A stretch of DNA of 42,978 nucleotides from Halorubrum kocurii JCM 14978. Its GTDB lineage: Archaea; Halobacteriota; Halobacteria; Halobacteriales; Haloferacaceae. The translations under genes and the position numbers were made by a program. The DNA is taken from positions 1 to 42,978 of the forward strand of contig NZ_AOJH01000051.1 of assembly GCF_000337355.1 (NCBI RefSeq). The letters are read 5' to 3'. Each line of letters opens with the position of its first letter. The stretch's first letter is position 1. The notes below the pieces were generated by a model that saw nothing but the letters and a program-made list of their open reading frames with translations, was not told where the DNA came from and did no database searches. Shown one piece after another: positions 1 to 42,978 of this stretch.

Positions 1-439
1 GGCGCTCTTCGGCCGAGACCATCCGCGGGACGTTCGGCCCGTACACGTCGGCGTCGAACAGCCCGACGCGAGCTCCCAGCTCCGAGAGTCCCGCCGCGAC
101 GTTGACGGCCATCGTCGACTTGCCGACGCCGCCCTTCCCGGAGGCGACCGCGATCACGTTCTTCACGCCCGGGAGCACCTGCTCGTCCGGCGCCAGCTCG
201 TCCGGGATCGACGCCGACAGCGCCACGTCGTGCCCGGTGTCCGCGAGCGCCGCCCGCACGTCGTCGGCGATCGCCGACTCGTGCGGCGAGAAGGGGGCGC
301 CGAGCGCGAGGGAGACGCGGACCTCGTCGGAGCCCTCGTCCACTTCGACATCGTTCACCAGCCCGAGCGAGACGATGTCGCCACCGAGGTCGGGGTCCTG
401 CACGTCGGCGAGCCGCTCCCGCACGTCCGCTTCGTTCAT
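1..439 (-). CDS. Mrp/ApbC (NBP35-like) P-loop ATPase, 3' part missing
   Basis: N-terminal 146 residues of an Mrp-family ATPase, predicted to bind and deliver Fe-S clusters in the cytoplasm. Translated on the minus strand, it starts with an MIP18/DUF59-like domain (about residues 1-80, beginning MNEADVRERLADVQDPDLGG). This is followed by the P-loop ASGKGGVGKST near residue 100 and then FDADVYGPNVPRM. The gene runs off the left edge of the window, so its stop and the CxxC region are not seen. A TATA-like CCTTATTC box lies about 27 nt upstream of the ATG, which fits a leaderless start. It lies 46 nt beyond the isopentenyl phosphate kinase stop in the same direction, but has its own promoter. The family assignment is firm. 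Confidence 0.9.
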   Translation of the reverse strand, partial: MNEADVRERLADVQDPDLGGDIVSLGLVNDVEVDEGSDEVRVSLALGAPFSPHESAIADDVRAALADTGHDVALSASIPDELAPDEQVLPGVKNVIAVASGKGGVGKSTMAVNVAAGLSELGARVGLFDADVYGPNVPRMVSAEER

Positions 440-461
440 GCCCGAAGGGACGGTCGTGGGT

Positions 462-471
462 CGAATAAGGG
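462..471 (-). promoter_or_regulatory. TATA-like box of the Mrp gene
   Basis: On the minus strand this reads CCTTATTCGA, centred about 27 nt before the ATG at 439. That is the spacing expected for a leaderless haloarchaeal transcript. The call is by position and base composition only. Confidence 0.45.
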
Positions 472-485
472 TTCTGTCACCCGGC

Positions 486-1292
486 CTAGTCGATCCGCGT
501 CCCGGCGTCCTCGCCGCGCAAGAACGGCGCCAGCCCCGCGGCGCCGAACACGTACGCGGGCGCGTCGAGCGCCAGCAGCTCCCGGACCTTCGCCGCCATC
601 CCGCCCGACACGTCGGTCGCGTCGCTCGCGCCCAGCGCGTCGGCGACCGCCTCGAACGAGTCGATCGACGGGATCACGTCGCCGTCGCCGTCGAGGACGC
701 CCGGCACCGTCGAGCAGACCCCGACCCGCCGCGCGCCGAGCCCGACCGCGAGCTCGACGACAAGCTCGTCCCCCGAGACGACGGTGATCCCGGAGCCGGT
801 GGTCGCGACGCCGTCGCCGTGGAGCACGGGAACGAACCCCTCACCGAGCAGCGTCGCCGTCGAGGAGAGCGGCAGGTCGAGGGCGCCGTCGGGTCCTTCG
901 GGGCGCGCCGACAGCGAGAGCGGGTGGACCGGCACGGCGGGCACGTCCCGCTCGTGGAGTCGGTCGAGCACCGCTCGGTTCAGCTCCGTCATCGCGCCGT
1001 GGATGTCCATCACCGCGTCCGCGTCACCGGTCCCCGCGGTCGTCGAGACGCCGTGCTCGCTGGCGTGGTGGTGGCCGAAGCTCCCGCCGCCGTGAACGAC
1101 GACGAGCCGCTCGACCGCGCCGTCGGCGAGCGCGCCCGCGACTGCGTCGCAGGCCGCGGCGAGGGCGTCCTCGTCGAGCGTCTCCGGACGGTCTTTCTCG
1201 GTGATCAGGCTCCCGCCGAGCTTGAGCACGACGGGAGGGGCCCCGGAGCCCGACCCGACGTCGTCGCCGGAAGCGCCGCCGTCACCCGTCAC
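486..1292 (-). CDS. isopentenyl phosphate kinase (IPK)
   Basis: Phosphorylates isopentenyl phosphate to isopentenyl diphosphate, the last step of the archaeal alternative mevalonate pathway that supplies isoprenoid lipid precursors. It has an amino-acid-kinase fold: VVLKLGGSLIT at residues 21-31 is the glycine-rich loop with Lys24. HGGGSFGHHHA (67-77) contains the family's substrate-phosphate histidine in the GGGSFGH motif. DVSGGMAAKV near residue 230 is the ATP-binding lysine segment. At 268 aa it is slightly longer than the usual 250-260 because of a Gly/Ser/Asp-rich N-terminus. Its start overlaps the mevalonate kinase stop by 4 nt (ATGA), so the two are translationally coupled, as in other archaea. 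It is cytoplasmic. Confidence 0.93.
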   Translation of the reverse strand: MTGDGGASGDDVGSGSGAPPVVLKLGGSLITEKDRPETLDEDALAAACDAVAGALADGAVERLVVVHGGGSFGHHHASEHGVSTTAGTGDADAVMDIHGAMTELNRAVLDRLHERDVPAVPVHPLSLSARPEGPDGALDLPLSSTATLLGEGFVPVLHGDGVATTGSGITVVSGDELVVELAVGLGARRVGVCSTVPGVLDGDGDVIPSIDSFEAVADALGASDATDVSGGMAAKVRELLALDAPAYVFGAAGLAPFLRGEDAGTRID

Positions 1293-2305
1293 GGCTCCAC
1301 CACCCGGACGCCCTCCGTCGCGAGCTCAGCGCGGAACGACTCCTCGCACCCCTGCGTGAAGGAGAGCGCCGTCTCGGTCGCGTCGCTCGCGTCGAGCGCG
1401 ACGATACAGCCGCCGCCGCCCGCGCCGGTGAGCTTCGCGCCGTGCGCGCCGGCGTCGCGGGCGGCCCACACCATCGCGTCGAGCGAGCGCGCGGAGACCC
1501 CGAGCGCCGAGAGGAGCCCGTGGTTGAAGTCCATCAGCTCACCCAGCTCCGCGAGCAGCGCCGGCGAGGGGTCGGTCCCCGGGTCGGCGTCGGCGAGCAG
1601 CGCCTCGCCGGTCCGGACCACGTCGCCGACCGACTCGATGGTGTCCGCGGCGAAGCGGTACTCCTCGCGAAGCTCCCCGACCCCGGCGACGAGCTCGCCG
1701 GTGTCGCCCGCGCCGCCGTCGAACCCGACGACGAACGGGAGGTTCGGCGTCTCGATCGGCTCGCAGTCGTCGCCCTCGACGCGGACCGCGCCCCCCATCG
1801 TGGAGCAGAACGTGTCGGCGCGCGAGGCCTGCCCGTCCTGGACCTCGTGTTCCGCGCGGTACGCGCGGTCGGCCAGCTCCCGGCGGTCGAGCGGCTCGCC
1901 GAGCGCGCGCGTCGCGGCGTCGATCCCCGCGACGACGACGGCCGCGGAGGAGCCGAGCCCGGCCCCGAGCGGGATGTCGCTCTCGACGGTGATGTCGAAG
2001 CCGGCGTCGGGGGCGTCCGCCGCGTCCCGGGCCTGCCTGACCGCGGCGTCGACGTAGCCCATCGCGGCCTCGACCAGCGGGGTCGGCACGTCCACGTCGG
2101 GGCGGTCGTCCGTCTCCCCGGAGTACTCCACCGTGAACCCGTCGAGAGAGAGGTCCTCGGCCTCGACGCGGACGTGGTCGTCCGACCGGGGCTCGGCGGT
2201 CACCGCGGCGCGTCGCTCGATCGCCGCCGGCACGGCGGGCTCGCCGTAGACGACGGCGTGTTCGCCGAAGAGGTACACCTTCCCCGGCGCTTCACAGACG
2301 GTCAT
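1289..2305 (-). CDS. mvk: mevalonate kinase
   Basis: A GHMP-family kinase that phosphorylates mevalonate at the 5 position in the isoprenoid lipid pathway. APGKVYLFGEHAVVYG at residues 6-21 is the N-terminal GHMP signature. IPLGAGLGSSAAVVV (about 111-125) is the phosphate-binding loop, and TFCSTMGGAV and LTGAGGGGCIVAL are the later conserved motifs. The length (338 aa) is normal for archaeal enzymes. It precedes isopentenyl phosphate kinase with a 4-nt overlap. In many haloarchaea mvk directly follows rpsB; here two plus-strand genes lie between them, so it presumably has its own promoter. No clear TATA box was found in the roughly 100 bp upstream. Confidence 0.95.
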   Translation of the reverse strand: MTVCEAPGKVYLFGEHAVVYGEPAVPAAIERRAAVTAEPRSDDHVRVEAEDLSLDGFTVEYSGETDDRPDVDVPTPLVEAAMGYVDAAVRQARDAADAPDAGFDITVESDIPLGAGLGSSAAVVVAGIDAATRALGEPLDRRELADRAYRAEHEVQDGQASRADTFCSTMGGAVRVEGDDCEPIETPNLPFVVGFDGGAGDTGELVAGVGELREEYRFAADTIESVGDVVRTGEALLADADPGTDPSPALLAELGELMDFNHGLLSALGVSARSLDAMVWAARDAGAHGAKLTGAGGGGCIVALDASDATETALSFTQGCEESFRAELATEGVRVVEP

Positions 2306-2409
2306 ACGAACTCCCTCTCCCCGCGCGCTTACAGGCGTTGCGCTTGCCGGGTCGGGCGACTCGTCGGCCGACCCTCACCTTTTCGGCGCCGGCCGCCGTC
2401 GCGTGTGCC

Positions 2410-2961
2410 ATGACTCAGCTCCCGTCGCTGCTCGCGCGGTCTATCGCGGACTTCGTCGAGGGCGTCGCCGTCGCGATACCGCGGCTCCTCTCCGGGGCGG
2501 TCTTCCTCGCGCTGGCGTACGGGACGGTTCGGATCGCCCTCTCGCTGGTGCGGGCCTCGGTCCGTCGGGTGTACGTCGGCGACCGAGAGCTCGTTGGCGA
2601 CCTCCTCGTCACGCTCGCGGCGATCTTCCTGTGGTTCGGCGTCGCGTTGACGTTCCTGAAGATCCTCGGCATGGGCGACGTGGCGGCGAGCCTGGGCACC
2701 GCGGTCGGCTTCATCGCGCTGGGCGTCTCCTACGCGCTCTCCGAGATGATCGAGGACACGGTGGCCGGCGTCTACCTCCTCCGTGACCCCGACTTCAACG
2801 TGGGGTACCGCGTCGAGGCGAAGGGCGTGTCCGGAACGGTCGCCGCGATCGAACTCCGGAAGACCCGTATCGATACGGACGACGGCGATCGGGTCGTCTT
2901 GGCGAACCGAGAGATCGAAGGGAAGTGGACGTACGAAGGCCCCGACGGCGGAACGGCGTGA
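2410..2961 (+). CDS. MscS-superfamily-like membrane protein
   Basis: A 183-residue integral membrane protein resembling the pore and upper beta-domain part of small mechanosensitive channels. Three hydrophobic segments lie at about residues 22-42, 58-80 and 86-106. They are followed by an amphipathic and beta-type stretch (YRVEAKGVSGTVAAIELR, then RIDTDDGDRVVLANREI), which matches the segment after TM3 in MscS where the protein widens into the beta domain. It lacks the large C-terminal cytoplasmic domain of full MscS. The ATG at 2410 was chosen because the 24 codons in frame upstream lack membrane-protein character and overlap the mevalonate kinase promoter region. It may sense osmotic tension, but channel activity is inferred only. 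Confidence 0.8.
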   Translation: MTQLPSLLARSIADFVEGVAVAIPRLLSGAVFLALAYGTVRIALSLVRASVRRVYVGDRELVGDLLVTLAAIFLWFGVALTFLKILGMGDVAASLGTAVGFIALGVSYALSEMIEDTVAGVYLLRDPDFNVGYRVEAKGVSGTVAAIELRKTRIDTDDGDRVVLANREIEGKWTYEGPDGGTA

Positions 2962-2995
2962 ACGGCTCGGGAGGTGCGCCTCGGAGCCTACCAAA

Positions 2996-3006
2996 CACTT
3001 ATTTAG
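2996..3006 (+). promoter_or_regulatory. TATA-like box of the DUF4870 gene
   Basis: The AT stretch CTTATTTAG in GC-rich surroundings is centred 26 nt before the ATG at 3028, consistent with a leaderless transcript. Confidence 0.55.
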
Positions 3007-3027
3007 TCGGGATGAAAGCGAACGAAC

Positions 3028-3375
3028 ATGTCTGACAGCACTGAGACCGGTGAGGCGACGGTCCCGGGAGACACGACCCTCGCGGCGTTGGCGCACGCCT
3101 CCGCGCTCGTCGCGTCCTTCTTCGGACCCATCCTCTTCCTGATACTCGCGGACGACGACGACGAGCTCGTTAAACAGAACGCCAAGAACGCGCTCAACTT
3201 CCAGATCGTCGTGTTCGTGGCGCTGGTGGTCTCCGGGCTGTTGACTGTCGTGCTCGTCGGGTTCCTCCTGCTTCCCATCGTCGGCGTGATAGACCTCGTG
3301 CTGGTCCTGATAGCGACGGTGAGGGCCAATGACGGCGAGGTGTACGCGTACCCGTACACGCCCGACATCATCTGA
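3028..3375 (+). CDS. DUF4870 (Tic20-like) membrane protein
   Basis: A 115-residue membrane protein of the DUF4870 type. After a short polar N-terminus comes LAALAHASALVASFFGPILF, then a charged loop DDDDELVKQNAKNALNFQI. The paired-Asn pattern (KQNAKNALNFQ) is the hallmark of this family. Two more hydrophobic segments end with DLVLVLIATVRANDGEVYAYPYTPDII. No catalytic residues are known for the family and the function is unknown. It lies 66 nt downstream of the MscS-like gene on the same strand but has its own TATA box at the leaderless distance, so it may be transcribed alone. It is convergent with rpsB. Confidence 0.88.
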   Translation: MSDSTETGEATVPGDTTLAALAHASALVASFFGPILFLILADDDDELVKQNAKNALNFQIVVFVALVVSGLLTVVLVGFLLLPIVGVIDLVLVLIATVRANDGEVYAYPYTPDII

Positions 3376-3419
3376 TCGGTCGGCATCAGCGGTCGGACCC
3401 GGCGAGACCGGCCCCGCCG

Positions 3420-3434
3420 CTCTCGGAGCTTTTT
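3420..3434 (+). terminator. possible T-run terminator after the DUF4870 gene
   Basis: GC-rich sequence followed by TTTTT about 55 nt past the stop codon, in the gap between convergent genes. Archaeal termination mostly uses T-runs, so this is plausible but unproven. Confidence 0.35.
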
Positions 3435-3483
3435 GCAACGCGCGGTCGCTGCCGCTCGAACCGTCATCCCGTGCCGAGTACTG

Positions 3484-3508
3484 AAAAGTCGAACTCGACG
3501 TCGAAACG
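3484..3508 (-). terminator. possible terminator after rpsB
   Basis: On the minus strand a TCGACGTCGA palindrome is followed by CTTTTC a few bases past the rpsB stop. It could end the long ribosomal-protein/polymerase/enolase transcript. Weak call. Confidence 0.35.
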
Positions 3509-3510
3509 GC

Positions 3511-4332
3511 CTACAGCTCGTCCTCGAAGTCGTCGAGGGCGAAGACCGTGTCGGCGCCGCGGCGGTCGAGCGTCTCGTTGGCGAGGAGCCAGTAGACGAC
3601 CGACAGCGCGCGTCGACCCTTGTTGTTCGTCGGGATGACGAGGTCGACGTTCGACAGCTGGTTGTTGGAGTCGCACATCGCGATCACCGGGATACCGACG
3701 GTGATGGCCTCCTTGACGGCCTGCGCGTCGCCGATGGGGTCAGTGACCACGACGACGTCCGGCTCGATGTAGCCGGCGTAGTCGGGGTTCGTCAGCGTGC
3801 CGGGAATGAAGCGGCCCGTGCGTGCGCGGGCGCCGATGGCGTCCGCGAACTTCTCGGCCGGGAACCGGCCGTACTGCCGCGAGGACGTGACGAGGATCTG
3901 CTCGGGGTTGTAGTTCGCGAGGAAGTCCGCGGCGGTGCGGATCCGCTGGTCGGTCAGGCTCACGTCGAGGACGTACAGGCCGTCGTCGCGAACGCGGTGG
4001 ATGAACCGCTCCATGTCGGCCGTCTTCTGCTGCGTCCCGATGTGGACCCCGGCGGAGAGGTAGTCCTCGACGGGGATCAGTAGGTCGACGTCGTCGTCGG
4101 GCATGACGTCGTCGTCGAACGGGGAGGCGTCTTCCTCCTCGTCCGCGGCGTCGTCGCTTTCGGCGGATTCGGCGTCGGCGGGTGCTTCGGGTTCGGCGTC
4201 AGTGGACGCCCCCTCGGCAGCCGCGTCGGCGGTCGGTTCCTCGGTCGTGTCGGCCTCCTCCTCGACCGCCGCGTCGACCGCCTCGGTCTCCGCGTCGTCG
4301 TCGAGTTCGACCGCGTCGTTGTCTTCGCTCAT
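3511..4332 (-). CDS. rpsB: 30S ribosomal protein uS2
   Basis: Small-subunit ribosomal protein S2, on the body-head junction of the 30S subunit. The family domain starts near residue 85 ([20 protein letters not shown]) and continues with [53 protein letters not shown] and [11 protein letters not shown], all typical of archaeal S2. The first 80 or so residues are an Asp/Glu/Ala-rich, low-complexity extension, common in haloarchaeal S2 and probably disordered. It lies 16 nt after the enolase stop, so it is the last gene of the long operon. Confidence is high. Confidence 0.97.
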
Positions 4333-4348
4333 GCGTGGTGTCGGCCCG

Positions 4349-5551
4349 TCATACCGCGTCGTCCGCGATGCGGACCAGTTCGTTCAGCTTGGCGGTTCGC
4401 TCGCCGCCGACTGTCCCGGTCTTGATGAACCCGGCGTCGGTCGCCACGGCGAGGTGTGCGATGGTGGTGTCCTCGGTCTCGCCCGAACGGTGGGAGATGA
4501 TCGTCTCGTAACCGTTACGGGCGGCGAGTTCGACCGCGTCGAACGTGTCCGACAGCGTCCCGATCTGGTTCGGCTTGATCAGGATGCTGTTGGCCGCTCC
4601 CTTCTCGATGCCCTCCTGGAGCCGCTCGACGTTGGTGACGAACAGGTCGTCGCCGCAGATCAGCGTCCGGTCACCGACCCGGTCGGTCAGCTCCGCGAAC
4701 GCCTCGTAATCGTTCTCGTCGAGCGGGTCCTCGACGTACGCGAGGTCGTACTCCTCGACGAGGTCGGCGACGTAGTCGACCTGCTCGCCCGTCGACTTCG
4801 TCTCGTCGCCGTACACGTACGCGCCCTCGTCGTCGTCGTACAGCTCCGCGGCGGCCATGTCGAGGCCGAAGCGGATCTCGAAGCCCACGTCGTCCTCGAC
4901 GCGGTCGACCGCCTCGTCGACGACCTCGAACGCGTCGGCGTCCGAGATCGGGGGCGCCCACGCGCCCTCGTCGCCCTTCGCCGCGGGGACGCCGCGCTCG
5001 TCGAGCACGTCAGCGACCGCCGCGTGGACCGCGGCGTTCGCGAAGACGGCCTCGGAGACGCTCGGCGCGCCGACCGGCGCTGCCAGGAACTCCTGAATGT
5101 GGGTCGCCTCCTTGGCGTGCTCCCCGCCGCCGACGACGTTGCCGAGCGGAATCGGGAAGTTCTCGCCGCGGAACGCGCCACCGAGGTGCTGGTACAGCGG
5201 CGCACCGAGCACGTCGGCGGCGGCCTTCGCGGCCGCCATCGAGATCGCGACCGCGCTGTTGGCGCCGATCGCGGAGAAGTCGTCCGTCCCGTCGGCGGCG
5301 CGAAGCGCGCTGTCGACGGCACGCTGGTCGCCCGCGTACACGCCTTCGAGGCGGGGGACCGCGTGTTCGCGGGCCGCCGCGATGGACTCGTTCGCGGGGA
5401 GTTCGATCGCCTCGTACTCGCCCGTGGACGCCCCGCTGGGCGCCGCCCCGCGGCCGAAGCCGCCGGACTCGGTGAGCACGTCGGCCTCGACGGTGGGGTT
5501 TCCGCGCGAGTCGAGCACGCGCCGCAGCGAAATGCTGGTGATTCGTGTCAT
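4349..5551 (-). CDS. eno: enolase (phosphopyruvate hydratase)
   Basis: Interconverts 2-phosphoglycerate and phosphoenolpyruvate in glycolysis and gluconeogenesis. The 400-aa length is normal for archaeal enolases. Visible motifs are [12 protein letters not shown] near the N-terminus, [26 protein letters not shown] and CGDDLFVTN for Mg-binding acids, [13 protein letters not shown] containing the catalytic Lys, [18 protein letters not shown], and the C-terminal [20 protein letters not shown]. The start codon shares its A with the rpoK stop (TAATG), and rpsB follows by 16 nt. It therefore sits inside the ribosomal/RNA polymerase operon, which is the standard archaeal arrangement. Confidence 0.97.
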
Positions 5552-5730
5552 TAGTTGGATTCCCTCCGGACGGTGAACGGAAGCGCACCCGCGTCGTACT
5601 CCTCGGCGGCGACGAGGATGGGCTCCGTCTGGTCCGTCTCGATCAGCACGGGTGCCCCGTAGGACACCTGCAGCGCTCGCGCGCCGAGAATTCGTGCCTT
5701 CTCGTATCGATTGTATCGCTGTTCTGGCAT
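5551..5730 (-). CDS. rpoK: DNA-directed RNA polymerase subunit K (RpoK, Rpb6/omega homologue)
   Basis: A small 59-residue polymerase subunit, [20 protein letters not shown] at the start, then [11 protein letters not shown] and an acidic/hydrophobic end. The [10 protein letters not shown] helix is the Rpb6/omega signature that clamps the largest subunit. It is too short for many gene callers. It starts at the ATG at 5730, 3 nt after the rpoN stop, and its stop overlaps the enolase ATG by one base. It belongs to the conserved uS9-rpoN-rpoK-eno-uS2 run. Confidence 0.95.
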
Positions 5731-5733
5731 GGT

Positions 5734-5928
5734 TTACTGGTACGGCGAGACGACGTCGACGAGGTCGCGGTGGCTGACCAGCATTCGGCGGCAGCAGTGC
5801 CGGTCGACGCCGAGGTCGTCGAGCACTTCGCCCGGGTCCTCGTCGCCCTCGCGGGCGCGCTCCTTGAACTCTTCCCAGTGTTCACCCACGACGTTGCCGC
5901 ACGTGAAACACCGGACGGGGATCATCAT
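5734..5928 (-). CDS. rpoN: DNA-directed RNA polymerase subunit N (RpoN, Rpb10 homologue)
   Basis: A 64-residue zinc-bundle subunit of archaeal RNA polymerase that helps assemble the D/L platform. [20 protein letters not shown] carries the first CxxC pair. [20 protein letters not shown] carries the adjacent CC pair followed by RRM, the invariant Rpb10 signature. The start is MMIPVR; either Met could initiate, the second being the more typical N-terminus. It is followed 3 nt later by rpoK. Confidence 0.96.
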
Positions 5929-5940
5929 GATTGGATCACC

Positions 5941-6339
5941 TCAGCGGTAGGACTTCTGGTAGCGGGCACGCGCGCCGGGTCCGCCCCACTTCTTGGGTTC
6001 GGACTGGCGCACGTCGTTGACCAGCAGCGTGCGGTCGAAGCTCATGTACGCGTCGCGCAGCTCGGCGTCGCCGAGGTGCTGGACGAGGCCGCGCGCGATG
6101 GCGGTCCGCGTCGCGTCGGCCTGGCCGCTGAAACCGCCGCCCTCGACGTTGACCTCGATGTCGACGTCGGCGCGGAGCTCCTCGCCGGCGATGCGGAACG
6201 GCTCCAGCATCTTGAGCCGTGCCTGCTCCGGTTCGACCAGCTCGACTGGCTGGGAGTTGATGCGAACGCGACCCTCGCCGTCGCGCACGGTGGCGCGGGC
6301 GACGGCCGTCTTCTTCTTGCCTGAGGTGTTAGTTACCAT
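5941..6339 (-). CDS. rpsI: 30S ribosomal protein uS9
   Basis: Small-subunit protein S9 (132 aa), whose C-terminal tail reaches the P-site tRNA. It reads [20 protein letters not shown] at the N-terminus, [20 protein letters not shown] in the middle, and ends [17 protein letters not shown], the universal basic tail. The gene overlaps the end of uL13 by 7 nt and lies 12 nt before rpoN, so the genes are cotranscribed. Confidence 0.97.
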
Positions 6340-6782
6340 GTGACGTTGGCTCCCAGAGACTCGGAGATGTCCCCGAGCGTCGTGAATTTGATGTTCGAGA
6401 GGCGGTCGAGCGAGGTGCCGTCGAGGACGACGCTCTCGACGTCCTCGTCGCGCTCGTAGGGGTTCCCGACGTACACGCGCACGTTCGAGAACGCCTCGCG
6501 GCCGTCCTCCGTCTTGTACGGAAGCATGCCGCGGATGGCACGCTTGAAGATCCGGTCGGGGCGCTTGGGGTAGTACGGCCCGCTGTCGGAGCCGAGCTCC
6601 GCGCGGGTGTGGTACGTCTCCATCGTCGCCTCCTCGTTACCGGTGATGACCGCGCGCTCGGCGTTGACGACAGCGACCGTTTCGCCGTCGAGGACGCGCT
6701 GGGCGACCTTCGACGAGACGCGACCGAGGATGCAGTCTCGGGCGTCGACGACGACGTCCGCGTCGATCTTCGCGAGACTCAT
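6333..6782 (-). CDS. rplM: 50S ribosomal protein uL13
   Basis: Large-subunit protein L13 (149 aa), an early assembly protein. Family motifs visible are [52 protein letters not shown] and the [10 protein letters not shown] segment of the archaeal and eukaryotic (L13a) form. It overlaps eL18 by 4 nt upstream and uS9 by 7 nt downstream, so translational coupling is likely. Confidence 0.97.
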
Positions 6783-7132
6783 CGGATCACCCGGACGTTG
6801 CTCCCTTCGGGATTCTGTTCGATGAACTGTTCGAGCGACACCGCTTCGCCGGCCTGATCGATCTTCGTACGGGCGGTGCCCGAGAAGTCGACGGCGGCGA
6901 CGGTGACGTTCTTTTCGAGCACACCGCTGCCCAGCACCTTGCCGGGGACGACGACCGTCTCGTCTTCCTGAGCGTACCGTTCGATGCGGCCCAGGTTGAC
7001 CTCAGCGTGCGTGCGCCGTGGCTTCTCCAGTCGGTCGGCGACGTCCTGCCACACGTTGGCACCGGAGTCGCGCGAGACCGACTTCAGATCGGCGATGAGG
7101 TTCTGTAGTTTCGGATTCGTCTTGCTACTCAT
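6779..7132 (-). CDS. rpl18e: 50S ribosomal protein eL18
   Basis: Archaeal/eukaryotic-specific large-subunit protein L18e (117 aa). The sequence contains [60 protein letters not shown] and [21 protein letters not shown], all typical. The ATG at 7132 lies about 40 nt after the tRNA-Leu gene on the same strand. The tRNA is therefore probably cut from the same primary transcript. It overlaps the next gene, uL13, by 4 nt. Confidence 0.96.
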
Positions 7133-7171
7133 AGCTGTCCCTCCTGAAATGGAGAGTTAGTGAAAACGGAG

Positions 7172-7256
7172 TGCAGGGAGCAGGATTTGAACCTGCGGAC
7201 CTCTACAGGACAGCGCCCTGAACGCTGCGCCGTTGGCCTGACTTGGCTATCCCTGC
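7172..7256 (-). tRNA. tRNA-Leu(CAG)
   Basis: Folds as a class II tRNA on the minus strand. The acceptor stem is GCAGGGA/TCCCTGC with discriminator A. The anticodon stem is CAGCG/CGCTG around loop TTCAGGG (anticodon CAG). It has a long variable arm and T-loop GGTTCAAATCC. There is no intron and no encoded CCA. It lies between rpoD and rpl18e in the ribosomal operon. Confidence 0.95.
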
Positions 7257-7305
7257 GTGCACTCCTGCGTAATCCGGCTCCCTTCAAACCACTTTCGGTC
7301 CCGTC

Positions 7306-7356
7306 GTCGGACCGGTCCGACTCGGGTCCGCCGCGCTCCGACGCGGCGTCGGAGCG
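7306..7356 (-). other. two adjacent perfect palindromes between rpoD and tRNA-Leu
   Basis: GTCGGACCGGTCCGAC at 7306-7321 is a perfect 16-bp palindrome. At 7334-7356 there are two perfect 11-base arms (CGCTCCGACGC and its complement) around one base. In RNA both would form strong hairpins in the 167-nt gap downstream of rpoD and upstream of tRNA-Leu. They might mark RNA processing, attenuation or partial termination. Confidence 0.55.
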
Positions 7357-7423
7357 AATCGCGGCGCCGCGGCTTCGTGCAGGGGCGAGCGCCGTATCTG
7401 CGGTTTGAAGGTCCGTCATTACG

Positions 7424-8176
7424 TTAGACTGCGACTTTCGTCTGTAGTTCGTCCGCGCGCTCCTCGATGGAGTCGATCGCGCGGAGCAGCAGTTCCTCGA
7501 CGCTGAACGAGCCGTCTGTTTCGATGTGGAACACGAACGCGCCGGGGACGTCCTCGATGCTGACCTCCTTCCCGGGGAACCGTTTCGAGAGGTCGTTGTC
7601 GAACTCGTCGGTGAGTTCGATCTCCCCGTCGGGGGTCTCGATGACCCCGCGGAGGATCCGCGGCTCGTCGTCGTCGAACTCGCCGAGGTCGCCCTCGACC
7701 GAGACGCGCTGGAGGTGGCGATACCCGACGGAGACGCCGCCCTGGTGTTTGGCGTGCTCCTTACCGGTGTCGAGCACCGCGTCGGCCTCGAACTCCAGCC
7801 GCTGTCCCTCCTTCAGTTCGATGATCGGCACGTTGTCGTCCGCGACTTCGACGAGCGGATCGCTGCTCTCGATGTCGCCGGAGTACGCCGTCGCCGGTCC
7901 TTCCACGTCGAGCGCGAGGGTGACCTCGTCGCCGACCTCGAAGTCGTCGAGCGGCGTCTTCAGGGGAATGAGCCCCAGCCGAAGCCCGATCATCTCGTCG
8001 AACATGACGGAGGAGTTCTCGACGAACCGGACGGTGTCGATCGAGAACGTCGGGACGTCGGCGATCATCGCGCGGCGGATGCCGTTGGCGAACGCCGGCG
8101 TGAGCCCGCGGATCAGCACCCGCGCGCTGCGTTCGTCCCGTTCGACGTACTGGACGTCGAAGTCGTCTTCCGTCAT
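7424..8176 (-). CDS. rpoD: DNA-directed RNA polymerase subunit D (Rpb3/alpha-like)
   Basis: A 250-aa polymerase assembly subunit. [20 protein letters not shown] near residues 20-40 and [21 protein letters not shown] are the alpha-like dimerisation motifs; [11 protein letters not shown] follows. The middle insertion domain lacks the cysteines that hold Fe-S clusters in some other archaeal D subunits; no Cys is visible in the whole protein, as is usual for haloarchaea. The start [16 protein letters not shown] at 8176 was chosen because the frame upstream overlaps the uS11 gene and is arginine-rich shadow sequence. One base separates it from the uS11 stop. Confidence 0.96.
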
Positions 8177-8177
8177 G

Positions 8178-8567
8178 TCAGACTCGCTTGTTCTTGGGCG
8201 CCTTCGTCCCGTCGTGCGGGATCGGCGTGACGTCCTCGATCCGGCCGATCTCGACGCCCGCACGCGAAAGCGCGCGGATCGTCGCCTGCGCACCGGGACC
8301 GGTGGACTTGTTGAGGTTGCCGCCCGGGCCGCGCACGCGAACGTGCACGCCCTCCAGGCCGGCGTCCTTGACGCGCTCGGCGACGACCTCCGCCATCTGC
8401 ATGGCGGCGTACGGCGACGCCTCGTCGCGGTTCTGCTTCACCACGGTGCCGCCGGACGACTTGGCGATCGTCTCGGCGCCCGTCTCGTCGGTGACCGTGA
8501 TGAGCGTGTTGTTGAACGACGCGTACACGTGGGCGATGCCCCACTTTCCGTCCTCGGATTCACTCAT
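8178..8567 (-). CDS. rpsK: 30S ribosomal protein uS11
   Basis: Small-subunit platform protein S11 (129 aa). [60 protein letters not shown] and the C-terminal [15 protein letters not shown] are diagnostic of the archaeal form. It sits between uS4 (6 nt upstream) and rpoD (1 nt downstream), the conserved archaeal alpha-operon order. Confidence 0.97.
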
Positions 8568-8573
8568 GGTTGG

Positions 8574-9101
8574 TTACTCCTGTGACTCCGCGCGCTCGGG
8601 GTGGAGATCGTCCGCGAGCGGGCTGTTCTCATCGAAGGCGATGGCGCCCTCGTCGTCCACGTCGACCTTCACCGACGGGCGCGTGACGCGTGCGCCGTCG
8701 ACGGTGATGTGGCCGTGAACGATGAACTGTCGGGCCTGCTGGGTCGAGGACGCGAACCCCTGCCGGTAGGCGACCGTCTGGAGACGGCGCTCGAGCAGGT
8801 CGGTCACGTCCAGCGAGAGGACCGCAGAGATGTCGTCGTTGTCGCCGAGGATGCCGATGCGGCGGAGCCGCGTAACGAACTCCGCGCCGGCCTCCTGTGC
8901 GGCGTCGACGTCGCCCTGGGCCTCGCCGAGCAGGCGACGGGCCTCGCGTCGCATGCTACGCAGCTCGGACTGCGCGCGCCAGAACTCCTCTTTGTTCTTC
9001 AGACCGTACCGCGAGAGGAGATCGGACTCCTCGGCGATGCGCTCGCCCTGGTACGGGTGGTTCGGCGTCTCGTAGCCCTTGGTGTTCTTGCCGGTGCTCA
9101 T
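8574..9101 (-). CDS. rpsD: 30S ribosomal protein uS4
   Basis: Primary rRNA-binding protein S4 (175 aa). It begins [20 protein letters not shown]. The S4 RNA-binding domain, about residues 105-155, reads [39 protein letters not shown]. The tail is acidic, as in other haloarchaea. It overlaps uS13 by 4 nt and precedes uS11 by 6 nt. Confidence 0.97.
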
Positions 9102-9622
9102 TCTTCGTCACCCGCCGCTTCGTCTTCCGCCATCTCCTCGCGGATCTCCTCGACGTTGACCCCGATGGTCCCCTCCGAGCGACCCGTGGACTTCGTGCGC
9201 TGGCCGCGTACCTTCTGGCCGCGCTTGTGGCGAACGCCCTTGTACGATTCGATGATCTTCATCCGGTTGATGTCGTGGCGACGCTTCTCGCTGACGTCGG
9301 TGCCGACGAGGTGCGTCGTCTCTCCGGAGTAGAAGTCGTTCTGTCTGTTCGTCATCCACGACGGGACGTGGTCTTCGAGGTTCTCTGCGATGTCGACCAC
9401 CGCGTCGATGTCACCCTCGTCGAGGAGCCCGAACGTGGCGTTCTTGTCCACGTCGGCCTTCTCGGCGACCAGCCGCGCCGTGCGCGTGCCGATGCCGTCG
9501 AGTTCGGACAGGCTTCGCTCGACCGTCTTCGTCCCGTCGAGGTCAGCGCCCCCGATCCGGACGAAGTACTGGAGGTCTTCCTCCTCCTCCGGCGAGTCGT
9601 CCTGTGATTCTTCCGTGCTCAT
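9098..9622 (-). CDS. rpsM: 30S ribosomal protein uS13
   Basis: Head protein S13 (174 aa), which contacts tRNA and the subunit bridge. After an acidic start ([14 protein letters not shown]) come [36 protein letters not shown] (helix-hairpin-helix) and the basic [20 protein letters not shown] end, followed by an acidic tail. It is the first protein gene of the long operon, 58 nt after tRNA-Ser, which is probably in the same transcript. Confidence 0.97.
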
Positions 9623-9679
9623 GTGTTGGTTGTGGTGAGTCCTACCGGCGCGAATCCGGCGGTACTCGGTCCGTTCGAG

Positions 9680-9765
9680 CGTTGCGGCGGGGATTCGAAC
9701 CCCGGAGGCAGTGACGCCACAGAGTTAGCAACCCTGCGCCTTGGGCCAGGCTTGGCTACCGCAAC
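9680..9765 (-). tRNA. tRNA-Ser(GCT)
   Basis: Class II tRNA on the minus strand. The acceptor is GTTGCGG/CCGCAAC with discriminator G. The anticodon stem CAGGG/CTCTG (one G-U pair) surrounds loop TTGCTAA, anticodon GCT. It has a long variable arm and T-loop GGTTCGAATCC. It lies immediately upstream of uS13. No intron is visible. Confidence 0.95.
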
Positions 9766-9841
9766 TCGCGTCGTATCATCGCCCTGTCGGACTCGGGACC
9801 CGGTGCCCCTGCAGTTCGTGCATCCGTATGGTCCCCCTTTC

Positions 9842-9854
9842 AGTACTTAAACAT
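9842..9854 (-). promoter_or_regulatory. candidate promoter of the tRNA-Ser/ribosomal protein operon
   Basis: On the minus strand the sequence TTTAAGTA stands out from GC-rich flanks about 84 nt before the tRNA-Ser 5' end. It could be the TATA box of a precursor that includes the tRNA and the uS13 operon. The spacing implies a 5' leader of about 55-60 nt before the tRNA. Confidence 0.4.
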
Positions 9855-10009
9855 CACGAAAGCCCCCCGGACTGTTGCGTCCGATTCGCACGGGTGAGAG
9901 GCCTTGGCACGGGAGAACGCGTCTCCGCCGGGAGCGGGAGCGAGGGATCCCCGCGGCCCGAGCTTCCGTTTGCCATACCGTTTAGTGGGTGCCGCGGATG
10001 GGTCCGCGT

Positions 10010-11050
10010 ATGAAGGCTGTTCAGTTCGACGCCCACGGCGACCGCGACGTGATCGAGTACGGCGAGTTCCCGGACCCGGACCCCGACCGCGGGGAGGTCC
10101 TCGTCGACGTCAAGGCGGGCGCGCTGAATCACCTCGACATCTGGACGCGGCGCGGAATGCCCGGGATCGACCTCGAGATGCCGCACATCCCCGGCAGCGA
10201 CGCGGCCGGCGTCGTCGAGGCGGTCGGCGAGGGCGTCACGCGCTTCGAGCCCGGCGACCGCGTCGCGGTGAGCGCCGGCGTCTCCTGCGGCGAGTGCGAG
10301 TTCTGCCGACACGGCGAGGAGTCGCTCTGCCCCTCCTTCCACATCATCGGCGAGCACGTCCGCGGCGTCCACGCCGAGCGCGCGGCCGTGCCGGCCGAGA
10401 ACCTCGTTCCGGTCCCTGCGGGCGTCGACTGGGAGGTCGCCGGCTCCGCCTCGCTCGTCTTCCAGACCGCCTGGCGGATGCTCCAGACCCGCGCCGACAT
10501 CGAGGCCGGCGAGAAGGTGCTCGTCTTAGGCGCTTCCGGCGGCGTCGGCCACGCCGCGGTGCAGATCGCCGACCACGCGGGCTGTGAGGTGTTCGCGACC
10601 GCCTCCACCGAGGAGAAGCTCTCGCACGCCGAGGCGTGCGGCGCGGACCACGTCATCGACTACGAGGCGAACGACTTCGCCGAGGAGATCTCCGAACTGA
10701 CCGGGCGACGCGGCGTCGACGTCGTTGTCGACCACATTGGCGAGGCCACCTACCCCGACTCGCTGAAGTCGATGGCGAAGGGCGGTCGCCTCGTCACCTG
10801 CGGCGCGACCACCGGTCCGAACCCCGACGCCGGGCTCAACCGGATCTTCTGGAACCAGCTGTCCGTCATCGGCTCGACGATGGCGACGCCCGGCGAGGTC
10901 GACGACGTGCTGGAGCTCGTCTGGGACGGCACCTTCGAGCCGCACATTCGGGACACGCTGCCGATGAGCGAGGCCGCGCGCGCCCACGAGATGATCGAGA
11001 ACCGTGAGGGCTTTGGCAAAGTGGTCGTAAAACCCGACAGTGAGCTCTGA
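10010..11050 (+). CDS. zinc-binding dehydrogenase / quinone oxidoreductase-like (MDR superfamily)
   Basis: A medium-chain dehydrogenase/reductase of 346 aa. The GroES-like domain carries the structural-zinc cysteines C93, C96, C99 and C107 (CGECEFC...C). The catalytic-zinc Cys position reads ALNHLD, with Asn in place of Cys, as in quinone-oxidoreductase-type members, so a classical zinc alcohol dehydrogenase reaction is doubtful. The Rossmann domain has VLVLGASGGVGHAAVQIA near residue 172. It probably uses NADPH; the substrate is unknown. The start MKAVQFDAHG at 10010 is preferred over an in-frame ATG 21 nt earlier because it matches the family N-terminus. The stop overlaps the next gene by 11 nt. 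Confidence 0.88.
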   Translation: MKAVQFDAHGDRDVIEYGEFPDPDPDRGEVLVDVKAGALNHLDIWTRRGMPGIDLEMPHIPGSDAAGVVEAVGEGVTRFEPGDRVAVSAGVSCGECEFCRHGEESLCPSFHIIGEHVRGVHAERAAVPAENLVPVPAGVDWEVAGSASLVFQTAWRMLQTRADIEAGEKVLVLGASGGVGHAAVQIADHAGCEVFATASTEEKLSHAEACGADHVIDYEANDFAEEISELTGRRGVDVVVDHIGEATYPDSLKSMAKGGRLVTCGATTGPNPDAGLNRIFWNQLSVIGSTMATPGEVDDVLELVWDGTFEPHIRDTLPMSEAARAHEMIENREGFGKVVVKPDSEL

Positions 11051-11372
11051 AACCGACGGCAACGCGCGCGAGAGCACGGACGGCGGCTACGTCCACGTGC
11101 CGGGCGAAGACGGCGGGAGCGACGGTACCGACCCGGCCGCCTCGGAGCGCGAGCCCGAAGCCGACGGCTTCGGCCGGAAGGGGTGGGCCCTGACAGCGGT
11201 GTTGTTCACCTGCATCCTCGTCATCCCCGGGATCATCTACGTGTACCCGTATGCGGCGGGGGCGCTCGGGTTCTCGTTTTTCGCGACGTACCTCGCCTTA
11301 CCGCTCATCCCGGCCGTCCTGCTCGGTGCGGTGGCGGTCTGGTCGATGACCGGAGCCGTGCGGGATCAATAA
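11040..11372 (+). CDS. small two-TM membrane protein of unknown function
   Basis: A 110-residue protein that probably starts at the GTG at 11040, overlapping the end of the upstream dehydrogenase by 11 nt. The first half (about 45 residues) is acidic and disordered-looking. WALTAVLFTCILVIPGIIYV and a second segment around FFATYLALPLIPAVLLGAVA form two transmembrane helices. It ends SMTGAVRDQ. No family was recognised. The overlap suggests coupling with the dehydrogenase, but no functional link is visible. Confidence 0.75.
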   Translation: MSSETDGNARESTDGGYVHVPGEDGGSDGTDPAASEREPEADGFGRKGWALTAVLFTCILVIPGIIYVYPYAAGALGFSFFATYLALPLIPAVLLGAVAVWSMTGAVRDQ

Positions 11373-11484
11373 GACTGCACCGCGTTCGACGACTGCACCG
11401 CGTTCGGCGGCCCCTCCTTGACTCGCGCTCCCCGCCCGCGCGCCGAACGACAACCGTTTTGAACGGCACCCGCGCAGTAGCGAT

Positions 11485-12063
11485 ATGTTGATCACCGTCT
11501 CCGGCCCGCCGGGAAGCGGGAAGAGCACGAACGCCGCGGGGCTCGCCGATCGGCTCGGCCTCGATCACGTCTCCGGCGGCGACATCTTCCGCGAGATGGC
11601 GGCCGAACGCGACATGACGCCCGTCGAGTTCAACGAGTTCGCGGAGGAGGACCCCCAGATCGACCGGGACCTCGACCGCCGGCTGCACGATATCGCCACG
11701 ACCCGCGACGATCTCGTGTTGGAGTCGCGGCTCGCCGGCTGGCTCTCGGCGGACCACGCCGACTTTCGGTTCTGGTTCGACGCCCCCGTGTCGATCCGCG
11801 CCGAGCGTATCGCCGACCGCGAGGCGAAGCACGTCGACCGCGCGAAGGCAGAGACCGAGCGCCGCGAGGCCTCCGAGAAGAAGCGCTACCGCGAGTACTA
11901 CGACATCGACATCGACGACCTCTCGATCTACGACGCCGCGTACAACACCGCCCGCTGGGGGCCCGATCGGTTCATCGACGTCCTCGTCGCGACTATCGAC
12001 GCGTACGACCCTGCGACCGACGAGGGGAAGGCGCCGATCGAGGGCGTGAGCTACGACTTCTGA
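11485..12063 (+). CDS. cmk: (d)CMP kinase
   Basis: Archaeal cytidylate kinase, 192 aa, which phosphorylates CMP/dCMP with [23 protein letters not shown] at the N-terminus is the P-loop. [27 protein letters not shown] and [17 protein letters not shown] are the NMP-binding and lid segments, and [15 protein letters not shown] is typical of the archaeal group. It lies 29 nt before cbf5, a conserved archaeal pairing. An inverted repeat CCGTT-TTG-AACGG sits 19-31 nt upstream of the ATG, at the TATA position. Confidence 0.94.
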
Positions 12064-12092
12064 CCGCCGACCCGACGCGCTTCACTCCCCGC

Positions 12093-13085
12093 ATGACCCG
12101 ACACTTCGACGACGCCGACTCCGGCGACGCCGCCGACCGCAGCGACGAGGACCCCCTTCGATCACCCCCGGGCGAGCGCTCAGTCCCGGAGCTGCTCCGG
12201 TTCGGCGTCGTCAACGTCGACAAGCCCGCGGGCCCCTCCTCTCACCAGCTCTCCGCGTGGGTCCGCGACGCGGTCAACGAGACGCTGGCGACGCTGGATC
12301 CCGACGGTCCGCAGATCGCCGGAGTCGCCCACGCTGGAACGCTCGATCCCAAGGTCACGGGCTGTCTCCCGACACTGACCGGCGACGCGACGCGGGCCGC
12401 ACAGGTCTTCCTCGAGGGCGGCAAGGAGTACGTCTCGGTGCTGGAGCTGCACGGGTCGCCGCCCGCGGACTTCCGCGACGTGGTTGCCGAGTTCGAGGCG
12501 GAGATCTACCAGAAGCCGCCGCGAAAGAGCGCGGTGACCCGCCGGCTCAGGACCCGCACCATCCACGCCCTCGACGTGCTGGAGGTCGACGACCGGCAGG
12601 CGCTCCTCCGGATCCGATGCGAGTCCGGGACGTACGTCCGAAAGCTGTGTCACGACATCGGTCTCGCGACCGGCGTCGGCGCGCACATGGGCCACCTCCG
12701 CCGCACCGCAACCGACCCGTTCGACGACCGCGACCTGCACCCGTTACAGGACCTCGTCGACGCGCTCGCGTGGGCCGAAGAGGGCGACGAGTCGCTCCTC
12801 CGCGAGGTCGTTCGCCCCGCCGAGGACGCGTTCGTCCACCTTCCGTCGGTGACGATCGCGCCCTCCGCCGCGCGCAACGTGGCCACCGGCGCACCCGTCT
12901 ACGCGCCTGGCGTCATCGACGCGGACTCGGCGGCGGAAACCGGGGTAGGAGACGACGGGAGCGACGACCCCCCGCTCGTCGCCTGTCACACCCCCGACGA
13001 CGCCGCGGTCTGTCTCGGGCGACTGGTCGGCGATCCCGACGCCGAGTCCGGGGTCGTCGTCTCGCTGGAGCGCGTCCTCGTCTGA
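12093..13085 (+). CDS. cbf5: H/ACA RNP pseudouridine synthase Cbf5 (TruB family)
   Basis: Catalytic subunit of the RNA-guided pseudouridylation complex; it may also form Psi55 in tRNA. The first 28 residues or so are acidic and poorly conserved. VNVDKPAGPSSHQLSAWVRD follows, then AGTLDPKVTGCLPTLTGDAT with the catalytic Asp in the HAGTLDPKVTG motif. QKPPRKSAVTRRLRTRTIH and ESGTYVRKLCHDIG follow. A C-terminal PUA domain begins near HLPSVTIAPSAARN and ends VVSLERVLV. An acidic insertion (around DSAAETGVGDDGSDDP) lies within the PUA domain. It is cotranscribed with cmk. Confidence 0.95.
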   Translation: MTRHFDDADSGDAADRSDEDPLRSPPGERSVPELLRFGVVNVDKPAGPSSHQLSAWVRDAVNETLATLDPDGPQIAGVAHAGTLDPKVTGCLPTLTGDATRAAQVFLEGGKEYVSVLELHGSPPADFRDVVAEFEAEIYQKPPRKSAVTRRLRTRTIHALDVLEVDDRQALLRIRCESGTYVRKLCHDIGLATGVGAHMGHLRRTATDPFDDRDLHPLQDLVDALAWAEEGDESLLREVVRPAEDAFVHLPSVTIAPSAARNVATGAPVYAPGVIDADSAAETGVGDDGSDDPPLVACHTPDDAAVCLGRLVGDPDAESGVVVSLERVLV

Positions 13086-13111
13086 GGCCGCCGCGGTCCG
13101 CGGGCGAGGAG

Positions 13112-13147
13112 TGAAACGAAGTCCTTAATTACCGGACTATCGTTTTT
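13112..13147 (+). promoter_or_regulatory. tRNA-Pro promoter overlapping a possible cbf5 terminator
   Basis: GAAACGAAG followed by TTAATTA (13125-13131) resembles a BRE plus TATA box 33 nt before the tRNA. The TATA lies in the loop of an AGTCC/GGACT inverted repeat (13120-13138) followed by TTTTTT at 13142-13147. The same bases could therefore also end the cbf5 transcript. Confidence 0.5.
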
Positions 13148-13160
13148 TCGAGTGCAGACA

Positions 13161-13231
13161 GGGACCGTGGGGTAGTGGTATCCTATGCGGATGGGGTCCG
13201 TATGACCTGAGTTCGACTCTCAGCGGTCCCA
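13161..13231 (+). tRNA. tRNA-Pro(GGG)
   Basis: Acceptor GGGACCG/CGGTCCC with discriminator A, anticodon stem TGCGG/CCGTA around loop ATGGGGT (anticodon GGG), T-loop AGTTCGACTCT. No intron and no encoded CCA. It lies at the boundary between the core block and the membrane-protein block. Confidence 0.95.
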
Positions 13232-13313
13232 TAAATATTCTGACTGGTTCTCATCAGTGACGGGCGGATCGTCGATCGCCCGCCGAACCCGCCGACACGT
13301 CGCGGCCGCGTTC

Positions 13314-14234
13314 TCAAAACAGCACGTACGCGACGCCGTATGCGATCGCCGCGAGGGTCACTGTCGCCGTTCCGGTAACAACGGCCCCCAACGCGTCGAC
13401 CGGTTTCGTGAACCGATGGGGCGTGCTCCCGACACAGACCAGGCTCAGCGCGAGGAGGCTGAACACGAACACCGACGCGTCGTGAATAGTCGGCGATGGG
13501 ATAACGAAGACCGCGCCGGAGTATCCCGTCCCGATCCCCGCCCGCGGGTGAACTAATCGACGGATTGAGACGTCGCGTGAGCGAGCGTACGTCCATATCC
13601 CCAGCCACACGGTTCCGATCTCGATGAGGAACGCCGCGAGCAGGTGCAGCGTCGGGTCGGGGTGTAGCGTGAGCCGCCCACTCACCAGCGTCGCGTCGAA
13701 CGGATAGAAAAACAGCGGCGGGGTGCCGGTGACCAAGTCCCCGAACGGATGCGAGAGCAACCCGAGCGCCGCGACAGCCAGCACCGCTGGCGCGGAGACC
13801 CCGTGTCGGCGGGCGAACACCGCGACCGCCACGCCAGCGATAGCGTACACTGCTGTGACCCCCGCGACGGCACTGCCACCGCTCACACCAGCAACGGCGA
13901 TCAGCCCGGCGACGACACCCGCACCGGTAACGCGTCCGATTCGTCGATTCGCGGCCAACAACGCGCCGCCGGTCGCGAGGACGCCGCCGAAGAGGAGCGA
14001 GTGCGTCGGGCCTCGATGAATGACGTTCGCCGTGGTCCAGAACACCTCCGGGTCGATCGGTTGAGCGGACTGGAGGGCCAACCCGACCGGCGCGTACACG
14101 ATATCAACGTCGGGCACGAGCGCGAACAAGGCGGCGAACGCGCCGAGTTGGAGCGCTCTGTCTCGGCCGACACCGAGACGTCTCGCGGCCAGCGTTCCGA
14201 CGGCGAACGCCGCGAGACTGTGCCCGACGAACAT
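13314..14234 (-). CDS. YdjM/DUF457-type membrane-bound metal-dependent hydrolase-like protein
   Basis: A 306-aa multispanning membrane protein. MFVGHSLAAFAVGTLAARRL opens with the family's first His. PDVDIVYAP and VIHRGPTHSLLFGGVLATGG carry the Asp pair and the HRGxTHS motif that define the YdjM/DUF457 group, thought to hold metal at the membrane. LSHPFGDLVTGTPPLFFYPF is the third His motif (H-x5-D). The C-terminus is another run of hydrophobic helices. The actual substrate is unknown. The ATG at 14234 has a TATA-like box about 25 nt upstream. It is convergent with tRNA-Pro. Confidence 0.9.
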   Translation of the reverse strand: MFVGHSLAAFAVGTLAARRLGVGRDRALQLGAFAALFALVPDVDIVYAPVGLALQSAQPIDPEVFWTTANVIHRGPTHSLLFGGVLATGGALLAANRRIGRVTGAGVVAGLIAVAGVSGGSAVAGVTAVYAIAGVAVAVFARRHGVSAPAVLAVAALGLLSHPFGDLVTGTPPLFFYPFDATLVSGRLTLHPDPTLHLLAAFLIEIGTVWLGIWTYARSRDVSIRRLVHPRAGIGTGYSGAVFVIPSPTIHDASVFVFSLLALSLVCVGSTPHRFTKPVDALGAVVTGTATVTLAAIAYGVAYVLF

Positions 14235-14248
14235 ACCGGTAGTTTCCC

Positions 14249-14264
14249 TTTAAAAGTAATAAGC
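14249..14264 (-). promoter_or_regulatory. TATA-like region of the YdjM/DUF457 gene
   Basis: On the minus strand CTTATTACTTTTAAA lies 15-30 nt upstream of the ATG at 14234; the CTTATTAC part is at about -25, consistent with leaderless initiation. Confidence 0.5.
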
Positions 14265-14389
14265 ATCTCGCGTCGTGCGAGCCCCCGAACGGCACGACCG
14301 GTCCGTTCGCGGTTTCGAGCGTCGCGTGCGGGACAGACCAGACGGATGCGGTTCGTCGTCACCGTCGGTGCCCGTCCCGCAGTTGCGAC

Positions 14390-15139
14390 TCACTCCTCGC
14401 CGCCGTCGGGTTGGCCGATCGGAGCCGGGTCGGTGTCCGGCGAACGCCCCGGAAGCCAGTCACCGATGTTGGTGGCGACGTAGTCGCGGCCACCGAGACC
14501 GAACGCGATACCGATCGCGAGGGCGATGCCCGCGGCCAGCCCGTAAGCCGCCGCCTGTGCAAACGTGTTGAGGATCTGGACGTCGACACCCATCGTGCCC
14601 AGTCCGATAACGAGCGCGATGAAGTACAAGAACACGCGCATCCCATCGGCGAATACACCGGTGTAGTCGGTCTCTGTGACCGTCTTCGTGTTCGCGACGA
14701 TCTCGGCGAGGAAGTCGGCGAGAACGAACCCGATGACGACGATGAGCGTCCCCGCGACGAACGCCGGCAGATACGAGACCGCGGTCGCCATCCACTCGGA
14801 CAGGAGTTCGACCGCGAGGGCATCGGCCGCCGCGAGTATCGCTAGCGCGTACACGAAGTAGGCCGCCGAGCGACCGATGCTCCGGGATATCGCCTTTTCA
14901 GTCCCGCCTAGCACACCGCCGAGCGGCGTTTTCATAACGAGCCGATCGATCTGCGTCCGATCGGCGACGCGCCGAACGCCGCCGCCGGCGAGACGGCCGA
15001 CGACCCAGCCGATGAGCAGGATGACTACTGCGCCGGCGAGCTGCGGCAGGAAGCTGATCACTCCCGCGACGGCCTCTTGGAGGTAGTCGGGAACGCCCGG
15101 TGCACTGACCTGCAGGACGGCGCTGTCTATGAATCCCAT
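14390..15139 (-). CDS. MscS-type TM-helix repeat membrane protein
   Basis: A 249-aa protein with about five hydrophobic segments. It contains two copies of the conserved MscS-like TM helix pattern: LPQLAGAVVILLIGWVVGRL near residues 30-50 and LPAFVAGTLIVVIGFVLADF near 123-142. Both have the LPxxxAxxxIxxIGxxxxxx form. It lacks the MscS beta domain and ends in an acidic, Pro/Gly-rich tail (GRSPDTDPAPIGQPDGGEE). Its role may be in tension sensing or as an accessory of a channel, but this is unproven. It is a monocistronic minus-strand gene 155 nt upstream of the YdjM gene. Confidence 0.82.
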   Translation of the reverse strand: MGFIDSAVLQVSAPGVPDYLQEAVAGVISFLPQLAGAVVILLIGWVVGRLAGGGVRRVADRTQIDRLVMKTPLGGVLGGTEKAISRSIGRSAAYFVYALAILAAADALAVELLSEWMATAVSYLPAFVAGTLIVVIGFVLADFLAEIVANTKTVTETDYTGVFADGMRVFLYFIALVIGLGTMGVDVQILNTFAQAAAYGLAAGIALAIGIAFGLGGRDYVATNIGDWLPGRSPDTDPAPIGQPDGGEE

Positions 15140-15158
15140 GGTTCAGAAGAGAGCGCAT

Positions 15159-15179
15159 ATCAATATTGTTATTTATAAC
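15159..15179 (-). promoter_or_regulatory. AT-rich promoter of the TM-helix protein gene
   Basis: CAATATTG (centre 26 nt before the start) and GTTATTTATAAC (about 35 nt) are both AT-rich and partly palindromic. Either could be the TATA box for the gene starting at 15139. Confidence 0.5.
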
Positions 15180-15513
15180 GATACTTACCACACGCTTCGG
15201 CAGCGGTCGGTTAAGATGGCGTGAGATGCGGGCGCACGTGGCGACGACGTGGACGCGGCGAGCGGTACGGGGCAAGCGGTCTCCGAAGCGCGTCGACCAC
15301 GGCGAGCGCGGACACGTCGACGGCCGACCCAGCAGCGCGCGGCGCGGACGCCCTGCAGTCAGTCGCCGTTCTGACATAAGCCGAACGGGAGACGAGTCTG
15401 CGGCCCCGGCGCTGTGCCGGCCGGCAGTATCGGCCCGACAGCGAGCCGAACGAGCCGGGATTCGAGACCGAACGCGACCCCGCGGGACGCGCGGCGAATC
15501 CGCGCTCTCTCGC
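15180..15513. other. intergenic stretch without a supported gene
   Basis: About 330 nt of GC-rich sequence between divergent genes. Open frames on both strands are arginine-rich shadows without start context or recognisable domains. Nothing functional is seen except the repeat that follows. Confidence 0.5.
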
Positions 15514-15582
15514 CGTTCATTTCACAGTAATTAACTAATACCGCTCGCAGCGTTCATTTCACAGTAATTAACTAATACCGCT
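15514..15582 (+). repeat. tandem 32-bp promoter-like direct repeat
   Basis: Two identical 32-bp copies (15514-15545 and 15551-15582) separated by 5 bp, beginning CGTTCATTTCACAG and containing AATTAACTAATACCG. The AT-rich core of the second copy is about 26 nt before the ATG at 15600, the exact place for a leaderless TATA box. The first copy lies 37 bp further upstream. The duplication may give two promoters or two activator sites. Confidence 0.9.
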
Positions 15583-15599
15583 AGCGGGCCATTACGAGT

Positions 15600-16103
15600 A
15601 TGAGTTCACTTGTTGTGCTCAGATTCAGCGACATAGGCGGTGCAGAGGCGATGCGCGACAGAATGTACGAGCTGCAAAAACGGGAACTGGTCAAACTCGA
15701 GGACGCCGCGGTGGTCGTCCGTAACGAGAGCGGACGCGCGAAGGTCAAACAGGCCCACAGTCTCGTCGGCGCGGGAGCGCTCGGCGGCGCCTTCTGGGGC
15801 ATGTTGATCGGGCTGTTGTTCTTCGCTCCGTGGCTCGGCCTGTTGGCCGGCACCACCATGGGCGCGGTGACCGGAAAGCTGGGCGATATCGGCATTGACG
15901 ACGACTTCATCAAGGAGACGCGGGACGCGATCGAGCCCGGGAACTCCGCGCTGTTCCTGCTGGCCCGCGAAGGCAACACCGAGCGAATCAAACAGGAGCT
16001 GTCGGACTTCGAGCACGCGTTCGAGATCATCGAGACCAACCTCAGCCCCGACGACGAGGACAATCTGCGCGCGACGTTCGCCGCCGAGGAAGTCACCGGG
16101 TAG
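15600..16103 (+). CDS. DUF1269 membrane protein
   Basis: A 167-aa DUF1269 protein. The N-terminal 50 residues form a ferredoxin-like domain (SSLVVLRFSDIGGAEAMRDR, then LEDAAVVVRNESGRAKVKQ). Two glycine-rich hydrophobic segments follow, SLVGAGALGGAFWGMLIGLL and a second ending GAVTGKLGDIGI. The C-terminal domain includes DDFIKETRDAIEPGNSALFLL, the family's most conserved stretch. Function is not established; members often accompany stress or transport genes. It begins immediately after the tandem promoter repeat, probably leaderless, and is followed 99 nt later by the DUF389 gene. Confidence 0.9.
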   Translation: MSSLVVLRFSDIGGAEAMRDRMYELQKRELVKLEDAAVVVRNESGRAKVKQAHSLVGAGALGGAFWGMLIGLLFFAPWLGLLAGTTMGAVTGKLGDIGIDDDFIKETRDAIEPGNSALFLLAREGNTERIKQELSDFEHAFEIIETNLSPDDEDNLRATFAAEEVTG

Positions 16104-16202
16104 GCGCGTGACTGCCGCCGCCGGGGAACGCCGGGTGGCACGAGCGGGGACCGCACGCACGGACTGTCTCGAACGCTCAGACGACCAGCCACCCAGTACC
16201 AC

Positions 16203-17543
16203 ATGCGACTCGTTCAGGTCCTGATCCCTCGGGGAACCCGTTCGGCCGTCCTCGACACGCTCGACGGTCACGGTGTCGACTACGCCGTGTTCGACGAGGT
16301 CGGTCGCGGCGGCTTCGAGGCGATGGTCCAGTTTCCCGTCCCACCGAGCGGAGTGGAACCGGTATTGGACGACCTGATCGAGGCCGGCGTCCGGGAAGAC
16401 GCGTACACCATCGTCCTCTCGACAGAGACCGTCGTCTCACAGCGGCTGTCCGCGCTCGTCGAACGGTTTCCCGGTCTCCGCATCTCGCGCGAAGAGCTGT
16501 ACACACGGGCAGCGGAACTCGCGCCGGCGAACTCGACCTTCTTCGCATTTCTCCTCTTAAGCACCGTTATCGCGACGACGGGACTGCTCCTCGACTCCGC
16601 GGCGACGATCATCGGCGCAATGGTCGTCGCGCCGCTGATGGGACCCGCCGTCTCCGCCTCGGTCGGAACGATTCTCGACGACCGTAGGATGACCCGACGC
16701 GGGATCAGACTGCAGGTCGTCGGACTCGTCGGCGCCATCGTGACAGCGGCGGTCATGGGCTGGCTCCTCCAGCAGACCGTTCTCATTCCGCCGGGGCTCG
16801 ACATCCGGAGCATCCCCCAGATCGCCGAGCGGACGAGTCCGAACTTCCTGTCGCTCTTCCTCGCCCTCGGGTCGGGGATCGCCGGGGCGCTCAGCATAAT
16901 GCGCGGCTCCGGATCGACCCTCGTCGGCGTGGCCATCGCCGTCGCGCTCGTTCCCCCCGCCGCGACCTCCGGCCTCGGAATCGCGTTCGGCTTGCCGGGT
17001 GTCGCTATCGCGGGCGCCGTGCTCGTCGTCGTAAACTTGCTCGCGATCAACGTCTCCGCGCTGGTCCTGTTCTGGGGGGCGGGGTTCAAACCACTCGACG
17101 CAGGCGCGCTTGAAGGGGTTCGCGCCTCGCTCGTCTCGCGTATCGTCGTGTTTGTGGCGGCCATCGCAGTGCTTTCCATCGTCCTCGGTGCGGTCACTTG
17201 GACGACGTTTCAGACGCAGAGCTTCGAGGAGGAGGCCCGGAGTGAACTCCAGCAACAGTTCGAGGAGGCTGACATCGAGGGGGTCGAGCTCGTTTCGGTG
17301 ACCGTCGACTACGAGCCGATCGATCTGCTCCTCGGAAGCGAACCGCGGGTGAACGTCCTCGTCGGTGTTCCGCGCGATCGCGAGGTGCCGCCCGACCTCG
17401 CTCAGCGCTGGGACGACCAGTTGACTGCGGAGTTCGACCGCGATGTCATCGTTCGCGTCGGATTTATCGAGGCACAGGTCTCCGACGGAAAAACGTGGGA
17501 ACGACAGCCCGTGCGGCTAACTGCTCCGACACCGTCCCCATGA
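16203..17543 (+). CDS. DUF389 (TIGR00341) membrane protein
   Basis: A 446-aa protein of the DUF389 group. The N-terminal roughly 110 residues form a soluble domain (MRLVQVLIPRGTRSAVLDTL and onward). The membrane part contains LLLDSAATIIGAMVVAPLMG, the family's key motif, then about six hydrophobic helices (for example TSGLGIAFGLPGVAIAGAVL). The C-terminal extension after about residue 340 is soluble and acidic; archaeal members often carry it. Function is unknown. Its stop overlaps the start of the MFS gene (ATGA), so the two are coupled. No AT-rich promoter is visible upstream, suggesting cotranscription with DUF1269. Confidence 0.9.
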   Translation: MRLVQVLIPRGTRSAVLDTLDGHGVDYAVFDEVGRGGFEAMVQFPVPPSGVEPVLDDLIEAGVREDAYTIVLSTETVVSQRLSALVERFPGLRISREELYTRAAELAPANSTFFAFLLLSTVIATTGLLLDSAATIIGAMVVAPLMGPAVSASVGTILDDRRMTRRGIRLQVVGLVGAIVTAAVMGWLLQQTVLIPPGLDIRSIPQIAERTSPNFLSLFLALGSGIAGALSIMRGSGSTLVGVAIAVALVPPAATSGLGIAFGLPGVAIAGAVLVVVNLLAINVSALVLFWGAGFKPLDAGALEGVRASLVSRIVVFVAAIAVLSIVLGAVTWTTFQTQSFEEEARSELQQQFEEADIEGVELVSVTVDYEPIDLLLGSEPRVNVLVGVPRDREVPPDLAQRWDDQLTAEFDRDVIVRVGFIEAQVSDGKTWERQPVRLTAPTPSP

Positions 17544-19198
17544 GCTCTGAAGCGAGCGACCCACGGGACGAAGACGACTCGCCGAGACGGCATCAGAGCG
17601 CCGTATCGTACTGGGGACCGGCCATCGCGGTGAGTCTCTCGATGTTCATCGCCGTCATCGACTCGACGCTGATGAACGTCGCCGTCCCCGCGATCGTCTC
17701 GGACCTCGACACCACCGTCCCCGTCGTCCAGGGCGCGATCGCGGTCTATTCGCTCGTGATGGCGGCGCTGATGCTCCCCGGCAGTAAGCTCCCGTCGATC
17801 TACGGCGTCCGGCGGCTGATGCAAGTCACGCTCGTCGTGTACGCCGCCGGGACGCTGCTGGCGGCCGTCAGTTGGAGCCCCACAGTGCTGTACGTCGGCT
17901 GGTCCGTCATCGAGGGCGCCGCGTCGGCCGTCCTCATGCCCCTCACCTTCACCGTGCTCGTGGTCACCTACGAGGGAACGGACCGGGCGAAGGCCCTCGG
18001 GCTGCTCGCGGGCGTGAACGCGACGGGCGCTGCGATCGGGCCGATACTCGGCGGAGCCCTCACGACCTTCGCCAGCTGGCGGTGGGGTTTCGCGCTCGAG
18101 GCTGTCGTCGTCGTGGTGGCGCTCGTCTTCGTTCGCTACGTGACCGCGGCTCCGCTGACGCAGGAGCGTGGCTCCCTCGATCTCGGCGGGACCGCCCTCT
18201 CGGTGGTCGGCGCGACGTCGCTCGTCGTCGGCTTCCTCCTGGCCGGCAAGTTCGGGTGGCTGGTCGCGACGCGGCCGTTCGTCGCCTTCGGCGTCCCGTT
18301 CACCCCCTTCGGCACGTCGCCGGCGGTCTGGCTGATCGGGCTGGGGTTGCTCGCGTTCGCCGCGTTCGCCCAGTACGAACTCCGGTTGGAACGGCTCGGC
18401 GGCTCACCGCTCGTCCCGATTCGAATTCTGACGAACCGCGCGTTCACCGCGGGCTCGCTCACGTTCGGCGCCCGGTCGCTCGTCATGGCCGGGTTCATTT
18501 TCGTCGTCCCGGTGTACCTCCAATCCGGGCTCGGGTACACCGCGTTCGGGGCCGGGGTCGCCATGCTCCCGTTCTCGATCGGGACGCTGCTCGTGTCGAC
18601 GTTCACGACCGGCTGGCGCAACTACGTCTCGCCGAAGACGCTCATCCAAGCCGGCGTCGTGCTCATGGGTCTCGGGCTCCTGCTGCTGTTCGAGCGAACA
18701 GCGCCTGGTCAGACCGCCGCGAGCATGGCGGTACCGATGGCCGTCATCGGCGTCGGCGTCGGACTGCTCATGCCGCAGCTCGTCAACACGACGTTGTCGG
18801 CCGTCCCCCAGACGGATTCCTCGGAGGCGTCCGGCGTGATGAACGCGGTCGGAATGCTCGGCTACGCGCTGGGGACGGCCGTCGTGGGGGCCTTCCTGCT
18901 CGGACAGTTCTACCGGGGAGTGATAGACGGCGTGCTCCGGGCGGGCGACGTCACGGTGTCGGTGGCGCAGCGCGACGACCTCGCACGCGCACTGCAACAG
19001 GCCGCCGAGACGGCGACCGCGTCGACCCAACAGGCGTTCGTGGCCGGGCTCCCCCCCGCCGAGCGGGAACTGCTCGAAGGCATCTTCGAGGCCGCCATGA
19101 TCGGTGCACACCGGGGGACGTTGCTGCTCCTCGTCATCCTCACGCTGCTCACGCTCGCGGCTTCGGCGTTCATTCCGCGTGACTCAGGTCGGCCCTGA
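17540..19198 (+). CDS. MFS drug/proton antiporter-like (DHA2, 14-TM)
   Basis: A 552-aa major-facilitator transporter. After a charged 25-residue N-terminus, AVSLSMFIAVIDSTLMNVAV is TM1 with the D(S/T)T-xxNVAxP motif of the DHA2 (EmrB/QacA) family. Motif C-like GVNATGAAIGPILGGAL lies around residue 160. About 14 hydrophobic helices are present. The normal motif A (GxLADrxGrk) is only weakly kept as LPSIYGVRRLM. It probably exports organic compounds or lipids using the ion gradient; the substrate is unknown. The ATG at 17540 overlaps the DUF389 stop, and the frame upstream belongs to the DUF389 region. Confidence 0.9.
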   Translation: MSSEASDPRDEDDSPRRHQSAVSYWGPAIAVSLSMFIAVIDSTLMNVAVPAIVSDLDTTVPVVQGAIAVYSLVMAALMLPGSKLPSIYGVRRLMQVTLVVYAAGTLLAAVSWSPTVLYVGWSVIEGAASAVLMPLTFTVLVVTYEGTDRAKALGLLAGVNATGAAIGPILGGALTTFASWRWGFALEAVVVVVALVFVRYVTAAPLTQERGSLDLGGTALSVVGATSLVVGFLLAGKFGWLVATRPFVAFGVPFTPFGTSPAVWLIGLGLLAFAAFAQYELRLERLGGSPLVPIRILTNRAFTAGSLTFGARSLVMAGFIFVVPVYLQSGLGYTAFGAGVAMLPFSIGTLLVSTFTTGWRNYVSPKTLIQAGVVLMGLGLLLLFERTAPGQTAASMAVPMAVIGVGVGLLMPQLVNTTLSAVPQTDSSEASGVMNAVGMLGYALGTAVVGAFLLGQFYRGVIDGVLRAGDVTVSVAQRDDLARALQQAAETATASTQQAFVAGLPPAERELLEGIFEAAMIGAHRGTLLLLVILTLLTLAASAFIPRDSGRP

Positions 19199-19329
19199 CC
19201 GGTTCGGCCATCCTGCTCATTAAAAACGGCAGGACGGTCGACGCGCGATCGCGTCAGGAGCGGCTGGCTGACCTGCCGAAAATACAGAGAGGCCGAAACC
19301 ACATTTGGGACCCTGCCCGACCACGAGCG

Positions 19330-19998
19330 TCAGCGGTTCGCCGACCTCGACTCGAGCCGGTCTCCCAACTGATCGGAGATGCCGGTCAGGTACGTCGTCC
19401 CGAAGACCGCGACGAGCAGGCCACCGATGCTGTTGTACATGAGGTCCAGAACGGTGTCGTCGAGCCCGTACTGTGTGAGCACCTGGGGGATGCCGAACAG
19501 GTCCGCGCCCACGGCGATGTAGAACTCGAGGAGCTCCCAGAGCACGCCGAAGGCCAACACGAAGATCAGCAGGTACGCGAACATGAACTTCGGGCCCAGC
19601 TGGATGTACTCGGTGTGTTCTTGCAGGGCTCGCGTCGCCGCGTAGCCCGACGCGACGACGATCGACGACGACAGCGCGTGGGTCAGATGGTCCCACCACC
19701 ACGTCGCACCGTACAGCGTCTCGAAGTCGAGTCCGGGGAGCGGCACCGTTCCGAGCGCGTGCAGGAACACCGCCATCGTGATCCAGATGACGAGCCACAC
19801 GTCCATGACGATCTGGTATCGACGCTCCAGGAGTGCGGGTAACTGCGTGATGAAGAGCCCGACCGCGGCGTCGAACGCGATCACCACGTTGCCGGAGTAC
19901 AACCCGATACCGAGAATGGCGACTAACAGGACCTGGAGGACTCTGACGATTCCCACCTGTGCGCCGTGCGGGACGTGCATCCGGGTCCGAATGCTCAT
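19330..19998 (-). CDS. YjdF/DUF2238-like membrane protein
   Basis: A 222-aa, roughly six-TM protein. WWWDHLTHALSSSIVVASGY has the D-H-x-x-H pattern. GVLWELLEFYIAVGADLFGI has the W-E-x-x-E/F pattern, and DTVLDLMYNSIGGLLVAVFG has the DxxxDxxxNxxGG pattern. Together these match the YjdF/DUF2238 family, whose function is unknown. After TM2 comes the motif ITQLPALLERR. The ATG at 19998 overlaps the upstream gene's stop by 4 nt. It is the last gene of the HdeD operon and is convergent with the MFS gene, 131 nt away. Confidence 0.8.
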   Translation of the reverse strand: MSIRTRMHVPHGAQVGIVRVLQVLLVAILGIGLYSGNVVIAFDAAVGLFITQLPALLERRYQIVMDVWLVIWITMAVFLHALGTVPLPGLDFETLYGATWWWDHLTHALSSSIVVASGYAATRALQEHTEYIQLGPKFMFAYLLIFVLAFGVLWELLEFYIAVGADLFGIPQVLTQYGLDDTVLDLMYNSIGGLLVAVFGTTYLTGISDQLGDRLESRSANR

Positions 19999-20600
19999 TG
20001 CGCACTCACCCCTTCTCCGCCGACGCGGTCGATGTTCGCTTTGAGCTGCCGCTGGAAGTACAGCCGGAAGACGCCGCCGGCGACGAACGCCGCCAGTGCC
20101 GCGGCGTTGAAAACCATCATCAGCTCCTCGTTGGTTTCGACGAAGGGCGTGTCGAAGTAGTACGCCGAACCCGCCGCCAGGATCGCCCAGAGGCCGGCGG
20201 TCGCCAGCGTGGCGAACACGACGAAGAACACGGCGAAGTTCGGCGTCATCCGCACCGACCCCACCGATTGGAACGCGACGACCACGAGCATCCCCAACGC
20301 GGCGATACTGAGACCGGCGACGACATCGGTGAAGAAGCTGACCCCAAGCGCTCCTATCGAGAGGGGGATTGCACAGATCAGTAAGAGCGGCCACGGAACC
20401 GTTCGCGTCCACGTTCTCTCGACGAGCGCCGGGGTGACGGCGACGAACGCCGCCACGACAGCGAGCGCCATCCGGGCGAGCAGGAGCTCGAGAAACGCGC
20501 TTATCGCGACGATGACGAGCGCGCCGACGAGCACCCACGTGATGGCCGCGTTGATCCGCGTGTCCTTGAGAAACCACTCCTCGGGTAGTTGCTGACTCAT
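19995..20600 (-). CDS. multispanning membrane protein, possible diverged relative of the next gene
   Basis: A 201-aa protein with about six hydrophobic segments and no recognised family. The start MSQQLPEEWFLKDTRINAAI at 20600 was preferred because the frame upstream is not membrane-like. The region AFVAVTPALVERTWTRTVPW followed by ALG lines up with FITQLPALLERR...DVW...HALG in the adjacent 222-aa YjdF-like protein. The two may be diverged tandem homologues. The copy here lacks the WWWDHLTH and WELLEF motifs. It ends FQRQLKANIDRVGGEGVSAQ. It lies 52 nt after HdeD and overlaps the next gene by 4 nt. Confidence 0.75.
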   Translation of the reverse strand: MSQQLPEEWFLKDTRINAAITWVLVGALVIVAISAFLELLLARMALAVVAAFVAVTPALVERTWTRTVPWPLLLICAIPLSIGALGVSFFTDVVAGLSIAALGMLVVVAFQSVGSVRMTPNFAVFFVVFATLATAGLWAILAAGSAYYFDTPFVETNEELMMVFNAAALAAFVAGGVFRLYFQRQLKANIDRVGGEGVSAQ

Positions 20601-20652
20601 GCTTGGGGTTGCTCCTCGAAGCGTTCGATGTGGACCGTACTGATCGACGACT

Positions 20653-21195
20653 TCATCCCTGACTCCCCCGGGCGGTGCGTTGTGCGAATGAGCCACGGCT
20701 CCCCCGTCCGAGGAGGATCACCGAGACACCGGTCACGACCAGATTGATCCCGAAGAGCACGCCGATGGCCCAGACCGCGTCGCTCGGGAACCCGAGCCAG
20801 AGGAGACCGCCGAGGAGGAAGGAGATGCTTCCGCTGACGAGCAGCCACCCCGCTCCGGGTTGTCCGCGGCTTCGTATCCCCCACGCGATCTCGGCGATGC
20901 CGTCGGCGAGGAAGAAGCCGACGGCGAGCAGGGTCAACGTCAACAGTCCAAAGACCGGGTTCAGTATGAATACGATGCCGGCGCCTCCGTAGAGGACGGC
21001 CAGTATCACCTGTCCGAGTTTGTGCTTGAACCCTCCCGCTGAGAAGGCGTGGAACCCGTGTACGGTCGCGCCGGCGACGAGGACTACGCCGAGTAAAACT
21101 GACAGCGAACGTCCCGTGACAAACGGGAATACCATCGCGAGGGCTCCGAGTACTGCGAGGATCGCTCCGGCTACCGCAGCGGTGCGGCTCCCCAT
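20653..21195 (-). CDS. HdeD-family (DUF308) membrane protein
   Basis: A 180-aa membrane protein with about six TM helices arranged as DUF308 repeats: AAVAGAILAVLGALAMVFPF, GVVLVAGATVHGFHAF, LAVLYGGAGIVFILNPVFGL and FLLGGLLWLGFP. The PxxxG, G-x-H and NP motifs are those of HdeD, an acid-stress membrane protein in enterobacteria; the role in archaea is not known. The start MGSRTAAVAG at 21195 fits a TATA-like element 28 nt upstream, and the in-frame Met codons further upstream lie in AT-rich promoter sequence. It is the first gene of a three-gene minus-strand operon. Confidence 0.88.
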   Translation of the reverse strand: MGSRTAAVAGAILAVLGALAMVFPFVTGRSLSVLLGVVLVAGATVHGFHAFSAGGFKHKLGQVILAVLYGGAGIVFILNPVFGLLTLTLLAVGFFLADGIAEIAWGIRSRGQPGAGWLLVSGSISFLLGGLLWLGFPSDAVWAIGVLFGINLVVTGVSVILLGRGSRGSFAQRTARGSQG

Positions 21196-21205
21196 GGGAT
21201 CCGGT

Positions 21206-21246
21206 TCGGTTCTAACCGTATTAGTTGAACTCACGTGATAGATTAC
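21206..21246 (-). promoter_or_regulatory. HdeD operon promoter with element shared with DUF1269
   Basis: On the minus strand AACTAATACGG is centred about 28 nt before the ATG at 21195, and TATCACGTGAGTTC lies just upstream of it. The combined sequence closely resembles the repeated DUF1269 promoter (TTTCACAGTAATT followed by AACTAATACCG). Confidence 0.6.
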
Positions 21247-21535
21247 ACCATCTAACATAAAAAACACTAAACATCGTTCACTCCGGCCCGTTCCTCACTA
21301 GAGTGATCTTTATTTCGGTAAGTGATCTGAATCGAACATTTTTGATCGAACGTTGCACCAGTCCGCAGGATGCGGCAGGGGAGGTCAATTTTCGATCGAA
21401 TCACGCGCTATTAATTTCTGGTAACTGACTCCTCTCTGACTGGAATAACACGGAGATACCCCACGCCGGTCGCGAGCCGCTTTGAGTCGCGCCGTTCCCC
21501 GCACAAGACCTCCAATGTGGCCGGTCAACGGGCAA
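21247..21535. other. divergent intergenic region between HdeD and MscS genes
   Basis: No gene is supported here. It holds AGTGATCT twice (21302-21309 and 21321-21328), three ATCGAA sites (21331, 21345 and 21395) and several AT-rich blocks. These may be regulator sites for the flanking divergent genes. The rest is unremarkable. Confidence 0.5.
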
Positions 21536-21550
21536 ATTACAGAGTGTAAT
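21536..21550 (+). promoter_or_regulatory. palindrome ATTACA-GAG-TGTAAT upstream of mscS
   Basis: A perfect 6-bp inverted repeat with 3-bp spacer, ending 21 nt before the MscS ATG. It sits at the expected TATA position for a leaderless transcript, so a protein bound there would block transcription. Confidence 0.5.
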
Positions 21551-21571
21551 CGACACCACCAGAACAGAGTG

Positions 21572-22453
21572 ATGGTCCTGATACAACAAGTGGTCTCAAT
21601 CGATTTCCAGCAGTACGTTCCAGCGCTCACGAACCTCATCGCGACGACGCTGCTATTCGTCATCGTGTTTCTCGTCGTGTACCGACTCGGGCGATCGGTC
21701 GTCACCCGAGCGGTCGAGACTAGTCTCAAACGCCGGAACTTCGACGAGACGCTCGTCGGATTCGCAGCGAGTATGACCGTCGGGGTGATGACCGTCTTCG
21801 CCCTCGCGTTGGCTGCAGCGATTGCCGGATTCGGGAGCGTTCTGGCCGCGTTCGCCACGTTGGGCGGTGCACTCACGCTCGCGGTCGGCTTCGCCGCACA
21901 GGACCTCATCGCGAACTTCGTCGCCGGCGTGTTCGTCATCAAGGACAAGACGTTCACGGTCGGCGATTGGATCGAGTGGGACGGGAACGACGGCGTGGTC
22001 CGCGAGATCCACCTGCGGGTAACGAAACTCGACACGCTCGATAATCAACTAATGACGGTGCCGAACAGCGATCTCGCGAACGCGACAGTGATCAACAACG
22101 TGGCGAACGACCGACGCCGGGTGTCGGTCGGGTTCGGCGTCGAATACGACGAAGACATCGCCCGAGCACGGAACGCCATCGTGGAGGAGGGCGCGCGTAT
22201 TGACGGCGTCCTCGCCGTTCCCGAACCGACGGCCCCTCTCGTGGAACTGGGGGACTCGGCGGTCAGCCTCTCGGGACGCGTCTGGATCGACCCCTCGGAA
22301 AGCAGCTACGCGGCGGTCCGGTCGCAGTTCGTCGAAGCTGTCAAGCGCCGCTTCGACGCCGAGGGCATCGACTTCCCGTACCACAACACGGAGCTCTCGG
22401 GTGGGCTCGAGGTCACAAGCGTCGCTGCCGTAGAGGGGAGTCCCGGGGACTGA
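21572..22453 (+). CDS. small-conductance mechanosensitive channel (MscS family)
   Basis: A 293-aa full MscS channel, which opens under membrane tension to release solutes on osmotic downshock. Three TM helices lie at about 15-37, 60-85 and 88-108. TM3 is the pore helix, LAAFATLGGALTLAVGFAAQ, followed by DLIANFVAGVFVIKDKTFTV and GDWIEWDGNDGVVREIHLR, the signature at the start of the beta domain. VPNSDLANATVINN follows, and a C-terminal alpha/beta domain ends near FPYHNTELSGGL. The start MVLIQQVVSIDFQQYVP at 21572 was chosen over the upstream in-frame ATG at 21482 because the intervening 30 residues are not conserved and contain the probable promoter palindrome. Confidence 0.93.
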   Translation: MVLIQQVVSIDFQQYVPALTNLIATTLLFVIVFLVVYRLGRSVVTRAVETSLKRRNFDETLVGFAASMTVGVMTVFALALAAAIAGFGSVLAAFATLGGALTLAVGFAAQDLIANFVAGVFVIKDKTFTVGDWIEWDGNDGVVREIHLRVTKLDTLDNQLMTVPNSDLANATVINNVANDRRRVSVGFGVEYDEDIARARNAIVEEGARIDGVLAVPEPTAPLVELGDSAVSLSGRVWIDPSESSYAAVRSQFVEAVKRRFDAEGIDFPYHNTELSGGLEVTSVAAVEGSPGD

Positions 22454-22907
22454 CAGAGCGCCGCCCCCGGTCGGGGCTCCCGGTCGCATCGCCTGTGACC
22501 ATCGGGGTCCGCGGGTCGCTCTTCGAGAGTACGCTCAGCACATTTGGTGCGCGGGGTGTTCGGTCCGGTGCGGTCGCGCCTCTCACGGAGGCCAGCGAGG
22601 AACGCAGCCGCCGGATCGGTTCGACGTCGTTGGAACGCCCCTAAACTTTGAATTTCGCGTTTCGCCGACCGTACACCCGGACGCGTCAGTGACTCACGAC
22701 TGACGTCGTGGGCTTCCTCCCACTTCCTCTGTGAACTCGGACGACAGCGTTCATCGAGGTGGTCGCCGCCCGCTCACAAAATTGTATGTTAGTCGCCTCT
22801 ATCGGCTTAACAATTGATTTTGGTTGATCATAAACACAAAGAGTGACAGATCTGTGACCGAGTATTAAATATCTCGTGCCGATTCTCTCATGGGTCGATT
22901 TCGAACC
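22454..22907. other. long intergenic region with possible IS605-type end
   Basis: No gene is supported. It contains consecutive hairpins at 22695-22723 (see the separate feature). From about 22780 it becomes AT-rich with TATA-like runs, including GAGTATTAAATATCTC near 22859. Confidence 0.5.
22695..22723 (+). mobile_element. possible remnant of an IS200/IS605 (TnpB-type) right end
   Basis: CACGAC-TGAC-GTCGTG followed at once by GTGGG-CTTCCT-CCCAC forms two successive hairpins with the GTCGTGGGCTTCCTCC string. Similar CACGGC...GCCGTGGG hairpins terminate IS605/IS1341 elements in archaea. No tnpA or tnpB remains nearby, so this would be only an isolated end. It could also be a chance terminator-like structure. 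Confidence 0.35.
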
Positions 22908-22924
22908 AAGATTTAAATAATCTT
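22908..22924 (+). promoter_or_regulatory. palindromic TATA/operator of the DUF7344 gene
   Basis: AAGATT-TAAAT-AATCTT is a perfect 6-bp inverted repeat enclosing the TATA-like core. It is centred about 25 nt before the ATG at 22941, consistent with a leaderless transcript that a bound regulator could switch off. Confidence 0.6.
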
Positions 22925-22940
22925 AAACGAAAGGTAACTC

Positions 22941-23579
22941 ATGTCACTGAATAGTAATGACTCATCTAACAGTCGAACGGCAGATCGGCCTGTTACCGAG
23001 TTCGAACACGGACATCTCTCCGATCTCGGCGCCGTTGGCAGGGCAGTCCCGGCGGACGGGACGGAACTGAACACCAGCCAGCTGTTCGATCTGCTGAAGA
23101 ACCGTCGTCGTCGCTCGGTCACCAGATTCCTGTATGAAAACGACGGGAACGCGGTGTTGAGCGATCTCGCTGAGCACATTGCGGCAGAGGAGAACGATAT
23201 CACCGTCCAACAGCTCTCCTCGACAGAGCGGAAGCGCGTCTACATCGCGCTGTACCAGTGTCACCTTCCGAAGATGGCGTCGCTCGGAGTGATTGACTAC
23301 GACAAGAACCGCGGGACGGTCGAGCTACGTGCGTCCGCCTCGCGACTGCTGCAATATATAAATACCGACGAGGACGGGCGAGAAGGGAACAGGACGCGAG
23401 GAGGGAACGGCACCCCCGACCGTGCGTGGGTTGCTCCCGCGATTGCGGCTTTCGTTTTTCTCACGGTCAGTGTCGGAGCGCTCGGTATCGGCCCCCTCGC
23501 CGCGGCGTCGGCGACGACATGGACGCTTCTCGGCCTCGTCGGAGTCGTCGCGATCATCGGCTGCCAGTACGTGACCTGA
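22941..23579 (+). CDS. DUF7344-type winged-helix protein with membrane anchor
   Basis: A 212-aa haloarchaeal protein. After 45 polar residues, NTSQLFDLLKNRRRRSVTRF to YDKNRGTVEL (about 46-135) forms a winged-helix-like domain of the DUF7344 type. VLSDLAEHIAAEE looks like the start of the HTH, and RKRVYIALYQCHLPKMASLG is the recognition/wing part. WVAPAIAAFVFLTVSVGALG and WTLLGLVGVVAIIGCQYV near the C-terminus are two TM helices. It is thus probably a membrane-tethered regulator. Its target is unknown; a palindrome over its own TATA suggests autoregulation. Codon usage looks less GC-biased than neighbouring core genes. Confidence 0.82.
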   Translation: MSLNSNDSSNSRTADRPVTEFEHGHLSDLGAVGRAVPADGTELNTSQLFDLLKNRRRRSVTRFLYENDGNAVLSDLAEHIAAEENDITVQQLSSTERKRVYIALYQCHLPKMASLGVIDYDKNRGTVELRASASRLLQYINTDEDGREGNRTRGGNGTPDRAWVAPAIAAFVFLTVSVGALGIGPLAAASATTWTLLGLVGVVAIIGCQYVT

Positions 23580-23752
23580 CCGGTTCGAACCCCCTAGCCC
23601 CGTTGCCGTCACGCCGGCCGAGCGCGACGGAGTCGCGTCCGGTCCACACGCCGGTCGCGCTCGTCGAAGAGACGGCAGATCGAGCGCTTCAGAGTTTCTC
23701 CCGAACGTCTATGAGGAAACAGCGTTAGGTGCGTTCGGCCCATAGGGGAAAT

Positions 23753-24853
23753 ATGTCCGTCCGCTCTCGATCGGTCGCGGTTGCCGCGCTCGCCCTGTTC
23801 GCGACGCTCGTCGCGCGGCCGGTCGCGGCCCACGTCGACTACGTCACCGAAGACACGGGAGACCCGCTCGACGCGGTGGCGTTCACCGTCGAAGTGCTGT
23901 CGGACCCGGTGAACGCCGCGGTGTTCACGGGCGGCGGACTCGCGACGGTCGCCGGGCTCGCCGTGTACCTCTGGGTGCGGCCGACGATCACCGACGTGGT
24001 CGTCCTCCGCGAGAAGCTCGTCGGGTACGGCGACCTCGTCCCGTGGATGCTGCGGCTCGCCATCGGGCTGCCCCTCGTCGGCGCCGGGTTTCAGGGGTAC
24101 CTCTTCGCGCCGACGCTCGCGTTCGACCCTGGTGCGAGCCCGTTCCTGCGGGTGTTGTTCATCGGGCTCGGCTTCTTCGTCCTCTTCGGGCTCGCGACGC
24201 GGATCGCCTCGGCGATCGGCCTGTTGACGTACGCCTGGGTCCTCCTCGCGGTCGACGCGACCGCCGTCATCGCGATGGAGTACGTCCCGGTGCTGATCGC
24301 CCTGCTGATCCTCGGCGGCGGGCGTCCGAGCGCCGACGACATGCTGCTCGCGGTCGCGAGCACGCCGGGGTCGTACTACGGTCGGATCGACCCCGTCCAC
24401 CACCTGAAGTCGTTCCTCGACGCGACCACGGCCCCGCTGCGCCGATACGTCCCGACGGTCCTCCGCGTTGGGATGGGCGTCACGTTCGTCTACCTCGGGC
24501 TCATCGAGAAGCTCGCTGACCCCGGCAGGGCGTTGCTCGTCGTCGAGAAGTACGACCTCACGTCGGTCGTCCCCGTCGACCCGGGGCTGTGGGTCGTCGG
24601 CGCCGGCGTGACGGAGATCGCGGTCGGGCTGGCGCTCATCGCCGGGTTCTTCACCCGCGGCGCGGCCGCGCTCTCGTTCGTGCTGTTCACCACGACGCTG
24701 TTCGGCCTCCCTGACGACCCCGTCCTCGCTCACGTCGCGCTGTTCGGCATGGCGTCGGCCGTCTTCACGCTCGGGTCCGGCCCGCTTTCGTTCGACCGCC
24801 TGGTCGGCCGTCCCGCGCTCGACGACGACGAGTCGGTCATCGCGGCCGACTGA
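23753..24853 (+). CDS. DoxX-family membrane protein
   Basis: A 366-aa integral membrane protein. A signal-like N-terminus (SVAVAALALFATLVARPVAA) precedes a short lumenal part. It then contains two DoxX-like four-helix modules: MLRLAIGLPLVGAGFQGYLF onward, and VLRVGMGVTFVYLGLIEKLA onward with GLWVVGAGVTEIAVGLALIA. DoxX-type proteins are linked to thiosulfate:quinone oxidoreductase subunits or to redox and membrane stress, but no partner enzyme is next to it. The start MSVRSRSVAV at 23753 is preferred because it gives a clean signal peptide; an ATG 8 codons upstream in frame is possible. Confidence 0.85.
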   Translation: MSVRSRSVAVAALALFATLVARPVAAHVDYVTEDTGDPLDAVAFTVEVLSDPVNAAVFTGGGLATVAGLAVYLWVRPTITDVVVLREKLVGYGDLVPWMLRLAIGLPLVGAGFQGYLFAPTLAFDPGASPFLRVLFIGLGFFVLFGLATRIASAIGLLTYAWVLLAVDATAVIAMEYVPVLIALLILGGGRPSADDMLLAVASTPGSYYGRIDPVHHLKSFLDATTAPLRRYVPTVLRVGMGVTFVYLGLIEKLADPGRALLVVEKYDLTSVVPVDPGLWVVGAGVTEIAVGLALIAGFFTRGAAALSFVLFTTTLFGLPDDPVLAHVALFGMASAVFTLGSGPLSFDRLVGRPALDDDESVIAAD

Positions 24854-24935
24854 GGGCTGCAGCCGGTGACACCTCGGTCGGTTCGCCGAGTGAGGCTCCG
24901 CAACCACTAAACGCGGCTCGTTCCTTGCTCCGGTA

Positions 24936-26432
24936 ATGGCCGACTGGACGGAAAAGTACCGCCCGAGCACGCTCTCGGAGGTCCGCGGCAACGACAAGGC
25001 CCGCGACGCGTTCGCGGAGTGGGCGCGCTCGTGGGACGACCATCACGAGGCCGTCGTCCTCCACGGGAGCCCGGGCGTCGGGAAGACGAGCGCGGCCCAC
25101 GCGCTCGCGAACGACATGGGGTGGGAGACGGTCGAGCTGAACGCCTCCGACCAGCGCACCGCCGACGTCATCGAGCGGTTCGCGGGGCGGGCCGCGCGCA
25201 ACGCCACCCTCGGGGGGAGCGCGGCGGGCGGCGGCGCGACCGGCGGCGACACGGCCTCTCGCCAGCTCGTGATCTTAGACGAGGCCGACAACATCCACGG
25301 CAACTACGACCGCGGCGGCGCCTCCGCCATCACGAAGCTGGTCAAGGAGTCGGGCCAGCCCATCGTCCTCATCGCCAACGACTACTACGACATGGCGCGG
25401 GGGCTCCGCAACGCCACCCAGGAGATCGAGTTCCGCGACGTCTCGGCGCGCTCCATCGTCCCGGTCCTCCGCGACGTCTGCCGCAAGGAGGGGATCGAGT
25501 TCGAGTCGGACGCGCTGGAGCGGATCGCGGAGCGCAACCGTGGCGACTTACGCGGCGCGATCAACGACCTGCAGGCCGCCACGGAGGGCCGTGACTCGGT
25601 CGCGGTCGAGGACGTGGTCACCGGTGACCGTGACAAGGCGCTCGGGCTGTTCCCGTTCCTCGACGCGGTCCTCAAAGAGGAGTCCGCTGAGGAGGCGCTG
25701 CAGTCGGCGTACGCGGTCGACGAGACGCCGGACGACCTGACGAAGTGGATCGAGAACAACGTCCTCGACGTGTACGAGCCGATGGAGGCGGTCCGCGCGT
25801 ACGACTTCCTCGCGAACGCCGACGTGTGGCTCGGACGCGTTCGAGCCACGCAGAACTACTCCTACTGGCGCTACGCCACCGACAACGCCGCGGCCGGGGT
25901 CGCCGCCGCGCGCGACGGGGAGAAGGGCGGGTGGACGCGCTACGGCCGCCCGCAGTTCTGGAGCTCCTCCGACGCGACCGCCGACGAGGTCGTCGGACGG
26001 ATCGCCGCCGAGAGCGGGTGTAGCGTCGCGACGGCGCGCCGCGAGGTGCTCCCGTTCCTGGAGGCGGTCACGCACCACTGCAAGCCCCGCGAGCTGACGG
26101 TCGCGATGGCGGCCGCCTACGACCTCGACGCGGCGGGCGTCGCGTTCGTCACCGGCTCCGGCGAGTCGACGAACAAGGTGGCGTCGGTCGTCGAGGACGC
26201 GCAGGCGCTCCGCGAGGAGCGGATGGAGGACCACGCCGAGGGCGCGTTCGCCGGCGGCCGCCGCGCGGCGGACGAGCCCGGTGCGTCGGCGGCTGACGAC
26301 GACACCGGCGGCGATGCCGACACCGGCGAAGCGACGGCCGGCGCCGAGCAGGACGGCGGAGACGACGACAACGGAGGCGAGGAAGACGACACCGACGACG
26401 ACGGACAGGCGGGACTGAGCGACTTCTTTTAA
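24936..26432 (+). CDS. rfcL: replication factor C large subunit
   Basis: A 498-aa AAA+ clamp-loader subunit that loads PCNA onto primed DNA together with the small subunit. It begins ADWTEKYRPSTLSEVRGND. Walker A is GSPGVGKTS at residues 44-52, Walker B is LVILDEADN, and further conserved stretches are IVLIANDYYDMARGLRN and ERNRGDLRGAINDLQAA. It ends in an acidic Gly/Asp-rich tail followed by QAGLSDFF, a perfect PIP box (QxxLxxFF) for PCNA binding. A Gly/Ala-rich insertion (around GGSAAGGGATGGD) follows the sensor of the P-loop domain. No intein is present. It is convergent with the histidine kinase gene 39 nt away. Confidence 0.96.
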   Translation: MADWTEKYRPSTLSEVRGNDKARDAFAEWARSWDDHHEAVVLHGSPGVGKTSAAHALANDMGWETVELNASDQRTADVIERFAGRAARNATLGGSAAGGGATGGDTASRQLVILDEADNIHGNYDRGGASAITKLVKESGQPIVLIANDYYDMARGLRNATQEIEFRDVSARSIVPVLRDVCRKEGIEFESDALERIAERNRGDLRGAINDLQAATEGRDSVAVEDVVTGDRDKALGLFPFLDAVLKEESAEEALQSAYAVDETPDDLTKWIENNVLDVYEPMEAVRAYDFLANADVWLGRVRATQNYSYWRYATDNAAAGVAAARDGEKGGWTRYGRPQFWSSSDATADEVVGRIAAESGCSVATARREVLPFLEAVTHHCKPRELTVAMAAAYDLDAAGVAFVTGSGESTNKVASVVEDAQALREERMEDHAEGAFAGGRRAADEPGASAADDDTGGDADTGEATAGAEQDGGDDDNGGEEDDTDDDGQAGLSDFF

Positions 26433-26471
26433 CCGGCGACCCCGGATCCGCCCGTGCGGGCGGCGCGGCGG

Positions 26472-27629
26472 TCACTCGCTCGGCGGCGATTCCGACCCGC
26501 CGGGAGAGTCGAAGCCGTCGGATCGGCGGGCGACGCCACCGGTCGGCGCGGCGTCGACGACGCCGGTCCCCTCGGCGTCGGAGAGGGCGACGCCGGTGAA
26601 CTCGAACCGGGCGCCGCCGGCCCGGCTCTCGGTGACCGACGCCTCCCAGCCGTGGGCCTCCGCGATGCGGTCGACGATCGCGAGCCCGAACCCCGTCCCG
26701 TCCCTGTCGGTCGAGTGACCCGGATCGAAGACGGCGTCGCGTTCCGACGGGTCGATCCCCGCACCGTCGTCGGCGACGTAGAACCCGTCGGGCAGCCGTC
26801 CGACGAACACCCGGAGCGACGGGTCGGTCTCGGAACGCGCGTCGGCTCCGCCGAACGTCTCGGGTTCGATGCCGTCGGCCGGTCCGCCGGCGTTCCGTTC
26901 GGCGGGCGCGACGGAGACCGCGTCCGGCGCCCCGTGTTCGACCGCGTTGCGGAAGAGGTTCTCCAACGCCTGTCGGAGTCGGCTCCGGTCGCACTCGACC
27001 GCCGGGAGGGGGTCGTCGACGACGAGGGCGACGCCTTCGGGGGCGCCCACCGTCCGCCAGGCGCGGTCGACCACGCTCCGGAGGTCGGTCGTCGACGTCT
27101 CCTCGACCGTTCGGCCCTCGCGAGCGAGCGCGAGGAGGTCAGAGATGAGGTCGTCCATGTAGCCGAGCGCGTCGTTGGCGCGGTCCAACCGCTCGGCGGC
27201 CTCCTCGCCCTCGAAATCCCGGGCCAGTTCGATGTTCCCCACGGCGACGGAGAGCGGGTTCCGCAGGTCGTGGGAGACGACGCTCGCGAACTCCTCGAGC
27301 CGCTCCCGCTGCTGTTCGAGCTGTTTGCGGCGCTGCACGCGGTCGTCGTCGGAGAAGAGGTAGCCGACCACGTCGCCGCTCTCGTCGCGCGCGCCGCGCT
27401 CGTGGACCCACTCGGACTCGCCGTCGACCGTGAGCCGGTACGTCACGTCGACCGCGCCCTCGTCGAGCGCCTTGCGGAGGCGGTCTCTGTCGTCCGGCTC
27501 GACGACCCGGAGCCAGTCGGACCGCGGCAGCGACTCAGCGTCCAGTTGCGACTCGCCGGCGGCCTCGACGACGAGTCGCGTCGGATCGCCGTCCGGTCGC
27601 CGGTACGCGACTCCCGGTCGACGCTCCAT
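26472..27629 (-). CDS. orphan PAS-like sensor histidine kinase
   Basis: A 385-aa soluble sensor kinase with no membrane segment. Residues 1-95 form a PAS-like fold (SDWLRVVEPDDRDRLRKAL, then VTYRLTVDGESEWVHERG). The H-box is SVVSHDLRNPLSVAVGNIEL with His120. The ATPase part has LENLFRNAVEHG (N box), VADDGAGIDPSERDAVF (G1) and DGTGFGLAIVDRIAEAHG (G2). The last 35 residues are disordered and carry a Pro/Ser-rich tail. No response regulator is next to it. A TATA box (TTTATAA, 27665-27671) lies 39 nt from the ATG and 27 nt from an in-frame GTG at 27641, so the true start may be that GTG (389 aa). Confidence 0.9.
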   Translation of the reverse strand: MERRPGVAYRRPDGDPTRLVVEAAGESQLDAESLPRSDWLRVVEPDDRDRLRKALDEGAVDVTYRLTVDGESEWVHERGARDESGDVVGYLFSDDDRVQRRKQLEQQRERLEEFASVVSHDLRNPLSVAVGNIELARDFEGEEAAERLDRANDALGYMDDLISDLLALAREGRTVEETSTTDLRSVVDRAWRTVGAPEGVALVVDDPLPAVECDRSRLRQALENLFRNAVEHGAPDAVSVAPAERNAGGPADGIEPETFGGADARSETDPSLRVFVGRLPDGFYVADDGAGIDPSERDAVFDPGHSTDRDGTGFGLAIVDRIAEAHGWEASVTESRAGGARFEFTGVALSDAEGTGVVDAAPTGGVARRSDGFDSPGGSESPPSE

Positions 27630-27664
27630 CGGATGCGTCACGTCAGACACACCTTTCTGTAGGA

Positions 27665-27671
27665 TTATAAA
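27665..27671 (-). promoter_or_regulatory. TATA box of the histidine kinase gene
   Basis: TTTATAA on the minus strand, 27 nt before the GTG at 27641. It decides between the GTG and the ATG at 27629 if the transcript is leaderless. Confidence 0.55.
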
Positions 27672-27846
27672 CCTTTCTCGCCTTTCATGTTCGTTACTGG
27701 TCCTACGGTTAGTCAATTTACATTGTACGGCGTAGAAACGCGTTAAACGAGGGCTTTCTGCCTGAAAACAAAACCCCCGGTCGATCTGCTCTGACATCGT
27801 GTCATGTTCGGATCACGTGTCTGACGCCGCGAGAGGCCGAACGCGG

Positions 27847-27853
27847 TTTTAAT
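27847..27853 (+). promoter_or_regulatory. TATA-like box of the zinc alcohol dehydrogenase gene
   Basis: TTTTAAT centred 27 nt before the ATG at 27877, in otherwise GC-rich sequence. Confidence 0.5.
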
Positions 27854-27876
27854 CCCCGCCGGGTCGTGGGCCCGGT

Positions 27877-28956
27877 ATGCGCGCGGCGATCCTCCGCGAG
27901 TACGGCGAACCGCTCGACGTCCGGGAGGTCCCAGAGCCGGAGCCCGGTCCCGACGGCGCAGCGGTCCGCGTGGCGGCCTGCGGCGTCTGCCGCAGCGACT
28001 GGCACGCGTGGGCCGGACACGGCGAGTGGGCCGGCGACCGCGTCCCCCGCGGACAGGTGCTCGGCCACGAGCCCGCCGGGGAGGTGGTCGCCGTCGGCGA
28101 CGCCGTCGATCGCTTCGCCCCGGGCGACCGGGTCGTCGTCCCCTTCTCGCTCGGCGACGGCACCTGCCCGCGCTGTCGCCGGGGACACGGGAACGTCTGC
28201 GACGACGGGCGGGCGCTCGGCTTCGAGCCCGACGCCCCCGGCGCGTTCGCCGAGCGCGTCGCCGTCCCCGACGCCGACTACAACCTTGTCGAGCGGCCGC
28301 CGTGGCTCGACGCGACCGCCGCGGCCGCGCTCGGCTGCCGGTACATGACGGCCTACCACGCCCTCACGGAGCGGGCCGGACTCGGCGGCGGCGAGTGGCT
28401 GGCCGTCCACGGCTGCGGCGGCGTCGGGCTCTCGGCGGTCCAGCTGGGCGACGCGCTCGGCGCCCGGACCGTGGCGGTCGACGTCGACGACGACGCGCTC
28501 TCGCTCGCTCGGGACTTGGGGGCCGACGAGGCCGTGAATCCGACCGACCTCGGTGGCGGTGAAACGGCGGTTCCGGACCGGATCCGGACCCTCACCGGCG
28601 GCGGGGCCGACGTCTCGGTCGACGCGCTTGGGATCGCCGAGACGTGCCGCAACTCGGTCCGGTCCGTGCGCCCCCGCGGGACCCACGTGCAGGTGGGGCT
28701 GACCACGGACGCGGAGCGCGGCGAGGTGTCGCTGCCGACCGACTGGATGACCCGCTGGGAGGTGTCGTTCGTCGGCTCCCGCGGGATGCCCCCGACCAGC
28801 TACGACGACCTGTTCGACCTGATCGAGGCGACCGACGTGGACCCAGCCGCACTGGTGAGCGACGAGCTGGCGCTCTCCGAGGTCTCGGAGCGGCTCGCCG
28901 CCATGGGCGAGTACGACGCTCGGGGCGTCGAGGTCGTCACCGATTTCCGGCGTTGA
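27877..28956 (+). CDS. zinc-dependent alcohol dehydrogenase
   Basis: A 359-aa MDR dehydrogenase. CGVCRSDWHAW (C38) and GHEPAGEV (H64, E65) are the catalytic-zinc ligands. The structural-zinc loop GDGTCPRCRRGHGNVC has three of the usual four Cys; the first is replaced by Asp. The Rossmann motif GCGGVGLSAVQLG sits near residue 170. It oxidises an alcohol, probably with NAD(P); the substrate is not evident. It is a single gene with its own TATA-like box, divergent from the histidine kinase and convergent with the amino-acid ABC operon 22 nt away. Confidence 0.9.
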   Translation: MRAAILREYGEPLDVREVPEPEPGPDGAAVRVAACGVCRSDWHAWAGHGEWAGDRVPRGQVLGHEPAGEVVAVGDAVDRFAPGDRVVVPFSLGDGTCPRCRRGHGNVCDDGRALGFEPDAPGAFAERVAVPDADYNLVERPPWLDATAAAALGCRYMTAYHALTERAGLGGGEWLAVHGCGGVGLSAVQLGDALGARTVAVDVDDDALSLARDLGADEAVNPTDLGGGETAVPDRIRTLTGGGADVSVDALGIAETCRNSVRSVRPRGTHVQVGLTTDAERGEVSLPTDWMTRWEVSFVGSRGMPPTSYDDLFDLIEATDVDPAALVSDELALSEVSERLAAMGEYDARGVEVVTDFRR

Positions 28957-28977
28957 GTCCCGTCGGAACCCGAGGCC

Positions 28978-29904
28978 TCACTCCTCGCGCTCGGCGCCGA
29001 GCCCGGGGATCGCGACGCGCTCCTCGACGCGGACCATCAGCTTCGACGCCGTGAGGACCAAGGCGAGGTACATGACCCCCGTCACGAGGAAGATCAGCGT
29101 GTACCGGAACGTCTCGGCGGCGATCTGGTCGGCCCGGTAGTACAGCTCGGGGACTGTGATGAACCCCGCCAGCGACGAGTACTTGATCAGGTAGACGAAC
29201 TCGTTGGTCCACGACGGGATCGCGTATCGGAGCCCCTGCGGAAGCACGACGTGGTAGATCGTCTCCAGCTTCGAGAGGCCGATCGCCCGGCCCGCGGTGA
29301 TCTGTCCCTCCTCGACGCTCTCTAAGGCGCCGCGGATGTACTCGGCCTGATACGCGGCCCCGTTGAGCGTGAACCCGAGGATCGCCACCCACACCACCTC
29401 CCGCGCGAACACCCCGGAGACCGCGTCGGGGACGTAGCTCGCGAGGTTGAGCCCGTAGTAGAGCACGAACAGCTGCGCCAGGAGGGGCGTCCCTCGCAGC
29501 AGCTCCGTGTACGCCAGCGAGACCCACGCCGAGAACCGACCGTACACGCGGGTCACAGCCAGCGGGACCGCTATCACGAACCCGAGCGCGAGGCTCACGC
29601 CGGTGATCACGACCGTGAGCCACGTCCCCCGGGCGAGATCCGGCGTCATCTCGACCACGAAACCGGCGTCGGCCGCGTAGGCGGCGAGGACCGGAATCCC
29701 GGCGAGCGTCGCCTCGACGGCCGCCGGCGGCACGAGCGGCTGTCCGACCGGCACGAGAACGCCGCCCAGCCACCGGTTGACCCAGCTCACGGCGAGCCAG
29801 CCCCAGAACAGCGCGCCGGCGGCGACGAGGAGGAGCCGGCCGACGGAGCGGTCGGACTCGGCCACGCGCTCCCGGACCGTCGCGGGTCTCGTCGCGCTCG
29901 CCAT
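28978..29904 (-). CDS. polar amino-acid ABC transporter permease (second)
   Basis: A 308-aa inner-membrane component. An N-terminal extension of about 100 residues includes one hydrophobic segment (LLLVAAGALFWGWLAVSW). The HisM/GlnP-type permease core follows: TWLTVVITGVSLALGFVIAV, ELLRGTPLLAQLFVLYYGLN, and the EAA loop AGRAIGLSKLETIYHVVLPQ that contacts the ATPase. The ATG overlaps the stop of the ATPase gene by one base. It lies last in the operon binding protein-permease-ATPase-permease and pairs with the permease at 30647. Confidence 0.92.
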   Translation of the reverse strand: MASATRPATVRERVAESDRSVGRLLLVAAGALFWGWLAVSWVNRWLGGVLVPVGQPLVPPAAVEATLAGIPVLAAYAADAGFVVEMTPDLARGTWLTVVITGVSLALGFVIAVPLAVTRVYGRFSAWVSLAYTELLRGTPLLAQLFVLYYGLNLASYVPDAVSGVFAREVVWVAILGFTLNGAAYQAEYIRGALESVEEGQITAGRAIGLSKLETIYHVVLPQGLRYAIPSWTNEFVYLIKYSSLAGFITVPELYYRADQIAAETFRYTLIFLVTGVMYLALVLTASKLMVRVEERVAIPGLGAEREE

Positions 29905-30650
29905 CAGTCGTGACTCGCGATCCGTTCGAGGAACCGGCCGGTCCGCTCCTCCTCGGGGCGTTCGAACAGCTGTTCGGGCGGCCCGCGCTCGACCACGCGG
30001 CCGTCGTCCAAGAAGACGATCTCGTCGGCGACCGCGCGGGCGAAGCTCATCTCGTGGGTGACGACGAGCATCGTCATCCCCTCGTCGACGAGCCCGTGCA
30101 TCACCTCCAGCACCTCGCCGATGAGCTCGGGGTCGAGCGCGCTCGTCGGCTCGTCGAACAGCATCAGCTTCGGCTCCATCGCCAGCGCGCGGGCGATGCC
30201 GACGCGCTGCTGTTGGCCGCCGGACAGCTCGGCGGGGTAGGAGTCGAGCTGGTCGGCGAGCCCGACGCGCTCCAGCTGGTCCTCGGCGCGCTCGCGGGCC
30301 TCCGTCTCCGAGAGGCCGAGCACGCGCCGCGGGCCGAGCGCGACGTTGCCGACCGCGGTGAGGTGCGCGAAGAGGTTGAACCCCTGGAACACCATCCCGA
30401 CCTCGCGCCGGAGCTCGTCGACGTCGAGGTCCGGCGAGAGCACCTCCTCGCCGTCCAGCAGGATCGACCCCTCCTGTGCCTCCGCGAGGCGGTTGACGCA
30501 CCGCAGCATGGTCGATTTTCCGGAGCCGGACGGCCCGATGAGGACGGTCACGTCGCCGCGGTCCATCTCGAAGGAGACGTCGTGGAGCACCTGCTCCTCG
30601 CCGTACCACTTCGAGACGTCCGTCACGCGGAGGAAGTCGTCGTCACTCAC
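29904..30650 (-). CDS. polar amino-acid ABC transporter ATP-binding protein (GlnQ-like)
   Basis: A 248-aa ATPase energising amino-acid import. Walker A is IGPSGSGKSTMLRCVNRL, the Q-loop is in VFQGFNLFAH, the signature is LSGGQQQRVGIARALA, Walker B is LMLFDEPTSALDP and the H-loop is VVTHEMSFARAVAD. The length and motifs match GlnQ/HisP. It overlaps the first permease by 4 nt and the second by 1 nt, so the three are translationally coupled. Confidence 0.95.
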   Translation of the reverse strand: MSDDDFLRVTDVSKWYGEEQVLHDVSFEMDRGDVTVLIGPSGSGKSTMLRCVNRLAEAQEGSILLDGEEVLSPDLDVDELRREVGMVFQGFNLFAHLTAVGNVALGPRRVLGLSETEARERAEDQLERVGLADQLDSYPAELSGGQQQRVGIARALAMEPKLMLFDEPTSALDPELIGEVLEVMHGLVDEGMTMLVVTHEMSFARAVADEIVFLDDGRVVERGPPEQLFERPEEERTGRFLERIASHD

Positions 30651-31444
30651 GTCGACTCCCCCTCCGGAATCGCGTAGTAGCTGCCGAGGCGGTCGAGCGC
30701 GCGGTTCGTCGTGAACGTGAGGACGAAGTAGATTGCACTGATGAAGAGGATGACTTCGAGCACCGCGGTCGTCTGCTCCGAGAACAGGTCGTATCCCCGA
30801 GTGAGCAGCTCCGCGAGCCCGATCGCGAACACGATGCTCGTGTCCTTCAACACGATGGTGAACTCGTTTTGAAAGCCCGGGATCGACCGGCGCAGGGCCT
30901 GCGGGACGACGACGTATCGGACCGCCTCGAACCGCGAGAGCCCGATCGAGCGACCCGCCTCCAGCTGACCGTCGTCGACGCTGGCGAGGGTCGCCCGGAA
31001 GATCTGCGACTGGTAGGCGGCGCTGCGCAGGCCGAGCCCTAAGATTCCGGCCGTCATCGCCGAGGAGATCGAGGCGACGCCGAGGTTGATCTGCGGCACC
31101 CCGACGACGAAGTACATCACGATGAGGATCACGACGATGGGCGTGCCGCGCAGCACGATGCCCGCGACGGTCACCGCCCGTTTGAGATACCCGTCGCCGT
31201 ACACCTCGACCGCGCCCGCCGGGAACCCGACGACGAAGCCGAGGAGGATCGACGCGACGGTGAGCCCGATGGTCAACAGGGCGCCGACGCCGAGGTAGTC
31301 GGCGTTCCTGAAGACGAACTCCCAGTCGACGGCGTCGCCGACGAACGCGGTCGAGAGCCCGGTCGGTGGGGCTCCGGCCGTCGCCCGGGCCGCGGCGCCG
31401 AGGCTCTCGACCGCCGCGAGCGCGAGCGTCCCCGCGACCGACAT
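30647..31444 (-). CDS. polar amino-acid ABC transporter permease (first)
   Basis: A 265-aa permease. The core includes GALLTIGLTVASILLGFVVG, VLRGTPIVVILIVMYFVVGV and the EAA loop EAGRSIGLSRFEAVRYVVVP, followed by FQNEFTIVLKDTSIVFAIGL. The N-terminal hydrophobic stretch (SVAGTLALAAVESLGAAARA) may be a signal anchor or first TM. It begins 1 nt after the binding-protein stop and overlaps the ATPase by 4 nt. Confidence 0.93.
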   Translation of the reverse strand: MSVAGTLALAAVESLGAAARATAGAPPTGLSTAFVGDAVDWEFVFRNADYLGVGALLTIGLTVASILLGFVVGFPAGAVEVYGDGYLKRAVTVAGIVLRGTPIVVILIVMYFVVGVPQINLGVASISSAMTAGILGLGLRSAAYQSQIFRATLASVDDGQLEAGRSIGLSRFEAVRYVVVPQALRRSIPGFQNEFTIVLKDTSIVFAIGLAELLTRGYDLFSEQTTAVLEVILFISAIYFVLTFTTNRALDRLGSYYAIPEGEST

Positions 31445-31445
31445 C

Positions 31446-32249
31446 CTACTCCTGCCCGAACCAGGTGGTGGTTATCTCCTCATACGTGCCGTCGTCGCGA
31501 ACCGTCGCGAGGCCGTCGTTGAGCGCCGTCTGGAGCTCCGACTCGCCCTGCCGGAGGCCGAAGCCGAACTCTTCGCCGGTCTCCTCGACGAACGCGATCT
31601 CGACGTCCCGGTTGGCGGCGAACGTCTCCGCGACGGGCGTGTCGATCACGACGGCGTCGATGTTCTCGTTTTCGAGGTCCTCGACCGCGAGAACGTAGCT
31701 CCCGTACGTGCGGTAGTCGTCCTCGGAGACGAGGCCGGGCTCGACGAGGTTCGACTCGACCTGCCCGGCCCCGGTGGTCCCGGACTGCGCGCCCACGTTG
31801 ACGCCTTCGAAGTCCTCCCACGCCCCGGGCTGGAAGCTGCCGCCCTCGCGCACGAGGATCGCCTGATCGGACTCCCAGTAGGGGTCGGAGAAGGCGATCG
31901 TCTCCAGGCGGTCCTCGTTGATCGTCATCGCGGCCGCGATCACGTCGATCTCCTCGTTCTGGGTGAGCGCGGGGATGAGCGAGTCGAACTCGAAGGTCTC
32001 CCACTCGGCGATCTCGTACTCGGTCTCGCCGACGACGGCCTCCAGCAGGTCGATGTCGAAGCCGATCAGCTCGCCGTCTTCCTGCATCTCGAACGGCGGG
32101 AAACCGGGCGCGGTCCCCGGGGTGATGGTGGTGTCGCTCCCGCCCCCGCCGAGACAGCCGGCGACTCCGGTCAGTCCGACTGCGCTCGACGCTCCGGTGA
32201 GCTTCAGGTACGTCCGACGGCTCATGTCGGTCTGCGTGCGGCGTGACAT
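31446..32249 (-). CDS. amino-acid ABC transporter substrate-binding lipoprotein (Tat)
   Basis: A 267-aa extracellular binding protein. MSRRTYLKLTGASSAVGLTG carries a twin-arginine (SRR) signal, and GVAGC is a lipobox, so export by Tat and lipid anchoring are likely. The mature part begins GGGGSDTTITPGTAPGFPPF. It has the family-3 binding-protein pattern, for example GFDIDLLEAVVGE and AAAMTINEDRLETIAFSDPY, and ends DDGTYEEITTTWFGQE. The start at 32249 was chosen because TTAAAAT lies 26 nt upstream (leaderless); a second Met at 32225 also gives a good Tat signal. It leads a four-gene transporter operon. Confidence 0.92.
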   Translation of the reverse strand: MSRRTQTDMSRRTYLKLTGASSAVGLTGVAGCLGGGGSDTTITPGTAPGFPPFEMQEDGELIGFDIDLLEAVVGETEYEIAEWETFEFDSLIPALTQNEEIDVIAAAMTINEDRLETIAFSDPYWESDQAILVREGGSFQPGAWEDFEGVNVGAQSGTTGAGQVESNLVEPGLVSEDDYRTYGSYVLAVEDLENENIDAVVIDTPVAETFAANRDVEIAFVEETGEEFGFGLRQGESELQTALNDGLATVRDDGTYEEITTTWFGQE

Positions 32250-32271
32250 ACCGGTGGGAGAACGGGAACCG

Positions 32272-32278
32272 ATTTTAA
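32272..32278 (-). promoter_or_regulatory. TATA box of the amino-acid ABC operon
   Basis: TTAAAAT on the minus strand, 26 nt before the ATG at 32249; this supports the longer start of the binding protein. Confidence 0.6.
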
Positions 32279-32448
32279 CCTTTCCTCCCCGGACGGGTCT
32301 TCGCGCCCGATTCGGCGGGTTCTTGATCGATCGGATCGGCACCTCACTGGTGATCGGCGGGGAACCGACCGCGATCCGACGGTCGAGAAGGCGGTCGGGC
32401 GGCGCAGTTCGGTCGCGGTGGCGGGGTTCAGACGACCCCAGAGCGAGC

Positions 32449-33342
32449 TCAGTCGCTCCGGACGGGCCCAGTCGTCGTCCCCTCGGAGCCGAGCCCTTTC
32501 ACCACCCACGCGGCGCCGAGCGCGAGCGCGGCGGCGACGCCGAGCGCGACGAGGTTGAGCCGCTGCCAGAACGCCGTGTACAACACCAGGTCGCGGCCCA
32601 ACAGGAGGGTGCCGACGAGCGCGACCATCGCGCCGGCGGCGAGGAGGCGGACGGTGTTCGCGGTCGACCGGTCGAATCCCGCGTAGCCGGTTCTGACGGC
32701 CTCCGTGGCGTACGCCACGGTCGCCACCAGCCCGAGGTGGCCCGCGAGTCCGGTCGCGTAGAAGCCGGCCTGCGCGCCCGGCGAGTAGGTGACGAAGGGC
32801 ACCGCCCGCGAGAACACGGCGCTGGCGAGTATCCCGACCGCGGCGACGCCCACCGCGGCTCGGAGCAGTCGCGGGGAGCCGCGGCTACCGCCCCAGATCG
32901 TCGTCAGTCCGAGCAGCGTGAAGATCGCCAGCGCGACGATCAGGTGAGCCGCGTGCGTCGAGACGGTGTAACCGCCCGGGACGAGCCCGCCGACGGTCAC
33001 GGTGACCGCGCCGACGGTGATCTGCAGCGGGAGGATCGCGACCGCGAGCGTCGCCGCGAGCCGAGTTCGCCGATCTCGGCCGCCGAGCCACGTCCAGCCG
33101 GCGACGCCGATGATGAGGAACCCGGTGACCATCGCCCACACGCGGTGGAACCACTCGATGAAGTCCGGGTTAATAGTCAGTGCGGGGATGAGCTGGTCCG
33201 AACAGAGCGGCCACTGGGCCTGACACGCCAGTCCGGACCCGGTCGCCGCGGTGTAGACGCCGATCGCGAACAGCGTCAGCGTCATCCCGGTCGTCGCAGC
33301 CGCGTACCGCCTGAATGTCAACCACGCGGGCCGAAGACTCAT
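32449..33342 (-). CDS. ctaA: heme A synthase, CtaA/COX15 family
   Basis: A 297-aa, eight-TM enzyme that oxidises the C8 methyl group of heme O to make heme A for terminal oxidases. The conserved Cys pair is in SGLACQAQWPLCSD. Heme-ligand His motifs are EWFHRVWAMVTG (first half), STHAAHLIVALAIF, and GLAGHLGLVATVAY in the second half. FWQRLNLV replaces the fourth His motif with Arg/Leu, as far as can be seen. No ctaB or oxidase subunits are in this window. It stands alone on the minus strand, with the amino-acid ABC operon 199 nt downstream in the same direction. Confidence 0.92.
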   Translation of the reverse strand: MSLRPAWLTFRRYAAATTGMTLTLFAIGVYTAATGSGLACQAQWPLCSDQLIPALTINPDFIEWFHRVWAMVTGFLIIGVAGWTWLGGRDRRTRLAATLAVAILPLQITVGAVTVTVGGLVPGGYTVSTHAAHLIVALAIFTLLGLTTIWGGSRGSPRLLRAAVGVAAVGILASAVFSRAVPFVTYSPGAQAGFYATGLAGHLGLVATVAYATEAVRTGYAGFDRSTANTVRLLAAGAMVALVGTLLLGRDLVLYTAFWQRLNLVALGVAAALALGAAWVVKGLGSEGTTTGPVRSD

Positions 33343-33593
33343 TGTCCGAGTTCGGGCGCGAGCGCACTTAGACCGTTCGGCCGCTCTGCGCGGCTGGGAA
33401 CGACAGCGACCGGAGCGAGGACGCCCACGGGCGGGTCGTCACGGATACCGAAACGGCGATGCGGTGGCGCGCGCCGCCTCGCGGCCGAGGCTTCTGAGGT
33501 GTTCGCCGTCGATCCGCACCCAACCGCTTATAAACGATCGTCCGGCCCGTCGAAAACGCCCGTTTCGCCGCCGATAGCGCCGTTCTCCGCCGC

Positions 33594-34049
33594 TTACCCC
33601 GACAGCTCTCGCTTCGCTCGCCGCGCCCGCTCCGACATCTCCTCGTTGCCCTCGACGTCGGCGAGGGTCTCCAGCGCCTCGAGCTGTCGCACGGAGTCGT
33701 CGAGGAACGAGAGCACGTCGCCGGTGTAGGCGTACACCATGTAGTCGTCGGTCATCACGTCCACGATCGCCTGGGGGCCGAGCCCCTCGGCCCGGAGCTC
33801 CAAGACGTACCGCATGAACTTCTCCTCCGGGCAGCCGCAGTAGGGGTTCGCCTGGCAGTCGCAGTCGAGGAAGTCCTCCGCGAAGTCCAAGATCCGGTCC
33901 CGCGTCGTCGAGTCGAGCTTCGAGAGCCCGTCCCCGGTGAACAGCATGTCGAGGGTCGCGCCGGCGAAGGCCCCCTTCGGGATGTTCGTCTCCAGCTGGG
34001 AGGCGAGCTGCCGGTGGTTCTTCACGTAGATCTTGTCGGTGAACGCCAC
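33594..34049 (-). CDS. conserved haloarchaeal protein with Cys cluster (DUF5814-like)
   Basis: A 151-aa cytoplasmic protein beginning MAFTDKIYVKNHRQLASQLE. Its centre has DFLDCDCQANPYCGCPEEKF, a C-x-C-x5-C-x-C cluster that could bind zinc or an Fe-S cluster. FMRYVLELRAEGLGPQAIVD and MVYAYTGDVLSFLDDSVRQL follow, and the C-terminus is charged helix (MSERARRAKRELSG). It resembles the haloarchaeal DUF5814 group as I recall it; that identification is not certain. No functional partner is next to it. Confidence 0.8.
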   Translation of the reverse strand: MAFTDKIYVKNHRQLASQLETNIPKGAFAGATLDMLFTGDGLSKLDSTTRDRILDFAEDFLDCDCQANPYCGCPEEKFMRYVLELRAEGLGPQAIVDVMTDDYMVYAYTGDVLSFLDDSVRQLEALETLADVEGNEEMSERARRAKRELSG

Positions 34050-34187
34050 GGTTACCCGCGGATACGCCGGCTGGCAGTAAAAGCGGCGTGGTCGGCCGAG
34101 CGGAACCAGCGCGGCCGCCGCGTCCCCCGAACTGGCGTCGGGGACGGAACGTCACCGCACCGCACGGCCGTCCGGGAGTCGTAACGG

Positions 34188-34196
34188 TTATTTATC
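34188..34196 (+). promoter_or_regulatory. tRNA-His promoter
   Basis: TTATTTATC centred 29 nt before the tRNA-His 5' end. Confidence 0.55.
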
Positions 34197-34220
34197 AAAG
34201 CGGGATAGATATCGACGCGT

Positions 34221-34294
34221 GTCCGGGTTAGGGTAGTGGACTATCCTTCAGCCTTGTGGAGGCTGAGACGCGGGTTCGATTCTCGCACCCGGAC
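34221..34294 (+). tRNA. tRNA-His(GTG)
   Basis: Acceptor TCCGGGT/ACCCGGA with a genome-encoded G-1 opposite C73, as required for histidine tRNAs. The anticodon stem CAGCC/GGCTG surrounds loop TTGTGGA (anticodon GTG). The T arm has GGTTCGATTCT. Its last 22 bases are repeated 114 bp downstream. Confidence 0.95.
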
Positions 34295-34386
34295 TTTTCC
34301 GCGACGACCGAAGGGAGGAGTGGAAAAGCCGAAGACGGGAATCGAATCAGACCGAGGTTCTGCGCGGAGCGCAGGTTCTCGGGCGT

Positions 34387-34408
34387 GGTTCGATTCTCGC
34401 ACCCGGAC
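34387..34408 (+). repeat. 22-bp duplicate of the tRNA-His 3' end (att-like)
   Basis: Exact copy of bases 34273-34294 (GGTTCGATTCTCG then CACCCGGAC) that ends where the tRNA ends. Integrases of haloarchaeal elements use this part of tRNA genes as att sites and rebuild the gene, leaving such direct repeats. Only 92 bp lie between the two copies, so no element remains; it could be a scar or a second att site. Confidence 0.7.
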
Positions 34409-34543
34409 CTTCTGCGGAACGCGGCGACGAACGCTCCGCGAGCCTCGGGGCTCCGCAGGGCGTTGGAAGTCCCTTCCCCGCGATCGAGAGCGGCGCGACC
34501 GACGGCCGCCACGGCTTTGCCGGTCCGAGTCGTACGCCACCGC

Positions 34544-35263
34544 ATGGCACGCACAGCGGTCATCGCGGGCGTCGGTCCGGGACTGGGCGAATCGCTCGCG
34601 CGCAAATTCGCGGCCGAGGGCTGCGAGGTCGCGCTGTTCGCCCGGTCGACGGACCACATCGAGGAGCTCGCGGCAGACCTCCCGGAGCCGGGCGAGGGCC
34701 TCGCCGTCCGGACCGACCTCACCGACGTCGATCAGGTCAGGGAGGGGTTCGAGGCGGTCCGCGACGTGTTCGGTCCGGTCGACGTGCTCGTGAACCACGC
34801 CAGCGCCGCCTCGTGGAAGGGGCTCATGGACGCGAGCGTCGAGGAGTTCGAACGGGCGTGGGCCGTCAACGGGCGCGGCGCGTTCGTCTGTTCGCAGGAG
34901 GCGGTCGCGGACATGCGCGAGACGGGCGGCGGGACGGTCGTCTTCACCGGCGCGACCTCCGCGGTGCGGAGCCTCGGCGGCGCGATCGGGTTCACGGCCG
35001 CGAAGTTCGCCGCCCGCGGGATGGCGATGGACATCGCACAGGAGTTCGGTCCGGAGGGGATCCACGTCGCGCACGTCGTCATCGACGGCCAGATCGACTC
35101 GGCGGACGCCCGCGAGCGGGCTCCCGACCGCGAGGCGGAGACGTTCCTCGACCCCGACGAGCTGGCCGAGACGTACTGGCACCTCGTCGAGCGGGACGAC
35201 GTCGGCACCCAGCCGTTCGAGGTCCACGTCACGAACGGTCCGCGGAACTCCGAGTTCATCTGA
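34544..35263 (+). CDS. short-chain dehydrogenase/reductase
   Basis: A 239-aa SDR. ARTAVIAGVGPGLGESLARK is the Rossmann loop; it reads GVGPGLGES rather than the usual TGxxxGIG. VLVNHASAASWKG replaces the NNAG motif. The catalytic region VVFTGATSAVRSLGGAIGF then TAAKFAARG has Ser but Phe where the YxxxK Tyr would be (GFTAAKF), so it may be an atypical or non-oxidoreductase SDR. DGQIDSADARERAPDREAET follows. The start MARTAVIAGV at 34544 is the family N-terminus. It is a single gene between tRNA-His and the IclR gene, which is convergent. Confidence 0.88.
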   Translation: MARTAVIAGVGPGLGESLARKFAAEGCEVALFARSTDHIEELAADLPEPGEGLAVRTDLTDVDQVREGFEAVRDVFGPVDVLVNHASAASWKGLMDASVEEFERAWAVNGRGAFVCSQEAVADMRETGGGTVVFTGATSAVRSLGGAIGFTAAKFAARGMAMDIAQEFGPEGIHVAHVVIDGQIDSADARERAPDREAETFLDPDELAETYWHLVERDDVGTQPFEVHVTNGPRNSEFI

Positions 35264-35296
35264 CCCGGGCGGACGCGGTCCGCGACTCGGCGGTCG

Positions 35297-36043
35297 TCAC
35301 AGCAGTTCGAGTTCGATCGTTTTCGCGGTGCTCGAGACGAGCCCGGCCGTGTCCTCCTCCAGGCGCTTGCCCTGCATCTCGTCGGCCGCCCCGGAGACGC
35401 TGACCGCGCCCACGGGGTCGCCGTCGACGACGATCGGGGAGGCGACGCACTGCCAGTTCGCGTCGAGCTCGCCGCGGTCGAACGCGATGTTCCGGTCCCT
35501 GATCGACCTGAGTTCGGAGCGGAGCGTCTCCGGGTCCGTCACGGTCCGATCGGTCTTCCGGTCGAGGCCGTGGCGCTCGACGTACTCGTCGACCGCGTCC
35601 GTCGACCGGAACGCGAGGATCGCCTTGCCGGCCGCGGCGGCGTGGAGCCGGACGCTCCCGCCGACCGGGATCGGGTGGTTTCGGGCGCCGATTCGGTGTA
35701 GATAGACGGCGTCCGCGTCCTCCGGAACCACGAGGTTCGCGACCGCGTTCGTGTTCCGCGCCAGTTTGCGGATCTCGCTCTGCGCCGCCCGGTAGACGGG
35801 ATTGCGTTCTCTCGTCCCGAACCCGATCCGCAGGAACCGGTGGGTGAGCTCGTAGGTCCCGTCGACGTTCGTCACGTACCCGAGCGCACAGAGCGTCGAG
35901 AGGTGGTTGTGGACCGCGCTTTTCGAGACGTCCATCGCGTCGGCTAATTCGGTGACTCCGGCGCCGTCACGCTCGTACAGCTCCTCGACGATCCGCAGGG
36001 ACGTCGCCGTCGCCTGAACAGTGATGGTGTCCGTGTCTCCCAT
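35297..36043 (-). CDS. IclR-family transcriptional regulator
   Basis: A 248-aa regulator. Residues 8-70 form the winged-helix domain (ATSLRIVEELYERDGAGVTE, then DAMDVSKSAVHNHLSTLCAL). The ligand-binding IclR domain follows, with LVVPEDADAVYLHRIGARNH, GGSVRLHAAAAGKAILAF and ASPIVVDGDPVGAVSVSGA. It is divergent from the sugar ABC transporter/galactonate genes, so it probably controls them and senses a sugar acid or related compound. Haloarchaeal IclR proteins of sugar loci can act as activators. The 279-bp gap holds inverted repeats that may be its sites. Confidence 0.93.
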   Translation of the reverse strand: MGDTDTITVQATATSLRIVEELYERDGAGVTELADAMDVSKSAVHNHLSTLCALGYVTNVDGTYELTHRFLRIGFGTRERNPVYRAAQSEIRKLARNTNAVANLVVPEDADAVYLHRIGARNHPIPVGGSVRLHAAAAGKAILAFRSTDAVDEYVERHGLDRKTDRTVTDPETLRSELRSIRDRNIAFDRGELDANWQCVASPIVVDGDPVGAVSVSGAADEMQGKRLEEDTAGLVSSTAKTIELELL

Positions 36044-36278
36044 CGTTTCTGAGAGTGGTATGGGAGACAGCGGTATAACGTTTGTTTAGCATGAGAGAAC
36101 AGGACCGCCGATCGAGAGATTATACTGTGTATAAATTTTATAAATTTATCGGGTATAACCCGTATTATTGTTGTGGGGCGGCTTAAATCTGAAAATATGT
36201 ATATAATATCCCTCTGTTCAGCCCAAGAAAACACAAATAGCGCGGTTCTACACCGTTTTTAGAACAACTGTCCAGTGA
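36044..36278. other. AT-rich divergent control region of the sugar locus
   Basis: Contains a CGGGT-ATA-ACCCG dyad (36150-36162), a block of T/A runs (36121-36149) and the GTTCTA-N9-TAGAAC dyad described next. The candidate iclR TATA (TATAACG, 36074-36080) is about 34 nt from its ATG. No gene is supported. Confidence 0.55.
36245..36265 (+). promoter_or_regulatory. candidate regulator operator GTTCTA-N9-TAGAAC
   Basis: A perfect 6-bp inverted repeat spaced 9 bp, located about 14 bp upstream of the TATA box of the binding-protein gene. This is the usual place for an activator site. The IclR protein encoded next door is the likely binder. Confidence 0.55.
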
Positions 36279-36287
36279 TTTTATATA
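36279..36287 (+). promoter_or_regulatory. TATA box of the sugar ABC operon
   Basis: TTTATATAG, centred 40 nt before the ATG at 36323, which implies a leader of about 14 nt. Confidence 0.6.
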
Positions 36288-36322
36288 GCTGTAGCATGAG
36301 GGACGGATAGTCAGGTACGATC

Positions 36323-37717
36323 ATGACCAACAAGCCAAACTACGCAGAATACGGGCGACGTCGACTCATGAAGGGCGCGGGACTCGCGGGGATCGCGGGG
36401 CTGGCCGGCTGTATCGGAACCGGCGATCCCGGCGGGAGCGACGGGAGTGACGGAAGCGACGGCGACGACGGGAGCGATGGCAGCGACGGCAGCGACGGCG
36501 ACGACGGCAGCGACGGCGGTAGCGGCATGGCGTCGGAGATCAACGTGTGGGGGTGGGACGTCGCCGCGCGGGCGCTGATGATCACCGCCGAGGAGTACGA
36601 GTCCGAGAACGACGCGACGGTCGCCGTCGAGGAGTTCGGTCGGTCCGCGATGAAGGACCGGCTCCAGACGAACCTGCTCTCGGGCTCCGGCGCGCCGGCG
36701 GTCTCCATGTTGGAGTCGGTCGACGGCCCCTCGTTCATCGACACGGGCTCCGTCGCGCCGCTCACCGACGAGATCGAGGAGGCGGGGGTCCAGGACGACT
36801 TCGTCTCCGGGAAGTGGGAGGCGCTCACCGTCGACGGCGACATCTACGCGCTCCCGTGGGACACCGGTCCGACGGCGGTGTACTACCGGCGGTCCATCTA
36901 CGAGGAACACGGCCTTGACCCCGAAGGCATCGAGACGTGGGCGGACTTCATCGAGGAGGGCCAGAAGCTGCCCGACGACGTGGACATGCTCAACCTCCCC
37001 GAGGGTGACCTCTCCGGCGTCTGGCGGTACCAGTTCCGCCAGCTGTCCGGCGAGCCCTTCCTCGAGAGCGGCGAGGTGAACATCCACAACGAGAAGTCGC
37101 TCCGCGTGGCTCAGAATATCAAGGAGATATACGACGCCGACATCGCGGCGAACATCGAGGGCTGGACCTCGGCGTGGTTCAGCGCCTACGGCGACGGCAC
37201 CGTCGCCTCGCTCCCTTCGGCCGCGTGGATGGAGGGGACCCTGCGCGCCGAGCTTCCCGACACCTCTGGCGACTGGGGCGTCTTCAAGATCCCCGCGCTG
37301 GAGTCGGGCGGCCCGCGGGCGTCGAACTGGGGCGGCTCCAACCTCATGATCGCGGACCAGGTCTCCGACGACAAGAAGGAGCGGGGCTGGGACTACATGG
37401 AGTACTCGCTGGCGACCGAGGAGATGCAGCTGGCGATGTACGACGAGTACGGACTCTTCCCGGCGCTGGAGACCACCTACGAGGACCCGGTGTTCGACGA
37501 GGAGCTTGACTTCTACGACGGACAGCCCGCGCGGGCGCTCTTCGCCGAGGTCGCACAGGAGGCCCCCGGCTACCGGTTCACCGAGGACACGCCCGAGGTG
37601 TCGCAGGCCATCGAGACCGAGCTCCAGCGGATGATCAACGGCGAACAGTCCCCGGAGGAGGCCGTGCAGGCGGCCGCGGAGACGGTCGCCGAGAACACCG
37701 ATCGGGACCTCGCGTAA
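36323..37717 (+). CDS. sugar ABC transporter substrate-binding lipoprotein (Tat)
   Basis: A 464-aa extracellular binding protein of family 1. MTNKPNYAEYGRRRLMKGAG has twin arginines, and GIAGLAGCIG is a lipobox, so Tat export and lipid anchoring are likely. Residues about 35-68 are a Gly/Ser/Asp linker made of repeated GSDG units. The mature domain has INVWGWDVAARALMITAEEY, LPWDTGPTAVYYRRSIYEEH, SLPSAAWMEGTLRAELPDTS and GGSNLMIADQVSDDKKERGW. Context points to galactose, galactonate or a related sugar acid. It leads an operon with two permeases, an ATPase and catabolic genes. Confidence 0.93.
   Translation: MTNKPNYAEYGRRRLMKGAGLAGIAGLAGCIGTGDPGGSDGSDGSDGDDGSDGSDGSDGDDGSDGGSGMASEINVWGWDVAARALMITAEEYESENDATVAVEEFGRSAMKDRLQTNLLSGSGAPAVSMLESVDGPSFIDTGSVAPLTDEIEEAGVQDDFVSGKWEALTVDGDIYALPWDTGPTAVYYRRSIYEEHGLDPEGIETWADFIEEGQKLPDDVDMLNLPEGDLSGVWRYQFRQLSGEPFLESGEVNIHNEKSLRVAQNIKEIYDADIAANIEGWTSAWFSAYGDGTVASLPSAAWMEGTLRAELPDTSGDWGVFKIPALESGGPRASNWGGSNLMIADQVSDDKKERGWDYMEYSLATEEMQLAMYDEYGLFPALETTYEDPVFDEELDFYDGQPARALFAEVAQEAPGYRFTEDTPEVSQAIETELQRMINGEQSPEEAVQAAAETVAENTDRDLA
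36431..36525 (+). repeat. GSDG codon repeat in the binding-protein linker
   Basis: A low-complexity DNA stretch of repeated GGGAGCGACGG and GACGGCAGCGACGG units encoding the Gly-Ser-Asp linker. It is prone to copy-number change. Confidence 0.75.
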
Positions 37718-37735
37718 CCGGGGAGCATCGATCGC

Positions 37736-38806
37736 ATGGCCACTTCCGACGAAACAGACGATCGGATCGGACAGGCGTACCGCCGCCGCGTCCGCACGAC
37801 GGTCCGAACGGCCGCGAGGAAGTTCAGGCGAGCGGCGCGACCGCTCTGGGACCGGTTCCGCTTCGCCAGACAGGACCTGACGGCGGCGACGCCGACGCTG
37901 CCGCGAGTCGCGTACATCTTCATCGCGCCGTTCTTCCTGCTGTTCAGCGTGTTCCTCGCCTTCCCGGTGTTTTACACGCTGTACCTCTCGTTCTTCGAGT
38001 ATCAGGGCGTCGGCCAGGGGTCGCTGTTCTGGGTCGACCTCGGCCCGGTGTACCTCGAGATCCCGAAGATCGCCCGGCTCGATTTCGTCGGGCTCGGGAA
38101 CTACGCCCGCCTGCTCGGCAACGACCTGTTCTGGCAGTCGATGTTCAACACGTCGTACATCCTCGTCATACAGGTCCCGCTGATGATCGGGCTGGCGCTC
38201 GCGCTCGCGCTCGCGCTGAACGCGTCGTTCCTGCGGCTCAAAGGGGTGTTCCGCACCGCGATCGCGTTGCCCGTCTCGGCGAACCTCGTGGCGTACTCGA
38301 CGGTGTTCCTGCTGCTGTTCAACGAGCAGCTGGGGTTCCTCAACTACGTGCTCGCCGGCGTCGGGCTCGGGCCGGTCCCGTGGCTGACCGACGGGTTCTG
38401 GGCGCGGAACACGATCATCGCCGCGGTGACGTGGCGCTGGACGGGGTACAACATGATCATCCTGCTCGCCGGGCTCCAGACGATCCCGCAGCAGCTGTAC
38501 GAGGCGGCCGAGATCGACGGCGCGAACCGGTGGGAGAAGTTCCGCTACGTCACGCTCCCGCAGCTCAAGCCGGTGTTCCTGTTCGTCGTCGTCCTCTCGA
38601 CGATCGGGACGTTCAAGCTGTTCGCCGAGCCGTACGTCATCACCGGCGGCGGTCCGACCAACTCGACGATCACCATCGTGCAGTACATCTACCGGCAGGC
38701 GTTCGTCAACTTCAACCTGGGCTACGCGAGCGCGCTCACGGTCGTGTTCGTCGCGGTCGTCAGCGCGTTCTCCGTCGCCCAGATCAAGATCGGGGGTGAG
38801 GACTGA
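37736..38806 (+). CDS. carbohydrate ABC transporter permease (MalF/UgpA-like)
   Basis: A 356-aa permease. The N-terminal 60 residues are charged and unusually long. IFIAPFFLLFSVFLAFPVFY is TM1. NTSYILVIQVPLMIGLALAL, AIALPVSANLVAYSTVFLLL and the EAA loop YEAAEIDGANRWEKFRYVTL follow, then PVFLFVVVLSTIGTFKLFAE, GGPTNSTITIVQYIYRQAF. It starts 18 nt after the binding protein and its stop shares a base with the next gene's ATG (TGATG). Confidence 0.94.
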   Translation: MATSDETDDRIGQAYRRRVRTTVRTAARKFRRAARPLWDRFRFARQDLTAATPTLPRVAYIFIAPFFLLFSVFLAFPVFYTLYLSFFEYQGVGQGSLFWVDLGPVYLEIPKIARLDFVGLGNYARLLGNDLFWQSMFNTSYILVIQVPLMIGLALALALALNASFLRLKGVFRTAIALPVSANLVAYSTVFLLLFNEQLGFLNYVLAGVGLGPVPWLTDGFWARNTIIAAVTWRWTGYNMIILLAGLQTIPQQLYEAAEIDGANRWEKFRYVTLPQLKPVFLFVVVLSTIGTFKLFAEPYVITGGGPTNSTITIVQYIYRQAFVNFNLGYASALTVVFVAVVSAFSVAQIKIGGED

Positions 38807-39642
38807 TGCGCGAACAGCGGCGGAAGGACGCGGTCTGGCGGTTCCTCACCTACGCCTTCGTCATCACGATGGTCGTGGTGATGATGGTCCCCCTGTACTG
38901 GATGCTGGTGGCGGCGACGCTCCCGCAGGAGCAGTTCCTGCAGTTCCCGCCGCGGCTGATACCCGGAACGGCGTTCCTCGACAACTTCGCGGCGCTGCAG
39001 GAGCGGCTGGACTTCGTCCGGACGATCCGGAACAGCGTCCTCATCGCCGTCGTCTACACGCTGCTGTCCTTAGTGCTGTGTTCGATGGCCGGCTTCGCGT
39101 TCGCCAAGTACGAGTTCAAGTTCAAGGAGCCGATCTTCTACGCGATCTTAGCGACGCTCGTGTTGCCGATCCAGCTCCTCGTCATCCCGCTGTTCCTGCT
39201 GATGGCACAGCTGGACTGGACGAACACGTTCCGAGCGATCATCCTCCCGTGGGCGGCGAACCCCATCGGGATCTTCCTCATGCGGCAGAACATGAAATCG
39301 ATCCCGGACGCGCTGCTGGAGTCCGCCCGGATGGACGGGGCGACGGAGTTCCAGATCTTCTACCGGATCGCGCTCCCGACGATGCGGTCGTCGCTGGCCG
39401 CGCTGGCGATCATCTTGTTCCTGTTCCAGTGGGACCTGTTCCTGTACCCGCTCGTGATCCTCGAGACCGCGGACATGTACACGATCCCCATCGGGCTGGC
39501 GCAGTTGACCGGCTTCCAGCGGATCTACTACGACCAGATCATGGTGGCGGCGACGCTCGCCATCGTCCCGATGGTCGTGTTGTTCTTAGTGCTGCAGAAA
39601 CAGTTCGTCAGCGGCATCCTCGCGGGGTCGCTCAAGGAGTAA
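38806..39642 (+). CDS. carbohydrate ABC transporter permease (MalG/UgpE-like)
   Basis: A 278-aa permease with six helices: YAFVITMVVVMMVPLYWMLV, FVRTIRNSVLIAVVYTLLSL, FAKYEFKFKEPIFYAILATL, the EAA loop LLESARMDGATEFQIFYRIA, and AALAIILFLFQWDLFLYPLV. It pairs with the preceding permease. It ends SGILAGSLKE, typical of the MalG family. It overlaps the preceding gene by one base and is 3 nt before the ATPase gene. Confidence 0.95.
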   Translation: MREQRRKDAVWRFLTYAFVITMVVVMMVPLYWMLVAATLPQEQFLQFPPRLIPGTAFLDNFAALQERLDFVRTIRNSVLIAVVYTLLSLVLCSMAGFAFAKYEFKFKEPIFYAILATLVLPIQLLVIPLFLLMAQLDWTNTFRAIILPWAANPIGIFLMRQNMKSIPDALLESARMDGATEFQIFYRIALPTMRSSLAALAIILFLFQWDLFLYPLVILETADMYTIPIGLAQLTGFQRIYYDQIMVAATLAIVPMVVLFLVLQKQFVSGILAGSLKE

Positions 39643-39645
39643 CCA

Positions 39646-40767
<1,122 letters not shown>

Positions 40768-40772
40768 CTACT

Positions 40773-41921
40773 ATGTACATCACCGACTACGAGCTGTTCG
40801 AAGTACCGCCTCGCTGGCTGTTCCTGAAGCTGACGACGAGCGACGGCACCGTCGGGTGGGGAGAGCCGATCGTGGAGGGCCGCTCCCACACGGTCGTCGC
40901 CGCGGTCGAGGAGCTGCTCGACAACTACCTGCTCGGCGAGGACCCGACGCGAATCGAGGACCACTGGCAGTCGATGTACCGCGGCGGGTTCTACCGCGGC
41001 GGCCCGGTGCTGATGAGCGCCATCGCCGGCGTCGACCAGGCGCTGTGGGACATCAAAGGGAAGCAGTTCGGCGCGCCCGTTCACGAGCTGCTCGGCGGTC
41101 GCGCGCGCAACCGGATCCGCGTGTACCAGTGGATCGGCGGCGACCGACCGGCGGACGTCGGCGACGCCGCCCTCGAGAAGGTCGACGCGGGGTTCTCGGC
41201 GCTGAAGATGAACGCGACCGCGGAGCTGCGGCCGATCGACACCCCAGCCACGGTGAACGACGCGGTCGACCGGATCGCGGCCGTTCGGGAGTCCGTCGGC
41301 GACGAGGTCGACATCGGGGTCGACTTCCACGGGCGCGTGTCGAAGCCGATGGTTCGGCGGCTCGCGGCCGCGCTGGAGCCGTACGACCCGATGTTCATCG
41401 AGGAGCCGGTGTTGCCCGAGCACAACGACTCGCTCGCGGGGATCCGGCAGTCGACGACGATCCCGATCGCGACCGGCGAGCGGATGTACTCGCGGTGGGA
41501 TTTCAAGGAGGTGCTCGAGACGGACGCCGTGGACCTGATCCAGCCCGACGTCTCGCACGCGGGCGGGATCACCGAGATGAAGAAGATCGCGTCCATGGCC
41601 GAGGCGTACGACGTGTCGGTCGCGCCGCACTGCCCGCTCGGGCCCATCGCGCTCGCGTCCTGCATTCAGGTCGACGCCTGCACGCCGAACGCGCTGATCC
41701 AGGAGCAGTCGCTCGACATCCACTACAACGAGACGAGCGACGTGTTAGACTACCTCGCCGACCCGGCGTTGTTCGAGTACCGCGACGGCTTCGTCGACAT
41801 CCCCGGCGGCGACGGGCTCGGGATCGAGATCGACGAGGAGCACGTCCGGGAACAGCGCGGCAACGTCGACTGGCACAACCCCGTTTGGCGACACGACGAC
41901 GGCTCCGTCGCGGAGTGGTGA
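40773..41921 (+). CDS. dgoD: D-galactonate dehydratase
   Basis: Dehydrates D-galactonate to 2-keto-3-deoxygalactonate in the oxidative galactose route. At 382 aa it has the same length as the Escherichia coli DgoD that I recall. It shares the framework: PPRWLFLKL, MYRGGFYRGGPVLMSAIAGV, DFHGRVSKPM, EEPVLPEH, GERMYSRWDFKEVLE, QPDVSHAGGITEMKKIASMA and APHCPLGPIALASC. The metal and catalytic residues D184, H186, E210, E236 and H286 fit the enolase-superfamily DgoD pattern. It follows the ATPase by 5 nt. A related sugar-acid dehydratase activity cannot be ruled out. Confidence 0.9.
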   Translation: MYITDYELFEVPPRWLFLKLTTSDGTVGWGEPIVEGRSHTVVAAVEELLDNYLLGEDPTRIEDHWQSMYRGGFYRGGPVLMSAIAGVDQALWDIKGKQFGAPVHELLGGRARNRIRVYQWIGGDRPADVGDAALEKVDAGFSALKMNATAELRPIDTPATVNDAVDRIAAVRESVGDEVDIGVDFHGRVSKPMVRRLAAALEPYDPMFIEEPVLPEHNDSLAGIRQSTTIPIATGERMYSRWDFKEVLETDAVDLIQPDVSHAGGITEMKKIASMAEAYDVSVAPHCPLGPIALASCIQVDACTPNALIQEQSLDIHYNETSDVLDYLADPALFEYRDGFVDIPGGDGLGIEIDEEHVREQRGNVDWHNPVWRHDDGSVAEW

Positions 41922-41961
41922 TCCGCGTGTCACTGGACGCGCCCCGACGCGGAGGGGATCG

Positions 41962-42816
41962 ATGACCCGCCGGCACGAGTCGCCGACCGAGCGCGCGGTG
42001 CCCGGCCGGTTCGCCGGCGAGACCGCGATCGTCACCGGGTCGACGCGCGGGATCGGCGCCGGAATCGCGGAGCGGCTGGCCGCCGAGGGCGCGAACGTGG
42101 TCGTCAGCGGCCGCACCGCCGAGGCCGGCGAGGCCGTCGCCGGGCGGATCGCGGACCTGACCCCGGACGAGTCGGCCGACGGCGCGCCCGCCGGGGACGC
42201 GACGTTCGTCCGCGCGGACATGCGCGATCCAGATGACGTGGCGGCGCTGGCCGAGGCGGCCGCCGAGCGCTACGGCTCCGTCGACGTGCTCGTGAACAAC
42301 GCCGGCGTGCAGACGGAGACGGCCGCCGACGAGGCGACGCTCGACGACTGGGAGTTCGTCGTCGAGACGGACTTCAGGGCGTACTGGCTCGCCGCGCGGG
42401 CGGCCCTCGAGCACATGGACCGCGGGGCGATCGTGAACGTCTCGTCGAACCACGCGTACGCGACGATGCCCGCGCACTTCCCGTACAACGCGGTGAAGGC
42501 GGGGATCAACGGCATGACGCGGTCGCTCGCCGTCGACTTCGGTCCCCGCGTCCGGGTGAACACGGTCGTCCCCGGCTGGGTCGAGATCGAGCGGACGCGC
42601 GAGGAGCTCCCCGAGGGACGGTTCGAGGAGGTCGAGTCGATCCACCCGACCGGCCGGATCGGCACGCCGGCCGACGTCGCCGGGGCCGTCTCCTTCCTCG
42701 CGAGCGAGGACGCCGCGTTCGTCACGGGGGCCGCGCTGCTCGTCGATGGCGGTCGCGGCGCGGTGATGCAGGACGACACGCTTCCGGACTACCGGGCGCG
42801 AGACCGCTCGGAGTAG
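41962..42816 (+). CDS. short-chain dehydrogenase (sugar dehydrogenase candidate)
   Basis: A 284-aa classical SDR. GETAIVTGSTRGIGAGIAER is the TGxxxGIG cofactor loop, VLVNNAGVQTET is the NNAG motif, IVNVSSNHAYATMPAHF and YNAVKAGINGM carry the Ser and the YxxxK active site, and VNTVVPGWVEIERTREEL and VTGAALLVDGG complete the pattern. It lies 40 nt after dgoD in the same direction. It may oxidise galactose, a sugar lactone or another sugar of the pathway; the substrate is inferred only from the neighbours. Confidence 0.9.
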   Translation: MTRRHESPTERAVPGRFAGETAIVTGSTRGIGAGIAERLAAEGANVVVSGRTAEAGEAVAGRIADLTPDESADGAPAGDATFVRADMRDPDDVAALAEAAAERYGSVDVLVNNAGVQTETAADEATLDDWEFVVETDFRAYWLAARAALEHMDRGAIVNVSSNHAYATMPAHFPYNAVKAGINGMTRSLAVDFGPRVRVNTVVPGWVEIERTREELPEGRFEEVESIHPTGRIGTPADVAGAVSFLASEDAAFVTGAALLVDGGRGAVMQDDTLPDYRARDRSE

Positions 42817-42841
42817 TCGATCGGGAAACTTCCAGATTTTT

Positions 42842-42955
42842 GGGTCTGTTGAAATTCTCCGAAGATCCTATACTGTGAATCGCTGTGATCGATACAGCGA
42901 CGGCAATGAGCGAGAGCGGGAGTAAGTATCGCAGATCGGGGGTTGAGATACAGTA
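42842..42955. mobile_element. possible end of an insertion sequence at the contig edge
   Basis: GGGTCTGTTGAAATTC resembles the GGxTCTGTTGAAA start of some IS5-like terminal repeats. Contigs often stop at such repeats. No transposase gene can be read, so this is only a hint. Confidence 0.22.
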
Positions 42956-42978
42956 CTGTCTCTTATACACATCTCTGA
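42956..42978. other. Nextera/Tn5 adapter sequence (artefact)
   Basis: CTGTCTCTTATACACATCT is the 19-bp Tn5 mosaic end used by Nextera libraries, followed by CTGA of the adapter. It is not genomic. Read on the minus strand it makes a false protein start MYKRQ, a known sign of adapter contamination. Confidence 0.97.

Follow-up and report, generated by a model that had tools for sequence, protein, structure and literature searches.

The closest described bacterial counterpart of the locus examined here is the tLST, a horizontally spread island that includes an HdeD-family membrane protein and has a stress-protection theme. The tLST relies on sHsp20, ClpK, PscA/B (YfdX) and KefB, and its criterion is heat or chlorine resistance. 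Within the genus Halorubrum, the genomic islands and homeocassettes of Halorubrum ezzemoulense (PMC11078007) occupy slots of variable content between core genes, in many cases close to tRNAs; mechanosensitive channels and HdeD are not mentioned in that work. In a model of the haloarchaeal osmo-response (PMC4230888), MscS acts as a release valve on osmotic downshock, although the model covers general MscS use and a mobile cassette is not its subject. Finally, for the Wok family of the lipocone superfamily, which partly corresponds to Pfam DUF2238, an action on lipid head groups has been proposed, and genes of this family are seen beside calcineurin-like phosphoesterases (PMC12419801).

The window analysed here is a stretch of 42,978 nucleotides from Halorubrum kocurii JCM 14978 (contig NZ_AOJH01000051.1), in which a block of eleven genes (g1 to g11) lies between tRNA-Pro and rfcL. 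Nine of these, g1-g9, form a unit that is inserted whole at different chromosome places in three salt-loving archaea. As in the tLST, this unit is horizontally spread and includes an HdeD-type protein, and its genes suggest a stress-protection theme. However, none of the genes on which the tLST relies is among the family matches of g1-g10, and the archaeal unit is known here from its genes, in contrast to the resistance by which a tLST is recognised. With the core tLST genes missing, classification of the unit as a tLST was rejected. No chaperones, proteases or UspA were found in g1-g9. Like the H. ezzemoulense islands, the unit occupies a variable slot near a tRNA, but it moves among three unlinked sites. 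No literature linking any two of DUF389, DUF1269 and HdeD was found, the sole DUF389 match being a prefix match to DUF3892.

Gene content of the block

Open reading frames of all eleven block genes are present (13.3-24.9 kb), and by a simple hydropathy count ten of the eleven products have at least two TM segments, the DUF1269 protein g3 having one. The preliminary description of the block as eleven mostly membrane proteins is thus borne out. In forty neighbouring-type comparison loci, membrane genes make up 14.9% and the longest membrane-gene run is three; relative to these loci, the probability of such a concentration is ~5e-8 per position and ~2e-4 over a genome. G+C content is 57-69% inside the block versus mostly 64-75% outside.

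At the left end, the YdjM-type membrane protein g1 (13314-14234, minus strand; annotated as metal-dependent hydrolase family) and the membrane protein g2 (14390-15139, minus) are transcribed leftward. The DUF1269 protein g3 (15600-16103, plus), the DUF389/TIGR00341 membrane protein g4 (16203-17543, plus) and g5, an MFS exporter of the DHA2 (EmrB/QacA) type (17540-19198, plus), are transcribed rightward. Leftward again are g6, a distant DUF2238 protein of putative Wok lipocone type (19330-19998, minus), g7, a predicted six-helix membrane protein (19995-20600, minus), and the HdeD-type (DUF308) membrane protein g8 (20653-21195, minus). The MscS channel g9 (21515-22453, plus; alternative start at 21572) is rightward, and it is followed by g10, a DUF7344 winged-helix protein with two TM segments (22941-23579, plus), by the DoxX-type protein g11 (23753-24853, plus) and by rfcL, which starts at 24936. 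The directions of g1-g9 indicate two divergent promoter regions, g2/g3 and g8/g9. Additionally, the start of g5 overlaps the stop of g4, and the stop of g7 overlaps the start of g6, in both cases as ATGA, which implies translational coupling.

Pfam matches among the block genes comprise YdjM, MS_channel_1st_1, DUF1269, DUF389, MFS_1, DUF308 (HdeD), the MscS beta and C-terminal domains, DUF7344 and DoxX. Of the two MscS-type proteins initially proposed, g9 is a complete MscS, with beta and C-terminal domains after the TM helices. For g2, only MS_channel_1st_1 helix repeats were matched, representing the conserved TM helix of MscS-type proteins; because the MscS beta domain is lacking, the block holds just one true MscS. 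The g8 product matches DUF308, and its HdeD-family match falls below the cut-off of that family.

Insertion at the tRNA-Pro/rfcL slot and at two other sites

In three relatives (G012, G018 and G029), the match to the window ends at or just past the 3' end of tRNA-Pro(GGG) (13161-13231, plus), at 13232-13254, and restarts at 23621-23689, ahead of the DoxX gene g11. The stretch 13256-23620 is absent from the same site in these genomes, so that approximately 10.4 kb has been inserted and g11 belongs to the flank. The order truB-tRNA-Pro-(DoxX)-rfcL is nearly unbroken in relatives with an empty site, and in several others (including G003, G031, G004 and G006) rfcL follows almost directly after tRNA-Pro. 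Therefore g11, which is retained in relatives without the unit, is host flank. The DUF7344 regulator g10 is inserted but lies outside the mobile unit.

The content of this slot varies between Halorubrum species. In four of them (G005, G008, G016 and G020), tyrosine recombinase genes lie beside rfcL or DoxX and the 15-bp tRNA end CTCAGCGGTCCCATA is repeated; Pfam confirmed three of the recombinases, and the remaining one, that of G016, is near-identical to that of G008. These recombinases and repeated tRNA ends indicate that the slot is a real integration hotspot. The tRNA, suggested earlier as an island boundary and here the left border of the insertion, is thus a true integrase target in relatives, where integrase and second att site are both found. 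In the window itself, a second att site (a second copy of the tRNA-Pro 3' end) was sought and, in agreement with the preliminary description, not found; no integrase is among the family matches of g1-g10, and no recombination genes are left in the window.

Side observations concern this slot and its rfcL edge. Loci L005, L008, L014 and L018 contain tyrosine-recombinase elements at the tRNA-Pro 3' end upstream of rfcL, and among the loci checked, two (L005 and L018) have large Eco57I-type methylase genes; L030 also has one in this slot. The 5' end of rfcL in G021 contains a 7.6-kb element (L019:7431-7502 and 15123) that encodes a phage-type integrase (L019:13730-14716) and is flanked by the 17-bp duplication GACTGGACGGAGCAGTA. 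Thus, rfcL itself is also an integration target.

The unit is found elsewhere in two other species. In the complete chromosome of another Halorubrum species (G026), g1-g9 are collinear with the window (13316-22475) at 89.4% DNA identity over 9,241 bp, and the common DNA stops at 22475. This copy lies between genes for deoxyhypusine synthase and an LLM oxidoreductase, ~345 kb from the rfcL of that genome; in four other genomes (G016, G023, G181 and G149) the gap between the same two genes is only 0.4-0.6 kb. A decayed copy in H. coriense, whose outer ends are those of the window unit, retains g1 and g6-g9 in addition to the end of g5 and a 55-bp scar of g3. It occupies a third site, where the flanks are ~5.7 kb apart versus only 0.2 kb in G016 and G149. 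All three insertion sites are therefore empty in relatives, and g10 is absent from both the G026 and the H. coriense copies. Of 52 Halorubrum genomes, two have the island-type g4. Between the window and G026, protein identity is 92-98% for most of the unit (g8, 82%; g9, 86%; g1, 78%), compared with 88% for rfcL.

Among the hallmarks of genomic islands, the block shows absence from the same site in close relatives and occurrence elsewhere as a unit more similar than core genes; an integrase of its own with two att sites is not seen in the window. The idea of an island beside tRNA-Pro is therefore largely right, with its borders revised to the nine genes g1-g9, g10 and g11 being outside. A chance accumulation, in which unrelated membrane genes without joint function were gathered singly in the hotspot, might account for the differing slot content between species and for the many gene orders and subsets in other genera. 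It is nevertheless very unlikely, and the second and third sites refute it for the most part, given the nine genes in the same order in G026 and the decayed copy with the same outer ends in H. coriense; moreover, g3, g4, g5, g8 and g9 repeatedly re-associate with island-type g6/g7.

Likeness to G026 is uneven along the unit, being highest in the g2-g3 spacer (97.6%) and its neighbours and lowest in g1 and g8. This pattern is read as mosaic recombination, and selection on the spacer is possible. The spacer (15140-15599) is more similar between the two species than most coding parts of the unit, and may be a recombination tract or a functional element. Separately, several Halorubrum species share an intergenic repeat of 250-320 bp close to the deoxyhypusine synthase/LLM locus (L175, ~13394-13717, reverse complement; L196-L198).

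Relatives in other genera and on megaplasmids

Related sets in other genera and on megaplasmids share 60-88% protein identity with the unit. For instance, Halorubellus salinus carries g3, g4, g5, g9, g6, g7 and g8 inside 7 kb at 59-88% identity; its g4 (88%) and g3 (84%) are closer to the window than rfcL of other families is (50-67%). On megaplasmids of Haloarcula, Halobaculum and Haloferax, DUF1269 adjoins DUF389, variously accompanied by g6/g7, HdeD, an MFS transporter or MscS, and a Salinigranum megaplasmid has both a DUF389 gene and g6. Outside Halorubrum the set is thus reshuffled. The comparison of gene neighbourhoods proposed in the preliminary description accordingly gave two answers: independent scattering of the genes is contradicted at the level of the unit, which is absent from its site in relatives and present elsewhere as one collinear stretch, whereas in distant genera the set is modular.

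Core-type g6/g7 and DUF389 occur in nearly all haloarchaea, and the genome of the window also has one core-type copy of each. The unit therefore represents extra, divergent copies of core membrane families, as shown for g4 and g6/g7, and probably gives its host a spare set of functions for membrane upkeep. Within 10 kb of g6/g7, one or more of the partners g2-g5, g8 and g9 were found at 17 of 29 island-type loci versus 1 of 41 core-type loci (p = 9e-8, a value that is too small because the loci counted are related, as are other p-values from these counts). The two types were separated at 44% identity, a cut chosen after seeing the data, and at 12 of the 29 island-type loci no partner lies within that distance of 10 kb. 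Membership of the set was also considered for universal stress proteins and ABC transporters, and rejected, as they are not enriched relative to core-type loci. A virus origin was likewise rejected after a pattern scan of viral contigs, in which no g4 relative was found.

In the plasmid clusters, these genes also have sulfatases, AI-2E transporters, P-type ATPases and symporters as neighbours. The unit might accordingly be the remnant of a larger megaplasmid region integrated by recombination, with a mixed cargo (transport, sulfatase metabolism and metal handling) and not one homeostasis set. This origin seems unlikely, however, considering that all nine genes kept in both G026 and the window are of membrane or stress type and that no catabolic gene has been retained.

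Putative functions and regulation

On balance, the block is best explained as a horizontally moved, nine-gene accessory cassette (g1-g9) inserted at the tRNA-Pro hotspot, with a presumed role in membrane homeostasis. The cassette was inserted between tRNA-Pro and the DoxX/rfcL flank and retains no recombination genes. The earlier label of an envelope-stress system is a plausible inference from the family names.

The lipid part of this explanation centres on g6. Its first assignment as YjdF-like reduces to a distant DUF2238 relationship: the window protein alone scores E = 0.19, below the Pfam cut-off, and 26 of 29 family members match (best, 1.3e-5). Seven residues (D103, H104, H107, E155, E158, D181 and D185) are invariant in the 29 members, within the motifs WWWDHxTH, WExxE and DxxxD, and this polar motif is set in hydrophobic helices. 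Distant DUF2238 similarity, the polar motif and calcineurin-like phosphoesterases recurring near its relatives make g6 a candidate Wok lipocone, although the single window protein scores weakly. The g6 model (pLDDT 73.5) and the g7 model had no significant PDB match, and no significant solved relatives of g4, g6 or g7 were found by sequence. No description of g7, an obligate-looking partner of g6, was found in the literature.

Calcineurin-like phosphoesterase genes lie near g6/g7 at 11 of 29 island-type loci versus 0 of 41 core-type loci, and a sulfatase with its activating enzyme at 7 of 29 versus 0 of 41. At 22 of 41 core-type loci, a YdjM-type gene lies no more than 3 kb from g6/g7, in support of a connection of g1 with this pair. 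Together with the assignments of g2, g5, g8 and g9, the g6 motif, the DUF2238 matches and the phosphoesterase and YdjM neighbours suggest a putative role in membrane-lipid and membrane-tension homeostasis. It was also observed that AI-2E family transporters are near g6/g7 at 10 of 29 island-type loci (L044, L046, L047 and others) and at none of the 41 core-type loci.

In the favoured cassette reading, g6 as a lipocone-type membrane enzyme, its coupled partner g7 and the YdjM-type g1 would alter lipid head groups, while g9, and perhaps g2, would let out solutes as membrane tension rises, which for g9 agrees with the osmo-response model. The products of g3, g4 and g8 may be stress-type membrane proteins, g5 may export toxic compounds, and the divergent promoter regions g2/g3 and g8/g9 would drive the cassette. 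Should this hold, membrane families that are mostly uncharacterised (DUF1269, DUF389, the DUF2238 relative and g7) would be identified as a transferable set that travels together in haloarchaea, and one knockout could test what they do jointly. The cassette would then be the archaeal equivalent of transmissible stress islands in bacteria, in kind though not by descent, and would offer a clue to how haloarchaea use gene transfer to vary their membrane lipids.

Since g5 matches DHA2 drug exporters and its overlap with the g4 stop implies co-translation, the unit could instead serve chiefly for efflux or for resistance to toxic compounds, with g5 at its centre and the other proteins as membrane helpers. 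Yet related clusters that keep g3-g4 or g6-g7 often lack g5, and H. coriense lost most of g5 while keeping g6-g9, which makes such a role for the unit quite improbable.

Shared regulatory motifs had been reported for the block, and the 9-mer AACTAATAC is indeed found exactly, twice upstream of g3 and once upstream of g8 (21218-21226, minus; 23-31 bp ahead of the g8 start codon), but g7 and g9 lack it. The two copies at g3 lie one in each of two tandem 37-bp repeats (15513-15586, plus), of which G026 has four. At ~-22 to -31 from the g3 and g8 starts, AACTAATAC is promoter-like, in the position where the TATA box of a leaderless transcript would be. Among g3 relatives, 4 of 15 have at least 7 of the 9 bases at the proximal motif position versus a background of 3%; no similar motif was found ahead of g7 and g9 relatives. 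As a general promoter signature AACTAATAC was rejected because g7 and g9 lack it, and it was kept as a weak hint; the shared promoter-like 9-mer thus lends weak support to co-regulation of the unit genes.

A bolder form of the cassette reading is doubtful: a haloarchaeal transmissible membrane-tolerance system in which g6/g7, as a lipocone-type enzyme pair, would respond to stress by remodelling the head groups of phospholipids or sulfolipids, alongside tension-gated channels and stress membrane proteins. As a selectable module, such a system would spread among chromosomes and megaplasmids, and the promoter repeat number (two or four) would tune expression. Elsewhere in the window, a G+C-rich 9-bp (36-bp) tandem repeat of ~9 copies is present at 36433-36517.
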